From Thermocoleostomius sinensis A174 (lineage in GTDB: Bacteria > Cyanobacteriota > Cyanobacteriia > Elainellales > Elainellaceae), in NCBI RefSeq assembly GCF_026802175.1, contig NZ_CP113797.1:3387026-3451025 (forward strand): 64,000 bases of DNA, read 5' to 3'. The stretch's first letter is position 1; every line of letters starts with the position of its first letter. The notes under the pieces were generated by a model that worked only from the letters and a program-made list of their open reading frames with translations, was not told the DNA's origin and made no database searches. Of this stretch, positions 1 through 64,000 are shown in pieces. Made by a program: the position numbers and the translations under genes.

Positions 1-1572
1 CTTCCGCTGTGCCCAACAGGGGCGATCGCTGTGATGGATGATCGTGAGTTTTGGATTAATCCAACTCTCTGTAATAATTGCGACGGTTACTATTCTCAAC
101 CACAGTGTGCTCTGGTTTGTCCAGTTGATTCTCCGATCCCATTCCAAGCAAAGAAAGGCAGATGCAAAGTCAACGAACAAATCGCTACAAGCCCCGATCT
201 ATTTGCCAATGGAAAAACTAACGTTTTTGCCTCTGCTATTGTTGTGTGGGAACTCTGTAACATTTTGGCGCAACGCCGATCGCTTCCCTGGCAAGTCGAT
301 GCAAAGGGGCAGTTGTATTACCAGCGTCAAGTTAATCAAGGACGTGGTTTAGTTACCTTTCATGTAACGGATGCGCTTGATTCTCCTCATCCTCCTCTGT
401 TAAGAGCTACCGATGCCTTGGCCACGATCGATACCTTTGATATTCGCGCTGCTTGTCTACATCTAATTTATGCGGCCTACGCTTCCTCATTAGAGAGACC
501 GTGGGAGCAAGAATTTGTGATTAACGATCGCCAAATCGAAGAATATTTAGGGTTGGACAAACGAAAAGATTTGAGCAAAACAGCCAAGCTTGCTTTGATC
601 AAAACCCTAGTACAACAGCCCTGCAACCTCACAGTGAGTCTAGACTGGAATCAGCAGGGAAAAGTAAAAGGATTTTCTTCAGATGCCACGCATTTATGGC
701 ATTTGCTCAATATTCAACATCACTTTCAACCGGATCAGCGGGGATATAAGCACCTGACTGGTCTCACATTTAGACTGAAGGCAGGAATCTGGGCGAGTTA
801 TTTTTTGAATCGAACTGGTTATAAAACTCATACAGCCTTTTATCAATATGGAACCTTACCAAAATCGCTCTTGACAACAGTAATGAGTATTTGGCAACAA
901 CACGAAGGAGCAGCCAGAATCTTATTGTGGCTATTATTTAAGACTAAGATGGGACACGAACAACGCCTAACTATTCCTACTCTGATGCGAATTGCCTATG
1001 GTGAACCCAAATTAACTCAAGTGTCTTCCCAGGTAGAAGGGCGAAAGCGACTACTCCGTACCTTTGAAAGTGATTTGGAAGTACTCAATGAGTATGGCAT
1101 TAAGCCAGTCTTTGATCCCGTTACTTATCCAACTGAGATTCAACCGCTGTGGGCTAAACTTGCGGAACTGCCGGACGATGCGGAAGCGGCATTGGAGTTT
1201 TGGACCAAGGATGGCAGCAGTGACTGTCGGTTAACGGATGCGGCTCCCAGAGGCAAATGGAATCGAGTCATCAATGCGCGTCTGCTCCATTTTCAACTAC
1301 CCAATGATTGGCAGAAACCCATCTCTAAGAAACCGAAAACGAAACATCATCGACAATCTCATCAGCAAGTACCGTTTGCTTCGCATTCCACCCTTTCTGG
1401 GCAACAAATTCTTGCAGCGCGACAGAAGCTTCAGCTTAGCCAACGGGCACTGGCCCTTCGGATAGGGAAAAGTCAAAGCTGGGTGCGAGATGTAGAACGG
1501 GGACGATTTCGACCCGCTTCACAAGACCAAGCGCTTTTGCGCCAAGTTTTGATGATTGAAACGCTAGACTGA
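1..1572 (+). CDS. cnfR: CnfR/PatB-type nif transcriptional activator, 5'-truncated by window edge
   Basis: The reading frame is open from the first base, so the true start lies outside the window. The first codons give LPLCPTGAIAV, the end of one [4Fe-4S] ferredoxin motif. A second cluster motif follows (CNNC, then CALVCP). A long middle region of no recognised fold comes next, and the C-terminal ~55 residues form an XRE-type helix-turn-helix (LSQRALALRIGKSQSWVRDVE). An N-terminal bacterial-type ferredoxin plus a C-terminal HTH is the architecture of cyanobacterial CnfR/PatB, which activates nif genes under low oxygen, with the Fe-S clusters as the presumed oxygen sensor. The nearby mop and modABC genes fit a nif-associated region. 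The stop overlaps the convergent MFS gene by 9 bp. The family call rests on architecture and context; the only alternative is an unnamed ferredoxin-HTH regulator. Confidence 0.8.
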   Translation, partial: LPLCPTGAIAVMDDREFWINPTLCNNCDGYYSQPQCALVCPVDSPIPFQAKKGRCKVNEQIATSPDLFANGKTNVFASAIVVWELCNILAQRRSLPWQVDAKGQLYYQRQVNQGRGLVTFHVTDALDSPHPPLLRATDALATIDTFDIRAACLHLIYAAYASSLERPWEQEFVINDRQIEEYLGLDKRKDLSKTAKLALIKTLVQQPCNLTVSLDWNQQGKVKGFSSDATHLWHLLNIQHHFQPDQRGYKHLTGLTFRLKAGIWASYFLNRTGYKTHTAFYQYGTLPKSLLTTVMSIWQQHEGAARILLWLLFKTKMGHEQRLTIPTLMRIAYGEPKLTQVSSQVEGRKRLLRTFESDLEVLNEYGIKPVFDPVTYPTEIQPLWAKLAELPDDAEAALEFWTKDGSSDCRLTDAAPRGKWNRVINARLLHFQLPNDWQKPISKKPKTKHHRQSHQQVPFASHSTLSGQQILAARQKLQLSQRALALRIGKSQSWVRDVERGRFRPASQDQALLRQVLMIETLD

Positions 1573-2727
1573 TCTGATATTGGCTCGAATGCTCCACAAG
1601 ACGGGAATGGCAGCGAGTTGGATCACTATTGAGAAACTCACCAACATGACTAGGGAGCGATCGTACAATATCCCCATCAACGCACTACCCAAAAACCAGG
1701 ACAGGCCATAGCCAGTATTGAAAATCCCATAGGCCGATCCACGCCGCTCTGGTGGCACCATAGCCGCAACCACTGCCTTCAAAATGGATTCCTGTGCTCC
1801 CATACCAATGCCCCACAAAATCATGCCCACTAGCGCGGCACCAGTCCCACCCCAAAAAATCACCGGGGCAAACCCCAGAGACAGCACAACTGCCAAAATC
1901 AACGTGGCAATTCCAATTCGGTCAAACCAGTAACCAAAGATCAGAGCGGCGATCGCATCCACCCCCATTGCCAGTGCATACAGCAGCGGAATCTGAGTTG
2001 GCTGACTCAGTCCGGACTGTTGTAGGTGAAAAGCAATCAAGGGAAAGTCTACAAACCCAGCGGCAATCAAGGACACAGCAAACAGGTAAAGCCAGAAACG
2101 GCGCGGCAGTCCTTCTCCATGCAGATCTTGAGTCAGGGGTTCAAACTCACGCGGGTTCGGATAAATTTTTTGACCCACAAGCAACACTATCAGTCCCAGA
2201 AGGGCTGGAATCACAAGAACTGCAAAACTCGCTTGATAACTTCCCCAAACGGCTAAAACAACGGTCACTATCAACGGCCCCGAAACAGCCCCAATCTGAT
2301 CCATCGCCTCATGAAGTCCAAAGCCAAACCCTTTGCCGACCCGGATAGCAGCATGGGACAGCAGCACATCTCTGGGTGGAGTCCGAATGGCTTTGCCTGT
2401 GCGTTCAGCAATCATCAGCCCTGCCAGTATCTCCCAACGTCCTGCTAGGGCCATTAGCGGAACAACCGCAGTATTAATCACATAGCCTAAGGTCGTGATG
2501 CGCCAATATTGGCGAGTGCGATCGCTCAAATAGCCCGTAATTAGCCGTAAGCCATAGCCAATTAGCTCTCCTAACCCCGCCGTTAAGCCAACCACTGTCC
2601 CACTGGCTCCCAAAACTGCCAGATAGGCCCCTGTGATGCTGCGTGCTCCCTCATAGGTAGCATCGGCACAAAGGCTGACAATTCCTAATAACACAACAAA
2701 TCGGAGGGCTGCACGAGATTTAGCCAT
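1564..2727 (-). CDS. MFS transporter
   Basis: A 387-residue protein with about 12 hydrophobic segments. It carries the MFS loop 2-3 signature GYLSDRTRQYW near residue 65, and a related loop FGYWFDRIGI between the two halves. The ATG at 2727 starts MAKSRAALRFVVLLG. It belongs to the major facilitator superfamily of inner-membrane secondary carriers. The substrate cannot be read from sequence. It lies convergent to cnfR (9-bp overlap) and close to molybdenum genes, but nothing shows that it carries a nif-related substrate; drug or sugar efflux is equally possible. Confidence 0.85.
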   Translation of the reverse strand: MAKSRAALRFVVLLGIVSLCADATYEGARSITGAYLAVLGASGTVVGLTAGLGELIGYGLRLITGYLSDRTRQYWRITTLGYVINTAVVPLMALAGRWEILAGLMIAERTGKAIRTPPRDVLLSHAAIRVGKGFGFGLHEAMDQIGAVSGPLIVTVVLAVWGSYQASFAVLVIPALLGLIVLLVGQKIYPNPREFEPLTQDLHGEGLPRRFWLYLFAVSLIAAGFVDFPLIAFHLQQSGLSQPTQIPLLYALAMGVDAIAALIFGYWFDRIGIATLILAVVLSLGFAPVIFWGGTGAALVGMILWGIGMGAQESILKAVVAAMVPPERRGSAYGIFNTGYGLSWFLGSALMGILYDRSLVMLVSFSIVIQLAAIPVLWSIRANIRSV

Positions 2728-2778
2728 TAATAATCCTGGTTATTTTTACTGCTGACCTTGCTGAACGCAGAGATGAAT

Positions 2779-2865
2779 TGCCCTCATCCCCAACCCTTCT
2801 CCCTAGAAGGAAGGAGAGCCGGATCGAGTTCTTCGCGCCTGGGTAAGGAATTTAGGTGAGAGCGG
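2779..2865. repeat. dispersed cyanobacterial intergenic repeat, copy A
   Basis: Contains CCCTCATCCCCAACCCTTCT followed by an imperfect inverted GGTGAGAGCGG arm. The same pattern (CCCTCA-CCCCAA-CTTCTCCC ... GGGTGAGGGCG) recurs near 4.9, 18.2, 36.3, 41.5, 50.7 and 61.4 kb in this window, always between genes. It occupies much of the gap between the MFS gene and mop. Confidence 0.6.
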
Positions 2866-2907
2866 TAAACGTGACAGGCTCTCGATCGCAACTCTATCCA
2901 CATGGAA

Positions 2908-3117
2908 TCAATCCGTTGCAATCATGACATCTGACGCTTTCACAACAGCATAGACCTCTTTGCCCTCTGCCAGTCCTAGTCTCTCGGCTGAAGATTTAGT
3001 GATCACTGCCACAATTTCAATCCCCGGAGCCACTTCAACCGTCACTTCTGCATTCACAGCCCCAATCACTAGCGCTTTAACGTTACCCTTCAGAGCATTC
3101 CGTGCACTAACTTCCAT
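2908..3117 (-). CDS. mop: molbindin (Mop/TOBE domain protein)
   Basis: A 69-residue protein made of a single TOBE/Mop domain (starting MEVSARNALKG, then GAVNAEVTVEV and ITKSSAERLGL). Molbindins oligomerise and bind molybdate or tungstate in the cytoplasm, serving as molybdenum storage or homeostasis proteins. The start at 3117 is preferred over the longer frame because AAGGAAGG lies about 10 nt upstream and the conserved domain begins right there. It is transcribed divergently from modA across a ~160-bp gap, so the two may share a regulatory region. mop next to cnfR and modABC is a known arrangement in cyanobacterial nif regions. Confidence 0.85.
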   Translation of the reverse strand: MEVSARNALKGNVKALVIGAVNAEVTVEVAPGIEIVAVITKSSAERLGLAEGKEVYAVVKASDVMIATD

Positions 3118-3279
3118 TATTTGAGAACCTTCCTTGTTATGAACAAGCCAATTTCTAATCATTTGCTAACTCAGCTAAAAAATTTTGATGTTCAAGCTAC
3201 AGAATATTGAGTAAGCATATTGGCATAGTGTTAATAATACTTGCCTAAAGCGTTGAGTTTGCCAAGGAGTTGTCAGGAG

Positions 3280-4095
3280 ATGATCAAAAAGCGAAGGTGG
3301 TTTTGGGGGCTGGTTTTGGTGGGGCTGTTGACCACATGCAGCGTGGCTACAGTAGAGCGATCGTCTTCATCGTCTGGGACTTCCACGGCTGAGCCAATCA
3401 CCTTAACAGTTTCTGCGGCGGCTGATCTGAATTACGTGTTTCCAGAGATCGGCAAACTGTGGGAGCAGGAAACGGGGCATCGGGTGACGTTTAACTTGGG
3501 TTCTACAGGGCAACTCGCGCAGCAAATCGAACGCGGTGCGCCAGTGGATTTGTTTGCGGCAGCTAATAAGAAATTCGTTGAGGATTTAGACGAAAAGGGG
3601 TTGGTGCATTCAGACACCAAGGAACTATATGGTGTGGGACGACTTACCTTGTGGCAACCGGAAGAGGGCACTCACGAAATTCAGGACATTAACGACTTGA
3701 TGAAACCCGAAATCAAACGGGTGGCGATCGCCAATCCCGATCATGCCCCCTATGGCGTGGCAGCACGGGAGGCGTTGCAATCGGCAGGCATTTGGGAAGA
3801 CATTCAACCAAAACTAATTCTGGGTGAAAACATTAAGCAAACTCAGCAGTATGCCCAAACTGGCAATGTGGATGTGGCGATCGCGGCACTCTCGATCAGT
3901 GTGGAGAAGCCTGGAAAATGGGTGCTGGTCCCTGAGGAACTCCACAATCCTTTAGAACAAATGCTAGCAGTTCCCCAAAGCGCCCTCCATCCAGAGGAAG
4001 CAAAACAGTTTGCTGCTTTTATTAATGGTGAGAAAGGAAGACCCCTCATGCGGAAGTATGGTTTTGTCCTGCCGGGAGAGGAGCCGGTGTCATAG
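3280..4095 (+). CDS. modA: molybdate ABC transporter substrate-binding protein ModA
   Basis: A 271-residue periplasmic binding protein. The N-terminus is MIKKRRWFWGLVLVGLLTTC, a signal sequence ending in a lipobox-like LTTC, so it is probably a lipoprotein. The mature part starts with the ModA hallmark LTVSAAADLNYVFPEIG, followed by NLGSTGQLAQQIERGAPVD and LFAAANKKFVEDL. ModA captures molybdate or tungstate and delivers it to ModBC. The ATG at 3280 is chosen over the upstream TTG because AAGGAG lies 10 nt before it and the signal peptide begins there. modB follows after 41 bp of purine-rich spacer, so the two are very likely cotranscribed. Confidence 0.92.
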   Translation: MIKKRRWFWGLVLVGLLTTCSVATVERSSSSSGTSTAEPITLTVSAAADLNYVFPEIGKLWEQETGHRVTFNLGSTGQLAQQIERGAPVDLFAAANKKFVEDLDEKGLVHSDTKELYGVGRLTLWQPEEGTHEIQDINDLMKPEIKRVAIANPDHAPYGVAAREALQSAGIWEDIQPKLILGENIKQTQQYAQTGNVDVAIAALSISVEKPGKWVLVPEELHNPLEQMLAVPQSALHPEEAKQFAAFINGEKGRPLMRKYGFVLPGEEPVS

Positions 4096-4136
4096 GGCAA
4101 ATGCCAATAGGAAAAGGATAAAAGGGAAACAAGCAA

Positions 4137-4886
4137 ATGATTTGGGAACCAGCGCTTTTGTCATTGCAGGTCACAATTGTTGCCAGCATTTTGATTCTCG
4201 TCTTTGGTTTGAGTCTCGGAATTTTTCTAGCAAGAACACAATTTCTGGGACAGGTTTTTGTTTCCACTCTGCTCAACTTGCCGCTAGTTTTACCTCCCAG
4301 TGTGGTGGGCTATTTTTTACTCTTGGTGCTAGGTCGGGGTAGTCCGATCAAGGAATGGTTAGGTATTGATTTGCTATTTACTTGGCAAGCAGGCGCGATC
4401 GCCTCGGCTGTGGTAGCGTTACCTCTGATGGTGGAATCGACTAGAGCCGCGATCGCCAACGTTAACCCAGAACTGGAAGCGGCTGCACGTACATTGGGAT
4501 CAACTGAGTGGGAAGTGTTACAGCGAATTACGATTCCCATCGCATATCGAGGCATCCTAGCAGGATTCGGACTAGGGGTGGCTCGCGGACTGGGAGAGTT
4601 TGGCGCGACACTGATGGTGGCAGGCAGCATCCCTGGACGCACTCAAACCCTTCCGTTAGCCATCTACGATGCTGTACAAATGCAGCGCTACGGACTCGCC
4701 AATGTCATGGTGCTGATTATGACCACGATCGCTTTTGTGCTGCTGTGGTGGGTCAGGCTGTTGGAACGGCAAAAAGCAAAAGGAAGAATAGAAAAGTTAA
4801 AGGAAAGAAGGCAAAAGGCAAAAGGGATACAGGATAGGTGGGAGAGGGCATTTGAATTTGCTGTGCGGATTATTAAAGCCTACTAG
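4137..4886 (+). CDS. modB: molybdate ABC transporter permease ModB
   Basis: A 249-residue inner-membrane permease with about five transmembrane segments. The EAA loop that contacts the ATPase is visible as EAAARTLGSTEWEVLQRITI. It forms the channel of the ModABC importer. The last ~35 residues are an odd, strongly basic tail (RQKAKGRIEKLKERRQKAKG). It is encoded by a purine-rich stretch resembling the spacer just before the gene, and it makes the protein some 20 residues longer than typical ModB. The tail probably arose when a repeat expanded through the original stop. modC lies 322 bp downstream instead of directly adjacent. Confidence 0.9.
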   Translation: MIWEPALLSLQVTIVASILILVFGLSLGIFLARTQFLGQVFVSTLLNLPLVLPPSVVGYFLLLVLGRGSPIKEWLGIDLLFTWQAGAIASAVVALPLMVESTRAAIANVNPELEAAARTLGSTEWEVLQRITIPIAYRGILAGFGLGVARGLGEFGATLMVAGSIPGRTQTLPLAIYDAVQMQRYGLANVMVLIMTTIAFVLLWWVRLLERQKAKGRIEKLKERRQKAKGIQDRWERAFEFAVRIIKAY

Positions 4887-5208
4887 GTTTTGGGTGAGCA
4901 ACCTGGAGCCAATCTCTCAACATGGGAGAAGGATTGAGGGTGAGGGCTACAATGAGGGCTAAAACTGTTGGCATGTCCAGGGAGTTCAACGTTTTCACAC
5001 AACTGTCCAAAGGGATGCTCAAAGAAGCACGAGAAACTCATTATTGACTGAAACTATTAAGCGCCGCAGAAACAAGTGCCACAACAATTCTCCCGAAGCT
5101 GGTCTTAAATTTTTAAAAACCAAATCAGCAGAAATTACAAGAAATATAAAAAGTATCGGTGCAATCATCATCTCAAAAAATAAATATTTCTTTTTCTTTT
5201 TGCGTTAA
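4887..5208 (+). other. modB-modC intergenic region with repeat copy B
   Basis: A gene-free stretch of 322 bp. Around 4911-4950 it contains CTCTCAACATGGGAGAAGGA followed by TTGAGGGTGAGGGC, another copy of the dispersed repeat. The last ~110 bp before modC are A/T-rich (including AAATTTTTAAAAACC and AAAAAATAAATATTTC) and could hold a promoter, but no clear -35/-10 pair is visible. Confidence 0.5.
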
Positions 5209-6285
5209 ATGCTTATCGTCGATATTCACAAACAGCTTCCCCAGTATGACCTAGAAGTCAGCTTTACCGTTGAAGGAGAAACCTTGGGATTGTTGGGCAG
5301 TTCTGGTTCCGGCAAAAGCATGACGTTGCGTTGTATTGCCGGAATTGAAACTCCGACTCAGGGAACGATCGTGTTGAACGATCGCATCTTGTACGATTCT
5401 CACAAAGGAATTAACTTGCCCAGTCGCGATCGCAAAGTCGGTTTTTTGTTTCAACACTATGCCCTGTTTCCTCATCTAACTGTTGCTCAAAATATTGCCT
5501 ATGGGTTAAGAGGTTTGTCGAAACATGCCACCCACCGACAAGTCATCGAGCAACTGGAGCGGGTACAGTTATTGGGATTTGGCGATCGCTATCCGCATCA
5601 ACTCTCCGGAGGGCAACAACAGCGAGTTGCTCTGGCTAGAGCATTAGCCACCCAACCCGATGTGCTGTTATTGGATGAACCCTTTTCCGCCCTGGATACC
5701 CATCTCCGGAATGAACTGGAAAAGCAACTGATCAAAACCCTCTCTAGCTATCAGGGACTGACGCTTTTCGTCAGCCACAACTTGGAAGAAGCCTATCGCG
5801 TTTGCCAAAAATTACTGGTACTCGATCAGGGAAAAGTGGCAGCGGCAGGAGATAAACAATCAATTTTCGATCGTCCTAGTACGCTCGCTGTTGCGCAACT
5901 AACAGGCTGCAAGAACTACTCTCGCATTCAGCCGATCGATCGCCATACTCTTCACGCTCTGGATTGGAACTGCACACTGCAAACCGCGGATTTCATCTCC
6001 CCTTCACACACTCACATTGGCATTCGCGCTCATCAAATTACCTTTTTGGATGCTTCTCAACATCTCCCTGATCAGACCAATACATTCCCTGCCTGGGTGG
6101 TTTGGACGAGCGAAACCCCTCACCGAATGACCATCTATCTGAAACTGGGAGAGTCGCCGATCGATACCGATGATTATTCCCTGCAAGCAGAAGTGTTCAA
6201 AGAAAAGTGGGAGCAACTAAAAGACCGGCCAATGCCCTGGTTTGTCAGTTTAGACCGATCACGACTGCTCCTGCTCTGCCAATGA
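5209..6285 (+). CDS. modC: molybdate ABC transporter ATP-binding protein ModC
   Basis: A 358-residue ABC ATPase. Walker A is GSSGSGKS (about residue 31), the Q-loop is FLFQHYALFPHLTV, the signature is LSGGQQQR, Walker B is VLLLDEPFSALD, and the switch His is in FVSHNLEEA. The family powers molybdate import with ModB. The C-terminal ~130 residues are an accessory domain resembling a degenerate regulatory TOBE/Mop region (IGIRAHQITFLD). The start at 5209 immediately precedes the conserved N-terminal strand MLIVDIHKQLP. Another oxyanion importer is possible from the ATPase alone, but modA and modB upstream settle the substrate. Confidence 0.9.
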   Translation: MLIVDIHKQLPQYDLEVSFTVEGETLGLLGSSGSGKSMTLRCIAGIETPTQGTIVLNDRILYDSHKGINLPSRDRKVGFLFQHYALFPHLTVAQNIAYGLRGLSKHATHRQVIEQLERVQLLGFGDRYPHQLSGGQQQRVALARALATQPDVLLLDEPFSALDTHLRNELEKQLIKTLSSYQGLTLFVSHNLEEAYRVCQKLLVLDQGKVAAAGDKQSIFDRPSTLAVAQLTGCKNYSRIQPIDRHTLHALDWNCTLQTADFISPSHTHIGIRAHQITFLDASQHLPDQTNTFPAWVVWTSETPHRMTIYLKLGESPIDTDDYSLQAEVFKEKWEQLKDRPMPWFVSLDRSRLLLLCQ

Positions 6286-6710
6286 AAACCCAGAGGCAAT
6301 TGATAGCTGACTGATTGATAGCCGACTGGAAGTCATATACCAGTGACAATATTGCCCACTTCGTTCCTACCTGAGATTGCAGACCCTAGCCGCTTTACTT
6401 AGTCCCTTCGTGAAGCAGTCTGACAGCCGTACGGAGGCATGCTAGTTTTAAGACAAAATGAATGAGTGCCTTGAACTCCTTCCAGAGGATGATTACTTTG
6501 CTGCAAAATAATTGGTATCTCTTAAGAGAGAGGATTAACAAAACTAAATAATTCTCATCAAATTCTCATGATTGTTTCATTCACCTGCCTCTACGATACC
6601 TACAGCAAAGAACAAAGGGTTGTAGCGTTCGTAGCGCCAAGCTGATTGTATGGAATTGGCATTAGACGTGTTTTGTTTGTTCCGTTTGCTCCTTTCACTC
6701 TCATAGAAAC
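6286..6710 (+). other. 425-bp intergenic region upstream of the RND operon
   Basis: No gene is visible. The distal part contains the palindrome CTCTTAAGAGAG near 6518. Further on is a triple 11-bp direct repeat described separately. The remainder shows no recognisable element. Confidence 0.5.
6551..6597 (+). promoter_or_regulatory. three 11-bp direct repeats plus -10-like box (possible OmpR-type operator)
   Basis: Three consecutive 11-bp units, ATTCTCATCAA (6551), ATTCTCATGAT (6562) and TGTTTCATTCA (6573), share a TCAT core at exactly one helical turn. TACGAT at 6592-6597 could be a -10 box, 114 bp before the adaptor gene. Tandem repeats of 10-11 bp are typical binding sites for OmpR/PhoB-family response regulators. 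Which regulator binds here, if any, is unknown. Confidence 0.4.
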
Positions 6711-7973
6711 GTGCTTAAATTAACCGCTATCTCTGTTGCAGTGGGACTCCTCTTGACTACTACAGGGTGTAACCTGCTGCCCAGTCAAGAAGCCCAAGCT
6801 CAGTCAGACGCTTCTGCTCAAGGTGAACGGGGTGCAGCGGCTGTGGAAACAGCGATCGCCGAGACGGGAACTCTGTCCGACCCAATTGAATACACTGGCA
6901 CAACCGGGCCAGTGCGCCGAGTCTCTTTACGCTCCCAAGTCGAAGGGCGGTTGTTAAACCTGAATGCAGATGTGGGCGATCCAGTTTCTCAGGGACAACC
7001 CCTCGCTCAGTTAGACAATCGCCTCTTGACTGCTGCACTGAACCAGTCTGAAGCGGAACTGGCTGCTCTTCGATCGGAGGTCGTCCAAGCGGAAGCGGAA
7101 GTCAGCGATGCTGAGTCTCGCGTTGCCCAGGCGCAAGCAGAATTGCAGCAAGCTCAAATTGAGGCCGATCGGCTTCAGGGACTAGCAGCAGAAGGTGTGA
7201 TCTCTCAACAAGAAGCTGAACGAGGGCGAACAGTTGCCATAACTGCCGAACAAGCGGTTCGTTCAGCACAGGAGCAGGTACGAACTCGCCAGCAGGCGGT
7301 CGTAGCGGCTCGGGGACGGGTAGAAGCACAGCGAGCCGTGGTAGCCGAGGAGTTAGAGCGGCGTCAGTTCAGTTCACTCACGGCTCCGATCGATGGCGTA
7401 GTTTTAGAGCGAGTGACAGAACCGGGAAATTTGGTGCAACCAGGTGATGAAGTGCTCTCGCTGGGAGATTTCAGTGCTATCAAGGTAATAGTACAGGTTT
7501 CCGAACTGGAATTGGCGACAATCCAAACTGGGCAAGCTGTGCAGGTTCGTCTGGATGCATTTCCCAACCAAACCTTTGAAGGGCGAGTGTCCCGCATTTC
7601 TCCGGCGGCTGATCCAACAGCGCGGCTGGTTCCAGTCGAAATTACGATGCCCAATCCGACAGGACAAGTAGGTAGTGGCTTGCTTGCCAGAGTTACTTTT
7701 CAATCAATGCAAGCGCAGCCTATTATTGTGCCAGAATCGGCGTTGACCACGGCTGAAGAAGAGAAGGCATCGACTCTATTTGTGGTGGAAACTCAAGACG
7801 GGGCGGCAACGGTTTTAGCTCGTTCGGTGCAGATTGGCGATCGCGCCAACGGTCAGGTTGAAGTTCGCGCTGGGCTGCAACCTGGAGAGACTTATGTGGT
7901 GCGGAGTAGTGCCCCACTTGAGGATGGACAATCGGTGCGGCTGAGTATTCTATCTGAAACAGCACCGCAATGA
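6711..7973 (+). CDS. RND efflux periplasmic adaptor (HlyD/AcrA family lipoprotein)
   Basis: A 420-residue membrane fusion protein. It starts at GTG with a lipoprotein signal, MLKLTAISVAVGLLLTTTGC, whose lipobox is TTGC. A lipoyl/barrel-sandwich half (VSLRSQVEGRLLNLNADVGD) follows, then a long Ala/Glu/Gln-rich coiled-coil hairpin (roughly residues 100-215), and the second lipoyl half (LTAPIDGVVLERVTEPGNLV). The beta-barrel and membrane-proximal domains complete it. Such adaptors connect an RND pump to an outer-membrane channel. The pump gene follows after 159 bp. No TolC-like gene is nearby, so the channel is presumably encoded elsewhere. Confidence 0.9.
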   Translation: MLKLTAISVAVGLLLTTTGCNLLPSQEAQAQSDASAQGERGAAAVETAIAETGTLSDPIEYTGTTGPVRRVSLRSQVEGRLLNLNADVGDPVSQGQPLAQLDNRLLTAALNQSEAELAALRSEVVQAEAEVSDAESRVAQAQAELQQAQIEADRLQGLAAEGVISQQEAERGRTVAITAEQAVRSAQEQVRTRQQAVVAARGRVEAQRAVVAEELERRQFSSLTAPIDGVVLERVTEPGNLVQPGDEVLSLGDFSAIKVIVQVSELELATIQTGQAVQVRLDAFPNQTFEGRVSRISPAADPTARLVPVEITMPNPTGQVGSGLLARVTFQSMQAQPIIVPESALTTAEEEKASTLFVVETQDGAATVLARSVQIGDRANGQVEVRAGLQPGETYVVRSSAPLEDGQSVRLSILSETAPQ

Positions 7974-8132
7974 CACTGCCATAGCCAAGGTATAGCGATG
8001 TGACGTGTTATCTTAGCGCTCCACCTTGGTGAATCTCACCTTTGTCATGTCTAACTTTCAGCAATTCAGACTGTTAGCCATTTCACCTGTGCACGATGTT
8101 TGGATGACCACTGCTAGAGGGACGTTAAAACC

Positions 8133-11100
8133 ATGACCCAATCCGGAATGAGTGTGAGTTCCGTCGCCATTCGTCGGCATATTGGCACACTGATGTTGAC
8201 GCTGACTGCGATCGTCTTAGGCGTCTTTTTCTTAGTAAGGCTGCCAGTTGATTTGCTACCCTCAATTACCTATCCCCGCATTGGTGTACGCTTGGCTGCT
8301 CCGGGGATTTCTCCGGAAGTGGCCGTCGATGAAATTACTCGTCCCCTAGAAGAAGCACTGGCTGCCACCGATGGCGTCGAGCAAGTGTACTCGCAAACTC
8401 GCGAAGGACAAGTCAGCATCGATCTGTATTTTCGACCCGGCGGCAATATTGACCAAGCACTGAATGACACGACGGCAACCTTCAACCGTGCTCGCGGCAC
8501 GCTGCCGGATACGGTACAAGAACCCCGCTTGTTTAAAGTTGATCCGTCACAGTTACCTGTGTACGAATTTGCCCTGACCTCATCGCAGTTACAGGGAGTC
8601 GATCTACGAGTCTTTGCCGATGAAGAGTTGGCACGAGAATTGACGGTTGTACCCGGTGTGGCCAATGTGGATGTGTCGGGTGGGGTACGGGAAGAAGTGC
8701 AAGTCAACCTAGACTTGAATCGCTTGCAGGCGCTTGGAGTGGGCTTAACTGACGTCTTGAATGAGTTAACCGATCGCAATCAGGATGTATCGGGTGGGCG
8801 AATCAGTGGTGGCAGCAGCGAAGCCCTAACTCGCACAGTGGGTCGGTTTCAAGATGCCGAAGAAATTCGCAATTTGTCGTTTGAAGTCAACAGTCCCGCT
8901 TCAAGTCAGGCGTCGAATTCAGACAGCAGTGCTGCTGCGCGATCGTTGCAGTCTACCGCGCCGCGCCGAGTCTACTTGCGAGATTTTGCTGAAGTGGTGG
9001 ATGGCACAGAAGACGAACGCGTGTTTGTGTCGCTGAATGGTCAACCTGCCGTCAAAGTCAGCATTCAGAAGCAGCCCGATGCCAATACCGTCACTGTCGT
9101 CGAAGGTGTCAAACAGCGGCTGGCAACTCTACAGTCCTCTGGATTAATTCCAGAAGACGTGTCGTTTATTACGACATTAGATGAGTCACGATTTATTCAA
9201 AATTCCATTCGAAATGTGGCGACGGCTGGGTTAATTGGTGCGGGGCTAGCAGCCATTTCGGTGCTGTTATTTTTGGGTTCGTTGCGGCAAACGCTGATTG
9301 TGGTAGTGGCCATTCCTCTGGCTACGCTGCTGGCCATTCTCTTAATGGGATTGTTTGGACTCTCGCTGAATGTATTTAGCTTGGGCGGGTTGGCCTTGGG
9401 GGTCGGAATTGTCGTAGACAATTCGATCGTCATGCTGGAGTCAATCGTCATGGGCGTCAATGAAGTACGACTCCGCCATCTTCATCAGAACAACGACCAG
9501 AATAATAGCCGAAATAACGGTCAAAATAACAGTCAAAATAACAGTCAAACCAGTAGTAATGGTAACGGGCATCATCCTACACCTGCTAATCACGATCATC
9601 ATCCCGATCGCGCACACTTTAATCAGTCATCTTCTCAAGCCATCATTGGAGTTGCAGAACAAAGTAGTCAACAACTAGAATCGGCGCTGCTGGCTTCTAC
9701 TACTACTAATCTCGTTGCCGTTCTCCCGTTTTTATTGATTGGTGGATTCGTCTCGCTGTTGTTTAATGAACTCATTCTCACCATCAGTTTTGCGGTTGCG
9801 GCTTCCTTGGTGGTTGCCCTAACAGTGGTGCCCATGTTTACCTCCCGACTGTTAGCGGTGCGCTGGTCAAGTGGCATTGGCAACTTTTGGCCGCTGCGGC
9901 AATTTCGGCTACGGTTACAAGGTCTCACCCGGCACTATCAACGGCTGTTACGTTGGGTGTTGCGGCGTCGGATTTGGGTTATTGCCTTAGTGTTAGTCGT
10001 GTTTGGCGGTGGTAGTTTCTTGATGGTTGGAAATATTCCCCAGGAAATTCTACCCAGCATTAACACAGGGCAGGCGCGGCTGTTTGCCCAATTTCCCCCC
10101 GGAACACCACTGCAAGACAATCGCAAGGTGATGCAGGCGATCGATCAACTGCTGCTGGAGCAACCCGAAGTAGACTATGTGTTTTCAACGGCGGGAGGGT
10201 TTCTGTTTGGCAACAACACCAGTGAAAATGCCCTGCGGGGTTCCAGCACGATTACGCTGAAGTCTGGCACGGATGTCCAAGCATTTACCGATCGCATGAA
10301 CGGCGAGTTTAATCGCTTGAACCTTGTTAATACTCGCCTCCGGTTGACACCCGAATCTGTGCGGGGCCTAATTCTCAACAACTCTCCAATTCGCGGCGCA
10401 GAAGTAGATGTCGCGTTGCAAGGACCGGATGAACGGACTCTGAGGCAGGCAGGTGCCCAGGTGTTGGCTGCCCTCGATGAGCAGGCCACGTTGGCGCGCT
10501 ATCGTCCTGATGCCGATCAACCCCAACCGGAAGTGCAAATTCGCCCCGATTGGGAACGAACCGCTGCCTTGGGGCTAACGGCTCAACAGATTGGCGATAC
10601 GATTCAAACGGCGATCGAAGGCGACGTTCCCACCCAGCTACAGCGCGGCGATCGATTGGTGGATGTACGAGTGCAACTACGGCAAAATACGATCAAACAA
10701 CCAGGGCAACTGCGCCAGTTGCCTTTGTTCACCCGCAATAATCAGCTTGTGCGTTTGGGAGATGTGGCGACAATCGAACTTGGGCAAGCACCAGGTGAAA
10801 TTCAACGCATTAATCAGCGACAGGTCTATCTGATTGCGGGCAATTTATCAGATGGAGCCAGCCTAGGGGCCGCCTTGGAAGAAATGAACCGTATTGTCAA
10901 TAGCATTGATTTTCCAGAAGGCGTTAGTTTACTGCCCAGTTCCAGTGCCGAAAGTAATCGCCAAATTCAGTCTTCCTTGGGGACGCTAGGCGGGTTAGCA
11001 GCTTTTCTAGTGTTTGTCGTCATGGCGGTGCAATATAATTCACTGATCGATCCGTTGGTAATCATGGTGACGGTCCCCTTTGCCCTTGCGGGTGGCATTT

Positions 11101-11540
11101 TGGGTCTATTTATTACCCAAACGGCGATTGGGGCAACGGTGATTGTGGGGGCAGTGCTGCTGGTGGGAATTGTGGTGAACAATGCCATCATCATGGTAGA
11201 GCTAGCCAACCAAATTCGATCGCAACACCAAGTTGATCACGCTACAGCAATCTTGCGCGCCGCACCCGAACGCCTGCAACCCATTCTCATGACCACCATT
11301 ACGACCGTCCTGGGCATGTTTCCGTTGGCGCTTGGACTGGGCGAAGGCTCAGAATTTCTTCAGCCGCTGGGTGTTGTGGTTTTTTCTGGACTGTCGTTGG
11401 CGACGCTACTGACACTGTTTATCATTCCCTGCTTCTACACGCTGTTCCATGATCCTCGCTTGCCCCGACTAGTGAAACGCATGTCGAAGGAACCGCAAAA
11501 ACTGCTGCGATCGAAACCCAAACAGAAAACCAACGTATAG
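8133..11540 (+). CDS. RND family efflux transporter permease (HAE1-like)
   Basis: A 1135-residue inner-membrane pump with the duplicated RND layout: TM1, a large periplasmic domain, TM2-6, then TM7, a second periplasmic domain and TM8-12. The N-terminus RRHIGTLMLTLTAIVLGVFF and the TM4 proton-relay region GVGIVVDNSIVMLESI are diagnostic. With the upstream adaptor it should export hydrophobic compounds using proton-motive force; the substrate is unknown. Unusually, the loop after TM4 (about residues 447-510) contains a long Asn/Gln/His-rich insertion (QNNSRNNGQNNSQNNSQTSS) where family members have a short linker. The start at 8133 is the first ATG, with AGAGGGA upstream. Confidence 0.92.
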   Translation: MTQSGMSVSSVAIRRHIGTLMLTLTAIVLGVFFLVRLPVDLLPSITYPRIGVRLAAPGISPEVAVDEITRPLEEALAATDGVEQVYSQTREGQVSIDLYFRPGGNIDQALNDTTATFNRARGTLPDTVQEPRLFKVDPSQLPVYEFALTSSQLQGVDLRVFADEELARELTVVPGVANVDVSGGVREEVQVNLDLNRLQALGVGLTDVLNELTDRNQDVSGGRISGGSSEALTRTVGRFQDAEEIRNLSFEVNSPASSQASNSDSSAAARSLQSTAPRRVYLRDFAEVVDGTEDERVFVSLNGQPAVKVSIQKQPDANTVTVVEGVKQRLATLQSSGLIPEDVSFITTLDESRFIQNSIRNVATAGLIGAGLAAISVLLFLGSLRQTLIVVVAIPLATLLAILLMGLFGLSLNVFSLGGLALGVGIVVDNSIVMLESIVMGVNEVRLRHLHQNNDQNNSRNNGQNNSQNNSQTSSNGNGHHPTPANHDHHPDRAHFNQSSSQAIIGVAEQSSQQLESALLASTTTNLVAVLPFLLIGGFVSLLFNELILTISFAVAASLVVALTVVPMFTSRLLAVRWSSGIGNFWPLRQFRLRLQGLTRHYQRLLRWVLRRRIWVIALVLVVFGGGSFLMVGNIPQEILPSINTGQARLFAQFPPGTPLQDNRKVMQAIDQLLLEQPEVDYVFSTAGGFLFGNNTSENALRGSSTITLKSGTDVQAFTDRMNGEFNRLNLVNTRLRLTPESVRGLILNNSPIRGAEVDVALQGPDERTLRQAGAQVLAALDEQATLARYRPDADQPQPEVQIRPDWERTAALGLTAQQIGDTIQTAIEGDVPTQLQRGDRLVDVRVQLRQNTIKQPGQLRQLPLFTRNNQLVRLGDVATIELGQAPGEIQRINQRQVYLIAGNLSDGASLGAALEEMNRIVNSIDFPEGVSLLPSSSAESNRQIQSSLGTLGGLAAFLVFVVMAVQYNSLIDPLVIMVTVPFALAGGILGLFITQTAIGATVIVGAVLLVGIVVNNAIIMVELANQIRSQHQVDHATAILRAAPERLQPILMTTITTVLGMFPLALGLGEGSEFLQPLGVVVFSGLSLATLLTLFIIPCFYTLFHDPRLPRLVKRMSKEPQKLLRSKPKQKTNV

Positions 11541-11691
11541 GACCTAACCGGATACTGACAAAATCTGTGGATCGTCTTCCTTGGCGATACAGGGAAGGCT
11601 TTGGCTTTCTCGTAAAATGGAACAGGATACGACTAGCAATCACCTTTAACCACAAGAAAATTTTTATTACCACAAACATTTCTGGAGACTT

Positions 11692-11895
11692 ATGCAAGAG
11701 TTTTTTGAAAACGTTTCTCGTTATCCCCGGTATCTCATTAGCTTCATTCTGGGAACCTTGTTGGTTGCCTTCAGCCCACTGTTGCCACTGTTTAAACGCC
11801 CGGTTACGGCTGTGGCTGCGATCGGATTTCTGATCGCTGGCTTTGCATTCATTGCCTTTACCTTGCGAGCGATGTTGGCTCTTGATGCCGTGTGA
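11692..11895 (+). CDS. DUF751 / Ycf33-like small membrane protein
   Basis: A 67-residue protein with two hydrophobic segments. MQEFFENVSRYPRYLISFIL and the end GFAFIAFTLRAML match the DUF751/Ycf33 family found in cyanobacteria and some plastids, whose function is unknown. TCTGGAG lies a few bases before the ATG. It precedes rbfA on the same strand, an order I recall from other cyanobacteria. The spacer to rbfA contains heptad-like GTCGGAA repeats. Confidence 0.85.
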   Translation: MQEFFENVSRYPRYLISFILGTLLVAFSPLLPLFKRPVTAVAAIGFLIAGFAFIAFTLRAMLALDAV

Positions 11896-11897
11896 GT

Positions 11898-11960
11898 CGG
11901 AAGTCGGGAAGAGGGAATCGTCGGGAATGGAGTCGGAAGTCGGAAGGTTGATAAGGGGTG
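11898..11960. repeat. heptanucleotide-like short tandem repeats (GTCGGAA type)
   Basis: The stretch holds repeated GTCGGAA/GTCGGGAA units (GAGTCGGAAGTCGGGAAG, then GAGTCGGAAGTCGGAAGG). Short tandem heptamers of this kind are common between genes in filamentous cyanobacteria. No coding function is expected. Confidence 0.6.
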
Positions 11961-12109
11961 AATTTGGCAATTGACGGACTTCTGAGGTATTTCTAAAGAG
12001 AGTCACCAACCAATTGCCAATAGGACAGAATAGAATGATGAAGCAAGTTGCGTCACCTGATTGTGACAGGTAGTGGCTTGGATGAGTTGCATTGAGTTGG
12101 AGGAGTTTT

Positions 12110-12490
12110 ATGGCTACCGATCGGCGAGTTGCCCGTGTTGCGGAACTGATCAAACGGGAGGTCAGCCAACTCCTGTTTTCTGGAATTAAAGATGAGCGTG
12201 TAGGCTTAGGCATGGTCAGTGTTACGGATGTAGACGTTTCGGGCGATCTGCAACATGCCAAAATCTTTGTTAGCATCTATGGCGATGACGCCACTAGGGC
12301 TGAAACGATGGCAGGCTTGAAGTCGGCCACGGGTTATGTCCGCAGTGAATTGGGGCAGCGCATTCGTCTCCGCCGTACCCCAGAAATCATCTTCCTGGAA
12401 GATCGATCGATCGAACGGGGAACCCGCGTTTTGTCGCTAATTAATCAACTGAGCCAAGAACGCAAACCCGACGAAGATGAGGTAGAATAG
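12110..12490 (+). CDS. rbfA: 30S ribosome-binding factor RbfA
   Basis: A 126-residue KH-fold protein with RbfA hallmarks: [34 protein letters not shown], and the C-terminal [19 protein letters not shown]. RbfA binds the 30S subunit during 16S rRNA 5'-end maturation and cold adaptation. The ATG at 12110 is preferred to the upstream TTG because GGAGGAG lies 5 nt before it and the conserved start [13 protein letters not shown] fits. It sits between DUF751 and a GH3 gene on the same strand. Confidence 0.93.
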
Positions 12491-12589
12491 TGCTTCCGTC
12501 TTAAGCGAGAAAATAGAACTTGTGCGGGTAAAGGTAATAGGTAATCGACGAGCGAACAATCATCGAATAATAGAAAACGATCGATTCGT

Positions 12590-12655
12590 GACTCACACCC
12601 ATTCCCAATTACCAATTACCGCTCCTTCCCAATTCCTATTCCCCAACCTCTAAAC
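12590..12655. repeat. short low-complexity repeats (CCAATTACC type)
   Basis: CCATTCCCAATTACCAATTA and further CCCAATTCC-like units lie between rbfA and the GH3 gene. This is low-complexity pyrimidine-rich DNA like the other short tandem repeats in the window, with no gene or regulatory signal recognised. Confidence 0.45.
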
Positions 12656-12661
12656 ACGGCC

Positions 12662-14335
12662 TTGCTTCCTGACTGGTCAACCCTTCCCCTAGCTCAACAA
12701 GTTGCTCAGATGGTCGTTGTTCGCGCCTCTGGGCATTTGTTTGATCAGCAGATTGAGTATCCCATTTGGGAGCCGCCTGCCGAGGTTTTGCAACGCTGGG
12801 TGCAGGAGTTGGGGGTGGGTGGGGTGATATTGTTAGGAGGCAGCACCGTCGAGGTGAAGTGGCGTACCCAGCAGCTTCAAGCATGGGCCACAGTGCCGCT
12901 ATTGATTGCGGCTGATATTGAAGAAGGCGTGGGACAACGGTTTGCTGGAGCAACGTGGTTTCCGCCACCATTGGCACTGAATGCAATCGCTCCGGTCAAT
13001 TTCGATCGGGCTAGTCAATACGCTGAACGCATGGGAGCCGCGATCGCCCAGGAAGCTCTGGCGATTGGGATTAACTGGGTACTGGCCCCGGTGGTAGATG
13101 TCAATAATAATCCGGCGAATCCGGTAATTAACGTACGGGCGTTTGGCGAGACAGCCGCCACCGTTAGTCAGCTAACTACCGCATTTATTCGGGGAGCACA
13201 GCCCTATCCGGTCTTGACCACCGCTAAGCACTTTCCGGGGCACGGTGACACAGCGATCGATTCGCATTTAGAAATGCCTATCTTGCCGCATTCCCGATCC
13301 CGCTTAGCCAAACTAGAATGGGTGCCGTTTCAGGCAGCCATCGCAGCAGGGGTAGACGCCATCATTACCGCTCATGTGCAATTACCTGCCCTAGATGATA
13401 CTTATCCGGCAACGTTCTCTTCTGCAATTTTGACGGAAGAATTGCGGCAAATGCTCGGCTTTGAGGGGTTGATTGTCACCGATGCGTTGATGATGGGCGC
13501 GATCGCCAACCGCTATGGCACTACCGAAGCTCCAATCCTAGCCGTCGAAGCCGGAGCAGATATTGTGCTGATGCCAGTCGATCCTGCTGCTGCAATCGCA
13601 GCTATCTGTCAGGCCGTGACCTCTGGGCGCATTCCTCTGTCCCGAATTCATGCTTCCCTAGCACGCATTTGGCGATCGAAACAAGCTGTCTGCTCGCCGC
13701 CGATTATAGAAAATGCAGCATCTGCCATTCACCCGCTGATTGAATCATTGACCCCTAAAGCCGAAGCGATCGCCACGGCGACGGCGATTGTCCGAGAGTC
13801 GTTGCAGGTACATCAGCCACTCGATCGAATCCATCCCTTGCAGGCTAGCATGTCAGAGGCGAGCCGACCGAGTCGAAATCTGATTCTGGTAGATGATGCC
13901 CTCAATAGCGCTTTTCTAGCTAAACAGGTTCCAGCCATCACCTATCCGAAGCATTGCGGATATGAATTACAACTGGTCGATTGCCACACTCCTTCTTTCC
14001 ATCCCTCTATGTTGCCGGTGGAGCAACTGACGCAACCTACCTTACTGCAACTGTTTGTGCGCGGCACACCCTTTCGAGGAACATCGGAACTGATTCAGCT
14101 TGCCTACAGTTGGGTGCAAACGCTGGTGCAACGTGATAGCCTGCAAGCACTAGTCATGTATGGTAGTCCCTATGTCTTGGAATCATTGGTGTCATTGTTG
14201 CCAGCTAACATTCCCTATGTGTTCAGCTATGGTCAAATGCCGCTAGCACAATCGATTGCCCTAGAGACTTTATTCGCAATTTCTCCAATGTCATCGTCGG
14301 ACAAGCAAACCAGCGATCGTAGATTTACGGATTAA
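12662..14335 (+). CDS. glycoside hydrolase family 3 protein (NagZ-like beta-N-acetylhexosaminidase)
   Basis: A 557-residue protein. The GH3 barrel covers roughly residues 15-350. It has the NagZ-type loop KHFPGHGDTAIDSH, whose His is the acid/base, and the nucleophile region GLIVTDALMMGAI. The C-terminal ~200 residues form an extra domain like those of longer cyanobacterial GH3 proteins. NagZ enzymes release N-acetylglucosamine from peptidoglycan fragments during wall recycling, but the substrate is inferred from the motif only. The start is TTG at 12662, because conserved sequence (LPLAQQVAQMVVVRASG) begins before the first internal ATG. No clear ribosome site is seen. Confidence 0.85.
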   Translation: MLPDWSTLPLAQQVAQMVVVRASGHLFDQQIEYPIWEPPAEVLQRWVQELGVGGVILLGGSTVEVKWRTQQLQAWATVPLLIAADIEEGVGQRFAGATWFPPPLALNAIAPVNFDRASQYAERMGAAIAQEALAIGINWVLAPVVDVNNNPANPVINVRAFGETAATVSQLTTAFIRGAQPYPVLTTAKHFPGHGDTAIDSHLEMPILPHSRSRLAKLEWVPFQAAIAAGVDAIITAHVQLPALDDTYPATFSSAILTEELRQMLGFEGLIVTDALMMGAIANRYGTTEAPILAVEAGADIVLMPVDPAAAIAAICQAVTSGRIPLSRIHASLARIWRSKQAVCSPPIIENAASAIHPLIESLTPKAEAIATATAIVRESLQVHQPLDRIHPLQASMSEASRPSRNLILVDDALNSAFLAKQVPAITYPKHCGYELQLVDCHTPSFHPSMLPVEQLTQPTLLQLFVRGTPFRGTSELIQLAYSWVQTLVQRDSLQALVMYGSPYVLESLVSLLPANIPYVFSYGQMPLAQSIALETLFAISPMSSSDKQTSDRRFTD

Positions 14336-14546
14336 AGTTCAAAGAATTCTATCCGTATCTGTAGATTTTCAATATCTGATAGCAATTCCTCAAGGCAATT
14401 GCTATACAAGCATTAGGGATGATTTCAATTTGTATGCGGCGTTAGTTGTTTGTCCAAATGTGGAACTCTAAGCGTATAAACGGATAGTCCGGTGTCGCTT
14501 CATCTCTAAATTCAGTAACTTTTCTGACTTCGAGTGGAGTTTGCCG

Positions 14547-14585
14547 ATGCCTTCATTCAACTTCGACTTAAACTTCAACGTCTAA
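14547..14585 (+). CDS. possible 12-residue leader ORF upstream of the cheC-like gene
   Basis: The ATG at 14547 follows GTGGAG with 7-nt spacing and reads MPSFNFDLNFNV before TAA, ending 13 nt before the next gene's ATG. The next gene has no ribosome site of its own, so translation of this short frame could feed it. The peptide repeats Asn-Phe/Asp-Leu units and is not recognised. Confidence 0.3.
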   Translation: MPSFNFDLNFNV

Positions 14586-14598
14586 ACAATCGTCTTAC

Positions 14599-15192
14599 AT
14601 GAGTATCACCAGCAGCCAGTTGGATGGATTACAAGCACTGGTCAATCTTGGTGTGAGTCAGTCCGCTAGCGTTTTAAATGACATCCTGGGAACTCCGATC
14701 GGATTGCAAGTGCCAGCGGTGCAAGTGCTTTCGCTGGCAGAAACCCATCAAGAATTAGATTATCGAATTGGCAAAATTGTGGTTTCAGCCATGCGTTTAT
14801 CTTTCAGCGGACTTTTGGGCGGAAGTGCCTTATTAATCTTTTCGATCGACAATGCAGCACAGTTGGTGGCTGTTTTAATGGGCGAAGAAACCGATCTGCC
14901 AGATTTAGACGCTGTGAAGCGTGGCACCCTGACCGAAGTCAGCAATATTATTCTCAATGGCGTGCTTGGTGAAATTAATCGAGTTCTGCACCAGTCCCTA
15001 CGCTATACCCTGCCATTTTATCTAGAAGCAACCGTTCGAGATTTACTCAATGCCGAACTAGACGACGAAACTTCTGTGCTGCTGGCTCAAACGTGCTTAA
15101 ATTGCGCCCCCCTACAAATGGTAGGCAACTTGATTCTGGTGTTGACCGTTCAATCGCTCAACACTCTGTTACTGGCATTAGATCTAGCGTGA
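14599..15192 (+). CDS. CheC-like chemotaxis phosphatase
   Basis: A 197-residue CheC/CheX/FliY-fold protein. It contains LTEVSNIILNGVLGEI, the CheC active-site helix with E and N three residues apart, followed exactly 22 residues later by Pro (TLPF). That matches the CheC pattern ExxN-x22-P, although the usual upstream Asp/Ser is not present. CheC proteins dephosphorylate CheY-type response regulators. The gene ends 6 bp before a large histidine kinase, so it probably acts on that kinase's partner regulator. It has no obvious Shine-Dalgarno; a tiny ORF just upstream may couple translation. Confidence 0.75.
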   Translation: MSITSSQLDGLQALVNLGVSQSASVLNDILGTPIGLQVPAVQVLSLAETHQELDYRIGKIVVSAMRLSFSGLLGGSALLIFSIDNAAQLVAVLMGEETDLPDLDAVKRGTLTEVSNIILNGVLGEINRVLHQSLRYTLPFYLEATVRDLLNAELDDETSVLLAQTCLNCAPLQMVGNLILVLTVQSLNTLLLALDLA

Positions 15193-15198
15193 ACACCT

Positions 15199-18100
15199 AT
15201 GGATGAGCTATTTGTTCCGAGAGGACAGACCGTGATTGCTCTGCAAAAACAATTGAATCTCCTAGATCACATCCCAGTAGGAGCCTGTGTAGTTCGACGA
15301 GACGGTACAGTGTTGTTTTGGAATGCTTGTTTAGAAAACTGGACGCACATCTCCAGAGCGCAAATTGTAGGTCGCAAGCTCGATCACTATTTTCCTCATC
15401 TTAGCCAACCCAAATACACGCGCCGGTTCCAAGAAACCTTTGATGGTGGCTTCACCATTATTTTCTCGGCACAATTACATCCTCATCTAATGCCTTGTCA
15501 ATGTGCCAACGGACAGTTGCGCGTGCAGCATACCATCGTCACAGCAATTCCAGCCGCCAGTGGTATTGGGTTTGATGCGTTAATGTCCATTCAAGATGTC
15601 AGCGATTTGACTCAGCAAATTCAAAATTACAAACAAATTCAAGCCCGCGCTTGGACGGAGGTAAAACAGCGCCAATCGATCGAAGAACAGTTGCGCACCG
15701 ATCGCGATTTATTGAATACGATTTTGAATAACAGTGCGGCTGCGATCATCATGACCACGACGGAGGGCGCAATCGTGTTCGCTAATCGGCGGGGCGAGGA
15801 CATTCTGCGGTTGCTGAAATCTGGTGTACCGGGGCAAGCTTATAGCCCCCCTCAGTGGCAAGTGACAGATTTTGCAGGCAATCGTCTGTCCGAGGAACCG
15901 CTACCCGTTGCGCAGGTGATGGCGGCTGGCAAGGCGGTGTTTGATCTGCAACGCTGCTGGGAATGGGCAGATGGCACGCGCTGTTTCTTATCGATTAATG
16001 CGGCTCCCCTTTGGCATAACCAACCGGATGATCAGATTACCCATCTGGTTTTTTCCATTAGCGATATCACGCTGCAACAGCACGCTGCCATTGAATTACA
16101 ACATCGCTATGACAAGGATCGCTTAGTTGATCAAATTGCCCTACACATTCGTCAATCGCTAAACCTGCGCGACATTTTGCAAACCACGGTGTCAGAAATT
16201 CGCACATTTTTGGGAGCCGATCGGGTCTTAATTTACCGTCTCGACTCTACAGAGGGACATGGGCGAGTGGTGGCTGAAGCGTGCCATCCCGATTTTCCAT
16301 CGCTGTTGGAATGGTCACGCCGATCGGACTTTATGGCAGCGAATGACGATGATTTCGCTTGGCTAGACCCGTATCGCCATCCTGTCATTCAAGCAATTGA
16401 TGACATTCAGCAATCAGGGCTGAATCCCAATTACATCAATCTGTTACAACGCTTTAGCGTCAAAGCTAGATTGGCGATTCCAGTCTTCCTCAGTCGAGAT
16501 ATTTTGCCGAGCCATGGCCGTTCAAAACAAGATCTGACTTCTACCTTATGGGGATGGGTGATTGTGCATCAATGCCAAGATATACGACATTGGCAATCTA
16601 GAGAAATTGAATTGCTGCAACGTCTAGAGAATCAACTAGCTGTCGCGATCCATCAATCTGAATTGCTTCAGCAAGTGCATCATCTCAACATCAACTTAGA
16701 ACGACAGGTTCATGCTCGCACTCTAGAACTACAGCAAGCGCTGACACTGGAAGCAACGCTAAAACGCATTACAGACAAAGTCCGAGATTCGCTAGATGAA
16801 AATCAAATTTTGCAGTCGGTCGTACGAGAACTGGGCGAAGCCCTGGAGGTTCACTATTGCAATACAACCCTCTATGGATCAAATTCAACAACACCCAACC
16901 TGCCCGGCATTCATTCTAACCGATGCATTGCTACTAACGTTAGTATTCAACATCAATACAGCAGCCCCAATATTCCTCGATCTAGTGAGTATAATCATCA
17001 GCTACAGGTTGAGGAGTTGTTTAACATTTATGACCAGTTGTTTCGGGGGCAACCTGTGGTGTTTTGTCAACTGGCTGTGCGATCGCCAGCTATTTCCCAA
17101 TCGTTGCATGATTATCCCCATTTATCAGCCATCTTGGCGTGCCCAATTGTAGATGATCAAGGCGTACTCGGAGATTTGTGGCTCTTTCGAGTTTCGGCTT
17201 CCAGCTTCAGCGATCGAGAAATTCGGCTCGTACAACAGGTTGCTAACCAGTGTGCGATTGCCATTCGGCAGGCTCAGCTTTACAAACGTTCGGAACAAAA
17301 AGTGGAAGAACTAGCGCAGTTAAATCACCTCAAGGATGATTTCTTAAACACCATTTCCCATGAATTGCGTACACCGATTGTTAGTATTCGCATGACACTC
17401 CAAACATTGGAAATATTATTCAAGCGATCGGATGGACTACAAGATTTGAAGCAAGCACATCACTATTTCCATATCTTGGAAGACGAATGTAAACGAGAAG
17501 TTAACTTGATTGATAATTTACTCGATTTAACCCGCATGGAGGCAGGAACAGAACCGCTTGTCTACACGTCAGTCAATCCCAAGAACTGGATTCCGCACGT
17601 AGCCGAAGGGTTTGAGCGAAGAATGCAATTGCAGCAACAACATCTCCAGTTCAATTTACCGGATGATTTACCAACGTTAGTCACCGATTTAACCATCTTG
17701 GAACGAATTCTAACTGAATTGTTGAATAATGCTTACAAATACACTCCAGCTGGAGAAACAATTACGATCGCCGCGCAAGTTGAAGCAGAACGTTTCCCCG
17801 GCCAACACCAAGACAAGCGGGGCTGCCGGGCCCAGTTACCGAACCAATGGAATCACGAGAATGGGATGCCTGGTCATTTCTCTACCAGTCTGTCTGCCAA
17901 TTTGACTGACCCGTCTCGCCCTACCGCCAAACTAGCGTTTGTTACGCCGACTCTGCCACAGTTCCGCATCAGCATCACTAACACAGGAATCGAGATTCCA
18001 CGGGCAGATCTCGATCGGGTGTTCGACAAATTCTACCGCGTGCCCGGTATTGACGCGCGACAGACAGGAGGCACTGGACTGGGGTTAGCATTGGTCAAAC

Positions 18101-18204
18101 GAATGGTGGAATATCTAGGAGGCAGAATTTGGGCAGAAAGCGAACAGAATTACACGCGCTTTGTGTTGGAACTAGCCCTCGTTGGTGAGTCAGGACAACC
18201 TTGA
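15199..18204 (+). CDS. multi-sensor histidine kinase (PAS-PAS-GAF-GAF-HisKA-HATPase)
   Basis: A 1001-residue soluble sensor kinase. PAS1 (about 15-135: LLDHIPVGACVVRRDGTVLF) and PAS2 (about 170-295: ILNNSAAAIIMTTTEGAIVF) are followed by a first GAF (about 315-490, including GADRVLIYRL). A linker helix and a second GAF (about 520-700) come next. The H-box ISHELRTP places the phospho-accepting His near residue 721. The N-box is LLNNAYKYTPAGE and the G2 box is GGTGLGLALVKRM. G1 is NTGIEIP, a variant common in cyanobacteria. An insert of ~60 residues separates the N-box from G1. No receiver domain or response regulator is adjacent; the CheC-like gene precedes it. Confidence 0.92.
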   Translation: MDELFVPRGQTVIALQKQLNLLDHIPVGACVVRRDGTVLFWNACLENWTHISRAQIVGRKLDHYFPHLSQPKYTRRFQETFDGGFTIIFSAQLHPHLMPCQCANGQLRVQHTIVTAIPAASGIGFDALMSIQDVSDLTQQIQNYKQIQARAWTEVKQRQSIEEQLRTDRDLLNTILNNSAAAIIMTTTEGAIVFANRRGEDILRLLKSGVPGQAYSPPQWQVTDFAGNRLSEEPLPVAQVMAAGKAVFDLQRCWEWADGTRCFLSINAAPLWHNQPDDQITHLVFSISDITLQQHAAIELQHRYDKDRLVDQIALHIRQSLNLRDILQTTVSEIRTFLGADRVLIYRLDSTEGHGRVVAEACHPDFPSLLEWSRRSDFMAANDDDFAWLDPYRHPVIQAIDDIQQSGLNPNYINLLQRFSVKARLAIPVFLSRDILPSHGRSKQDLTSTLWGWVIVHQCQDIRHWQSREIELLQRLENQLAVAIHQSELLQQVHHLNINLERQVHARTLELQQALTLEATLKRITDKVRDSLDENQILQSVVRELGEALEVHYCNTTLYGSNSTTPNLPGIHSNRCIATNVSIQHQYSSPNIPRSSEYNHQLQVEELFNIYDQLFRGQPVVFCQLAVRSPAISQSLHDYPHLSAILACPIVDDQGVLGDLWLFRVSASSFSDREIRLVQQVANQCAIAIRQAQLYKRSEQKVEELAQLNHLKDDFLNTISHELRTPIVSIRMTLQTLEILFKRSDGLQDLKQAHHYFHILEDECKREVNLIDNLLDLTRMEAGTEPLVYTSVNPKNWIPHVAEGFERRMQLQQQHLQFNLPDDLPTLVTDLTILERILTELLNNAYKYTPAGETITIAAQVEAERFPGQHQDKRGCRAQLPNQWNHENGMPGHFSTSLSANLTDPSRPTAKLAFVTPTLPQFRISITNTGIEIPRADLDRVFDKFYRVPGIDARQTGGTGLGLALVKRMVEYLGGRIWAESEQNYTRFVLELALVGESGQP

Positions 18205-18212
18205 CCACAGAT

Positions 18213-18262
18213 AGCGAATCCTGCTCTGGGAAAGAAATTTAGGGTGAGGGCGGAAACCTTGG
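18213..18262. repeat. partial dispersed intergenic repeat, copy C
   Basis: CTGCTCTGGGAAAGAAATTT followed by AGGGTGAGGGCGG matches the right half of the dispersed repeat seen elsewhere in this window. It lies just after the histidine kinase gene. Confidence 0.45.
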
Positions 18263-18437
18263 GTCAGTCAATCAGGATCGAGATCTCGAACCCCGCTCAA
18301 AAAGCAGTTGACCAGAACACTTCATTGAAACTAATGGGGTGTATTCTGGTAGGGGTGAGTTTTCGAACGCGCAGCCTTTCAGCCTGGCTTAACCTGCTGG
18401 AAACTAGAGCCGTTCATTGGTGAGGTGGTGGGGAAGC

Positions 18438-21400
18438 ATGACGAATCCTCGAAACTCGGGACCTGACCCCGAGCACCGTTCGCAATCTCGACGACAAACG
18501 TTGCTTCGAGCTGGTGCAGCCGTGGGTAGTGTGGTATTAGTAGGGGCAGCAGCAGGAGGGTGGTGGGCCTGGCAATTTGTGCGCAATGAATTGGCACCGC
18601 TGGTTGCTCGCAATTTAAGTGACCTGTTCGATCGCCCAGTGGAAGTGGGTAATTTGGAGGGGGTTTCGCTCACCAGCATGACGTTTGGCGAATCGTCGGT
18701 TCCTCCAACTGCGACCGATCCCGATCGCTTGACAGTATCGCGGGTTGAGGTGAATTTCAACTTGCTGGAAATTCTTTGGGATCGAACCCTAAGTCTGGAT
18801 GTCACCCTCGATCGCCCCGATGTTTACATTGAGCAAGATGAGGACGGACTGTGGGTCAGCACTACCATCCAAGAGCAAGATGATCCATCCGAACCGATCG
18901 TCAAAATTGAGTTAGACACGTTGCAGCTACGCGATGGGCGGCTGAGTTTAGCACCCTATGTTGAACCAGCCAACGACGCAGATACCTTAGAAATTCCCTC
19001 CAGCATCGAGATTGCTCCAGATTCTGAGGAAACCGACGCAGAGGAACGCACCACCGCTTCCGATACGCCGATTACGCCAATTTTGGTTGTGAATCAGGTG
19101 AATGGAGCCGTGACTTTCCGTGAAGATAACCAATTGATTGGGCTGGATATTACGGGCAATCCCCAGACAGGCGGCGATCTACAAATTGCAGGCACGGTTG
19201 ATCTGCGTAACAATCAGGTGTCTTTGGATATTGACAGCAATGACATTCAGGCGGAGGATATTGGGCTGCTCATTCCCCTACCCATTACTCCGCAAGCCGG
19301 ACGAATTGATACAGATTTAAATGTGCAATTTCCGGTCTCTACACAAGATGGCTCCGACGAAGCTTCAGCGTCTGAGGACGACCCCGATCCCTTTCTGTCG
19401 CAGCTATTTCTCAATGGCATGGTGCGGTTTCAAGATGCCACCGGACAACTGGAAGCCCTGCCGCAACCCTTCACCCAAACGAATGGCGTCCTGAATTTTC
19501 GCGATCAACAGATTATTTTTCAAAATTTACGCGGTCGCTACGGTGATATTCCTGCCATTGTCAGCGGTAGTCTCCATTTATTGGAAGGCTATGATCTAAC
19601 GGTGCGTGCTCCCAATGTCACAGTTGCCAATCTGCTCAATACCTTTGAAGTTGAGGAAAATAGTATTCCGATCGAGCTAACTGGCGAATTTCGAGGCGAG
19701 TTGCAAGTTACGGGCGAAATTGAGGAACCTATCCTCACCGGAACGGCTGAAAATACCAGCAGGGTACAGGTCGATCGAGTCGCGTTTGATGCAACTTCAA
19801 CGCGATTCACAATCACGCCTGATGCATTTACCATCAACCGGCTGGAAGCACTGCCTCAAGCGGGTGGCATCATTACAGGCACAGGCGAGGTGCGGTTCGG
19901 CGAAGCGGGCGGGCTGGTTTTTGATCTGGTGGCCGAAAATTTACCGGGGGATGCATTGGCCAGTGCCTACGGAGCCGCTCAACCTAACTTAGTGCTTGGC
20001 AATGTTGACGCGACAGCGCAAGTTTTCGGCTCGCTGGATGCTCCAAATGCAATTCAAACCGTTGTTCAGTGGCAAGCTCCCCAAGCGACCTATCCAGGGC
20101 GGGGGCAAATTGCGATCGGCGGCGACACGATTCGCTTTCAAGACACGTTGCTGTTGGTGGCGGGTGGGTTGGTTCGCGGCGAGGGGATTATTCAGCAAGG
20201 GCAATGGCAAGCGGATGTCCAGGGAACAGGGATTGCGCTCAGCCAGTTCAGCCCAGAGTTGCGTGGACTGTTGAGCGGTGATTTTCGGCTATCGGGCCGG
20301 TTAGACGATCTTAGTCCCGAAGCCATTCGGGCAGAAGGCGATGTGGCGTTTTCAGAAGGGTTAGCGGTGATCACCGAGCCGCTGACAGCTTCGGTGCGTT
20401 GGCTGGGCGATCGACTGCAAATTGTGCAAGCCACCGCCCCTGGGTTTGATGCCAGCGGTTTTGTCGGTATACAGTTTGCCGATGCGCCAGGCATTGCCGA
20501 TTTGAATGTAAATGTGCGGCTGCAAGACTATGCTTTGACAGATCTGCCCGTCGAGATTCCGCCCACGGTTCAGCTAGCGGGCACCGCCGATTTGGATGGG
20601 CAAATTACGGGAACGCTGGATGCGCTGAACGTAGCTGGCAGTTTAGGGCTAAACAATCTAGCAGTCAATCAATTGGCATTTGAGCCGCGTTTGGCTGGTA
20701 CGGTCACTTATCGCACGGCCCAAGGACTCAATCTAGATGTAGCAGGGACACAAGACCGCATTGCCGTCGTGTTAGACGATCGCAATCGACCTGTGTCTTT
20801 CTTTGTGCAGCAAAACGAAACCATTGCTGAAGGTCGCACGGAGGGCGATCGACTGTTGGCAACGCTGCAAAATTTTCCGCTGGAAATCTTAAACTTGACC
20901 CCGGCGGCGGATTTGGGTTTAGGAGCCGTGGGGGGTATTGCCAATGGGCGGTTTGATGTGAACATTGCCGATCTGTCGCGACCGATTGTTACAGGAGAGG
21001 TCGCGATTGCCAACCCATCGATTGATTACATCACAGCCGATACCTTGACGGCCCGCTTCCGTTATTTTGATGGGGTGGCTGTTCTTGATGAGGGCGAACT
21101 GCGGCGAGGCGGCAGTCGTTACCAATTAGCCGGAATCTATAACCCCCAAGCAATTACTCAGTTTCAGGGAAAAATCACCGCTGCACCAGGGCGGGTGGAA
21201 GACATTTTTGCAGCGCTGCAATGGTTTGAACTCGCTGATTTGGGTCGCGGCGTAGAGCGTCCTGTTTACGATGCGGCGGCCGATGTCCAGCCCCTTCCCA
21301 TCGGAATGCCTAATGCCACCGTACTCAACCAACTGCGGCGCTATTCCGAGATTGTGGCACTGCACAATCAACAAGTTGCAGCCCGCGCAGAGGCAGAGAT

Positions 21401-23402
21401 TTTGCCAAATCTGGCTACACTTCAGGGCGAATTTAGAGGCGATATTAATATCGAGTATTCGGCTCAAGCTGGACCGGATGTCAGCTTTGAGTTAGCCGGG
21501 CAAGATTGGGTTTGGGGAGACTATCAGGTGAATCAAGTGGTGGCACAGGGTGGTTTTGAAAATGGGATTCTCACCCTGCGACCGCTGTTACTTCAGTCTG
21601 ACGATTCGTTCTTGCGATTCACTGGACAGGTGGGTGGCGATCAGCAATCGGGACAGTTAATCGCTGAAAATGTTCCGGTAGAGGCAATCCAGGAATTAGC
21701 TAGATTACCGCTGGATGTGCAGGGCGGTATCCTCAATGCTAATGCGTTTGTGACGGGCAGCGTTGCTAACCCACAAGTCATTGGTGAGATTTTGCTGGTA
21801 GACGTCACCTTGAATCAAGTCACGGCTCCTCCCGTGCGATCGTTGTTTGGTTATAGCAATGCGCGGCTGGAAGTAGAGAGCCGGGTGGTGGGTGATGAAG
21901 CGGATGACTTTCAGTTTACCGCCAGCATTCCCTACCAGTTTCCGTTCATGACCGTTGCGCCACAAAGCGATACATTTAGTTTGGATCTGAATATTCGCAA
22001 CAACGGCTTAGCATTGATCAGTTTATTCACCGATCAAGTAGCTTGGCGCGGCGGCGAAGGGCTGGTGCAACTACAAGCCCGCGGCACACTAGATCCAACT
22101 AGTCAGGGGTTGGCCTTTGCAGGGCTAACCACGACAGGTAATGCTAGGTTTGAAAACGCAATCTTTTCAGCTAGTGCGTTACCTGAAAATATTACGAACA
22201 TTACTGGTGATATTTTGTTCAATGGCGATCGCATCCAGGTTCAAACCCTAGAAGGACAATTTAGCAATGGGCAAATTACCGCTCAAGGAACCTTTCCGAT
22301 TCTACAACCCCTTAATCTTAATGATCCCAATGAAGAAATGCCATTAACTATCAGCTTGAATAATTTAGGACTAGAATTAGACGATCTCTATGACGGTCGC
22401 GTAGATGGTCAAGTTATTCTACAACGCACTGCCTTGGCTCCGGTAATTACAGGCAACATCAGGCTTCGAGACGGACGGCTGTTTATCCCGGGAGGCGACA
22501 ATCAAGCAACAGCAGAAGCGGCGCTTGTAACTCAGCCTGACGCTCCAACGCCAGGAGGCTTCAGTCCGCTTGAGTTTGAAGATTTGCAGTTGGTCCTGGG
22601 CGATCGCCTGCGCGTGGTACAACAACCGTTGTTGAACTTCTTAGTGGGAGGTGAGTTGTTGATTAATGGCACTCAAGATGATCTGCAACCCGAAGGCACT
22701 GTCCGGCTGCGCAGCGGTCAGGTGAATCTGTTTACAACAATCTTTAATCTCGATCGCGACTATGAGAACACAGCCGTATTTACTCCTAATCGCGGACTTG
22801 ATCCTATCTTGAATGTGTATTTGGTGGCCTCGGTTCCTGAAGTAACCCGTGCGCCGATCGCCAGCACCTCCCCCTTTACCACCTCAGAAATTGCTGAAAC
22901 TCCTAGCTTTGAGTATGGTGCGTTGCAAACAATTCGCGTGGAAGCTAGTGTCGTTGGCCCAGCCAGCCAAATTTACAATAACTTGGAGCTAAGCAGCAGC
23001 CCTCGCCGCAGCGAGTCTGAAATCGTGGCGCTGTTGGGTGGTAATTTCATCAATACCTTGGGACAAGAAAGCGGAGCACTAGCAATCGCTAACTTGGCTG
23101 GTTCTACCCTCTTGACCAACTTACAAAACCTGATCAGCAATGCCACTGGACTCACGGATTTTCGCCTATTTCCCACCAATGTTCTTTCAGATAACAATCG
23201 CACTTCAACCCTAGCCCTCGCCGCCGAACTAGGCTTCGATATTACCAACGATCTGTCGGTTTCTGTCTTGCAAATTTTAACCGTGGAAGCCCCTACTCGG
23301 TTTGGACTGCGATATCGCCTGACGGATGAATTTACGCTGCGTGGCTCTACTGATACCGAAGGCAATAGCCAAGCGGTGTTGGAGTTTGAGACAAGATTTT
23401 AA
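18438..23402 (+). CDS. tamB: TamB/DUF490 domain translocation and assembly module protein
   Basis: A 1654-residue protein. A cytoplasmic basic N-terminus (NPRNSGPDPEHRSQSRRQ) leads into one membrane anchor (GAAVGSVVLVGAAAGGWWAW). Beyond it, long repetitive beta-rich AsmA/TamB sequence predicts an elongated lipid-conducting groove in the periplasm. The last ~400 residues form the DUF490/TamB C-terminal domain (LSSSPRRSESEIVALLGGNF, then NDLSVSVLQIL). TamB spans the periplasm and moves lipids or helps assemble outer-membrane proteins. The ATG at 18438 is preferred over upstream TTG/GTG codons because GGTGGGG precedes it at suitable distance. No Omp85/TamA gene is adjacent here. Confidence 0.88.
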   Translation: MTNPRNSGPDPEHRSQSRRQTLLRAGAAVGSVVLVGAAAGGWWAWQFVRNELAPLVARNLSDLFDRPVEVGNLEGVSLTSMTFGESSVPPTATDPDRLTVSRVEVNFNLLEILWDRTLSLDVTLDRPDVYIEQDEDGLWVSTTIQEQDDPSEPIVKIELDTLQLRDGRLSLAPYVEPANDADTLEIPSSIEIAPDSEETDAEERTTASDTPITPILVVNQVNGAVTFREDNQLIGLDITGNPQTGGDLQIAGTVDLRNNQVSLDIDSNDIQAEDIGLLIPLPITPQAGRIDTDLNVQFPVSTQDGSDEASASEDDPDPFLSQLFLNGMVRFQDATGQLEALPQPFTQTNGVLNFRDQQIIFQNLRGRYGDIPAIVSGSLHLLEGYDLTVRAPNVTVANLLNTFEVEENSIPIELTGEFRGELQVTGEIEEPILTGTAENTSRVQVDRVAFDATSTRFTITPDAFTINRLEALPQAGGIITGTGEVRFGEAGGLVFDLVAENLPGDALASAYGAAQPNLVLGNVDATAQVFGSLDAPNAIQTVVQWQAPQATYPGRGQIAIGGDTIRFQDTLLLVAGGLVRGEGIIQQGQWQADVQGTGIALSQFSPELRGLLSGDFRLSGRLDDLSPEAIRAEGDVAFSEGLAVITEPLTASVRWLGDRLQIVQATAPGFDASGFVGIQFADAPGIADLNVNVRLQDYALTDLPVEIPPTVQLAGTADLDGQITGTLDALNVAGSLGLNNLAVNQLAFEPRLAGTVTYRTAQGLNLDVAGTQDRIAVVLDDRNRPVSFFVQQNETIAEGRTEGDRLLATLQNFPLEILNLTPAADLGLGAVGGIANGRFDVNIADLSRPIVTGEVAIANPSIDYITADTLTARFRYFDGVAVLDEGELRRGGSRYQLAGIYNPQAITQFQGKITAAPGRVEDIFAALQWFELADLGRGVERPVYDAAADVQPLPIGMPNATVLNQLRRYSEIVALHNQQVAARAEAEILPNLATLQGEFRGDINIEYSAQAGPDVSFELAGQDWVWGDYQVNQVVAQGGFENGILTLRPLLLQSDDSFLRFTGQVGGDQQSGQLIAENVPVEAIQELARLPLDVQGGILNANAFVTGSVANPQVIGEILLVDVTLNQVTAPPVRSLFGYSNARLEVESRVVGDEADDFQFTASIPYQFPFMTVAPQSDTFSLDLNIRNNGLALISLFTDQVAWRGGEGLVQLQARGTLDPTSQGLAFAGLTTTGNARFENAIFSASALPENITNITGDILFNGDRIQVQTLEGQFSNGQITAQGTFPILQPLNLNDPNEEMPLTISLNNLGLELDDLYDGRVDGQVILQRTALAPVITGNIRLRDGRLFIPGGDNQATAEAALVTQPDAPTPGGFSPLEFEDLQLVLGDRLRVVQQPLLNFLVGGELLINGTQDDLQPEGTVRLRSGQVNLFTTIFNLDRDYENTAVFTPNRGLDPILNVYLVASVPEVTRAPIASTSPFTTSEIAETPSFEYGALQTIRVEASVVGPASQIYNNLELSSSPRRSESEIVALLGGNFINTLGQESGALAIANLAGSTLLTNLQNLISNATGLTDFRLFPTNVLSDNNRTSTLALAAELGFDITNDLSVSVLQILTVEAPTRFGLRYRLTDEFTLRGSTDTEGNSQAVLEFETRF

Positions 23403-23440
23403 GAGCAAGGAGCAAGGACAAAGCGTGCAGGATAACGAAT

Positions 23441-24568
23441 CTAAACATTGGTCGGATCATGATGTAGTTCAACCGATGACTCTGAGGGTGAATCGATGAA
23501 AGTTGTTTGCAGTCGATCGAGCACATCTTTCAACAGCAGTTCTTCAATCCAAGTCTTAGCCACAACGGCTAATGGCAGAGCCAAGATGAGTCCTAAAGGT
23601 CCTAAAAAGGTGGCGAAAAAAATTTGAGCAACCAATGTAGCGGCTGGCAGCAGCGACACTTGTTGTTTCATGATGAGGGGGCTAATCCAATAGCTTTCTA
23701 GCGTTTGAATCACAACATACAAAATAACAACTGCGATCGCTTTCCACACCGAATCTAATAGAGCTACCGAAACAGGAAAAATAACGCTCAATGTGGGGCC
23801 AACGTTTGGAATTAAATTAAAGACTCCTGCTAGTAACGCATGGGCAAACACAAAGGGAACGCCTAAGATTGTCAAGCCAATTCCACTTAGGGCCGCAACA
23901 AAGAATGAGCTAATGGATACGCCGCGCATCCAACTCAGTAATGTGGTTTCGCATTCTTGTAGGATTTCATCTGCTCGCGATCGGTAAAAAAACGGAAACA
24001 ACCGCAGCAACAACTGGCGATAGGCAAGCGGATCAGCCAGAATCATCAGGGTTAATGCTAAAACTAACCCAAACTGGAGGGCAATTGTTAACGACCCAGA
24101 GAAGAAATCGAAGAAGTTACCAAAGATTTTACGAGCCAGTGATAAGCCCTGTTCCAAAAGATCAGGAAAGCGAGGTAATAAGGACGGATCAAGGTCTGGA
24201 AACCAATGGGGAGGCTGCTCAATCCATTCATTTGTCCAAAGCACCAAATTATCAAAGCCTCGAGGAATCAAAATAATCAGTTGTCCAAACTGCTCCACAA
24301 ACGGTGGCACCACTAAACCAATAAACAAACCAATGACAACGAGGACCGTCAGAAACGCTAGTATAACCGCTCCAGACCGGGGTAGCTTAAACCAGTGCAT
24401 GATTTGCCGCACTAAACTATTGAGTGCCAACGCCAGCACGATCGCCAAAAAGATGAGCAACAGAATTTCGCGAAACTGCCATAGTGCTAGCAGTATCACC
24501 ACAATTCCAAGCAGAATCAACCAATCAATCAGTTTCACAGCTAAACGTGATCGCCTGCCAACACTCAA
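23441..24568 (-). CDS. AI-2E family transporter (PerM-like membrane protein)
   Basis: A 375-residue membrane protein with about eight hydrophobic segments. The family pattern is clear in LIDWLILLGIVVILLALWQF, the PPFVEQFGQL periplasmic stretch and the GVFNLIPNVGPTLSVIFPV loop near residue 250. Family members transport diverse small molecules or ions; some export autoinducer-2, but that role cannot be assumed. The start codon appears to be TTG at 24568, since an in-frame stop lies just upstream. It is convergent with tamB across a 38-bp gap. Confidence 0.85.
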   Translation of the reverse strand: MSVGRRSRLAVKLIDWLILLGIVVILLALWQFREILLLIFLAIVLALALNSLVRQIMHWFKLPRSGAVILAFLTVLVVIGLFIGLVVPPFVEQFGQLIILIPRGFDNLVLWTNEWIEQPPHWFPDLDPSLLPRFPDLLEQGLSLARKIFGNFFDFFSGSLTIALQFGLVLALTLMILADPLAYRQLLLRLFPFFYRSRADEILQECETTLLSWMRGVSISSFFVAALSGIGLTILGVPFVFAHALLAGVFNLIPNVGPTLSVIFPVSVALLDSVWKAIAVVILYVVIQTLESYWISPLIMKQQVSLLPAATLVAQIFFATFLGPLGLILALPLAVVAKTWIEELLLKDVLDRLQTTFIDSPSESSVELHHDPTNV

Positions 24569-24647
24569 ATATCATACCGCTTGCTCACTGTAGCGATCAG
24601 TCAGAGTTAACGACATCTATCAAACGATGGCTTTCAATTTGTTTTGA

Positions 24648-26789
24648 TCACCTCAACTCAGCTTCAGGCTTTGATTCCGTAACCGTTAGCGATTTGATTT
24701 TGAGAGTACAGCGATCGTCCTGCCCCTCGGTTAGGCGTTGCACCCCTAGCTGTAAATACGCTGCACCGATGCCATTAAACTCAATCGTCAATGGAGCCGT
24801 TTGAATAAAATCAATCGATCGGGCAGGTTGGGTCGGACGCCCTTGTTCATCAAGCGGCGTAACGCTTACAACCGCATCCTGATAGGATTGGGGCATCACA
24901 ACTCGCCCACGCACCAGGGCTTGATCCGGCAGATCTCCCACATACACTAGCGTTGTTTGCTCGGCTGAGGAGGAGGTAAGGGCCGGCAGTTTCACGGTAT
25001 ACTGACGCTGACCCTGGTGCTGAACCCTCGTTCCCGATCGCGGAGTGAGCACCACCCAGTCCAATTGCGCCCCTAAAGGCTTATTAACACGAGATTGCAT
25101 CGTGTGCAAAGTACGAATGGCCCGATCGATCGATGTTGGATGAAGACGCTGATAAATGCGAGTGATTGCCCCCGTTTGCAGATCAAAAGCCTGCGGCAAC
25201 AACTGAAAATCTTCGGCAATTTCCCACGGCTCCGTAAATGCAGCGAATGCGGTTTGAATAGCGTCCTGTTTACCTTCATGCCACGCTAAAAACGGATCAG
25301 TGACAACTACAAATTCTGCTTCCAATAACTCTTGAATTGGATAAAATCCGTTTGAATCGGTCAATGCGGCGCTTCTCAAATTTAATAGTTTGCCTTGAGT
25401 ACCATATACGGTTCTTTCGGCGGCTGATACTAAATACGCTGGCAAATGACCTGAATACACCACAAAAATTGGCTCTTGATTAGGGGCGATTTGACGCAGA
25501 AAGTCAACCACTTGAATAACAGCGCCATAGTTTGTGCGCACAATAGGTGAGTAGCTAGCGGCAAAGGCCGATCGCAACCTAAATTGAGCTTTCCCAATCG
25601 GAGTCAGCCCCATCAGAATATTACTGAGTAAATACAGACTGATACAAGTTAGTAAAATGATTCTTTTTCGATTGTAAATCGTTAAAATAATGCTCCAAAG
25701 TAGCGCCGTTATTCCTAGCACAATCAACGGAACAAAATGAATGGCATAATAGGTTTCGGTATAGCGCAATTTCACAAGCCAAACAGTCAGCGACACCCCC
25801 CCAAAGGTTAGGATAAACAGCACGATGGGAACAGCCAGAATTCGCGTTAACAGTCCAGCCAAAAGTCCTAACCCTACCAATAACCAAACGCCCCAGCCAT
25901 ATAGCCTCACATAAAACGTCAACGCTTCTGCAAACGATCGGCTCCAAGATTCATACAGCGCTACATAATCCGAGGTGACAACCCGCTGGGCAAACTCGGT
26001 TGCCAACAGCACAACGATACTCACCGACGTAGCCAGCACTAACACCAGCCGTAGCCCAAACTGCCACAGGTGATGCCATGCTTGCTGAGGAGATTGACGT
26101 ACCGCCAGCCCAAACCCAATCGCCGTGTGCACCAACAGCGCCACCAACAGCGCCACCACCGCATAGGCAAAATGCCGACGCAACAATATTGCCGTAGCCA
26201 GCAATCCTCCTAAAACTGGGACTTGCCACCGCTGAACTAATAGCGACTCAAACTGTGTCCCAACGCCTCGGAGTGCAACCCATATAGCCATTGATATAAC
26301 TAGCGTACCGCTAATGTCGGGATAGCCTTGAAAAATCGTTACCCAGTTCGGCGTCAACAACACCGTGATCAAGGCAGCTGATGTGAATACAGCCTTGGAA
26401 TGGATTGGAATGAGTTGGGTAGCAATGGCCCCCATAACTAACGCAAATGTCAGCAAATAAACGATCGCTAAAGCAATTACATACACTAAGTATGAATTAC
26501 CAAACAACAGAAAGAACGGAATCAATGGCAAACTGAACAACTTATTGTAGTTTTGATTGAACGATTGATAAATTAATTGCAGTGCTGCGATCGGTGATTG
26601 CCGAAATGATTCTATGACTCGTAGCGTTAGTTGATAAAATCCATCATTAATATCCCCGCCTAGAAATACGCGCTGGCTCCGAAGATAGGGAATCGTCATC
26701 ACCATTGTTAGCAAAACAAGGATGGCAATCAATTTAGTATAAAAACGCCAAGTTGTTTGAGAATTAGAGGCAAAAATTGTAACCTTCAT
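24648..26789 (-). CDS. multi-pass membrane protein, GT-C glycosyltransferase-like
   Basis: A 713-residue protein. Roughly the first 400 residues contain about 11 membrane segments and the rest is a soluble domain. After TM1, the loop FLGGDINDGFYQLTLRVIES carries acidic residues where GT-C enzymes place their catalytic Asp/Asp-Glu. A later loop LLRRHFAYAV resembles the basic motif of such families. GT-C enzymes use polyprenyl-linked sugars for periplasmic glycosylation. This fold assignment is inference from topology and these motifs; I do not recognise a named family. It stands alone on its strand, with DUF4079 upstream beyond a terminator. Confidence 0.55.
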   Translation of the reverse strand: MKVTIFASNSQTTWRFYTKLIAILVLLTMVMTIPYLRSQRVFLGGDINDGFYQLTLRVIESFRQSPIAALQLIYQSFNQNYNKLFSLPLIPFFLLFGNSYLVYVIALAIVYLLTFALVMGAIATQLIPIHSKAVFTSAALITVLLTPNWVTIFQGYPDISGTLVISMAIWVALRGVGTQFESLLVQRWQVPVLGGLLATAILLRRHFAYAVVALLVALLVHTAIGFGLAVRQSPQQAWHHLWQFGLRLVLVLATSVSIVVLLATEFAQRVVTSDYVALYESWSRSFAEALTFYVRLYGWGVWLLVGLGLLAGLLTRILAVPIVLFILTFGGVSLTVWLVKLRYTETYYAIHFVPLIVLGITALLWSIILTIYNRKRIILLTCISLYLLSNILMGLTPIGKAQFRLRSAFAASYSPIVRTNYGAVIQVVDFLRQIAPNQEPIFVVYSGHLPAYLVSAAERTVYGTQGKLLNLRSAALTDSNGFYPIQELLEAEFVVVTDPFLAWHEGKQDAIQTAFAAFTEPWEIAEDFQLLPQAFDLQTGAITRIYQRLHPTSIDRAIRTLHTMQSRVNKPLGAQLDWVVLTPRSGTRVQHQGQRQYTVKLPALTSSSAEQTTLVYVGDLPDQALVRGRVVMPQSYQDAVVSVTPLDEQGRPTQPARSIDFIQTAPLTIEFNGIGAAYLQLGVQRLTEGQDDRCTLKIKSLTVTESKPEAELR

Positions 26790-27060
26790 TGTGGCATTTT
26801 CAATCTATTCAATTTAGTAGTTCAACGGTTCAACAAGTTGTCGCATGCATTTCCTATGATTCGGCGTATAAAACCGCGTCTTACCTTATCAAACTTAATG
26901 ATTGATCTCAAGCTAAACAGAGCATGTTAAGTTGAATTTCACGTTGATTCCCTACAGGGTGAGGGGAATCGTGGTTTGTCAGTTAATCAGTTAATCAGCG
27001 TTGATTCCTCTCCCTGCCCTGCAACCGTAAAAGTATTTTCCATCACGTAATACAGACAAA
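26790..27060. other. gene-free region between the GT-C-like gene and a terminator
   Basis: No gene is visible. There is a hairpin-capable GATTCCC ... GGGAATC pair around 26945-26972. A short tandem AGTTAATCAGTTAATCAG is near 26980. Neither has a recognised role. Confidence 0.4.
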
Positions 27061-27093
27061 ACTAATAAAGGAGCAGCCCTATGAGGCTACTCC
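27061..27093 (-). terminator. rho-independent terminator downstream of the DUF4079 gene
   Basis: Read on the minus strand, GGAGTAGCC-TCATAG-GGCTGCTCC forms a 9-bp stem with one mismatch, followed by TTTATTAGT. It lies about 40 bp beyond the DUF4079 stop, in the right orientation. Confidence 0.7.
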
Positions 27094-27133
27094 TACGACA
27101 TCGATTCCAAACTAAATGGTGAGTCTTTATTCG

Positions 27134-27610
27134 TTATCCAGCCATGCGCTCAATAATTCGTTGCACAATTTGCATTCCGGTTACTGCTTGCCAACCAAAC
27201 AAAACAACCAAAACTAGATTCAGCCCAATGTGGGTATATCTAGCCCAATCGTGCCCTTTCTGCAGAAAGGGCGTCAGAGACGCGGAAGTGGCAATTAACC
27301 CAGTCATTCCTAACCCAACTAGCAAATGCGGATTGACAAATAGCTTACCGCTATTGATATAGGTGACAGCCATCGCGCCAATGCTTCCCAACACCATGAG
27401 TGCCAAAAGCAACGAGCCAACCTGGTGATGTTTAACGTTATACCGTCCCTTGATCAATTCTTTTTTGACATCGCCCTCGGCAGTTCGCGTCCGACGAATT
27501 TGTATTCCCAGGTAAAGGGCATACAGAGTTGCTCCTAACAGCACCCACATCAGGACCGGATGGGCAAACTGACTCCAAACCTTGACGGACTCCGGAATTT
27601 CCAAATTCAT
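27134..27610 (-). CDS. DUF4079 family membrane protein
   Basis: A 158-residue protein with four hydrophobic helices (FAHPVLMWVLLGATLYALYL, then HHQVGSLLLALMVLGSIGAM). The loop HHQVGS and GKLFVNPHLLVGLGM match the cyanobacterial DUF4079 family. Its topology and conserved His residues resemble small cytochrome-b561-like membrane proteins, though heme binding is unproven. The ATG at 27610 is preferred to the upstream TTG because family members start with a similar short polar segment before WSQFAHP. It is monocistronic, ending at a strong terminator. Confidence 0.75.
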   Translation of the reverse strand: MNLEIPESVKVWSQFAHPVLMWVLLGATLYALYLGIQIRRTRTAEGDVKKELIKGRYNVKHHQVGSLLLALMVLGSIGAMAVTYINSGKLFVNPHLLVGLGMTGLIATSASLTPFLQKGHDWARYTHIGLNLVLVVLFGWQAVTGMQIVQRIIERMAG

Positions 27611-27796
27611 AGTTTTTGGCAATAATAGACTCAAGACTTCATAAAAATTAGCATAGCGGCTATTCTGACGCTAGAAATTATCTTGGAGAAAAAGTATTAA
27701 GAAAATATAAAATTGCCCTAATAGCTGACCAAGGCTGCTTCCGAACAAGACAAGGCAGCCACGAGAGCACGGTAGCCCCAACGTCCGAATTTGCTT

Positions 27797-28531
27797 ATGA
27801 CGCCAGCAGAAGTAGAAGCATTGCTACAAGCCGCCTTTGCTGCCTGTGATGCAGCGGGACGATCGTTGGATACTCAGCAACGAGAAATTATTTTTCGGAT
27901 ACTCATTAGTCGGTTGACCGCCGGCCCCTTGGCAAGTGATTCTTCGGCATCAGGAGACTCGAGTTCCAACCGCTCAACCACAGCAACCGCCTCTACGGCA
28001 TTCGAGTCGGCGAATGTAACCCGTGCGCTGAATACATCTGGCAACAATCGTGTCAATCCGCTAGATGCCCTCACTCCAGACCAACGTCAAGTTCTACTGC
28101 AATTTATTCAGGAGCAGAAGCGCCAAAATCGATCTTGGAAGGCACAACTGCTCAACGATTGGCTCTATGAGCGCTCCTCAAGTGTGCTTGAATTTGTTCG
28201 ACAGCAATATGGGCTGGTGTGGCTAGAGCAGATCCAACCTGAAGATATTGCCGCCTATGCTGATGAAACCACAATGCTGCTGAAAGTGGGCGATCGCATT
28301 GAAATTTCCAACGGTCTATGGGAATGGGTGCAAGAGAACGGCCCATGCCAGCGAGAATGGTTTCCCTGCACCATTGTTCAAGTCGTAGAAGTGTCTGATG
28401 GAAGCGGCTCCCCTGGCACTGGATATAGTCGCCAAACAAACTGCATCATTCGATTTGACAACGGCATGGAGTATGAAATTCAAGGCGTGTATGAGTGGAA
28501 TCGCTATAACTGGCGCTGGGCTAGGCATTAG
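27797..28531 (+). CDS. conserved hypothetical protein
   Basis: A 244-residue soluble protein. The N-terminal ~35 residues form a helical segment (TPAEVEALLQAAFAACDAAG). A Ser/Thr-rich linker of about 30 residues follows. A central helical region (LTPDQRQVLLQFIQEQKRQN) leads to a C-terminal ~90-residue beta-rich domain rich in Trp (NGLWEWVQENGPCQREW, and EWNRYNWRWARH at the end). That C-terminal part has the feel of a small SH3-like barrel, but I cannot assign a family. The ATG at 27797 is preferred to the TTG two codons earlier. The gene overlaps the convergent tmk by 11 bp. Confidence 0.7.
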   Translation: MTPAEVEALLQAAFAACDAAGRSLDTQQREIIFRILISRLTAGPLASDSSASGDSSSNRSTTATASTAFESANVTRALNTSGNNRVNPLDALTPDQRQVLLQFIQEQKRQNRSWKAQLLNDWLYERSSSVLEFVRQQYGLVWLEQIQPEDIAAYADETTMLLKVGDRIEISNGLWEWVQENGPCQREWFPCTIVQVVEVSDGSGSPGTGYSRQTNCIIRFDNGMEYEIQGVYEWNRYNWRWARH

Positions 28532-29261
28532 GAGGCAGCGCACCAACAGAAGTACTGCCATACCACTCGATTAGTCGCTGTTGCAAAACAGCCTGAATTT
28601 GTTGAGCGACGCTTTGCTCATCGCAACTAGCATCAATGCGCACAATGCGATCGGGGTACTGCTGGGCTAGCTCTACAAAACCTTGTTGAACGCGACGATG
28701 AAATGCGAGTTGTGCCTGTTCCATCCGATCGCTCCTTCCCCGTCGTTGTGCTCGTGCCAGCCCAATTTCCACATCTACATCCAGCCACAGAGTCAGGTCA
28801 CTGGTCAAACCCTGGGTTGCAAGGTGATTCAATTGGTCAATCACTGCTCGATCGAGTCCTCGACCATAACCTTGATAGGCAATGGTCGAGTCGGTATAGC
28901 GATCGCAAAGGATGAGTGCTCCTTGATTTAAATGAGGTTTCAAAAACCCTTCAACGTGTTGCGCTCGATCGGCTGCATAAAGCAACAACTCAGTGCGAAA
29001 TTGCATTGGTTCATCGTCAACGGCATGATGCAGCAACAACCGCCGAATTTCCTGCCCCAATATCGTTCCGCCTGGTTCACGGGTCACGACCAGTGAAGAG
29101 AGAATTCCCTGCTTCTGCCCTGCTTCAATGAAGCCGTTGGTTTGAAGCCAATCCTGAAGCCGGGCAAGTTGAGTGGTTTTGCCACACCCTTCTACCCCTT
29201 CAAAAACGACAAACCGACCGGGTATTCCAGATGGATCTGATACGGCAAATTGACCGGACAT
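28521..29261 (-). CDS. tmk: thymidylate kinase
   Basis: A 246-residue dTMP kinase that makes dTDP from dTMP and ATP in the cytoplasm. The P-loop is FEGVEGCGKTTQL. The DR(Y/H) motif appears as LCDRYTDSTIAYQGYGRGLD, and the LID region is RAQRRGRSDRMEQ. TREPGGT, also diagnostic, precedes them. The ATG at 29261 is chosen; a GTG three codons upstream is equally open and neither has a good ribosome site. An N-terminal extension of ~15 residues precedes the conserved RFVVFEG start. The 3' end overlaps the convergent hypothetical gene by 11 bp. Confidence 0.93.
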   Translation of the reverse strand: MSGQFAVSDPSGIPGRFVVFEGVEGCGKTTQLARLQDWLQTNGFIEAGQKQGILSSLVVTREPGGTILGQEIRRLLLHHAVDDEPMQFRTELLLYAADRAQHVEGFLKPHLNQGALILCDRYTDSTIAYQGYGRGLDRAVIDQLNHLATQGLTSDLTLWLDVDVEIGLARAQRRGRSDRMEQAQLAFHRRVQQGFVELAQQYPDRIVRIDASCDEQSVAQQIQAVLQQRLIEWYGSTSVGALPPNA

Positions 29262-29617
29262 ATGCTTCACTCAAAGCTAAGTCTTTACGCGGAGACAATC
29301 TACAAAGATAAGCTCTATAGACGATAGCACCCTTTGCCGCTGTTGTTTGAAGCTCGCGATCCAGCCGCGGAGGAATCCCATTCACCGTTGTAGCAAGAAC
29401 TACAAAACTGGTACGCTATTTCGGTGTCTGCATTGGATTCTTGAACGGCTTCTTGGAGGAGTTCTTAAACTGTCCTGATACTCGATCGCGTAGCAGTAAT
29501 AAAGAAACTTGCTTGCTCTTTGTTCCTCGTGTTTTCTGGTAGGTTTGACGGTTGCTATCGGTTTGAGTTGGGTTCAATCTAAACGGTTCCATCCATCACT
29601 CGTGAATGAGAATGCCT
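29262..29617. other. 356-bp gene-free region
   Basis: A divergent promoter region between tmk and a small hypothetical gene. I see no gene, hairpin or repeat that stands out. Promoter elements must be present for both directions but no convincing -35/-10 pair could be chosen. Confidence 0.4.
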
Positions 29618-29965
29618 ATGGCTCGTTACACTAGTTTATTTAAAGTTGTAGTGCCGATCGATCGGTTCCAAGAATTATTGATCGACAGTTTGCAGTCCTG
29701 TAGTTTGGATGTCATTTATACATCCGAAGATTACTGGATGGCTCGCGAGATTCCGGGTCATGTTTCTTACGCCCAGTTAGTCACGGTAGAGGTGTTAATT
29801 GAACAGGCAATAACCCGCGACACGGAAGTCACGATGAGTTTTGTGGTCAAGAATGAAGAATTGCCACTACAAGCTAACAATCACTGCCGCCAAGTCTTCA
29901 ACTTGGTCAATCAAGTTATGACCGAAAACCGACAGTGGCGTTTAATTGAAGGGGTGGCTACTTAA
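29618..29965 (+). CDS. conserved hypothetical protein (small soluble)
   Basis: A 115-residue protein, MARYTSLFKVVVPIDRFQEL at the N-terminus, with alternating strand/helix pattern and a conserved-looking core (IYTSEDYWMAREIPGHVSYA). It reads like a small alpha/beta family restricted to cyanobacteria, but I cannot name it. Three in-frame ATGs lie at 29606, 29612 and 29618. The last is chosen because GAGA sits 6 nt before it and the preceding residues look unconserved. It stands alone on the plus strand ahead of YihY. Confidence 0.65.
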   Translation: MARYTSLFKVVVPIDRFQELLIDSLQSCSLDVIYTSEDYWMAREIPGHVSYAQLVTVEVLIEQAITRDTEVTMSFVVKNEELPLQANNHCRQVFNLVNQVMTENRQWRLIEGVAT

Positions 29966-30118
29966 GGGACGCTCTTCCCCAAAGCCTTCATCCAGCGTGC
30001 TCTAGCATCGCAAAATTATTTCGGCAACGCTTAATTCGACACAACTCAGTCGTAAGAATAAGGAAAATAATGGGAGAAATAACTATGACTATCGAGCCAT
30101 CAGCCCTCATCTACTTGC

Positions 30119-31018
30119 ATGTTTTCCAGTCGCTTCTTTCGGTTCTTCCAACATCTTAATGTCAAGACTATTCGCAAAACGATCGTCGATGCAACCCGGC
30201 AGCGTCTTCCGGGGCTGGCGGCAGAAATGGCTTACAATGCCATGTTGTCTTTGTTTCCGGCTATTTTAACGGTTTTAACCGCGATTGGCTTGTTCGCCCC
30301 GCTAAACACCACGTTTCAAAGCTTGGCAGCACAACTGAGCGAAGTTGCCCCGGAAGAAGTGTTTGGATTGGTGCAAAATTTTGCTGAAGCCATCAGCACT
30401 GGACAAAATAGAGGCTTATTTTCCCTTAGTTTTGCCCTGGCGCTATGGGCTTCGTCAGGAGCACTGGGTGCGGCAATGGTGGCACTGGACCAGATTCACC
30501 AAACACCGACTGGGAAAGTACGCCCCTTTTGGCAAGCTAGATTGGTAGCACTAGGATTGACGATCGGTGCTGTGCTTTTGCTGATTGCCGCGGTAGGGTT
30601 AGTGTTTGTCAGTGATATCGTTGTTCGCAACATTGCTCAAAACAGTGGTACGTTTGAACGAGAACTCTTGCGGCTTTGGCAACTGCTGACGTTGCCCTTG
30701 GTTCTGGGCATCATGTCTACGCTATTTGCCTTTATCTATCGCTTTGGCCCAAGCCGTTGGAACAAGGGACAACCAATTATGCCAGGAGCCGTCCTAGCAG
30801 CAATTTTCTGGGCCATTCTGTCTAACTTGTTTCGGCTCTATGTACAGCATTTTGGCAATTACAACCAAGTGTATGGAGCCGTGGGAGCTGTGATTGTGCT
30901 GCTGCTTTGGCTTTATATGAGTTCGCTGGTGTTGTTGATTGGTGGACAATTAAATGTGACTGTAGGAAATGCAATGCAGCGATCGACCCAACCCAACCCA
31001 ATCAAAATGAAGCGTTGA
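30119..31018 (+). CDS. YihY/BrkB family membrane protein
   Basis: A 299-residue inner-membrane protein with about six hydrophobic segments. The family motif is clear in RLPGLAAEMAYNAMLSLFPA, the central GALGAAMVALDQIH, RFGPSRWNKGQPIMPGAVLA, and NQVYGAVGAVIVLLLWLYMS near the C-terminus. The family was once annotated as ribonuclease BN, which is now considered wrong; its molecular role is unknown, and virulence-factor BrkB is a distant member. The ATG at 30119 starts MFSSRFFRFFQHLNVKTIRK, a plausible cytoplasmic N-terminus. Confidence 0.85.
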   Translation: MFSSRFFRFFQHLNVKTIRKTIVDATRQRLPGLAAEMAYNAMLSLFPAILTVLTAIGLFAPLNTTFQSLAAQLSEVAPEEVFGLVQNFAEAISTGQNRGLFSLSFALALWASSGALGAAMVALDQIHQTPTGKVRPFWQARLVALGLTIGAVLLLIAAVGLVFVSDIVVRNIAQNSGTFERELLRLWQLLTLPLVLGIMSTLFAFIYRFGPSRWNKGQPIMPGAVLAAIFWAILSNLFRLYVQHFGNYNQVYGAVGAVIVLLLWLYMSSLVLLIGGQLNVTVGNAMQRSTQPNPIKMKR

Positions 31019-31104
31019 TTTTTTCAACAATTACCCAACGAACAATTACTCAACGATCGATCGCAATCGTTTTCGGGAGTTAGGAGAGGCAAAATCAATC
31101 CACC

Positions 31105-32433
31105 TTACAAGATGCACGTTTGCAGCAATGCATCAATCGACTGAATTCGCCAAATTTTAGTGTCAAGTTGGCAGGCTAGCTCATCCACGGTCATATCATC
31201 CAAGAAGGTATCCTCGCCATGTTTCAGCATCAGCGTTGGCAGTAACAACCCATCACCCAAGTCGCGCTCGCGCAATCCTTGCAGCAAATCCTGTCCGGTC
31301 AATAATCCTGTAACGGTGATTTGTTGCCCCCAATAGTCGCTGCGCAAAGCCGCCATCGACACATCCAGCCCTTTGACTTGATTTAACCGTTGCACCACGG
31401 GCTGAAAGGCTTGTTCAACTGCATTACCCACGACCCACACCAGTTTGCGAGGAGGAGAAACATGCGTGGGTAAAGAGCTAGCGGCCGATCGAAATTCTTT
31501 CAAAAATTGTCGAATTGAACCGACGCCATTCCCAAGTTGCGGATAGTCTTCATAGTGCGATTCAGGCGGTAACGGTTGATTGCCAATCAAAAACCACTCG
31601 TCAGCTAGCCAAGCAAACATTGTGCCAAACTGCCGACGAAACTTTTCCTGAAGGACTTGAACCTGAGCAATCACCTCCCGCGCTTTTTCCGGCGTGACGG
31701 GAATCAGTTCATCCTCGGCTGGACGGAAGCGCGTTAGCCCCACTGGAACCACCGCTGCTGATATTACAGCCGGGATTTCGTCTTGGTGAAACTGGGCAAG
31801 ATCGAGTAAGGTACGCTCCAGGTGGATTCCATCATTCATGCCCGGACACACCACTACTTGGGCGTGAATTTGCAGGCGATGTTCCTGAAACCAGTGCAGG
31901 CGATCGAGAATTTCTCCAGCACGTGGATTCTTCAACAAGCGATGGCGTACATTAGGTTCAGTGGCATGAACTGACACATATAGCGGCGACAAGCGCATTT
32001 GAGCAATGCGATCCCACTCGCGCTGTGTCAAGTTGGTTAAGGTTAAGTAGCTGCCGTAGAGAAAACTGAGGCGATAATCATCATCTTTAAGGTATAAGCT
32101 ATCTCGCTTGCCAGGTGGCTGCTGATCGATAAAGCAGAACGGACAACGGTTGTTGCATTGAATTAGCCCGTCAAACAGAGCAGACTCAAACTCTAACCCT
32201 AAATCCTCGTCATAGTCTTTCTCGATCTCCACATGATGTGTCTTACCATGGGCATCTAAGACTTCCAACTGCAACACTTCATCGGCACAGAGAAATTGAT
32301 AATCAATTAAATCGCGTGGACGCTGCCCATTAATAGACACTAGCCGATCGCCTGCTTCAAAGCCAATTTCAGCCGCGATCGAATCGGACAACACTTTGGT
32401 AATTAAAGCAGGACGAATGGAAGAGGCAGACAT
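31105..32433 (-). CDS. TIGR03279 family PDZ/radical SAM/DUF512 Fe-S protein
   Basis: A 442-residue protein. A PDZ-like N-terminal segment (SIAAEIGFEAGDRLVSINGQ) comes first. The radical-SAM-type cysteines are in LIQCNNRCPFCFIDQQP, around residue 93. A TIM-barrel-like body follows (SPLYVSVHATEPNVRHRLL, then VVVCPGMNDG). The C-terminal DUF512 domain includes PVGLTRFRP. This is a cyanobacterial family annotated as a putative FeS-containing oxidoreductase; its substrate is unknown. The ATG at 32433 immediately precedes the PDZ segment. It is a single-gene unit on its strand. Confidence 0.85.
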   Translation of the reverse strand: MSASSIRPALITKVLSDSIAAEIGFEAGDRLVSINGQRPRDLIDYQFLCADEVLQLEVLDAHGKTHHVEIEKDYDEDLGLEFESALFDGLIQCNNRCPFCFIDQQPPGKRDSLYLKDDDYRLSFLYGSYLTLTNLTQREWDRIAQMRLSPLYVSVHATEPNVRHRLLKNPRAGEILDRLHWFQEHRLQIHAQVVVCPGMNDGIHLERTLLDLAQFHQDEIPAVISAAVVPVGLTRFRPAEDELIPVTPEKAREVIAQVQVLQEKFRRQFGTMFAWLADEWFLIGNQPLPPESHYEDYPQLGNGVGSIRQFLKEFRSAASSLPTHVSPPRKLVWVVGNAVEQAFQPVVQRLNQVKGLDVSMAALRSDYWGQQITVTGLLTGQDLLQGLRERDLGDGLLLPTLMLKHGEDTFLDDMTVDELACQLDTKIWRIQSIDALLQTCIL

Positions 32434-32583
32434 GGGAGAGGCTAGACGTTAAAGAAACGATACGAGTGAAGAACAGGGGAACACTATCCTTCGTATTCTC
32501 CATCTTTAGCGCAAAACCGCGAATTTGGCCGAGAAGATTGGGGACGAGCCAAACCGATGTAGCATGGAGAGAGTCTCGATCGC

Positions 32584-33078
32584 TTATTTAACTAAGCCAA
32601 ACCCTTCCAACTTAGCTGGGTTTAAGAAATTGGTGTACTGTTGAGACATTTCAGGAGTCAGTAGCTCGATCATGAGCCGATTTTCGATCCAAAATTCGAG
32701 AACTTCAAAATACTCATTGCTGCTGCGTAGACCTCGTGTGCAATGTAAAACCCGCCAACCTTCACGCCGAGCAATGATTTCGACTTGTTCGCGGCTCGCA
32801 GGAACTGAAACCGCCGCATGAGTTGCTGTAAATCGAGATTGAGCTTGATTATGACGGGAATCTGCTTGATCAGTTCCTCTGCCAGGAATCAGTTCTGTTC
32901 CTAGCGGATAAACCTCAATCGCAGTTCCCTGACGATCGCGAGCAAAGGCAACATAGCTTCCTAACGCATAGCCACCGGAATTAGGTTGAAAGGGAATCAC
33001 ACAACCGTTCCAAAGTTCAGCTAACACAGTGGCCACATGGCGAGGATCTTCAGCCGGAATTGAAATGTGATGGATCAT
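32584..33078 (-). CDS. VOC superfamily (glyoxalase-like) protein
   Basis: A 164-residue protein beginning MIHHISIPAEDPRHVATVLA, the first beta-alpha-beta half of a vicinal-oxygen-chelate fold. A metal-ligand-like His (ATHAAVSVP) opens the second half, and a Glu near the end (RLMIELLTPE) would be the other ligand. VOC proteins range from dioxygenases to resistance proteins; the substrate is unknown. The ATG at 33078 is preferred over a longer frame because it opens exactly at the first fold strand. It lies at the edge of the repeat-rich region but is transcribed away from it. Confidence 0.7.
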   Translation of the reverse strand: MIHHISIPAEDPRHVATVLAELWNGCVIPFQPNSGGYALGSYVAFARDRQGTAIEVYPLGTELIPGRGTDQADSRHNQAQSRFTATHAAVSVPASREQVEIIARREGWRVLHCTRGLRSSNEYFEVLEFWIENRLMIELLTPEMSQQYTNFLNPAKLEGFGLVK

Positions 33079-33144
33079 AAACAAAGAAGAAAAAAAGGAG
33101 TCAAGACTCAAAGAAACCGAGATCGCAGGAAACCTACAGCACTA

Positions 33145-33195
33145 GTAAAATAGCGGACAAGAATATTAAAAAAATCTTAAGCTGTAATTTGCAAC
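33145..33195. other. A/T-rich segment flanking the iteron-like repeats
   Basis: The stretch GAATATTAAAAAAATCTTAA (starting at about 33161) and its flanks are markedly A/T-rich compared with neighbouring DNA. It lies 130-180 bp from the first long direct repeat. In replication origins such a stretch often serves for strand opening; here that is conjecture. Confidence 0.3.
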
Positions 33196-33325
33196 CGTAG
33201 AATATCTGATGTATTCACTTACTAAATCTGGTACTGTGGGGGATTGAGAAGTTTTTAGCGAATGTGCTCCGATCGCCTCATCAAGCAGTTCTCGTCCCAA
33301 CATTCATTGCCTTGACTGCCCGTTG

Positions 33326-33381
33326 AGTGAACTGATCGTGTTGACAATGTTGACAAACCCTCTAGAATCTCTAAACCATTG
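33326..33381 (+). repeat. 56-bp direct repeat, copy 1 (iteron-like)
   Basis: A 56-bp unit that recurs at 33440-33495 with only two mismatches, both in its first 12 bases. It contains GTGTTGACAATGTTGACAAA (two GTTGACA cores 10 bp apart) and then CTCTAGAATCTCTAAACCATTG. The unit repeats with a period of 114 bp upstream of the primase-like gene. Confidence 0.85.
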
Positions 33382-33439
33382 AGCCGTAGCGCCGACAAAA
33401 TCTCTGACAACGTGCAGGTATTGAGATATTAACGTGCTC

Positions 33440-33495
33440 AGTGAATTGACCGTGTTGACAATGTTGACAAACCCTCTAGAATCTCTAAACCATTG
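33440..33495 (+). repeat. 56-bp direct repeat, copy 2 (iteron-like)
   Basis: A near-identical copy of the unit at 33326. Together the two copies hold four GTTGACA cores, and further single GTTGACA cores occur at 33622 and 33656. Multiple cores in front of a primase-like gene resemble initiator-binding iterons or an operator array. Confidence 0.85.
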
Positions 33496-33561
33496 CACAA
33501 AGAATTTTTCTAGGATGCAATGACCGGTTTTCAAAGAGCAAGCAAGATCAACCTACTTTTG

Positions 33562-33583
33562 CTCTAGAATTTGCAGACCATTG
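33562..33583 (+). repeat. degenerate third copy of the iteron right half
   Basis: CTCTAGAAT, then seven variable bases, then CCATTG aligns with the right half of the 56-bp repeats (18 of 22 positions by eye). No GTTGACA pair precedes this copy. Single GTTGACA cores follow at about 33622 and 33656. Confidence 0.6.
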
Positions 33584-33743
33584 TTTTTTGTGTGCTGCTC
33601 ATAGCAAGCCTTTTCAACACTGTTGACAATCTGATCGGGCGACGTAGTTCACCCTGTTGACAGCAACGGTGCAGTCACAAAGGGTGTGTTATCACAGATC
33701 GAACTTCAACTCCATTCTGTGTCTAGAACGGGGAGGTTTTGGC

Positions 33744-35390
33744 ATGTCAACAACTCAAGTTCGATCGCCGTCATCATCTGTCTTTGCTGGAATTTGTGAA
33801 TGGGACAACGAATTTTTGGCACTTTTTCCACACCGATTTGACTACATTTATGCCAACCATCCTGAACCGGGTTGTACACCTGCTTGGCAAACCGAGCGAC
33901 GGCATCCTTTGTCCGATCGCTTGATTCAGCAGGGTGGGTATTTGTATGGTGTGCGGTTTGGCTCCTATACGCGCTATTGTCTGCTGGATATTGACGTGGG
34001 CAGTCCTTATCACCCCCAATCCGACCCACTGGCGATCGGGCGCGTTGTGGCAACCTTAGAAGCGATTGGGTTGGTGAAATACGTAGCCTGTAGCAGTTCC
34101 TACAGTGGTGGTGTGCATCTTTATTTTCCCTTTGATTTGGCCCAAAGCTCTTGGGAACTAGCGGGAGTAATCGCTGCACTGTTAGAAAATGCTGGATTTG
34201 CCCTACAACCTGGACATCTGGAACTCTTTCCCAATCCCAAGCCTTACAGCAGTCAACACCAACCAAGTCTGTTTAATGCCCATCGATTACCGCTACAAAT
34301 GGGGTCTTATTTACTCAATGAAGACTTTCAACCAATCTGGAGTAGTCAGCAGCAATTTGTGCAGCAATGGCAATGGGCGCAAGCCCATAACACGATCGAT
34401 TCACAGACCATTAAACGCCTACTCAAACAGATTCGGCGGCAATCCTATCAAATTTCTGGAAAAGCAGACAAATTCATTAACGATTTAAATGCAGAAATCG
34501 AATTAGGTTGGACAGGTTTTGGTCAAACCAATCGGTTGCTGGGGCGTATCACCATGAGGGCTTATATTTTTAACCATATCCTAACAGGAAGCAACCCCTT
34601 ATCTGGACAAGCGTTAGTAACCGAAATTGTGAACGTTGCTCGATCGCTACCAGGATATCAAGACTGGTGCCGACATCAACACGAGATTGAACAGCGCGCT
34701 CTAGAGTGGGCCAGGTGTATTGAGAACAGTCATTATTATCCCTATGGGCAAGAACATGGAAAGCACAAAGCACCAAAAGTGACGAAAACAACAACGACTG
34801 CTATCAAAGAATTACCTAGTTGGAACCAACAACAGGCTGCTGGAGCTAGAGAAAGAATTCATCATGCAATCGCAGATTTACTTGAAAAGAATAGTCTCCC
34901 GATCAGTACAACCGCGAGATTCCGACTGTTAACTCAATATGGTATCGGAGGTGGCTCTCTCTATCGTCACCGCGATCTGTGGCATCCTAACTACCTAACA
35001 GAACATACAGCTGAATCTACAACCTCTGAGGTCTCGAGAACGCACAAAACGATCGAAGACTTTATGCCTAAACCTATCGACAAAGAAATTGAAGAGAAAA
35101 CAATCAACGAGTCTCAAGAAGAGTCAACTGGACGACACAAGCAGCCCGATCGATCGATTAGCCCAGTACAGGATGTAGCATCTAGTTCAAGCACCAATCA
35201 AGCGTTGAAACAATCTCCTCATCAAGACGCAGAACACCCAGAAGGTTCAGCAGTATCCCCAAGCTTATTCCCTATCACAGGCGGTAATGTGGCTTGTGCG
35301 CTAGCGTTTGACCTGTTGTCCTTGATTGCGATCGATCGAATAGGCGGTAATGTCCGGCGTTGGTTAAAGTCCTCCGATGGCGACAGTTAA
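33744..35390 (+). CDS. archaeo-eukaryotic primase (AEP/PrimPol)-like protein
   Basis: A 548-residue protein. The N-terminal ~250 residues show the AEP catalytic pattern. A DxD lies in [11 protein letters not shown], the Ser/Gly-His motif in [14 protein letters not shown], then LELFPNPK and the [12 protein letters not shown] segment. AEPs synthesise primers or DNA and act in replication, repair and plasmid initiation. A helical region follows ([15 protein letters not shown]), then a predicted disordered, charged C-terminus. The ATG at 33744 is chosen because GGGAGG lies 7 nt upstream; the longer TTG-started frame runs into the repeats. No helicase gene is adjacent. It overlaps the convergent aspartoacylase by 4 bp. 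The call rests on motifs only. Confidence 0.65.
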
Positions 35391-36268
35391 ATATAAAGGG
35401 GCTGTAGCTTGGCAAGGTAGACAGCAATGCCCTTTTCGTAATAAGCCGCTTCGTTGATGAATACGGGATAGACTGTCAGTTCCCCTTTGTAGGCGATTGT
35501 TTGATTGTCAAAGGTAAGAAATAGAGGATCACCCGGACGGAGAGGTTCATAATCCTTGCCTTGCAGTTTAGGATGAATCATGGCTTGAATATCTCCCTTT
35601 TCGTCTCTGGGATAATCGATCGACCCAATGAATTGATACAGCGTCAGATTGCGGGCGATCGACGGTGGGTTTCCTTGATTCGTCCTCTCCAAATAATCCA
35701 AAATTTGGTGCACCAGCGCTTCGGTTCGCTGAAAAAATTCGGCGTGAAGAACACCCTGTGCCACGGGACCGACTTCAATGGCCAACCCTTGTTCGCATAA
35801 CGATCGCAGTAAACTGCTGTCTTGACTGGATTGTCCCCAACTAAAAACCCTGATTTGTGGATCTAACTGACTGAGATAAGCTGCAAGTTGCAAGTTGAAG
35901 GGATGGTGGCTACTTAAAATCAGGGTGATCCCCATATTCGCTGTAGTGCTGTGCAAATCCAAAATGAGATCAACCGCTGGGTGTCCCTTGGGTCCAAGCA
36001 GGTGGTGGATGGTTTTGGCACGCTGGTCTTCGTAGGTGGAAAGGGTGGGATTCAACAAATCTTTGGTCAAGAAGCAGCGATTTAGGTCTTTGTCGAGATA
36101 TCTCCGACCCATCTCAAATGCTCGAGGATTGCCAAATAGGGTAATGGTTTCAAACGTCGATCGCCTCACTAGTGCCGGAAATTGCTCGAACTTCTTGATT
36201 AGATAAGCACCTGTAAGCTCATTACCATGCGTTCCTCCAATGATGGCGACGCGCTTGATTGGTTCCAT
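35387..36268 (-). CDS. aspartoacylase (AspA/AstE family)
   Basis: A 293-residue zinc carboxypeptidase-fold enzyme. The metal-binding HxxE is in [18 protein letters not shown] holds the conserved Asp-Leu-Asn-Arg, and the third zinc ligand is in [11 protein letters not shown]. The catalytic Glu lies in [11 protein letters not shown]. Family members deacylate N-acetyl-aspartate or related N-acyl amino acids in the cytoplasm. The length matches the aspartoacylase branch better than succinylglutamate desuccinylase. The ATG at 36268 starts [12 protein letters not shown], right at the first strand. It is convergent with the primase-like gene. Confidence 0.88.
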
Positions 36269-36328
36269 ACTTCCCTCAATGCTTGGTTTAAAGCAGAAAT
36301 TGGCGTGGCTGAATTCAAATCGGATTTG

Positions 36329-36394
36329 CCTTCATCCCCAATCCTTCTCCCTCCGGAAGCAGAGAGCCAGATCGCTAGGTTAGGGTGAGGAGGG
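36329..36394. repeat. dispersed intergenic repeat, copy D
   Basis: CTTCATCCCCAATCCTTCTC at the left and GGTTAGGGTGAGG at the right form the same interrupted inverted pattern as copies near 2.8, 50.7 and 61.4 kb. Confidence 0.6.
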
Positions 36395-36568
36395 GATCAA
36401 CGTCAGATCTCGGATTCAGCCATGTCCAGCAATCTATAGAATGACTCTAACCGTGACGCCGCTGAATGAGTCATGCTTCAACTGTTCTATCGATATATTA
36501 CGTAATTATAGAAAAAGGTAATAATAACGGCATTCGTTCTCGGTTCTGCGGTTTTACTGTTACGATAG

Positions 36569-36709
36569 CTAAAGCTTATTAAAGATTCGTTCAGGGCGGT
36601 CGCGCAGCCGCTCGTTGATATAGCCGACCTGGATCTGGTGTTCCTCACTGTTAAGGGTTCGATGAAGCATGCCGTCTTCACGAACTTTATTCTCTAGATC
36701 AGGTAAAAC
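36569..36709 (-). pseudogene. possible protein-coding remnant
   Basis: The minus-strand frame ending at the TAG at 36569 reads, in part, LENKVREDGMLHRTLNSEEH and then QIQVGYINERLRDRPERIF. It is charged, protein-like and 46 codons long, but it is preceded by an in-frame TGA and has only one internal ATG. It may be the tail of a lost gene, a 33-residue peptide, or chance. I do not recognise it. Confidence 0.25.
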
Positions 36710-36711
36710 TC

Positions 36712-37281
36712 ATGGCTTCTAATCTTGCGATCGCACATTCGTCTACTGTACGACAGTTCAAGTTCAGTCGTCGGGAACTCATACCTTCCGATCGGGTTGG
36801 TTTGTGGCAAATTCATGCGGGCTGGGTGCGGACATTAACTTGGAATGAAGACGGGGCTATTGTCACCCTTGGATTTTGGCATGCTGGTGATGTGGTTGGG
36901 CAACCATTGTGCAATCTGCATCCTTATCAAATTGAATGCCTGACTCCGGTAGAAGCTGCCCCCCTACCAGACGATTATCCATTTTGTCAACAAGCACTGG
37001 TAGCCCATTTACAGCAAACGCAAGAGTTGCTAAGGATCATTCATTACAGACGAGTGGAATTACGTCTGGCGGAATTATTAAGTTGGCTAGCTCAACAGTT
37101 TGGTCGCAAGGTGACCCAAGGATACTTGGTAGAACTGCGCTTAACGCACCAAGATATTGCCGATGTCATTGGCACAACGCGGGTTACGGTGACACGTTTA
37201 TTAAACTTGTTTCAACAGCAACATCGAATCAATTGGTGCAAAGAAGGATGGATTTGGCAAGCCGATCGATTGGTTAGTTAG
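36712..37281 (+). CDS. Crp/Fnr family transcriptional regulator
   Basis: A 189-residue protein. The N-terminal ~100 residues are a shortened effector domain (IHAGWVRTLTWNEDGAIVTL, then FWHAGDVVGQPL). The C-terminal winged helix carries the recognition element LTHQDIADVIGTTRVTVTRL. It lacks the cysteine cluster of oxygen-sensing Fnr and is shorter than NtcA, so the effector is unknown. It stands as a single gene on the plus strand, with a GC hairpin (GGGGC-TAT-GCCCC) directly after the stop. Confidence 0.85.
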   Translation: MASNLAIAHSSTVRQFKFSRRELIPSDRVGLWQIHAGWVRTLTWNEDGAIVTLGFWHAGDVVGQPLCNLHPYQIECLTPVEAAPLPDDYPFCQQALVAHLQQTQELLRIIHYRRVELRLAELLSWLAQQFGRKVTQGYLVELRLTHQDIADVIGTTRVTVTRLLNLFQQQHRINWCKEGWIWQADRLVS

Positions 37282-37432
37282 GGGCTATGCCCCACAGCCG
37301 CTAACGTTGCGACCAACTGATCCTTAAATAGCAAATAGCGCTAGAAAATCAGCCATTTGGATGGGACCTGCTCGATCGCAACCTAGCGTTTCCTTCGATA
37401 GACTAGGAGGGTAGATATTAAGTTATGTAACT

Positions 37433-38389
37433 ATGAATGCCATTACCCTTGGTTCTAATGGCCCTACCATTGCGCCGTTGGGAATTGGTGCGTGGGCCTG
37501 GGGCGATAAGCTGTTCTGGAGCTATGGCAAAGATTACGACAAGGCTACGCTATACGATGCATTTAAAACGGCCCTAGACGTTGGCATTAGTCTGTTTGAC
37601 ACGGCAGAAATTTATGGTTTTGGCGAATCAGAACGACTGCTGGGCGAATTTATGCAGCAAACCGATCGCTCTCGTTCCTCGGTGCACATTGCCACGAAGT
37701 ATTTTCCGCTGCCGTGGCGCTTTAATGCTCAGGCGGTGGCTGATGCTCTCACTGCTAGCTTGAAGCGGTTGCAATTGCCAACAGTGGCACTATATCAGGT
37801 ACACCAGCCGTTTGATTTTTTGATGGGGCAAACAACGCTATTGAACGCGCTGGCCGATGAAGTGAAGCAAGGACGCACCTTAACCCTTGGGGTCAGCAAT
37901 TACTCGGCTGAGCAAATGCGACAAGCCCATCGTATCCTAGCCGATCGGGGAATTGCACTGGCGGTGAATCAGGTGCCTTACTCACTACTAACTCGGCAAA
38001 TTGAAAGCAATGGCGTTTTAGATACTGCTCGCGAACTTGGCATCACAATTTTGGCCTACAGCCCTCTGTCCCAAGGCTTGCTCACTGGAAAGTATACAGC
38101 CGACAACTACACTCCTCCTATAGGGGCCCGCCGACTAAATCCTCAGTTTAGCCAAAGCAGTTTGGAGAAGCTGGCTCCCACCATTCGCTTATTGACAGAG
38201 ATTGGTGAAACCCACGGTAAAACCCCGGCTCAGGTGGCGTTGAACTGGCTGATTGCTCAGGGCAATGTCATCCCGATTCCGGGTGCTAAGAATGGCGACC
38301 AAGTGCGGCAAAATGCAGGAGCGCTGGGTTGGTCGTTGTCTCCAGATGAACGGGAGCAACTCGATCGATCGACTGCTACGAGTCGCTGA
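37433..38389 (+). CDS. aldo/keto reductase
   Basis: A 318-residue TIM-barrel NADPH-dependent oxidoreductase. The catalytic tetrad is visible: Asp and Tyr in LFDTAEIYGFGESERLLG, Lys in IATKYFPLPW, and His in LYQVHQPFD. The NADP-binding end is GAKNGDQVRQN. The physiological substrate is unknown. A strong AGGAGGG lies at 37405, 21 nt before the assigned ATG. A minimal ATG-TAA (start immediately followed by stop) lies between them at 37425, three nucleotides before the gene. No alternative start fits the conserved N-terminus better. Confidence 0.9.
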   Translation: MNAITLGSNGPTIAPLGIGAWAWGDKLFWSYGKDYDKATLYDAFKTALDVGISLFDTAEIYGFGESERLLGEFMQQTDRSRSSVHIATKYFPLPWRFNAQAVADALTASLKRLQLPTVALYQVHQPFDFLMGQTTLLNALADEVKQGRTLTLGVSNYSAEQMRQAHRILADRGIALAVNQVPYSLLTRQIESNGVLDTARELGITILAYSPLSQGLLTGKYTADNYTPPIGARRLNPQFSQSSLEKLAPTIRLLTEIGETHGKTPAQVALNWLIAQGNVIPIPGAKNGDQVRQNAGALGWSLSPDEREQLDRSTATSR

Positions 38390-38440
38390 ACTCATCGGGC
38401 AGGTTTCTCGCGTCTAGCTTCTAGCTGGTCACACCTGCCC

Positions 38441-39622
38441 TTATTCCGCTTCAGCCGGAGCGTTAGTTGAATTCTCTGCACCCAGATGAGCGGGGTTTAC
38501 GCTCCTGAAATACCACAGCACCACCAGCAGCGGCAGCAAGTACTTGTCCCAGGGATAGGCTTTGATCATGAGTCCAGCGTTGATGAGAACCAGCCAGAAC
38601 CCCAGGTTAAATCGTGAGAAGCGAATGACGGCTAGCAACCCTGGAATGTACAGCATGGGCAATTTAAGGATAAAAGCGGGCATGATGTTGACCACCTTGA
38701 TCAGCAGTCCGTGGGCTTGAAACGGCGGGAAAATGATCAACAGCAATAGCAAGACAAACGCCAGCACGTAATTTTTTTCCCGTAAGAATCGATGCGGCTT
38801 CCATTGGCGATCGAAGAGAATCCACTCTGGAATCACAAAGTAAATCCCTAAACAAGCAAGAGAATATAAACTGGCGCTTAAGTCCACCAGCCATAGCTGT
38901 TTCTGTACGGTTGGAACGGGGATAGCTGTGTTGGAGATAGCACTGGCGGGCGTTAAGCCATTAAACAACAGAATCCAACCGCCGATTGTGGCACTAGCCA
39001 GCAACGGAGCTACCCACCTAAATTTGGGCCTGAGGCCAGTTTGCTTGACCGTCAGCAGAAATTCGTGGGTGGCGATCGCCACTGGAAAAGCCAGCATGTA
39101 TTGCCGTGTAGCAATGGCCAACGCAAACATAACGGCGCTCCACCCATGTTGCTGGCGTTGATAGAACCAACAGCCGAAAAACACAAAAAAGGCTGCCATG
39201 ATATCGGTGTACAGATAGCCACTCAGCAACAAATAATAGGGAAATATCAGTAAGCCAATGGCTGCCAGTAACGACGTGGTTTTCTGGATGGGATGGGAAG
39301 TGCCAATTAGCCACACGATGGTCAGCGACAACCCAACATTGAGCAACCGTCCCACGACAACGCCACCTTGAAAAAGGTATTCCAGCATACCAAATATCAC
39401 AAACGGCAGCGGAGTATTGAGAGCGCCATAATTCTGCAATTGATCGATTGTAGGAAGCAGGCGGTGGCTGAATTGTAAGCTTACTTCCCAGAAATGAGGT
39501 TCGTCCCAAGTCAGCGGAAATTGAAGCCCTTCGAGATAGACGAGTAATCCACCATAGAGAGCAGCTAGCAAAACAACAAAGCAAAATCGAGGTTTAGACG
39601 CAATAGCATAAACCAGCTTCAT
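38441..39622 (-). CDS. GT-C-fold membrane glycosyltransferase-like protein
   Basis: A 393-residue protein with about ten membrane helices. After TM1, the loop LTWDEPHFWEVSLQFSHR carries an Asp-Glu pair placed like the catalytic acidic motif of GT-C enzymes. A later loop reads ALAIATRQYMLAFP, reminiscent of the RQ motif in ALG10/DIE2-type glucosyltransferases. If so, it would transfer sugar from a polyprenyl-phosphate donor at the outer face of the membrane. The family name is an inference. The ATG at 39622 starts MKLVYAIASKPRFC. Neighbours are an aldo/keto reductase and a tRNA; a polysaccharide flippase lies 0.5 kb upstream on the same strand. Confidence 0.6.
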   Translation of the reverse strand: MKLVYAIASKPRFCFVVLLAALYGGLLVYLEGLQFPLTWDEPHFWEVSLQFSHRLLPTIDQLQNYGALNTPLPFVIFGMLEYLFQGGVVVGRLLNVGLSLTIVWLIGTSHPIQKTTSLLAAIGLLIFPYYLLLSGYLYTDIMAAFFVFFGCWFYQRQQHGWSAVMFALAIATRQYMLAFPVAIATHEFLLTVKQTGLRPKFRWVAPLLASATIGGWILLFNGLTPASAISNTAIPVPTVQKQLWLVDLSASLYSLACLGIYFVIPEWILFDRQWKPHRFLREKNYVLAFVLLLLLIIFPPFQAHGLLIKVVNIMPAFILKLPMLYIPGLLAVIRFSRFNLGFWLVLINAGLMIKAYPWDKYLLPLLVVLWYFRSVNPAHLGAENSTNAPAEAE

Positions 39623-39815
39623 ACGTTAAAAGCCTGCCAGCTTCAAAGAACTTCGCTTCTACACAATCCTGATAAGATTTCGAATTTCAGGAAACATTTG
39701 AGGAGAGGTGCTTGCCGTTGGGGCGAGTCAAAGCACAAACCGCTCCCTCAATTAACCTCAGCCAATCAGAGCAAACTGAGGGAGATGGGACAACTCCAAG
39801 GATAGACATATTAAA

Positions 39816-39907
39816 CGGAGAGGGAGGGATTCGAACCCTCGGTACGGACTTTCGAACCGTACAACAGATTAGCAATCTGCCGCTTTCGACCACTCAGCCA
39901 CCTCTCC
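39816..39907 (-). tRNA. tRNA-Ser(GCU)
   Basis: The minus strand begins GGAGAGGTGGCTGAGTGG and ends with CCTCTCCG, giving a perfect 7-bp acceptor stem. The T-loop GGTTCGAATCC and anticodon loop ATTGCTAAT (anticodon at 39871-39873) are clear. The 92-nt length with a long variable arm is class II, typical of tRNA-Ser. CCA is not encoded. Confidence 0.95.
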
Positions 39908-40079
39908 AGAGGTTAGAGCTTTATCATCATAGCAAAAAATTGCCTAGGAGCAAGATAGAAATACAAGAAGTGCGAGAAGCCGTGGACAAATCGATATAAA
40001 GAAAGATGGCACGGGCTGATTGACTGACACACCTCGTACTGCCTTCACCTCAATCTCTCCTGCGGCTATATAATGTAGA

Positions 40080-41444
40080 TTAAGGTGTCAGATTGGGACG
40101 CAGGGCCGCGACGATCGAGGGGTTGATGCCGAGGTATTTCACCACTAATCGATTGAGCCACACGTTCCACAGGATCATCGATAGGGCAGTGGCCACGGCT
40201 GCGCCAAAGGTGCCCAGTATGGGAATCCCGATCAGGTTGAGGCTAACATTAATCAGCGCACTACAGGCAAATACAAAAGCGCATTGATTTTGATGTCCTG
40301 TCATCATCAGTAAATATCCGACCGAACCGGCACCTACGTTGACTAATTGCCCCAGCGACAAAGCCAGTAGAGACCATTTCGCAACAACAAATTCTGAGCC
40401 AAACAGCGATAGTAGTGGATCTGAAAAAACGAATAGACTGATTGTGACAATGAATGCTGGATAAAACATCCATCGAGCAATGATAGAAACCAACTGCTGA
40501 AGCGTGTGACGATCGCCTTGAGCATAGAGTGTACTAAACATTGGGGCTGCGATTGCATTGATAGACGCCAAAATAAAACTGACCCACGTTGCAGTTTTAA
40601 ACGCCGCCCCGTAAATTCCGACTGCCTTTGTTCCTAGCAATGCTCCAATCATTAAGGTATCTGTTTGGTTTAACACAATAAAGGAACCATCAATAAACAA
40701 AAGTGGTAAAGATACTAACAGCCATTGCTTCAATCCAAAACTTGGAGGGCTACTTCGGATCGATGGTAATAAAGCACGTTGAAAAAACCACTGCTGACCG
40801 ATTAGAATGAACACTAGTATGAATCCAGAAATAACGATTGCTGTAATACTGGTGAGTGATTGTTGAGTATAGACCCAGCCAAATGCAGTTCCTGTCAGCA
40901 GCAGTGGAAACATCACCAAGGAGGGAAAGTAGGCAAGTACTATTTGACGAATGCTTCTAGACATTTCTAGCTGTAGTTTTAATAGTGCCAACAGGGGAAT
41001 TAACCAAACACCAAGTAATAGCGACGATCGTAAACTGTTTAAGCTTGTCGATCGACCGACGACTCCAATAATCACTATGGCGATCGCCGCCGTGATTAAG
41101 CCAGCGATGGCTGTTTGCCACCAACTGGTTAACAGTAAACCACGCAGCCGAGACCAGTCTTGCTTGACGGTGTATTCTGGCACAAAGCGCAACACCGCTC
41201 CCGATAATCCCAGTCCTGCCAGCAATGCCAGAATGGTACTCAACGTCATCACATAATCGTAGGTTCCATACTCAGCGGCCCCCATCCAACGAGCCAATCC
41301 AATTTGCATTCCATAGTTGATGCCTGCCCCGGCCGTTTGAATGAGAAGAGCCGCACTCGCTCCTCGAATCAAGGTGGCAATTAGGTCAGGGTGCTGAAGT
41401 TTCTGCCAAAGAGTTTCTAGCTGGATCAAATGCCACAGTTTCAT
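40080..41444 (-). CDS. polysaccharide flippase (Wzx/oligosaccharide translocase family)
   Basis: A 454-residue protein with about 12-14 membrane segments and the MATE/MVF-like layout of polysaccharide export flippases. LARWMGAAEYGTYDYVMTLS is a typical Wzx-family TM1-2 loop, and GLSGAVLRFVPEY follows. Such proteins flip lipid-linked oligosaccharides across the inner membrane for surface-glycan assembly. The ATG at 41444 begins MKLWHLIQLETLWQKL. The GT-C-like gene downstream on the same strand could serve the same pathway, but tRNA-Ser lies between them, so they are not an obvious operon. Confidence 0.85.
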   Translation of the reverse strand: MKLWHLIQLETLWQKLQHPDLIATLIRGASAALLIQTAGAGINYGMQIGLARWMGAAEYGTYDYVMTLSTILALLAGLGLSGAVLRFVPEYTVKQDWSRLRGLLLTSWWQTAIAGLITAAIAIVIIGVVGRSTSLNSLRSSLLLGVWLIPLLALLKLQLEMSRSIRQIVLAYFPSLVMFPLLLTGTAFGWVYTQQSLTSITAIVISGFILVFILIGQQWFFQRALLPSIRSSPPSFGLKQWLLVSLPLLFIDGSFIVLNQTDTLMIGALLGTKAVGIYGAAFKTATWVSFILASINAIAAPMFSTLYAQGDRHTLQQLVSIIARWMFYPAFIVTISLFVFSDPLLSLFGSEFVVAKWSLLALSLGQLVNVGAGSVGYLLMMTGHQNQCAFVFACSALINVSLNLIGIPILGTFGAAVATALSMILWNVWLNRLVVKYLGINPSIVAALRPNLTP

Positions 41445-41539
41445 GAATTCCCGACGTCGTTAAAGAGCAGATGGTACAGTCTATCTCTCAATGGATCAAT
41501 TCTGCTATGAACCCGGCCATATTTGATCTTGCATTCCGA

Positions 41540-41635
41540 ACCCCCCTCATCCCCCAGCCTCTGCTTCTAGAAAAGGCGCAGGGGGGCGGATCGGAAGTTC
41601 CTCACCCAAAGGGCGGGGGATCGAGGGTGAGAGGG
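41540..41635. repeat. dispersed intergenic repeat, copy E
   Basis: CCCCCCTCATCCCCCAGCCT on the left, CTTCTAGAAAAGGCGCAGGG in the middle and GATCGAGGGTGAGAGGG on the right give an interrupted inverted repeat of the same family as copies A, D, F and G. Confidence 0.6.
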
Positions 41636-41651
41636 CAGATGTCGTGACAAC

Positions 41652-41689
41652 GGTTGCCGGGTTAATAGATGGTTGCCGGGTTAATAGAT
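41652..41689. repeat. perfect 19-bp tandem duplication
   Basis: GGTTGCCGGGTTAATAGAT occurs twice head to tail (41652-41670 and 41671-41689), directly after repeat copy E and 35 bp from the end of the antiporter gene. Confidence 0.9.
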
Positions 41690-41723
41690 CGGTATTTCTT
41701 CTACCAAATTTCTTCCACCAAGA

Positions 41724-43364
41724 TTAGCGGACGCTTGCAAGCGTTTGCTTATCTTCTACAATCAAAACTGGAAACGGACTTGTTTCTAATACGGCTTGAG
41801 ACACTGACCCCACCAACACCTCAGCTAAAGACCGATGGCCGCGTTTTCCCATCACAATTTCGGTAACGTTATAGTCTTGAGCCGTGCGAATAATTTCTTC
41901 AGGAACTGAACCAGCAGTAGTGATAAATCGATGCCGAATATCTGCCAGAAGCTGTTGCGTTTGTTCCCGCAATTTCTCAACTCCTCGAGGATCATGAACT
42001 CGAATGACATGCAACACAATCACTTCACCATCTGCCCGTCGAGCTAAGTCAGCGGCTTTAGACAATACCTGTGTGGATAAGGAAGAGGTATCGATAGCAG
42101 CCAATAGAGTAATGCGACGAGCGATCGCCACTTTGGTAGGATCAACCTCACCCTTTTGCAGCAGCCTAGGGGCAAAGGTTGGAATGGCCCACGCCCCTAA
42201 CGGGGCCGTCACCAAAATCGACAGAGCCGCCAATGCCAAGATTGTTTCACCCCCAGCAATGCCCTGTGCTAGCGGAATGGCACCAATTGCTGCTTGGACA
42301 GTGGCCTTGGCAGAATTTCCTGGCAGCAAAAACAACCGCTCTTTCCATGTCCAATTACTACCCAATGTCGAGAGATACCAACCTAACGATCGTCCCAACA
42401 GGGTTCCAATGGCCAATACTAACAATCCAATCCATGCTGTGTTGCCCAAAACATTCAGTTGAATACTAGCGCCCAGCAGCACAAACAAAATGATTTCGGC
42501 GATGACCCACACACTGTCAAAGCCACCGCGCAACCGTCGCGCCAGTGGGGTGTCTAACTCAATCAAGAAAAACCCGGTGGCCATCACCGCTAAATAGCCA
42601 GAAAAGATCGGTATGTCTTCGGCTAGGACCACCAACAGCAGCGCAAACCCGGCTGCTACTAAGGTATCTTGCACAGCATTTTGAGTCCAGTTTTGTTTGC
42701 CCAGCAGGGAAACCAACATTCGAGCCGTCAGCCATCCTAACAGCACTCCCAAAACAATTTGCAGGACGACCTGAAACGGCAACAACTGCAACGGACTCAG
42801 CGTCACTCCACCGGGAAGGGTGATTCCAGTGGCAGCCGTCTGAGAGAGAATTGCCAACAGCAGACTAAATACCAGCAGCAACAATACATCCGATAGAGCA
42901 CTACCTGTCAAGATGGCATCGGGAATCCCTTTTTGCACGCCCCATCCTAAGCTTTTTAGCCGCAACATGCCAGGTACAATCACGGCCGGAGACTCTGCTC
43001 CCACAATGCATCCCAGTAACAAACCCGTCGCGAAATCAAACTGCAAAAGCCACATCGCTGCCAAGGCTACGGCGATCGCCTCAAACGCTGCTGGTAAAAA
43101 CCCTAACCGTAGGGCCACACTACCCTGTTGAGCCAATTTCTCGCGATCTAGCCCTAACCCAGCCTTCATCAGAATCACCATGACGGCGATCGTTCGGAAC
43201 GAACCCGCTGCTTCCAAGATGGCAGGACTAAGAATATTACCGACTTGGGGCCCCAAGAGAATGCCGACCAGCACCATCCCCACCAATGCTGGAGCCTTGA
43301 ACCGTCGAGCAATTTGCCCAACAAAAAATCCCATCAGTAAAATCCAAATGATGCTTTCTAACAT
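41724..43364 (-). CDS. CPA2-type cation:proton antiporter fused to a universal stress domain
   Basis: A 546-residue protein. About residues 1-390 are a membrane antiporter with ~12 helices (GMVLVGILLGPQVGNILSP, then LKAGLGLDREKL, and GCIVGAESPAVIVPGML). From about residue 400 a UspA-like domain follows (RRITLLAAIDTSSLSTQVLS). It keeps the ATP-binding signature G-x2-G-x9-G-S in GKRGHRSLAEVLVGSVSQAV. Such fusions could let nucleotide binding gate Na+ or K+/H+ exchange. The ion specificity is unknown. The ATG at 43364 is followed directly by TM1. Confidence 0.88.
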   Translation of the reverse strand: MLESIIWILLMGFFVGQIARRFKAPALVGMVLVGILLGPQVGNILSPAILEAAGSFRTIAVMVILMKAGLGLDREKLAQQGSVALRLGFLPAAFEAIAVALAAMWLLQFDFATGLLLGCIVGAESPAVIVPGMLRLKSLGWGVQKGIPDAILTGSALSDVLLLLVFSLLLAILSQTAATGITLPGGVTLSPLQLLPFQVVLQIVLGVLLGWLTARMLVSLLGKQNWTQNAVQDTLVAAGFALLLVVLAEDIPIFSGYLAVMATGFFLIELDTPLARRLRGGFDSVWVIAEIILFVLLGASIQLNVLGNTAWIGLLVLAIGTLLGRSLGWYLSTLGSNWTWKERLFLLPGNSAKATVQAAIGAIPLAQGIAGGETILALAALSILVTAPLGAWAIPTFAPRLLQKGEVDPTKVAIARRITLLAAIDTSSLSTQVLSKAADLARRADGEVIVLHVIRVHDPRGVEKLREQTQQLLADIRHRFITTAGSVPEEIIRTAQDYNVTEIVMGKRGHRSLAEVLVGSVSQAVLETSPFPVLIVEDKQTLASVR

Positions 43365-43774
43365 GTCATCCTTGCCAATAACGTCAGTTCCTCTATGAAG
43401 CTATGAAGCAATGTGACTGGCAGCAGAAAGCTTAATGAAGGCAACAATGACCCACCCTTCCGCTGCAAGTCGGAACAGTAGGAGCCATCAGCCTCTTCAA
43501 CGTAATAGAAATAGCTAACAAAATTCCTTAACGCTGGGCGGTTTCGGCGAGCTCCATCGCCATCTCTATCACTTATAGCATCCTATAGCCGTACGGGGAA
43601 GAAGCGGTGGTGAAATACTCCAATGCAAATGGGCACATCAACAGCGGAGGCGGTTACGGCACGCAATCAAACAAGCTGTTAGTGTCCCCCCATCTGACTG
43701 GAACGATGCTGTCCATTCGCCGGAAGTTCGATCGTTAATAACTGATGCTTCTGCTACCTATCTACGCCATTGCT
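43365..43774. other. 410-bp gene-free region
   Basis: The region separates the antiporter and the U32 peptidase, both on the minus strand. I find no open frame with coding character and no repeat or terminator I can support. It is not related to the dispersed repeat family. Confidence 0.4.
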
Positions 43775-46354
43775 TCAGCGGCTCAGAGGTCCCCGCGTGA
43801 CTCCTAACTGATTGTGCAACTTCAGTTCACGCCACAGTTGCGATCCAGTAATTTCGCCGCGCAAAAGCCGTTGATAGCGATCGATCGTTTGGCATACTTG
43901 AGTTGCAGTTTCATTGACAAATTCAATCCGAAATTGTTGTACGCCCAAGTCAATTAACCGTTGGACTGACTCGGCCCCAGTTTGCGCAATGCCGTTAAAT
44001 ACTGTATTGCGACAACCGACATCCGCTTGCAAAATATGTTCCGTTCCTACACGGTCTTTCAGGGTGACACGATGCTTCTCGCAGGGACGACCACAGTTGG
44101 TATAGTCAGTTCCCTCAGATAAGAACGCACAGAAGACGCAATGTTCCATGTGAAACATCGGCATGTGTTGGTGAATTGTGATCTCAAACCAGTGTGTCGG
44201 ACAAAGGTTTAACAGATCTTCGAGTTGATGAATGTTCAAGTCATAGGAGACGGTTAAGCGCTCTAAGGAATATTGCTGAAAATGATTGGCGGTAATGGGA
44301 TTCGCCACATTCAGCGAAAAGTCGCCAATGCAACGATCGCCTTTGAAAAATTCCAAGTGATCATAATTGCGAATTAAGTATCCGTCTGCTTGAGCCGATC
44401 GCACCTGTTGCAAAATCCAGGTTTCATTGGGTTTAGTGATGCGGGGTGGAGCAATGTAGACGGTTGGAGGTTGGGGGTTGGGAAGTAAAGAGTGGGACTT
44501 TGTCTGCGATCGAACCTGCTTAACGAGAGCGACGGCTTGGCGATAGTTGCGAGGATCTTCAAATTCGCAGTAAAGGGTTTGAATCCCAGCGTGGAGTGCG
44601 GCGTGAAGTTGGTCAAGGTTGCGAACGAGGACGATGAGGGTAGGGGTGAGGGAAGGGGAGGGGAGGGAAGGGCGCTGGGGAAGCAGGTCTTGGAAGGATA
44701 CGTTCGATCGCAGTTGCCAGCGTTTGGGTTGGGTACGCTGGTGTTCAAGTTGCTGCACGATATCGCGGCGCAGTCGGTTCAGTTCGCTGACAGGTAACAT
44801 AACGGCACCGTCTAAGGTATTGGTGAGGTGTTCTAGTGTGAAGGGGGTGTTGCCTAAACGCGCAAATTGGTCATGCAGGCGCTCGGTGGTCAGAGGTTGA
44901 CGATGGGCTTCCACTAGGGGCATCGTAGATTCCATTTGCACAATATGTCCCAGTGAATCACGGGCAATGGCGACAAGGGGCTGTCCCACGGCTCCATGAA
45001 TTTCGACGGTAATGGGGCGTTGAAACTGAGGAGTATCGCCAGCAAAGGTTTGCCGCAGTTGCCGATCGAGTTCTGGGTCGCTGGTTTTCCAGAGTTTGTC
45101 GCCCACTCGAACCCGTTGAAGATTGAGGTCGCGTTTACCAAAAGACAGTACAGCGTCAGAGCCATTCTGGTGCACCGCATACACTCGTCCCCCTTCCTCC
45201 TTAGCTTCGGGATGACCGCTGTCAAATACGACTCCATCGCCCGCTTTTACCGGAGCCTGAAGTCGTACCACAATCTGCTGGCGCTCAATTCGCTTCACCT
45301 CTCCCAGATAAACCCCCCGTTTTTTGCCAAACCGGGCGTGCACTAATTCCTGGTTATTAATGCCGCGAAACCAGCCGGTATAGAGACCGCGAGAGAAAGC
45401 CATTTCTAGGTTGTAGCGATTAGGGCTGGGGAGTGGGGAGTGGGGAGTAGGGGGTGGAGAGAGGGGAGGGGAAAGTGGAAGGGTGTTGACGATTTGATCG
45501 ATGGCTTGGCGATAGACGCGGGTGACGTTGGCGACGTATTCAGGAGATTTTAAGCGACCTTCAATTTTGAGACAGTGAACTCCTGCTTTGACGAGATCGG
45601 GCAGAACGTCCAATCCGGCTAGGTCTTGGGGGCTAAGCAGATAGCGCCGATCGCCCAGATCTACAACGTTTCCATCGGCTATTAACTCGTAGGGCATTCG
45701 GCAAGCTTGGGCACATTCGCCTCGGTTGGCCGATCGGCCACCCAAGGATTCGCTGGTGAGGCACTGCCCGGAATAGGCGACGCACAACGCCCCGTGCACA
45801 AACACTTCCAGTGGAAGCGAAAGCTGGCGATCGGCAAGCTGTTGTTGAATTTTATTGATTTCTTTGAGGGAACATTCCCGCGCCAACACCACTAGTTGAC
45901 AGCCCAGCGATTGGGCAAATTCGACTCCTGCTGCACTGGTGATTGTCATCTGCGTGGAGGCATGAATGGGAAAATCGGGCGACAAATGCCGAATCAGCCG
46001 ACAGATGCCCACGTCTTGCACAATGACCGCATCCACACCAGCCGTAATGATTGTGCGCAGGTATTGCTCGGCTTCAGCCAGTTCACCCGAAAACACCAGC
46101 GTATTCAACGTCACATAGCCCTTGACACCCCGACGATGCAGAAACTCGATCAGACGTGGCAACTCTGCCTCGGTGAAGTTCTGTGCCCGCATCCGCGCAT
46201 TAAACCGCTCTAACCCGAAATAAATGGCATCGGCTCCGTTTTCCACGGCTGCTTTGGCACAATCCCAGGAACCAGCCGGGGCCAAAAGTTCTGGGGCTGA
46301 GGGCACAACGGGAGCGATCGAGGGAGACGAGGAGAGGTGCGATGCAGTGCTCAT
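43775..46354 (-). CDS. peptidase U32 family protein (RlhA-like, with DUF3656-type C-terminus)
   Basis: An 859-residue protein. The N-terminal barrel begins APELLAPAGSWDCAKAAVEN, and the U32 signature EVFVHGALCVAYSGQCLTS is perfect. A cysteine-rich region near the C-terminus (CVFCAFLSEGTDYTNCGRPC) probably binds an Fe-S cluster. Bacterial homologues act in RNA hydroxylation (RlhA) or other tRNA/rRNA modification; protease activity is doubtful. Three Pro/Ser-rich low-complexity inserts (near residues 291-311, 555-571 and 620-631) are encoded by G-rich repeats and look like repeat invasion of surface loops. The ATG at 46354 opens with a Ser/Pro-rich leader not expected to be folded. Confidence 0.88.
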   Translation of the reverse strand: MSTASHLSSSPSIAPVVPSAPELLAPAGSWDCAKAAVENGADAIYFGLERFNARMRAQNFTEAELPRLIEFLHRRGVKGYVTLNTLVFSGELAEAEQYLRTIITAGVDAVIVQDVGICRLIRHLSPDFPIHASTQMTITSAAGVEFAQSLGCQLVVLARECSLKEINKIQQQLADRQLSLPLEVFVHGALCVAYSGQCLTSESLGGRSANRGECAQACRMPYELIADGNVVDLGDRRYLLSPQDLAGLDVLPDLVKAGVHCLKIEGRLKSPEYVANVTRVYRQAIDQIVNTLPLSPPLSPPPTPHSPLPSPNRYNLEMAFSRGLYTGWFRGINNQELVHARFGKKRGVYLGEVKRIERQQIVVRLQAPVKAGDGVVFDSGHPEAKEEGGRVYAVHQNGSDAVLSFGKRDLNLQRVRVGDKLWKTSDPELDRQLRQTFAGDTPQFQRPITVEIHGAVGQPLVAIARDSLGHIVQMESTMPLVEAHRQPLTTERLHDQFARLGNTPFTLEHLTNTLDGAVMLPVSELNRLRRDIVQQLEHQRTQPKRWQLRSNVSFQDLLPQRPSLPSPSLTPTLIVLVRNLDQLHAALHAGIQTLYCEFEDPRNYRQAVALVKQVRSQTKSHSLLPNPQPPTVYIAPPRITKPNETWILQQVRSAQADGYLIRNYDHLEFFKGDRCIGDFSLNVANPITANHFQQYSLERLTVSYDLNIHQLEDLLNLCPTHWFEITIHQHMPMFHMEHCVFCAFLSEGTDYTNCGRPCEKHRVTLKDRVGTEHILQADVGCRNTVFNGIAQTGAESVQRLIDLGVQQFRIEFVNETATQVCQTIDRYQRLLRGEITGSQLWRELKLHNQLGVTRGPLSR
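44461..44495. repeat. intragenic low-complexity insert 3 in the U32 gene
   Basis: CGGTTGGAGGTTGGGGGTTG is a G-rich imperfect heptamer run. On the minus strand it encodes a Pro/Asn-rich loop LLPNPQPPTVYIAPP. Confidence 0.55.
44630..44690. repeat. intragenic low-complexity insert 2 in the U32 gene
   Basis: A purine-rich run (GAGGGAAGGGGAGGGGAGGG) encoding RPSLPSPSLTPT on the minus strand. Its sequence style matches intergenic short tandem repeats, not flanking coding DNA. Confidence 0.6.
45421..45480. repeat. intragenic GGGGAGT tandem repeats, insert 1 in the U32 gene
   Basis: TGGGGAGTGGGGAGTGGGGA holds the heptamer GGGGAGT in tandem and then decays into GGGGTGGAGAGAGGGG. It stays in frame and encodes PLSPPLSPPPTPHSPLPSPN. 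Confidence 0.75.
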
Positions 46355-46445
46355 AAAGGCAAGAGAGTAAGGGCGTGGGCGCTAAGTATCCCATTGCCTA
46401 TGATATCGTTTCTCCTCTTTTCACTAGGCAGCACAAGCAACTGGG

Positions 46446-47633
46446 TTAACGCGGCTGATCAATGGCATAGGTAAAGCCGAACAGTTCTCGCACCCGCACC
46501 CGTTGGCCGCGTGGTGGATATAGCAATGTATCCCGCCGGCTAGAGGTGGCATAGCGATCGGCAGCGGTGATGATTTCCAGGGCTTGCGATCGAGAAATTC
46601 CGTTGGGATAACGGGCAAAAACCTCCGACAGACAATCACTGCGACGACCACTGCGCTTCAATCGCTGTGGGTCTTGGTACAGTTGAATCACATCTTCTAA
46701 GCAATTGCTGTAGGACAAAATATCAAAGAAATTGAACTGTGGCGCCACAGCCAGTGGCGTGGGATCATCAATCCGTGACTGGGCAGAATTAGTTGAAGTC
46801 GCTTGAGATGGGTCAGGGGGAGCGCTGCGCAGCGCATTGATTGCTGTCCCTAAGCGGATGGCTAACTGGCGGGCATTGTCGCGGCTACTGGCCGTCAAAA
46901 TCAGTCCATCGGGATCACACACCCCCGGAGCGGTACCCGCGCACACGACGGGTAAATTCTGCAAGCGCCCTGCCGTAATGGCAAAATTGCGCCCTAATCG
47001 CCCATGCACCGTATCTAGATTACTGGCTACTCGGCGACAACGCTCAGCCGCCGACAAATTGGGCAAGGCCAAATCTTGTGTCCATTCAATGAGTGGACCC
47101 ACTACGCCGTCTTTTCGGCGTGCTTTTGTGATCGGTGTGGTGCCGCTTTCATCGCAAAAATAACGCGGTAAAGCCGTCGAAGTAGCCACCGTGGGTGTTG
47201 AAGCGTCCGCCGCCTGTAGCTCAATTTGATAGCTTCCTGCTTGTCCAGTGGAGTAGGCATTGGCATAGACAGTATAGCGGCCATCAACGGGCAGCGTATA
47301 CACAATTTGGGCATCTAAATTACCAGCGCTGTCATCATCCTGCACCAAACTGTTGCCGTTGGGATCGAGCAGTACTAGGTAGGAATCGAGTTGGGTGCTG
47401 GTCATGCGAATTAAAACCCGCTCTCCAGCCCTGCCTTCAAACGTGTAAACATCAAAAAAGCTACCATCGGCAGACAACTGACTATCGCCTTCGCCCAATG
47501 TTCCAGAGATAGGAGCATCAAACTCCAGAACTGTGGGTTCTTGTGCATTGACCGATCGGGATGTACCCACCGACAGCAGCATGATGATTGCAATCCCCGA
47601 TGACAAAAGACTGAGAAACTTAGATGGCTTCAT
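46446..47633 (-). CDS. secreted PPC-domain protein with COP23-like domain
   Basis: A 395-residue protein with a Sec signal (LLSSGIAIIMLLSVGTSRSVNAQ). Residues ~35-145 form a bacterial pre-peptidase C-terminal (PPC) domain (DVYTFEGRAGERVLIRMTST, then LDSYLVLLDPNGNSL). From ~160 a COP23-like region follows (PRYFCDESGTTPITKARRKDG, ERCRRVASNLDTVHG, and LPVVCAGT with paired Cys). COP23 was described as a circadian-oscillating membrane-associated protein in cyanobacteria, and its function is unknown. The final ~100 residues (ILSYSNCLEDVIQLYQDPQR) are extra, of unknown fold. The ATG at 47633 is the obvious signal-peptide start. Confidence 0.75.
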   Translation of the reverse strand: MKPSKFLSLLSSGIAIIMLLSVGTSRSVNAQEPTVLEFDAPISGTLGEGDSQLSADGSFFDVYTFEGRAGERVLIRMTSTQLDSYLVLLDPNGNSLVQDDDSAGNLDAQIVYTLPVDGRYTVYANAYSTGQAGSYQIELQAADASTPTVATSTALPRYFCDESGTTPITKARRKDGVVGPLIEWTQDLALPNLSAAERCRRVASNLDTVHGRLGRNFAITAGRLQNLPVVCAGTAPGVCDPDGLILTASSRDNARQLAIRLGTAINALRSAPPDPSQATSTNSAQSRIDDPTPLAVAPQFNFFDILSYSNCLEDVIQLYQDPQRLKRSGRRSDCLSEVFARYPNGISRSQALEIITAADRYATSSRRDTLLYPPRGQRVRVRELFGFTYAIDQPR

Positions 47634-47787
47634 AGGTCGATCTCAAAAATCCATGCAATGGCTCAATGTTCTACGACGGCTCGATTATTTTATTAGTCTC
47701 AACGATCTGGAACCGGAAATAAAGCGATCCCCCTCGCCACTACGCCAATACGATAGAATCTAGCTATTAAGAAATGTAAATATAGAA

Positions 47788-49413
47788 ATGAGTTCTACAA
47801 AACGTCACAGGGCGCCTAACAATTCATGCGCTTCATGCGCCGAGTCTGCTTCCCAAGCTCCTCCGTTCCCTCAGATAGGGTCTAAGAACTCTACCGTGAT
47901 TGTTGTGGGAGCAGGCATAGGGGGGTTGACTACTGGAGCACTGTTAGCGCATCGAGGATACCAGGTGCGGGTGTTCGATCAGGCGATCGTTCCCGGCGGT
48001 TGTGCGTCTACTTTTAAGCGTAAAGGATTTACGTTCGATGTGGGAGCAACTCAGGTGGCCGGGTTAGAGCCAGGGGGTATTCACTATCGTATCTTCTCCG
48101 AATTAGGAATTGACCTCCCTACCGCAACGCCCTGCGATCCTGCCTGTGCTGTGTTTCTTCCAGGTGAAACCGAACCGATCAACGTCTGGCGTGATCCGCA
48201 ACGCTGGCAAGCCGAACGTCAACGGCAGTTTCCTGGCAGCGAACCATTTTGGCAACTGATGGCAGCGTTGTTTCACTACAGTTGGGCGTTTCAGTCCCGC
48301 GATCCGGTATTGCCGCCGCGCAACCTGTGGGATCTGTGGCAGTTGATGCAGGCGGTTCGTCCCGATACGGTGCTCACCGTGCCGCACACTTTCTCTACGG
48401 TAGGTCAAGTCTTGCGTTGGTACGGCTTACAGGACGATCGGCGGCTCAAAACGTTCCTGGATTTGCAGCTAAAACTCTACTCACAGGTGGGGGCAGACGA
48501 AACGGCTCTATTGTATGCCGCAACGGCGCTGGGCGTATCGCAAGAACCCAGAGGGTTGCATCATTTGCACGGCAGTATGCAGGTGTTGAGCAATCAACTA
48601 GTAGAGGCGATTGAACGAGGCGGTGGTGAGGTGTTGATGCGTCACACGGTTCAACGGATTCACACGAAAGCTGGACGTGTCATTGCGGTGGAGGTTTGTC
48701 ACCAAAAAACCGGACAGGTGTGGACAGAATCTGCTGATCATATCGTCGCGAATGTCACGGTGCAAGACCTCGTACGGTTACTAGGAGAGGATGTTCCCTC
48801 CGGTTATCGGCGTCGCGTTGACAAATTACCGCCATCTTCAGGTGCGTTCGTCATTTATCTGGGAGTGACGCAAGCGGCGATACCGCCCAACTGTCCGCCG
48901 CATCTGCAATTTTTGTTCGACTACGATGGTCCGATCGCTGAAAACAACTCGCTGTTTGTCTCGGTCAGCCGTCCGGGGGATGGGCGTGCTCCTGATGGAC
49001 ATGCCACGCTGATTGCTTCGACCTTTACTGATCCGGCAATTTGGTGGAGTGGGGAACAGGAAACCGGGGACAGAGAGTGGGAAAAATCACCCCTGTATGC
49101 GGGGCTGAAGCAGCGTTACACACAGGAGGCGATCGAACGGTTATCGTGCTATTTCACCCTGACGCCAGAGACGATCGTGCATGTGGAGGCGGCCACTCCG
49201 CGCACATTTGCCCGTTATACGGCTCGCGATCGGGGGATTGTGGGTGGCATTGGACAACGGTTAATCACCTTTGGCCCGTTTGGGTTTGCTAACCGTACCC
49301 CCATTCAGAACTTGTGGTTGGTGGGTGACTCAACTCATCCTGGTGAAGGCACAGCAGGCGTAAGCTATTCCGCCTTGACCGTGGCCCGACAGATAGAAGC
49401 TAGCTCTAGATAA
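47788..49413 (+). CDS. crtD: carotenoid C-3',4' desaturase CrtD
   Basis: A 541-residue FAD-dependent desaturase of the phytoene-desaturase/CrtISO superfamily. The dinucleotide fold is VIVVGAGIGGLTTGALLAHR near residue 37, followed by GGCASTFKRKGFTFDVGATQ. The C-terminal FAD contact is NLWLVGDSTHPGEGTAGVSY. CrtD introduces the 3',4' double bond in myxoxanthophyll/myxol biosynthesis in thylakoid or cell membranes. An unconserved ~35-residue N-terminal extension includes Cys-rich NNSCASCAESAS. The start at 47788 is the first ATG after an A/T-rich leader. Its end overlaps the convergent cysC by 8 bp. Confidence 0.85.
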   Translation: MSSTKRHRAPNNSCASCAESASQAPPFPQIGSKNSTVIVVGAGIGGLTTGALLAHRGYQVRVFDQAIVPGGCASTFKRKGFTFDVGATQVAGLEPGGIHYRIFSELGIDLPTATPCDPACAVFLPGETEPINVWRDPQRWQAERQRQFPGSEPFWQLMAALFHYSWAFQSRDPVLPPRNLWDLWQLMQAVRPDTVLTVPHTFSTVGQVLRWYGLQDDRRLKTFLDLQLKLYSQVGADETALLYAATALGVSQEPRGLHHLHGSMQVLSNQLVEAIERGGGEVLMRHTVQRIHTKAGRVIAVEVCHQKTGQVWTESADHIVANVTVQDLVRLLGEDVPSGYRRRVDKLPPSSGAFVIYLGVTQAAIPPNCPPHLQFLFDYDGPIAENNSLFVSVSRPGDGRAPDGHATLIASTFTDPAIWWSGEQETGDREWEKSPLYAGLKQRYTQEAIERLSCYFTLTPETIVHVEAATPRTFARYTARDRGIVGGIGQRLITFGPFGFANRTPIQNLWLVGDSTHPGEGTAGVSYSALTVARQIEASSR

Positions 49414-49966
49414 AAAACTCCACCTGGGGCTGGGGTGGAATCAGTTGCCGCTGTTCCAGTTCTGCTAGCAGCTTGCAAATGCTTTGCGTTGGTGTTTCCT
49501 CGGCGGTATGACAAACTAGATCGGGGTGAAGCGGCGCTTCATAGGGATCATCGATTCCTGTAAATGCTAGCAACTCTCCGGCTCTGGCCATGGCATATAG
49601 CCCTTTTAAATCTCTGGCTTCGCAAACTTCCAGCGGTGCATCTAAGTAGACCTCAATAAAATCAGTGCTGCTCTGCTGGCGAATGGCGTCTCGGGCTTCG
49701 CGATAGGGGGCAATTGCCGCAACGATTGCAATCACACCGTTACGACTTAGCAGATTGGCGACAAAGGCAATACGGCGCATGTTCGTGATTCGATCGTCGC
49801 GGTTATAGCTCAGCCCCTTGGATAAGCTAGTGCGAATGGCGTCTCCATCTAGTACTTCTACCAAACAGTGCCGCGTCTTCAGTTCTTGCTCCAGCCCTTT
49901 GGCGATCGTCGTTTTACCAGATGCACATAGCCCAGTTAACCAAAGTATGCAGCCTTTTCTATCCAT
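49406..49966 (-). CDS. cysC: adenylyl-sulfate (APS) kinase
   Basis: A 186-residue P-loop enzyme that phosphorylates adenosine 5'-phosphosulfate to PAPS for sulfation or assimilation. The P-loop is LTGLCASGKTTIAKG. The APS-binding segment is LDGDAIRTSLSKGLSYNRDD, and ARDLKGLYAMARAGELLAFT with GIDDPYEAP completes the family pattern. The Ser that E. coli CysC phosphorylates (ISPxR context) is Ala here, in AAIAPYREARD. Full length suggests it is functional. The ATG at 49966 opens MDRKGCILWLTG, very close to the P-loop strand. Confidence 0.92.
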   Translation of the reverse strand: MDRKGCILWLTGLCASGKTTIAKGLEQELKTRHCLVEVLDGDAIRTSLSKGLSYNRDDRITNMRRIAFVANLLSRNGVIAIVAAIAPYREARDAIRQQSSTDFIEVYLDAPLEVCEARDLKGLYAMARAGELLAFTGIDDPYEAPLHPDLVCHTAEETPTQSICKLLAELEQRQLIPPQPQVEFFI

Positions 49967-50202
49967 ACCCTTGTGTCCTTAATCGACTCAGTCATGCACT
50001 CGTCTTGTTATCTTAGCTGTCCATCCTAGATTGTTTGTAAAATGGACAGTTACTTTGCCCAAACTTCATTCTCTATTTTCTAGATCAACCCCAGCGCCAA
50101 CACAAATTCTAGAAGATCACACATCTAGAGAATGACATATGAAGTAGGCTACCTTCACGTACACAGTTTGAAGTGCGGCATGGGTTTCTGGAGATGAAGA
50201 AA

Positions 50203-50649
50203 ATGATTACCATTCGTCAAGCAACGGTGTCCGATCTAGCAGACATTCTTGCTTTGTATCGGCAACCCGCTCTCGATGACAACGCAACCCTTTCAATGCC
50301 CCAGGCAGAAGAGCAATTCGCACGTATTCAAACCTACCCGAATTACCATCTCTATGTTGCTGAGTTCAATGGTGCAGTTGTAGGCACCTTTGCCTTACTA
50401 ATTATGGATAATTTATTACACCTAGGGCGTCCATCTGGCATTATCGAAGCTGTGGCCGTTGCGTTGTCACACCAGGGTCAGGGAATTGGTAAAGCGATGA
50501 TGCAAGTTGCGATGGAACAATGCCGACAGGCTAACTGTTACAAACTAACTTTATCAAGTAACCTCAAACGTTCCAGTGCCCATGCTTTCTATGAATCTCT
50601 AGGCTTTGTTAAACATGGGTTCAGTTTTGTTGTTGATCTCACACCCTAA
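50203..50649 (+). CDS. GNAT family N-acetyltransferase
   Basis: A 148-residue acetyltransferase. MITIRQATVSDLADILALYR opens the fold, and the acetyl-CoA loop is VAVALSHQGQGIGKAMMQVA (Q/RxxGxG/A type). HAFYESLGFVKHGFSF is the usual last helix-strand. The substrate is unknown. GGAG at 50190-50193 sits 9 nt before the ATG at 50203. Upstream GTG and ATG codons would put the ribosome site too close or inside the gene. It is monocistronic, with repeat copy F downstream. Confidence 0.87.
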   Translation: MITIRQATVSDLADILALYRQPALDDNATLSMPQAEEQFARIQTYPNYHLYVAEFNGAVVGTFALLIMDNLLHLGRPSGIIEAVAVALSHQGQGIGKAMMQVAMEQCRQANCYKLTLSSNLKRSSAHAFYESLGFVKHGFSFVVDLTP

Positions 50650-50726
50650 ACATCTCACGGCAAAAACTCCTCACTTCAACACTTCGGACAGTTTTTGTGG
50701 AAAGGCTGGGAATCCTTGCCACGCCG

Positions 50727-50832
50727 CAAATTTCGTCCTTCTCCCTCAATCCCTCCCTCGACGGGGGAGAGGCACGTCAATCCGGCTTCCCTTTGGTCTT
50801 TTTGGGGAGCAGAGGTTAGGGGATGAGGGTGG
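50727..50832. repeat. dispersed intergenic repeat, copy F
   Basis: CCTTCTCCCTCAATCCCTCC and CGACGGGGGAGAGGC on the left face GGGGAGCAGAGGTTAGGGGA then TGAGGGTGG on the right. The right end is almost identical to copy G at 61.4 kb. Confidence 0.7.
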
Positions 50833-50859
50833 TTTGGCACAAAAGTGTCCGGACTATTA

Positions 50860-51990
50860 TCACTGAATACCTGTTCCGTGGGTTCCCTCATTTTCCTGTT
50901 CTAAGCCCTCCACAACCATTACGGCTTCGATCGCCTGGATTTGCTCTTGCAATACGCTCATCTGCTGCTGAAGTTGACGCAGGGATTGGTGCATCTCTGG
51001 CAGGCGATTATACACTGCCGAGGCTTTGAGGAAGGTTTTGTATGGACTCGCCGGGTTCCCCATCATCACGCTGCCTGGTTCGATCGTACCGTGTAACCCA
51101 GCTTTGGCTCCTGCTTGCACCCGATCGCCAATTCGGGTTTGGTTAGCCACACCCACTTGTCCTCCCAAAATGACCCAGTTACCAACCTGTACCCCACCCG
51201 CTAACCCCACTTGGGCTGCCATAATGCAGTTTTCCCCCGTTTGTCCGTTATGCCCCACATGCACCAAATTATCTAGCTTGGAATTATGGCCAATCCGGGT
51301 TTCCCCCACTGCTGGGCGATCGATTGTAGTATTACAGCCCACTTCTACCCGGTCTTCTAGAACCGTGACGCCCGACTGCTCCATCTTCACCCAGCCGTCT
51401 GCGGATGGCACGAAGCCAAATCCTTCCGCACCAATCACGGCTCCGCTGTGGATCACACAGTCGGCTCCAATCTGAGTACGTTCATGAATGGTGCAGTTGG
51501 CATGAAGAATGGTTCGATCGCCAATTTGTACCTGTGGATAAATCACCACTTGCGGATGTATACAAACCCCGTCTCCGATGGTGACATCCGCTTGAATCAC
51601 CGTATAGGCTCCGATGCTGACGTTTTGACCGAGGCGGACAGATGGGTCAATGATAGCTGTGGGATGAATGCCGATCGCCGGACGGTAGGGCTGATAGAAC
51701 AACGGTACGGCTTTGGCAAACAACAACTTTGGATCGGGAGTGCTCATCCAAGCGATTTGTCGTTCGGTGGCTTTAGCTTGCAGCGTTTCATCCAAAGGCA
51801 AAATCAGGGCACTGGCTCCGGTGGTCTCGATGGTCGAGGCAAATTTGCCCCCATCAATGTAGGCCAGACTTCCCGATCGGGCTTGTTGAACCTGAGCAAT
51901 TCCCGTAATTTCGGGATTGCACCCTGGTTTTACCCCCAAGCTGTGATGATGATCGATGCCCAACTGTTGAAGTAATTCACTGAATTTCAT
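50860..51990 (-). CDS. lpxD: UDP-3-O-acylglucosamine N-acyltransferase LpxD
   Basis: A 376-residue trimeric acyltransferase of lipid A biosynthesis. The N-terminal LpxD uridine-binding domain starts MKFSELLQQLGI. A left-handed beta helix of hexapeptide repeats follows (IGAYTVIQADVTIGDGVCIH and many more). The catalytic His lies in NLVHVGHNGQTGEN. The C-terminal helix (LRQLQQQMSVLQEQIQAIEA) is a coiled coil, as in the family. The ATG at 51990 is preferred to the longer frame because GAGGAG lies 4 nt before it. The last residues (EGLEQENEGTHG) form an unconserved tail. Confidence 0.92.
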   Translation of the reverse strand: MKFSELLQQLGIDHHHSLGVKPGCNPEITGIAQVQQARSGSLAYIDGGKFASTIETTGASALILPLDETLQAKATERQIAWMSTPDPKLLFAKAVPLFYQPYRPAIGIHPTAIIDPSVRLGQNVSIGAYTVIQADVTIGDGVCIHPQVVIYPQVQIGDRTILHANCTIHERTQIGADCVIHSGAVIGAEGFGFVPSADGWVKMEQSGVTVLEDRVEVGCNTTIDRPAVGETRIGHNSKLDNLVHVGHNGQTGENCIMAAQVGLAGGVQVGNWVILGGQVGVANQTRIGDRVQAGAKAGLHGTIEPGSVMMGNPASPYKTFLKASAVYNRLPEMHQSLRQLQQQMSVLQEQIQAIEAVMVVEGLEQENEGTHGTGIQ

Positions 51991-52123
51991 TTTCTCCTCA
52001 CCCCTCTCACCCAGAACGCGCCAACCTGCGATCGCCCTCAGTGCACCACTTGCCAAAACGCTAGCATACTTTGTTGAGATTATTTAGAGTGTTGGGTGGT
52101 GATAAGCAAGCAAGTTTAAGGCG

Positions 52124-52834
52124 ATGAAACTCCTGATTCTCTTGGCACTGCTCTGGGTTGTGTGGCTCTTGATGCCCCGCCGCTGGGGACGGTTTTGGCA
52201 ACTGCCGCTGGTGGGCTTGGCGGGTGCTGCAATTCTGCTCACCTTTACCAAGGTAGATCTTGGGCTATGGGGACTAACGGCTTTCGTGCCGCCCGATTCG
52301 GGTGAACCGGCTGAAGCGATCGTGGTGTTGGGGCGAGGCGAAGCGTTTCGTGATTCGCGCGTGGCTGCGGTGAAAACCCTCTGGCAGTCCGATCGTGCTC
52401 CGCGCATTTTTGCCAGCGGTATGTCTGATGCTCAATCAATGATTCAAGCACTAGAAGCGGATGGAATTCCTTCAGAGAGCTTATTTGGGGAAGAATGTTC
52501 CCAATCAACCGAAGAGAACGCCGTCTTCACTCATGCCATTCTGCGTCCGCAAGGAATTCGATCGGTTATCCTTGTCACCGATCCGCCCCATCTGTTGCGA
52601 TCGTTTTTGTTATTTCGTAGTTTTCGGTTTCATGTCATTCCCCATGCCAGCCCCATGCCTATTTTCTCATCTCCCCAAATTCAAGATCGGTTGGAACTGA
52701 GAGAATATCTAGGTTTGCTTAAGTATGCGGTAACAGGACAATTTTTTCCGCGTTCAACGGCGAGCCTGCGCCAACCGTCACCAGATGTGGTTCAAAAGCT
52801 CCAAAATTGGCAGTGCCTTAGAATGGCGAATTAA
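52124..52834 (+). CDS. YdcF/ElyC family (DUF218) membrane protein
   Basis: A 236-residue protein. Two N-terminal hydrophobic segments precede a DUF218 domain: EAIVVLGRGEAFRDSRVAAV, then FGEECSQSTEENAVF and SVILVTDPPHLLRSFLLFRS. The conserved Glu-Asn and Asp-Pro-His motifs fit. ElyC in E. coli affects envelope polysaccharide precursor metabolism; here an envelope role is likely but unproven. Divergently oriented from lpxD, another envelope gene, across about 130 bp. Confidence 0.82.
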   Translation: MKLLILLALLWVVWLLMPRRWGRFWQLPLVGLAGAAILLTFTKVDLGLWGLTAFVPPDSGEPAEAIVVLGRGEAFRDSRVAAVKTLWQSDRAPRIFASGMSDAQSMIQALEADGIPSESLFGEECSQSTEENAVFTHAILRPQGIRSVILVTDPPHLLRSFLLFRSFRFHVIPHASPMPIFSSPQIQDRLELREYLGLLKYAVTGQFFPRSTASLRQPSPDVVQKLQNWQCLRMAN

Positions 52835-52910
52835 ATAAAACTGGAGATCAGGTAATTTGCAATACTCAAATCTCGATCGAGACTTCATTGAAGCAATCTT
52901 AGCGATCAAT

Positions 52911-54539
52911 CTAGTCTGGTTTGCAAATCGATGCTGTTGCTTGGGAGGATTGAGCAAAACTGAGTGTATGGGGGGGAATAGTCAAAGCTTTGGCATAGGA
53001 AGCTTTGAGATACAAAAAATAGGGTTCTTCTTCGGCAACGTGTGCCTTGAAAAAGGCCACGCTGAAGGCATTCTGATAGTTTTGAATAATGGTTCTCAAC
53101 TGTTGCCAGTCTCGCTCTTGATTGGTCAGGCTGTTGATTAGATCGAGCGTTACCCGAGCGTGAGGTAATCCTTGCGCCACCACCAGATATTGATTAGGAG
53201 CCGACAACCAGCAAAAGGTTGGGAGTTGTTCAATAACTAATGGCGTGAGAAAATCTTCATTCGTTGCTTCCCACAAGACTGGAATTGTCACCTGACGGAT
53301 TTGTGTTTCTCCAAATAAACTACGACCAAATGGTAAGAATAAATACGCTGCGCTAATCCGATCGTCTTTTAAGATTGGCGTCGATCGTGGTAATTCTAAA
53401 GCGCGACATTGGTACAGTAGTGAGATATTTGTAATCGCAATTTCAGTGTTGCAATCGTGCTGAAGCTGTTCAAAATCAAAGGTCGCTCCTGCCAAACTGA
53501 GGGCTGTTGTACCACCAAACGAATATCCAAATATCCCCACCTGATGGAGATTAAGCTGCTGCTGCCACTCGGTTCGATTGAGATGTTCTAACTGATCGAG
53601 CAAAAAGGAAATATCCAACGGTCGATCGATAAACTCCTCGGCCGCAAAATTCTCGCGATATAGCCCTCGATAAAAATCCTGTAGGCGTTGTCGATCGCTG
53701 CCAGGATGATCGGGAATAATCACCGCAAACCCATAGGAAGCAAGATGTTGGGCCAATTCCATAAATCGATCGCGCCGTGCTCCTAACCCATTGGACACCA
53801 GAATGGTAGGAATGCGAACTCGATCGGGCAGTTTCGGGAAATACACATCTGTCGTCAACGATCGATTGCGGCTGGCATCATAGAAAGTGAGCGTTTGCAT
53901 TGAAACAGAGAAGTTGCCTGGTTGTCGTAAATCTGGACGAGCCGCATAATCGATCGATACTTCAGACGCCGCGAGGATATCGCTTTGTTGTTGCAACAGC
54001 GCTACTGATTGCTCGGTTTGTTGCAGTAGCGAGGCGATGTATTGTTGAAACTGCAAAACGTTGCCCAAATTGATCTGAATATCGGTTGGAAATAGCCGCA
54101 TCCAATGGAGGATAGATAATCCCACTGGATTGGCGGCGGCCAAAATCGAAGCCGATCGAATGCCATAGAAGCCGTTTTGACGGGCAGGTGTTCTCACCAG
54201 TTCTCCGGCCTCTTGCAACAACTGTTCACCCGCTGAGGTATAGCTGAATTGAGCCACCGTAACGGGATCAAGCGGATAGCTAGTCTGCAATGCTGCACGA
54301 ACCTGATTCTGTTGAGCAGTGCTTAACCGCCTGAGAATAAAATCAAGCGAGCCGTCTGCTTCACCTGTTTGGGCAAAACGTTCTAGATCTTCCACCGCGA
54401 TCGAAAAGCCCAAGGGTCCATAGTTGAAATAAATTCGTTCTGCCGCTTGAACTGGGTGCATCGGTAAGAAAGCCGCAAGCAGGCTGATGCTAATCAATGG
54501 CAACCGCCAGTGGTTCCGATGAGTAGAGTGAGTCACCAT
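52911..54539 (-). CDS. secreted alpha/beta hydrolase with DUF1400 N-terminal domain
   Basis: A 542-residue protein with a Sec-type signal (LPLISISLLAAFLPMHPVQA). Residues ~30-160 are the cyanobacterial DUF1400 helical domain (IYFNYGPLGFSIAVEDLERF). An alpha/beta hydrolase follows, with IPTILVSNGLGARRDRFMEL, nucleophile elbow IFGYSFGGTTAL, and VVAQGLPHARVTLD holding the likely catalytic His. The family is annotated as dienelactone hydrolase or PAF-acetylhydrolase-like; the substrate is unknown. The ATG at 54539 is chosen because it directly precedes the signal peptide, whereas a TTG at 54584 would overlap the gene upstream. It follows the acyl-AMP ligase by 31 nt, probably in one operon. Confidence 0.82.
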   Translation of the reverse strand: MVTHSTHRNHWRLPLISISLLAAFLPMHPVQAAERIYFNYGPLGFSIAVEDLERFAQTGEADGSLDFILRRLSTAQQNQVRAALQTSYPLDPVTVAQFSYTSAGEQLLQEAGELVRTPARQNGFYGIRSASILAAANPVGLSILHWMRLFPTDIQINLGNVLQFQQYIASLLQQTEQSVALLQQQSDILAASEVSIDYAARPDLRQPGNFSVSMQTLTFYDASRNRSLTTDVYFPKLPDRVRIPTILVSNGLGARRDRFMELAQHLASYGFAVIIPDHPGSDRQRLQDFYRGLYRENFAAEEFIDRPLDISFLLDQLEHLNRTEWQQQLNLHQVGIFGYSFGGTTALSLAGATFDFEQLQHDCNTEIAITNISLLYQCRALELPRSTPILKDDRISAAYLFLPFGRSLFGETQIRQVTIPVLWEATNEDFLTPLVIEQLPTFCWLSAPNQYLVVAQGLPHARVTLDLINSLTNQERDWQQLRTIIQNYQNAFSVAFFKAHVAEEEPYFLYLKASYAKALTIPPHTLSFAQSSQATASICKPD

Positions 54540-54570
54540 TCGTCTATAACGTTTCAACTGATAGCCATTG

Positions 54571-56424
54571 CTAGGATCGCACAAATGAGCGCAAAATGCG
54601 TCTGAACCGGCCTTTTGATAGCGCCAGATATCGATACAAATGTGTTAGCGGGTTCAAGTAGTAGTGAATCAACGAGTGTATATCGCTGGGGCGATTATCG
54701 TCCGATTGCCATTCATCTAGCACTTCCAATTCTTGATTCAGAAACTTTTTCCGGCACAGATGTCGTTGAATTTTGCCGCTAGGTGTTTTCGGTAAGCTAC
54801 CGGGCTTTAATAATGCAATCGCATATACATCTAAAAAATGTTCCTGAAACAATGCCCATCGAATTGATTCCACCACATCACCGATTGGTAATCGATCGCG
54901 GTACTGGCGTTCTATTTCTTGCACAACCACTAACCGATCATCCCCGTTGACAGAAATTGCAAACGCCGCTGCCCCGTGTTCGTGAAAACCTGGATGACAG
55001 GCTGTTACCGTGCGTTCGATTGCTTCAGGGTAATGATTAAAGCCCCAAAACACCAGCACATCCTTGAGCCGCCCTGTGATAAACAAGTGTCCGTCTTGCC
55101 AAAATCCTAGATCGCCTGTGCGCAAAAACGGCCCGTCCCCGGTGTCGGTTAAATAAGCGTGAAAGGTGCAATTGGTAGCTTCGGGTTGTTGCCAATAGCC
55201 CCGGCCCAAGCCACTGCCAGTCACCCAAATTTCGCCTACGGTTTGAGGCGGACAGACCGTACACGACTGGGGATCGGCGATTACAATCTGGTGATCCAGC
55301 CACGCCCGACCACATCCCACCATTGTCCGAACTCCACGATCGTTGGGTTGAGCCAGCACGACCCGATTTTCTTCCAATGCCGTCTCTTGAACATGAGCCA
55401 CGGCCAGCGGTTTGCCCTTATCTCCGCCTGTGACAAATAGTGTCGCCTCGGCCATGCCATAGCACGGGTAAAAAGCTGAACGCTGGAACCCGCACGGTGC
55501 AAACTTGTGCACAAACCGCTCGATCGTCTCTAGACGCACAGGTTCGGCTCCTGAAAACGCCAAGTTCCAGCAGCTTAGATCCAAGGTTTGTTGTTGAGCC
55601 TGTGTCACCTGACGGCACAGCAAATCATAGGCAAAGTTGGGTGCACCGCTGGTTGTAGCCTGATAGCGGGAAATTGCTTGTAACCAACGCACGGGCTTCT
55701 GAATAAAGGCGATCGGCGACATCAGCACACAAGACGTACCCAAGTAAATTGCCTGCAACGCATTGCCGATCAAACCCATGTCGTGAAACAGTGGTAACCA
55801 TCCTACACCAATCGAGTCGGATGTATGCCCAAACGCCTGCTGCAACATTTGCTGATTGTGCAGAATGCTAGTGTGGGGAATCAGGACTCCCTTTGGGGCA
55901 CCCGTGGAACCTGACGTATATTGCAGAAATGCCAGCGTCTCGCCTTCGATCGAGGGTTTGACCCAGCGATCAGCTTGGGTTAACAAAATTGCTTCCGTAG
56001 TGCACCAATTCAGTGGGGTTGTCGTTGCCGAGGAACTCAGTTGCGCCGTCAGTTTTGCCGCTAGACCCCTTGTCGTTAGCCCGATCGCCGCTTGCGAATC
56101 TACCAACCGTGCTTGCAGATCACTCCAACCGAATCGATTGCGGGGCGGATGACAGGGAACCGCCACCACCCCTGCATACAGGCAACCCAAAAACGCTGCA
56201 ATGAAATCCAATCCCGCTTCGTAGGGATAGACCAGCAGCGCCCGATCGCCAGGTTTTACCTGGGTTTGTAGGTATGCAGCAATCGCCTGTGCCTGCTGAT
56301 TCAATTGGTGATAGGTCACTCGACCCGCTTCTGCCTCTCCATCTTTGAGAAAAATGAAGGCCGTGCGATTGGGTTGGTGCTGCGATTGGTGGCGCAACAA
56401 TTCAACAAAATTAGCTGGTTGCAT
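54571..56424 (-). CDS. fatty acyl-AMP ligase (FAAL family)
   Basis: A 617-residue AMP-forming enzyme. Motifs are LAFLQYTSGSTGAPKGVLIP (P-loop), GVGWLPLFHDMGLIGNALQ and GAPNFAYDLLCRQV, which are characteristic of the FAAL subfamily, plus YPCYGMAEATLFVTGGDKG. The C-terminal catalytic Lys is in LPKTPSGKIQRH. FAALs activate fatty acids as acyl-adenylates and load them onto carrier proteins, feeding lipid or polyketide pathways. No carrier protein or PKS lies nearby, so it acts alone or on a carrier elsewhere. The ATG at 56424 is preferred, with AGGAAG upstream. The hydrolase follows at once. Confidence 0.88.
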   Translation of the reverse strand: MQPANFVELLRHQSQHQPNRTAFIFLKDGEAEAGRVTYHQLNQQAQAIAAYLQTQVKPGDRALLVYPYEAGLDFIAAFLGCLYAGVVAVPCHPPRNRFGWSDLQARLVDSQAAIGLTTRGLAAKLTAQLSSSATTTPLNWCTTEAILLTQADRWVKPSIEGETLAFLQYTSGSTGAPKGVLIPHTSILHNQQMLQQAFGHTSDSIGVGWLPLFHDMGLIGNALQAIYLGTSCVLMSPIAFIQKPVRWLQAISRYQATTSGAPNFAYDLLCRQVTQAQQQTLDLSCWNLAFSGAEPVRLETIERFVHKFAPCGFQRSAFYPCYGMAEATLFVTGGDKGKPLAVAHVQETALEENRVVLAQPNDRGVRTMVGCGRAWLDHQIVIADPQSCTVCPPQTVGEIWVTGSGLGRGYWQQPEATNCTFHAYLTDTGDGPFLRTGDLGFWQDGHLFITGRLKDVLVFWGFNHYPEAIERTVTACHPGFHEHGAAAFAISVNGDDRLVVVQEIERQYRDRLPIGDVVESIRWALFQEHFLDVYAIALLKPGSLPKTPSGKIQRHLCRKKFLNQELEVLDEWQSDDNRPSDIHSLIHYYLNPLTHLYRYLALSKGRFRRILRSFVRS

Positions 56425-56488
56425 GGAGTCTTCCTGGGGGTACAACCGACGGTTTTGTTTGATCAACTTGCCCTAGAGATATCCAACT

Positions 56489-56513
56489 TAGGACGGGCAA
56501 AACGCCCATCCTA
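56489..56513. other. hairpin between the 81-residue gene and the FAAL gene
   Basis: TAGGACGGGC-AAAAC-GCCCATCCTA forms a 10-bp stem with one mismatch or wobble. No T-run follows on the minus strand, so it is not a standard terminator. It may modulate read-through from the small gene into the FAAL gene. Confidence 0.4.
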
Positions 56514-56528
56514 GCTAATATTGTTGGA

Positions 56529-56774
56529 TTAGGAAACGTAGCGTTTATAAATTCGCATAATTTCACCCGGCGCTCTCACCGTGGCTTGCTGAATCTGGGC
56601 ATAGGGCAAGGCCCGCGACCAGTGCTCCACTCGGCAAAACCCACAGTGATGCAGATGGGCGATCGTGTGCTCCACCTCTTCGGGTGGTCCAATCAGCAGC
56701 ATTTTCACCGATCGCCGAGACGACGCCACGGGGCGATTGTCCCCTGTGGACACACTCATGAACTCATCAGTCAT
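56529..56774 (-). CDS. small conserved hypothetical protein
   Basis: An 81-residue protein. A polar ~22-residue N-terminus (VSTGDNRPVASSRRS) precedes a compact alpha/beta core: KMLLIGPPEEVEHTIAHLHH, then GFCRVEHWSRALPYAQ and a C-terminal GEIMRIYKRYVS. Similar small proteins seem widespread in cyanobacteria, but none has a known function to me. AAAGGAG sits about 10 nt before the ATG, and a perfect 8-bp hairpin (56792-56812) ends just 4 nt upstream of that site, so translation could be controlled by the structured leader. FAAL lies downstream on the same strand. Confidence 0.7.
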   Translation of the reverse strand: MTDEFMSVSTGDNRPVASSRRSVKMLLIGPPEEVEHTIAHLHHCGFCRVEHWSRALPYAQIQQATVRAPGEIMRIYKRYVS

Positions 56775-56788
56775 GCTTAAACTCCTTT

Positions 56789-56982
56789 AGGTCTAGGGTA
56801 AGAAACCCTAGAGACTCGCTCTCAGCAGACTCAGACAGCACCAGGCCGCACAAGCTGAAAGCAGGGGCGCTATAATGCACCCTAGCCTTTAGACTAGTGG
56901 ACATAGTCTGAGGTTAGCTAGCTCAGGTGTTCAGCTTGCCCGGCAGACACCTAGCTAGCGCTAGAGAAGGGGGTCTCTAGGT
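56789..56982. other. series of strong hairpins with CTAG-rich stems and a possible pseudoknot
   Basis: Four stems follow each other. H1 is TCTAGGGT/ACCCTAGA (56792-56812). H2 is CTAGCC plus AGACTA against TAGTCT plus GGTTAG (56882-56917). H3 is GCTAGCT-c-AGGTGT/ACACCT-AGCTAGC (56917-56959; 13 bp, one bulge). H4 is CTAGAGA/TCTCTAG (56961-56980). The H3 loop TCAGCTTG is perfectly complementary to CAAGCTGA at 56851-56858. CTAG occurs about ten times in 240 bp. The block lies directly before the 81-residue gene (minus strand), so it could be its leader or an independent RNA on either strand. I do not recognise a known riboswitch. Confidence 0.65.
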
Positions 56983-57237
56983 AGCCAGGTTACTCTTCCT
57001 CTAACAGATGAATAACCATAGTCACCCACCCTAGCAGAAGCTGATTACAGAATCAAGTCATATTTGTTACCGTCTTGTCTGCATAGAATAAACCAGCCCC
57101 CCAACGCTTAAGGTGGCAACCTTGCTGGTCTGTGGTAATTCATCGCAAGATTTTGACAATACCACAAGAATTAGATAGCTGAAGCCCGTTCGATTATTTA
57201 GGCTTAAATGGTCATTAATATAATACCGGTGAACGCT
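56983..57237. other. remaining gene-free sequence with two further stem pairs
   Basis: ACCAGC (57092) pairs with GCTGGT (57124), enclosing AAGGT-GGCA-ACCTT. A second stem is TGTGGTA (57131) with TACCACA (57160). The region ends at the azoreductase start. No gene is seen. Confidence 0.5.
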
Positions 57238-57870
57238 ATGGCTCATTTACTGCACATTGATGCTAGCCCACGTGATAAACGATCGCGATCGCGAAGCTTC
57301 ACTCAAGAATTCGTTGAAATGTGGAAAAAAGTTCATCCTAGAGATATCATCACCTATTGCGATCTTGGTCATCATCCTGTACCTCATATCAATGAAGCCT
57401 GGATTGCAGCGGCGTATACACCTCCTGAACAGCGCACTCCAGAACTGTGGGATGCAATTCGTGTCAGTGATCAGTTGGTAGACGAATTTTTAGCTGCCGA
57501 TGTTTATGTGCTTGGTGTTCCTATGTATAATTTCAGCATTCCGAGTATGCTCAAAGCCTATATTGATCAAATTGTGCGAATTGGTCGCACCTTTGAGTTT
57601 ATGCCAGAGAATCTTGAAAATCCCTATAAACCCCTGGTTTTAGGAAAGCGAATGGTTATCATTACGGCACGCGGTTCGTCAGGTTATGGACTAGGAGAAC
57701 GTTACGAGAGGTTGAACTATCAAGATCCATATTTGAGAACTATTTTTAGATTCATTGGCGTCACAGATATCACCGTTATTTCCGTTGAAAATGACGAATT
57801 GGGAGGTGCAGCGTTGGAACAGTCGATCGCCTCTGTGCGGGCCCAAATTGCTCAACTTGCAATCCGGTAA
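57238..57870 (+). CDS. azoR: FMN-dependent NADH-azoreductase
   Basis: A 210-residue flavodoxin-like-fold quinone/azo reductase. MAHLLHIDASPRDKRSRSRS carries the FMN-phosphate-binding Ser-Pro-Arg. VLGVPMYNFSIPSMLKAYID is the conserved isoalloxazine-contact region, and GRTFEF precedes the active-site segment. AzoR uses NADH to reduce azo dyes and quinones in the cytoplasm, often as a defence against quinone stress. The ATG at 57238 is chosen over 57208 because it begins exactly at the conserved strand, with GGTGA upstream. DUF1772 follows after 6 bp. Confidence 0.88.
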   Translation: MAHLLHIDASPRDKRSRSRSFTQEFVEMWKKVHPRDIITYCDLGHHPVPHINEAWIAAAYTPPEQRTPELWDAIRVSDQLVDEFLAADVYVLGVPMYNFSIPSMLKAYIDQIVRIGRTFEFMPENLENPYKPLVLGKRMVIITARGSSGYGLGERYERLNYQDPYLRTIFRFIGVTDITVISVENDELGGAALEQSIASVRAQIAQLAIR

Positions 57871-57876
57871 CGAACG

Positions 57877-58353
57877 ATGGTCATTCATTTCTTAGCCGCG
57901 ATCGGCTGTGGGGTGATAGCAGGCGTTTTCTTCGCTTTCTCGACGTTTGTGATGAGTGCTCTAGCTCAACTTCAACCTAGGGAAGGCATCGCCGCGATGC
58001 AATGGATTAACCTCACTGCCATCAACCCGCTGTTCATGGGTGCTTTGTTTGGCACAGGAATAGCTTGTTTATTCCTGGTGGGTTCATTACTGCATAAGTG
58101 GCAACAACCCGGAATGATCTATCTGCTGCTTGGCAGCTTGCTGTATCTAATTGGCGCAGTTGGAGTCACGATCGTCTTCAATGTACCGCTGAATGATGCC
58201 CTCGCCACAGTCAAACCCGACAGCCCTGAAGGCGCAAATCTATGGAGCACCTATCTAACAAACTGGACACGCTGGAACCATATCCGCACGGTGACCTCCT
58301 TGGCGGCCGCTATCTTGCTGTCCATTGCTCTTGGCGCTCGATCGACACCGTAG
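57877..58353 (+). CDS. DUF1772 (anthrone oxygenase-like) membrane protein
   Basis: A 158-residue protein with four hydrophobic segments. GVIAGVFFAFSTFVMSAL and INLTAINPLFMGALFGTGI open it, and the conserved FNVPLNDALA leads to YLTNWTRWNHIRT near the end. Family members include fungal anthrone oxygenases in polyketide pathways, but bacterial members are uncharacterised. Its start lies 6 bp after the azoreductase stop, so the two form an operon. Together they suggest a redox function on quinones or aromatic compounds. Confidence 0.82.
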   Translation: MVIHFLAAIGCGVIAGVFFAFSTFVMSALAQLQPREGIAAMQWINLTAINPLFMGALFGTGIACLFLVGSLLHKWQQPGMIYLLLGSLLYLIGAVGVTIVFNVPLNDALATVKPDSPEGANLWSTYLTNWTRWNHIRTVTSLAAAILLSIALGARSTP

Positions 58354-58357
58354 CCAT

Positions 58358-58405
58358 GTCTCGATCCCCAATCTCCAACCCCTAATCTCTAATTTCCGAT
58401 CTCCT
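58358..58405. repeat. heptamer-like low-complexity run
   Basis: CGATCCCCAATCTCCAACCC followed by CTAATCTCTAATTTCCGATC consists of imperfect CCNATCT-type heptamers between DUF1772 and the ArsR promoter. Confidence 0.5.
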
Positions 58406-58406
58406 C

Positions 58407-58460
58407 TTGACATTCTCAACTAGTACATTTAACCTAATAGTTAATTAACTGCGCAGTTAA
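58407..58460 (+). promoter_or_regulatory. ArsR gene promoter with overlapping palindromic operators
   Basis: TTGACA (58407-58412) and TAACCT (58430-58435) are 17 bp apart. Just downstream, AGTTAATTAACT (58439-58450) and TTAACTGCGCAGTTAA (58445-58460) are perfect palindromes that overlap. The position at the transcription start fits repression by the ArsR-type protein encoded next, as is usual for that family. Confidence 0.65.
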
Positions 58461-58478
58461 ATAGAAGTTCCTCCATAG

Positions 58479-58829
58479 ATGTCCACTGATTCGCTGAGCG
58501 TCACGTTTGCTGCCCTGGCCGATCCCACCCGACGAGCAATTTTAGCCTACCTCGCCAAAGGCGAAGCCTCGGTGTCGGAACTTGCTCAACCGTTTAAGAT
58601 GAGTTTGCCTGCTGTGTCCAAACATCTCAAGGTGCTAGAGCGGGCCGGCCTAATTACGCGCAGTCGGGCAGCACAGTGGCGTCCTTGTCGATTGGAAGCG
58701 GAACCGCTGAAAGATGCCGCAGACTGGATTGATCTCTATCGCCAGTTTTGGGAACAGAGTTTTGATTGCTTAGATGAATATCTTCAGGAATTGCAAGCAG
58801 GAGAACATCAAACCGATCGCGAACCGTGA
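58479..58829 (+). CDS. ArsR/SmtB-type HTH regulator
   Basis: A 116-residue winged-helix repressor. FAALADPTRRAILAYLAKGE and VSELAQPFKMSLPAVSKHLK, then VLERAGLITRSRAAQWRPCR, match the AHSA1-associated ArsR subfamily. Only one Cys (WRPCRLEA) is near the wing, so the classical metal sites are absent and the inducer is probably not a metal. A palindromic site lies in its own promoter. The gene is followed after 32 bp by the AHSA1 gene, as in many bacterial ArsR-AHSA1 pairs. Confidence 0.88.
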   Translation: MSTDSLSVTFAALADPTRRAILAYLAKGEASVSELAQPFKMSLPAVSKHLKVLERAGLITRSRAAQWRPCRLEAEPLKDAADWIDLYRQFWEQSFDCLDEYLQELQAGEHQTDREP

Positions 58830-58861
58830 GTGGCGATTGTCCTACTTCTAGGAGAAATAAC

Positions 58862-59344
58862 ATGTTAAAACACAAGCTCTCCGTTAATACGCGAGGCGAT
58901 TGCGATATTGTGATCACTCGTGTCTTTAATGCTCCGCGTTCACTAGTTTTTGCAGCATGGACTCAGCCAGAACACGTAAAGCGCTGGTTTAGAGGATGCC
59001 GTCAACTGGAGTTAATTATTTGCGACATCAATTTGTACGTTGGCGGAACGTGGCGCTATGTCTTGCACGATCTCAACACAGGTACCGATTTTGCGCTAAA
59101 TGGAGAATACCGCGAGATTGTACCACCTGAACGTTTGGTTGCCACCGAACGATATGAACTGATTCCTAACAGCGATCGGTTGAACACGCTGACACTGACC
59201 GAACATGACGGCAAAACAACACTTTGTATCCACGTTCAACATGTGTCTAAAGAACAACGAGATGGGCATTTGCGATCAGGTTTAGAAATAGGCCTATACG
59301 GAACATTAAACCGTTTGGAAGAATGCCTTCAGACAATGATGTGA
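58862..59344 (+). CDS. SRPBCC/AHSA1 domain protein
   Basis: A 160-residue protein of the START-like AHSA1 fold. IVITRVFNAPRSLVFAAWTQ with EHVKRWF opens it, ALNGEYREIVPPERLVATE lies in the middle, and the C-terminal helix is LYGTLNRLEECLQTMM. The fold binds hydrophobic ligands in a cavity, but the ligand is unknown. GGAG lies 7 nt before the ATG at 58862, which fits better than the longer frame. It follows the ArsR gene and precedes a decayed second AHSA1 copy. Confidence 0.86.
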   Translation: MLKHKLSVNTRGDCDIVITRVFNAPRSLVFAAWTQPEHVKRWFRGCRQLELIICDINLYVGGTWRYVLHDLNTGTDFALNGEYREIVPPERLVATERYELIPNSDRLNTLTLTEHDGKTTLCIHVQHVSKEQRDGHLRSGLEIGLYGTLNRLEECLQTMM

Positions 59345-59446
59345 ATATCTAGAAATATTTGTGCTCGATCGAGAATAAGATCATTAAATCTGTATTCTGA
59401 ATATAGAAGGATATTGGTTGTACGAGGCTTTTATTCCATATCTCCT

Positions 59447-59663
59447 ATGCCGTCGGAACGTGAATTAACAATCATTCGCGTGGTTAATGCTCCACGCAAA
59501 CTGATGTTCAAGGTTTGGACTGAGCCAGAGCACTTTGATGACGTTCCATCAAGTTGCTTTCGAGTCGATGGAATTGCGGAATTTGCACCAATCAGGCTGG
59601 TCTGAATGTTTCGATCGACTAGTCGCGTATCTGGTGAATGTCATGACAGGAGAAAATCAATGA
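59447..59663 (+). pseudogene. AHSA1-domain gene with large internal deletion
   Basis: The first 30 codons (MPSERELTIIRVVNAPRKLM, then FKVWTEPEH) match the start of an AHSA1 protein. After ~59540 the frame no longer does. In another frame, from about 59565, the sequence reads SGWSECFDRLVAYLVNVM and ends at the TGA at 59661, which matches an AHSA1 C-terminus. About 100 central residues are therefore missing and the two ends are out of frame. That TGA overlaps the GFA start (ATGA), as would be expected of an intact coupled operon gene. So this was once a working second copy. Confidence 0.75.
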
Positions 59664-60061
59664 AAAAGACCTATAGAGGAAGCTGTCATTGTGGTGCAGT
59701 GCGCTACGAAGTAGACCTCGATTTGAGTCAAGGTACACTTAAATGTAACTGTTCGATTTGCACTAAGACACGGGCTTGGCTGACTACGGTTCAGGAAGAT
59801 GCCTTTCGATTATTGTCTGGCTATGCAGATTTGACTGAGTATCAGTTCAATACTAAAACTATTCATCATCTATTCTGCAAGCATTGCGGAGTACGCTCAT
59901 TTGGCTGGGGTGAAGATTCGGAGTCAGGCAGGTTCTATGCAATTCACATTAGTTGTTTGGATGATGTACTGCTTGATGATTTGATCAATGCACCAATCGG
60001 ATATGTTGATGGTCGCCAAGATAACTGGAAAATATCACCGATCGCGATTCAACATCTTTAA
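59660..60061 (+). CDS. GFA family (CENP-V/GFA zinc) protein
   Basis: A 133-residue zinc protein of the glutathione-dependent formaldehyde-activating (GFA) superfamily. The cysteine sets are YRGSCHCGAVRYEV, LKCNCSICTKTR, and HLFCKHCGVRSFGW, giving the usual two zinc sites. The enzymatic role of most members is unproven. AGGAGAA lies 8 nt before the ATG at 59660, which overlaps the decayed AHSA1 stop. It belongs to the ArsR-led group of small enzymes. Confidence 0.88.
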   Translation: MKKTYRGSCHCGAVRYEVDLDLSQGTLKCNCSICTKTRAWLTTVQEDAFRLLSGYADLTEYQFNTKTIHHLFCKHCGVRSFGWGEDSESGRFYAIHISCLDDVLLDDLINAPIGYVDGRQDNWKISPIAIQHL

Positions 60062-60278
60062 CCACTAATAACTCCACTTTGTAGATTTTCTCAACACAAA
60101 GCTTGCTAATTTGCTAGTAAAACAGTACAATTGAACTACTCAAAACAAGTGCATCTTTGTACGAAGTTTATTCAAGATTAGATTTCCATAACCATCGGTT
60201 CTCTATCTATCTCGCTTAACTCATCGAGTTCTGAATTCGTTTTTTGTTTATTCACATCTTCATGTGAAGGAGTTTGCT

Positions 60279-60698
60279 ATGCAGTTAACCCCTTATCTAA
60301 TGTTCAGTGGTCAGTGCGAAGAGGCATTCAAGTTTTATGAGCAGTGCTTGAATGGCAAAATTACAGCAAGGATGACCTATGCAGAGTCCCCTGAATCATC
60401 TATGCTTGATCAGATGCCGATGGAATGGCGCGATAAGATTATGCATATCGGACTCACGGTTGGCAATCAGGAATTGATGGGATCTGATGGCCCACCCGGC
60501 TGTGATGAAACCCCCAAAAGCTTCTCCGTATGTCTGAGCTTGAACGATCCAGCAGAATCAGAGCGTATCTTTCACACTTTGGCAGAAAACGGCACTGTGC
60601 AAATGCCTTTTCAACAGACTTTTTGGGCGTATCGATTTGGCATGGTGATTGATCAATTTAGTGTTCCGTGGATGATCAATTGTGATCAAGTCGTTTGA
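60279..60698 (+). CDS. VOC family (PhnB/glyoxalase-like) protein
   Basis: A 139-residue protein with MQLTPYLMFSGQCEEAFKFY, MHIGLTVGNQELMGSDGPPG, and FWAYRFGMVIDQFSVPWMIN. These match the PhnB-like subgroup (annotated in some genomes as 3-demethylubiquinone-like methyltransferase, which is likely wrong). The substrate is unknown. GAAGGAG lies 6 nt before the ATG at 60279, so that start is firm. It is 217 bp from the GFA gene, so it may have its own promoter. Confidence 0.86.
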   Translation: MQLTPYLMFSGQCEEAFKFYEQCLNGKITARMTYAESPESSMLDQMPMEWRDKIMHIGLTVGNQELMGSDGPPGCDETPKSFSVCLSLNDPAESERIFHTLAENGTVQMPFQQTFWAYRFGMVIDQFSVPWMINCDQVV

Positions 60699-60804
60699 GT
60701 ACAATTTTTGCTGAGAAATGGGTATGGGTTAGCCATGAAAGAGAGCTACAACTATCCGGTCATTTCAACCATTTAATGCTTGTAATAGAACTTGGAGGTA
60801 AATC

Positions 60805-61320
60805 ATGGAAATGAACCAAGTGCCACAGGAAGCTATGCTCAATCCTGAACCTCAATCGGAACATCGTTGGCTACAAAAATTAGTGGGCGAATGGACATAC
60901 GAGTCTGAGGCACTGATGGACCCCAATCAACCGCCGGAGCGATCAACCGGAACAGAGATTGTGCGATCGCTGGGTGAAGTTTGGATTTTGGCGGAAGGAC
61001 AGGGCGAAATTCCGGGTTGTGGTAGTGCCACTACACTGATGACGATCGGCTATGACCTGCAGAAGCAGCGATATGTGGGAACCTGGATTGGTTCAATGAT
61101 GACTCACTTATGGATCTATGATGGTGAATTGAATGCTGCCGAAAACGTGCTAACGCTCAACAACAAGGGACCGTCTATGAGCGGTGATGAAAAGCTGGCA
61201 ACGTACAAAGATGTGATTGAGTTGAAGGATGACAATCATCGGGTCATGACATCGCATAGGTTAGATGAGAATGGACAATGGCATCAATTTATGACGGTAA
61301 CCTATCAGCGCAAGCTGTAA
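60805..61320 (+). CDS. DUF1579 family protein
   Basis: A 171-residue soluble protein. HRWLQKLVGEWTYESEALMD opens the conserved part, with GEVWILAEGQGEIPGCGSAT and TIGYDLQKQRYVGTWIGSMM in the middle. This is the DUF1579 pattern, a small beta-barrel-like fold of unknown function. GGAGG lies about 6 nt upstream of the ATG. In many bacteria DUF1579, AHSA1, VOC and ArsR genes cluster, and here they are found together. Confidence 0.84.
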   Translation: MEMNQVPQEAMLNPEPQSEHRWLQKLVGEWTYESEALMDPNQPPERSTGTEIVRSLGEVWILAEGQGEIPGCGSATTLMTIGYDLQKQRYVGTWIGSMMTHLWIYDGELNAAENVLTLNNKGPSMSGDEKLATYKDVIELKDDNHRVMTSHRLDENGQWHQFMTVTYQRKL

Positions 61321-61350
61321 ATAGGAATCTGATCTAGTCATCGCCATTCA

Positions 61351-61450
61351 ATTACCCTCACCCTCAAGCTCTCTCCCAAAATGGGAGAGAGACTTCTGCT
61401 CTGGTTCCCCTTTTCTGGTTGATAGGAGCAGAGGTTAGGGATGAGGGCGG
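61351..61450. repeat. dispersed intergenic repeat, copy G
   Basis: TACCCTCACCCTCAAGCTCT, then CTCTCCCAAAATGGGAGAGAG (an internal hairpin), and GGAGCAGAGGTTAGGGATGA at the right. This is the fullest copy in the window; it shares its right end with copy F. Confidence 0.7.
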
Positions 61451-61543
61451 TTGCTGATGCACGATCAACGGTTGCTAGGCTAATGGTTTACTCTAATGGG
61501 AACCAGATCACTAGCTAGATGAACAACCGCTCAACGAACATAG

Positions 61544-63370
61544 TTAAGTAATCAAGTTGAGAATTCGATTAGGAACATAGACGACACGGCGAATCTCCTG
61601 ATTCTTGAGAAACCGTTGAATGGATTTTGTTTGATTTGCAATCTCAATCGCTTCTGCTTCAGAGGCGTCGGGCGCAAGCGTAATGGTGGTGCGAGTACGT
61701 CCATTGATTTGTACCGCGATCGTCACTTGCTCTGTGGTCAAGAATGTTGAATCAGCCTGCGGAAACCTTTGTCGATGAATTGACTCTGTTTCTCCTAACT
61801 GATGCCATAATTCTTCAGTGATATGGGGCGCAAACGGAGCCAACATCAGCAAATACGCTTTCACTTCTACCTCGGAAAGAAGGGGTTGATTCTGAAGCAC
61901 ATTGAGATACTCCATCAACGCTGCAATTGCCGTATTGTATTTGAGTGCTGCAATCGCTTGGGAAACTCGATCGATGATTGGGTGCAGTTGCCGTTGGGAT
62001 ACTTCATTGGGTGAACGAGAAAGGCTATTTTTATGAGTTATGACAAGTTGCCAAACTCGCTGCAAAAATCGTCGCACCCCAACAATGCCACGATCGGAAA
62101 AGACGCCGCCCTGATCAAAGGGGCCCAAAAACATCAAGTAGGTACGCAAGGTATCTGCCCCATAATCTTCGATATAGCGATCGGGATTTACTACATTCCC
62201 CTTAGATTTGCTCATTTTGATTCCATCTTTGGTGAGCAAGCCATGGGCATAGAAACGCTGAAACGGCTCTTCAAAAGAAATGTAACCCAAATCATGCAAT
62301 ACCATAGTGATAAACCGACTGTACAAAAGATGAAGTACAGAATGCTCAGCACCACCAATGTACATAGCGACAGGCAGCCATTTTGCTGTAATTTGTGAAT
62401 CGAACGGAACATCGTGTCGATTGCTTGACGGATAACGAAGAAAATACCAAGCAGAATCCAAGAAGTTATCAAATACATCCGTTTCTCGCCGTGCCGAATT
62501 ACCACACTGAGGACATGTAGTATGCACAAATTCTGAAATATCTGCCAATGGAGAATTTCCGGTTCCCTGGGGCAACCAATTGTCTGTTGCTGGTAAGAGC
62601 ACTGGTAACTGATCGTCAGGAACGGGCACGATGCCACAGGCGTTACAGTAAACGATCGGAATTGGTGGACCCCAATAGCGTTGCCGTGAGATTAACCAGT
62701 CCCGTAAATGGTAATGTACCCCATCCTCCGTTTCAGAGCGACCGATCCAGTTGCGCTGGGCTACTTTTACCCTCTCTGACCAATCTAATCGATCGAGGTT
62801 TTCTAATAACCGTTGGGCATAATCAGTGATTTTGAAAAACCATTGCTGCAACTCGCGTTGTATCACTACGGTGTTGCAGCGTTCACATTCCCCCTGAATA
62901 ACCTGCTCATCGGCAAGGACAGTTTTGCAGGACGGACACCAGTTCACTGGTGCTGTTTTGCGAATCGCCAATCCAGCTTTAAACAACTGCAAGAAAATCC
63001 ACTGTGTCCACTTGTAGTAAGCAGGATCAGTCGTTTGTACTTCATAACTCCAGCAAAAACGGTTTCCGATGCGTTTTAACTGTGTTTCACGAAACCGTTC
63101 TACATTGCGTATTGTTAATTGGTTGGGATGAATTCCTTGTTTAATGGCAAAATTTTCGCTGTGAATCCCGAAAGCATCAAACCCCATTGGTTCAAATACA
63201 GAGTGCCCCTGCATGGACATGAAACGTCCGTAGATGTCGGCTCCAGTGAACGCATAGACGTTACCAACATGCAGTCCTTCAGCCGAAGGATAGGGAAACA
63301 TCATTAAGTTGTAGAAAGGGTTTTGAGCCGTGGCTACATCTACGTCATAGACTTGATTCTGCTGCCACAC
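61544..63370 (-). CDS. leuS: leucyl-tRNA synthetase paralogue lacking the CP1 editing domain
   Basis: A class I synthetase charging tRNA-Leu. HIGH-like motif EGLHVGN, zinc-binding NWCPSCKTVL with GECERCN, KMSKSKGNVVNP, the anticodon-binding region and a C-terminal domain are all present. After WIGRSE the sequence jumps within ~10 residues (TEDGVHYH) to LRDWLISRQRYWGPPIP, so the ~200-residue editing domain is entirely absent, with no frameshift. About 645 residues including the upstream open frame compares with ~860 for E. coli. GTG at 63370 is the first standard start, but coding-like sequence (SVEARWQRVW) extends in frame to 63499 without one. It is probably a second, non-editing LeuRS. Confidence 0.88.
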   Translation of the reverse strand: MWQQNQVYDVDVATAQNPFYNLMMFPYPSAEGLHVGNVYAFTGADIYGRFMSMQGHSVFEPMGFDAFGIHSENFAIKQGIHPNQLTIRNVERFRETQLKRIGNRFCWSYEVQTTDPAYYKWTQWIFLQLFKAGLAIRKTAPVNWCPSCKTVLADEQVIQGECERCNTVVIQRELQQWFFKITDYAQRLLENLDRLDWSERVKVAQRNWIGRSETEDGVHYHLRDWLISRQRYWGPPIPIVYCNACGIVPVPDDQLPVLLPATDNWLPQGTGNSPLADISEFVHTTCPQCGNSARRETDVFDNFLDSAWYFLRYPSSNRHDVPFDSQITAKWLPVAMYIGGAEHSVLHLLYSRFITMVLHDLGYISFEEPFQRFYAHGLLTKDGIKMSKSKGNVVNPDRYIEDYGADTLRTYLMFLGPFDQGGVFSDRGIVGVRRFLQRVWQLVITHKNSLSRSPNEVSQRQLHPIIDRVSQAIAALKYNTAIAALMEYLNVLQNQPLLSEVEVKAYLLMLAPFAPHITEELWHQLGETESIHRQRFPQADSTFLTTEQVTIAVQINGRTRTTITLAPDASEAEAIEIANQTKSIQRFLKNQEIRRVVYVPNRILNLIT

Positions 63371-63445
63371 TCTTTGCCAGCGGGCTTCTACAGAGCCATG
63401 ATCGTAATTTGGCGGTGGTACAAAATGGTGTGAAATCTTGGCAGT

Positions 63446-63489
63446 AGCCGGATCACCATGATCCGGCTTTACAGGTCCCAGTGATTCAT
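63446..63489 (-). other. short leader ORF and perfect hairpin before leuS
   Basis: AAGGAGA (63495-63501) lies 6 nt before an ATG at 63489 that reads MNHWDL and stops at 63469. The stop is followed without spacing by a perfect 10-bp hairpin (63446-63468; AGCCGGATCA with TGATCCGGCT, 3-nt loop). The LeuRS frame is -1 relative to this ATG, so the arrangement is either a leader peptide, a frameshift site or a 1-nt mutation. Confidence 0.55.
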
Positions 63490-63514
63490 CTGAGTCTCCT
63501 TAAAATGTAGTATC

Positions 63515-63542
63515 AGTGTAGCACGAGAGGAGGCAACGTCAA
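63515..63542 (-). promoter_or_regulatory. putative leuS promoter
   Basis: On the minus strand, TTGACG (63537-63542) and TACACT (63515-63520) are 16 bp apart, about 15 bp upstream of the Shine-Dalgarno of the leader ATG. This is a good sigma70-type pair. Confidence 0.5.
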
Positions 63543-63627
63543 CCTTCCCCGATCGAATGACCCCGATTGACTTAAGAGCCGACTAGAGCAGACTCAATCA
63601 ATTAACTGAGTAATTTGGCTGGGTACA

Positions 63628-64000
63628 TTAAGAATGCTGCTGTATAAACGGCACAATCGCCTCAACAAAAGCGGCGGTTGATTCGTAGGGCAATACGTTA
63701 CGTCCAGGAACAAATTTCCCCTCCGCTTGCGGCAGGTGCTTCAGATAGTCTGCCATGCGTTGATCGGGGGGTTCTGTTTTAGCCGATCGACTGATGTTGG
63801 AAGCGGTATTGCCAATCAACACTAAGGTCGGAGTCGTGAGGGACTCGATCGCCGTTTGCCAATCTCGTCGCCAAAAGCCAGCTAAAAAGGAAAACACCGC
63901 ATAACGGCTGTCAAGATGGCGCGAGCCAGCCTCCAAGGCACTCAGCCATTCTGCATCTACCGCGTCGGGATCGGCAAAAAGTTGACGCACCGAGAAAGAG
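63628..64000 (-). CDS. alpha/beta hydrolase, C-terminal part (runs off the window)
   Basis: The frame is open to the last base of the window (SFSVRQLFADPDAVDAEWLS), so the N-terminal half including the nucleophile is not visible. The visible 120+ residues show the late alpha/beta-hydrolase strands: TPTLVLIGNTAS and the end GRNVLPYESTAAFVEAIVPF. Relatives usually place the catalytic His close to this end, but here the position reads Arg-Asn (VPGRNVLPYE), so catalysis may differ. It precedes the leuS-like gene on the same strand with its own promoter between them. Confidence 0.65.
   Translation of the reverse strand, partial: SFSVRQLFADPDAVDAEWLSALEAGSRHLDSRYAVFSFLAGFWRRDWQTAIESLTTPTLVLIGNTASNISRSAKTEPPDQRMADYLKHLPQAEGKFVPGRNVLPYESTAAFVEAIVPFIQQHS

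What the first reader, a model, noticed from the sequence alone, without database searches (positions are those of the whole stretch)
56789..56982. Compact array of strong hairpins with loop-to-upstream complementarity: candidate structured RNA
Four near-perfect stems in 190 bp, including a 13-bp stem with one bulge. Its loop is complementary over 8 bp to a site 80 bp upstream, suggesting a pseudoknot. CTAG, usually rare in bacteria, occurs ~10 times. H1 sits next to the ribosome site of the 81-residue gene. I recognise no riboswitch class, so this could be a new cis-regulatory RNA, a free ncRNA, or a palindromic repeat element.
Basis: partly seen in the sequence, partly recalled or inferred. 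Interest (0 to 1): 0.75.

Follow-up and report, generated by a model that had tools for sequence, protein, structure and literature searches.

The report
Switch-like RNA with two hypervariable loops
A folded RNA sits at the front of a small-protein gene that this cyanobacterium carries in some two dozen scattered copies; the fold is kept across many cyanobacteria while two of its loops change almost completely from copy to copy, which suggests that each copy answers to its own partner RNA.

Summary
On the minus strand, 56,983-56,800 is the structured 5' leader of the 81-aa gene (56,774-56,529). It belongs to a cyanobacterial RNA class with no Rfam 15 match: helices P1-P5, then a hairpin (P6) at the ribosome site that competes with P1. 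A model built from other genera finds the window copy (E=1.4e-5 in 239 kb). On 97 sequences aligned to that model, 39 of 40 pairs show two-sided changes. 52 of 146 related genomes have it; the window's genome holds 27 copies at E<=5.3e-7. In 73 of 79 places it precedes the same small-protein family. The unexpected part: between near-identical copies two apical loops (P2, and the 7-nt P3) are hypervariable, more than third codon positions, in three data sets. Most likely mechanism: a translational P1/P6 switch whose P2/P3 loops are read by RNA from the opposite strand. The P4 loop reads TANNNT there (86 of 97), but no -35, antisense terminator or transcript was seen, so that step is inference (about 0.4). 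Metabolite riboswitch and protein autoregulation remain possible.

The parts
57028..57056 (-). Putative sense promoter: TTGATT (57,051-57,056), 17-nt spacer, TAGGGT (57,028-57,033)
   Evidence: Conserved among the G000 and G010 copies; coordinates. The consensus scan found no sigma-70 site, so this rests on conservation.
56988..57017 (-). 5' hairpin: arms GGTTATTC / GAGTAACC, 8 bp
   Evidence: Sequence and coordinates; hairpins at the same place in other copies were seen by eye only.
56973..56981 (-). P1, 5' strand CCUAGAGAC (can also pair locally as P0 with 56,961-56,967)
   Evidence: P1 pairs are kept in 27 of 27 G000/G010 leaders, GAGAC/GUCUC changing to GAAGC/GCUUC in five.
56961..56967 (-). 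P0 3' arm UCUCUAG, local competitor of P1 (seen in the G000/G010 subtypes)
56917..56959 (-). P2 hairpin: 13-bp stem with a one-base bulge; loop 56,931-56,946 is hypervariable
56912..56917 (-). Conserved junction CUAACC (CURACC) between P2 and P3
   Evidence: Near-invariant in alignments A2, A4, A8; some Microcoleus-group copies differ.
56892..56908 (-). P3 hairpin, 5 bp with a 7-nt loop UGUCCAC (56,897-56,903), hypervariable
   Evidence: 7 nt in 85 of 97 and 78 distinct loops of 97; pairwise difference 0.43-0.58.
56865..56887 (-). GGCU plus P4 hairpin; loop AUUAUA at 56,871-56,876
   Evidence: Four of six P4 pairs show two-sided changes within the subtype; loop conserved.
56871..56876 (+). Candidate -10 box of an antisense RNA: TATAAT on the plus strand, directed towards P3 and P2
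   Evidence: TANNNT at this place in 86 of 97 copies, preceded by TGN in 62. No consensus promoter here.
56818..56862 (-). P5 hairpin, arms GCUUUCAGC / GCUGAGAGC
   Evidence: (99.5% of cells paired), helix 7.
56807..56815 (-). P1, 3' strand GUCUCUAGG
56792..56812 (-). P6 hairpin UCUAGGGU / ACCCUAGA, excludes P1, lies just before the ribosome site
   Evidence: a comparable arrangement in 82 of 85 leaders of other genera.
56782..56788 (-). Shine-Dalgarno AAAGGAG
   Evidence: Sequence.
56529..56774 (-). Gene for an 81-aa protein of an unnamed small-protein family
   Evidence: no Pfam or NCBIfam match at E up to 1.

Best explanation
It is a cis-acting mRNA leader that decides whether a small protein is translated. 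Shown by comparison: a conserved five-helix RNA (P1-P5) precedes the gene, and its closing helix P1 shares a strand with a hairpin, P6, that covers or abuts the ribosome site. Inferred: with P1 formed the ribosome site is open; when P1 is opened P6 forms and translation stops. Shown: the P2 and P3 apical loops are hypervariable between copies and species, while stems, junctions and P4 are not. Inferred, about 0.4 on its own: the opener is an antisense RNA made at the same locus from the -10-like box in P4. It would carry exact complements of the P3 and P2 hairpins, make first contact through those loops (as FinP with traJ), and run into the 5' strand of P1, releasing P6. Because such a partner changes automatically with the loop, loops are free to diverge, and each of the many paralogous copies would answer mainly to its own antisense RNA.
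For: Structure: 39 of 40 pairs with two-sided changes, 93.2% of cells paired against 75.1% shuffled and at most 51.7% slid (alignment fitted to the model). On a sequence-only alignment of the window's subtype, 97.7% of cells paired, 12 pairs with two-sided changes against 4.3 shuffled. Switch: P1 and P6 states within a few kcal/mol in 21 leaders (mean 2.3 in favour of P6, range -1.9 to 6.7); P6 overlaps P1 in 82 of 85 other leaders against a mean of 68.1 (maximum 74) in 40 rounds of shuffled spacers, and is more stable (-16.5 against -11.7 kcal/mol). One gene family downstream: 73 of 79. Hypervariable loops: 12 of 13 variable columns of the RNA among the window's four paralogs; P3 loop difference 0.50, 0.58, 0.43 against codon position 3 of 0.16, 0.31, 0.30; P5 loop lower, 0.24, 0.19, 0.22. 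Partner not evident in the same transcript: in 11 near-identical copies the differences are concentrated in the two loops, a segment of the gene and an 11-nt indel, and loop versions combine with each other and with both protein versions; P2-P3 and self complementarity are not above permutation. Antisense box: TANNNT in 86 of 97, TGN before it in 62; the variable loops are those that such an RNA would cover.
Against: No expression data were available, so no transcript of either strand was seen. The scan of the window found neither a consensus promoter nor a terminator on either strand; in L046, the only other locus scanned, promoter-like and terminator-like sites lie on the sense strand only. 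11 of 97 copies lack the TANNNT box. The P4 loop could be conserved for an RNA-level reason. Some copies share both loops (L228/L230, L233/L237/L239; L050/L051), so separation between copies is not complete. In G010 the 5' UTR before P1 is nearly as variable (0.39) as the P2 loop (0.46-0.51). Shuffled spacers also overlap P1 often (68 of 85). In the window's own subtype the ribosome site lies just outside P6, so blocking there would be by neighbourhood. The codon-position-3 yardstick depends on conversion among copies.
Confidence: 0.5

Rival explanations
1. A metabolite- or ion-sensing riboswitch of a new class: the P1-P5 junction (CURACC, GGCU, P4 loop) binds a ligand, and ligand binding shifts P1/P6, either at the ribosome site or, through P5 and the U-run that follows it, at transcription.
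For: Multi-helix junction with near-invariant unpaired bases and a riboswitch-like expression platform. In L046 the scan lists a sense-strand terminator-like site at the P5/P1 join (one found, 0.7 expected from shuffles).
Against: It precedes almost only one unknown small-protein family, and ORF clustering showed no recurring metabolic or transport neighbour apart from synteny among close relatives. Ligand sensing does not explain why P2 and P3 loops outpace codon position 3.
Confidence: 0.2
2. Autoregulation: the small protein (or a relative) binds its own leader and shifts P1/P6, like ribosomal-protein leaders.
For: Near-exclusive RNA-protein pairing. Of 28 relatives of the protein taken one per genome, 17 have the RNA; 7 of the 11 without it sit beside an HTH or RHH ORF, so the gene often carries a local controller.
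Against: Within subfamily C the same protein version occurs with different loops and the same loops with different protein versions. No nucleic-acid-binding family match by sequence.
Confidence: 0.14
3. The unit is a mobile cassette and the hypervariable loops are guides for placing it, in the spirit of bridge RNAs (recalled).
For: Dispersed near-identical copies whose homology ends at or within about 50 nt of the stop codon, with unrelated 3' flanks; two variable loops per RNA.
Against: No recombinase or transposase was recognised in the unit; its protein is a short unknown. Copies with the same loops share their upstream flanks, which points to descent. No inverted or target repeats were noticed at the boundaries (by eye).
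Confidence: 0.08
4. A free-standing ncRNA processed from the leader, the gene being incidental.
For: A few copies have no recognisable gene of the family downstream (L104, L108).
Against: 73 of 79 precede the gene and P6 ties the fold to the ribosome site.
Confidence: 0.05

Closest known systems
FinP/traJ of F-like plasmids
   Same: Two neighbouring hairpins of a leader, the loops acting as specificity elements ('loops are responsible for specificity', PMC5415839, passage; FinP is 79 nt with two stem-loops and sequesters the translation initiation region, PMC8136791, passages).
   Different: Here the leader has a five-helix fold with a P1/P6 switch, is chromosomal and multicopy, precedes an unrelated small protein, and no antisense RNA has been shown.
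Plasmid copy-number RNAs (RNAI/RNAII, CopA/CopT; recalled)
   Same: Constant stems with loops that differ between compatibility groups so that partners do not cross-react.
   Different: Those control replication, one per plasmid; here 27 copies in one chromosome.
Type I toxin-antitoxin loci, including the candidate msoT1/msoA1 of Microcystis (PMC12390103, passages)
   Same: Small protein that seems to be under tight local control; some relatives sit beside HTH/RHH genes.
   Different: The protein is roughly 65-115 aa and predicted beta-alpha-beta; MsoT1 is a 63-aa protein with predicted membrane helices; toxicity here is unknown; MsoA1 pairs with the 3' end of its mRNA.
Translational riboswitches
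   Same: Aptamer-like junction plus a hairpin at the ribosome site that competes with P1.
   Different: Two hypervariable loops and no link to metabolic genes seen.

Membership tests
Any Rfam 15 family | Score at or above the family's gathering threshold | tested here: not met
   Window and element at E up to 10 (no match); 18 loci, 16 of them with the RNA, (only a tRNA); L085 and L126 at E up to 10, only matches far below gathering.
Riboswitch | Conserved structured domain in the 5' UTR | tested here: met
Riboswitch | Expression platform mutually exclusive with the closing helix | tested here: met
   By prediction only.
Riboswitch | Controls genes of a pathway tied to the ligand | tested here: inconclusive
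   One unknown small-protein family downstream in 73 of 79; the few exceptions look unrelated to each other by eye. The family's function is unknown, so a pathway cannot be excluded.
Riboswitch | Binds a ligand | not testable with these tools
   Needs in-line probing.
FinP/RNAI-type antisense control | Loops that differ between alleles on constant stems | tested here: met
FinP/RNAI-type antisense control | Antisense promoter | tested here: inconclusive
   TANNNT in 86 of 97; no consensus promoter in the window and none on the antisense strand of L046.
FinP/RNAI-type antisense control | Antisense transcript ending at a terminator | tested here: inconclusive
   No antisense terminator-like site in the two regions scanned; transcript not testable.
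Type I toxin-antitoxin | Short toxin, typically under 60 aa (PMC11264685, abstract in listing) | tested here: not met
   Roughly 65-115 aa.
Type I toxin-antitoxin | Toxic protein with an RNA antitoxin | not testable with these tools
   Needs expression assays.
IS110-type bridge RNA (recalled) | Adjacent DEDD recombinase | tested here: not met
   Adjacent gene is the small protein in 73 of 79; that protein has no Pfam match in the four members tried.
REP/MITE-type repeat | Spread without a gene of its own | tested here: not met
   Travels with the gene.

The most novel reading that the evidence does not exclude
A chromosomal, genome-wide family of antisense-controlled mRNA switches: more than two dozen paralogous leaders in one genome, most with their own pair of rapidly diversified kissing loops, so that many copies of one small gene are kept on separate regulatory channels by a mechanism known (as recalled) from single plasmid loci.
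Probability: 0.38. Interest if true: 0.88.

Novelty: new variant of a known kind. Interest (0 to 1): 0.76.

Why it matters
It adds an abundant structured RNA class to cyanobacteria (27 copies at E<=5.3e-7 in one 5.8-Mb genome) and gives a compact case where a scaffold is frozen while its two recognition loops race. If the partner is an antisense RNA, the paralogs form a natural set of largely separate RNA channels and would let one measure how RNA recognition diversifies. It also points to an unnamed small-protein family that is often under local control, by this RNA or next to HTH/RHH genes.

Tried and rejected
Known-family search: Rfam scans of the window, of 18 other loci and of two divergent copies gave nothing at gathering score for the element. 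Reading the element as 6S RNA was my first thought (long closing helix) and was dropped on those scans. 'Random hairpins' was rejected by covariation. Kissing between P2 and P3 loops inside one RNA: not clearly above permutation (28 of 300 permutations reach the observed value). Self-complementary P3 loops: no (72 of 300). Inversion of loops by template switching: no reverse-complement pairs seen by eye. One energy column ('no P1') was computed wrongly and was replaced.

Protein function: no match in Pfam, NCBIfam or PADLOC; PHROGs only at E 0.33 and 0.045. The AlphaFold model (mean pLDDT 78) has no convincing solved relative (Foldseek best E 0.59; VIA-align best Z 4.7). One member searched in phages gave no match, in plasmids 13 records, all of cyanobacteria. 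Literature: searches (listings only, apart from passages of the three papers quoted) showed no description of this RNA; most subscription journals are not in that library.

Rows dropped before counts: of 25 leaders tried, eight had no anchor; of the 17 aligned, L025, L027 and L032 were left out, and A4 further left out L021, L059 and L061, so A4 has 11. A7 was built from 98 loci chosen to avoid opposite-strand mirror matches; 97 matches were aligned and L068 was missed. A8 holds 21 of the 27 leaders of A2 (the second G000 subfamily and L059 left out). The 85 leaders are those with a recognisable ATG and ribosome site out of 95 places, identical ones removed. The 23 units were picked by shared neighbours, leaving out three with a P2 insertion. 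In one search the small-protein HMM matched 14 of 16 further G000 places (L225 has a relative by eye, none was found for L226); some of these matches are weak (E to 0.0011). Model R2 was trained with the window copy and its close paralogs, so its high score for the window is by construction; the subfamily C copies were not in its training. R1's match to the window has E=1.4e-5 in 239 kb but 3.4e-4 when the whole genome is searched.

Full report
What was checked. The hairpins of the finding are in the sequence. The gene that fits them is the 81-aa ORF on the minus strand (56,774-56,529), whose Shine-Dalgarno box lies directly after the last hairpin. Folding energies alone are modest (z -2.55 to -3.43). 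The window lies in a 5.8-Mb one-contig genome, G000.

The element is repeated with its gene. A search with the leader DNA found five places in G000 and thirteen in G010, a different genus of the same family; 2 of 60 genomes matched at DNA level, G000 itself being one. In G000 four copies share the window's version; homology runs from the promoter to about the end of the ORF and stops there. A second subfamily of six copies has a clearly different leader sequence but the same plan.

It is a structured RNA class. Eleven leaders from other genera, taken upstream of distant relatives of the protein, gave a consensus with P1, P2, P3 and P5. A covariance model from those eleven, without any window-type sequence, finds the window copy at 26.9 bits, E=1.4e-5 in the 239 kb searched or 3.4e-4 in the whole genome, and 52 of 146 related genomes (a lower bound, since at most 19 candidates per genome were scored). 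A phylum-wide draw with model R2 gave 13 of 386 genomes, in a few families (at most seven candidates scored per genome). A 23-base DNA pattern scanned over the genome-contig collection gave 112 stretches; the 80 that were listed are all cyanobacterial by title, and the full structure is present at 79 places in 78 of those 80 loci. The other 20 matches are mirror matches on the opposite strand at the same places; none lies elsewhere.

Covariation. On 97 sequences aligned to the model, 39 of 40 pairs have a change on both sides, 93.2% of cells pair (75.1% when shuffled, at most 51.7% when slid), and the covariation score is 0.487 against 0.171 and at most 0.087. That alignment leans towards its model. 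On a sequence-only alignment of the window's subtype (21 leaders), a 41-pair structure written from a G010 copy pairs 41 of 41 in the window, 97.7% overall, with 12 two-sided pairs against 4.3 when shuffled. P1 covaries between subfamilies: GAGAC/GUCUC against GAAGC/GCUUC.

The switch. P1's 3' strand is also the 5' arm of P6, a hairpin that ends at or covers the ribosome site. In the window's subtype the P1 and P6 states differ by -1.9 to 6.7 kcal/mol, mean 2.3 in favour of P6 (21 leaders). In 85 leaders of other genera, the stretch after P1 pairs back onto it in 82; with shuffled spacers the mean is 68.1 and the maximum 74, and the real hairpins are more stable (-16.5 against -11.7 kcal/mol). 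In the window's subtype P0 adds a second competitor on the 5' side. The direction (P1 open means translation off) is inferred from the position of the ribosome site. A transcriptional version cannot be excluded: in L046 the scan lists a sense-strand terminator-like site at the P5/P1 join (one found, 0.7 expected), though none in the window.

What it controls. Downstream of 79 RNA places the same small-protein family follows in 73; four of the other six end with the contig piece, leaving two real exceptions, L163 and L176. Among 30 whole-genome loci (partly the same places), L101 precedes a DNA methylase gene, L107 another small ORF, and L104 and L108 nothing recognisable. ORF clustering found the small gene and antisense shadow ORFs of the element as the main recurring neighbours; the rest were one scattered family and synteny among close relatives. 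The protein is roughly 65-115 aa, predicted beta-alpha-beta, with no sequence-family match. Of 28 relatives of the protein taken one per genome, 17 have the RNA and 11 do not; seven of these eleven have an adjacent HTH or ribbon-helix-helix ORF confirmed by Pfam. So the gene family often sits next to a local controller, RNA or protein.

The surprise. Model R2 finds 27 copies in G000 at E up to 5.3e-7, and two weaker ones. Eleven of them (subfamily C) are almost identical from promoter to stop codon, yet the P2 loop and the 7-nt P3 loop are replaced from copy to copy. Mean pairwise difference there: P3 loop 0.50, P2 loop 0.26, stems and junctions from P1 to P3 0.00, the remainder of the RNA 0.006, promoter and 5' UTR 0.055, spacer to the AUG 0.18 (an 11-nt indel), codon positions 0.05, 0.07 and 0.16. 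In the 17 G010 copies: P3 loop 0.58, P2 loop 0.46-0.51 around a nearly fixed CAAGC, P5 loop 0.24, 5' UTR 0.39, codon position 3 0.31 over the first 150 nt of the gene. In 23 Microcoleus/Tychonema-group units: P2 0.42, P3 0.43, P5 loop 0.22, 90 nt upstream 0.19, codon position 3 0.30, scaffold 0.03-0.09. Over 160 close pairs from other genera: P2 0.58, P3 0.44, P5 loop 0.19, P4 0.17. Among the window's own four paralogs, 12 of 13 variable columns of the 175-nt RNA lie in these two loops (23 nt); the first 210 nt of the gene have 24, the 75 nt before P1 have 5 and the 32 nt after P1 none. P3 loops are 7 nt in 85 of 97 copies and 78 of 97 are distinct.

What reads the loops. Probably not another part of the same transcript: in subfamily C little else changes, and P2 and P3 loops are not clearly more complementary than permuted pairs. 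Probably not the protein: one protein version occurs with several loop pairs and one loop pair with both protein versions. A partner encoded by the same DNA on the opposite strand would change with the loop automatically. The P4 loop, strongly conserved, reads TANNNT on that strand in 86 of 97 copies and TGNTANNNT in 62, pointing at P3 and P2 and away from P5, whose loop is less variable. TANNNT as the usual cyanobacterial -10 box is recalled. Against it: no antisense promoter or terminator was found by consensus scanning in the two loci tried, 11 of 97 copies lack the box, and no expression data were available. I put this step at about 0.4.

Comparison. The working principle is closest to FinP/traJ, where the loops of a two-hairpin antisense RNA give specificity (PMC5415839, PMC8136791; passages), and to plasmid RNAI/CopA systems (recalled). 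A type I toxin-antitoxin candidate is reported from Microcystis (PMC12390103; passages), but its toxin and pairing site differ. Membership in none of these is claimed. As a structured RNA family it has no match in Rfam 15 and I found no description of it in the searches listed; as a mechanism it is a new variant if the antisense partner exists.

Noticed in passing
window 43472-43570 (-): Fluoride riboswitch (Rfam RF01734) above gathering score, and a tRNA at 39816-39907 (-).
   Followed up: no
L057 (leader 1558-1727) and L058: Degenerate members in G000: L057 has an in-frame TAA in the small gene, and L058 has its small gene split between two frames.
   Followed up: partly
L034, L036, L037, L038, L041, L042, L033: Relatives of the small gene without the RNA have an adjacent HTH_3/HTH_26 or RHH_5 ORF, an arrangement like that of protein-controlled toxin-antitoxin loci.
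   Followed up: partly
L101:1501-1663: The RNA precedes an N6_N4 DNA methylase gene instead of the small gene.
   Followed up: partly
L227-L239 (subfamily C in G000): The small gene itself is mosaic: two sequence versions of a middle segment recombine between copies, suggesting conversion among paralogs.
   Followed up: partly
L129, L145, L180 (Oculatella LEGE 06141 NODE_37): Three copies of the RNA unit on one 74-kb contig, within about 30 kb by the coordinates.
   Followed up: no
L222, L223: Relatives of the small protein on Nostocales plasmids, one near parG, one near an HNH endonuclease gene; no RNA match there.
   Followed up: no
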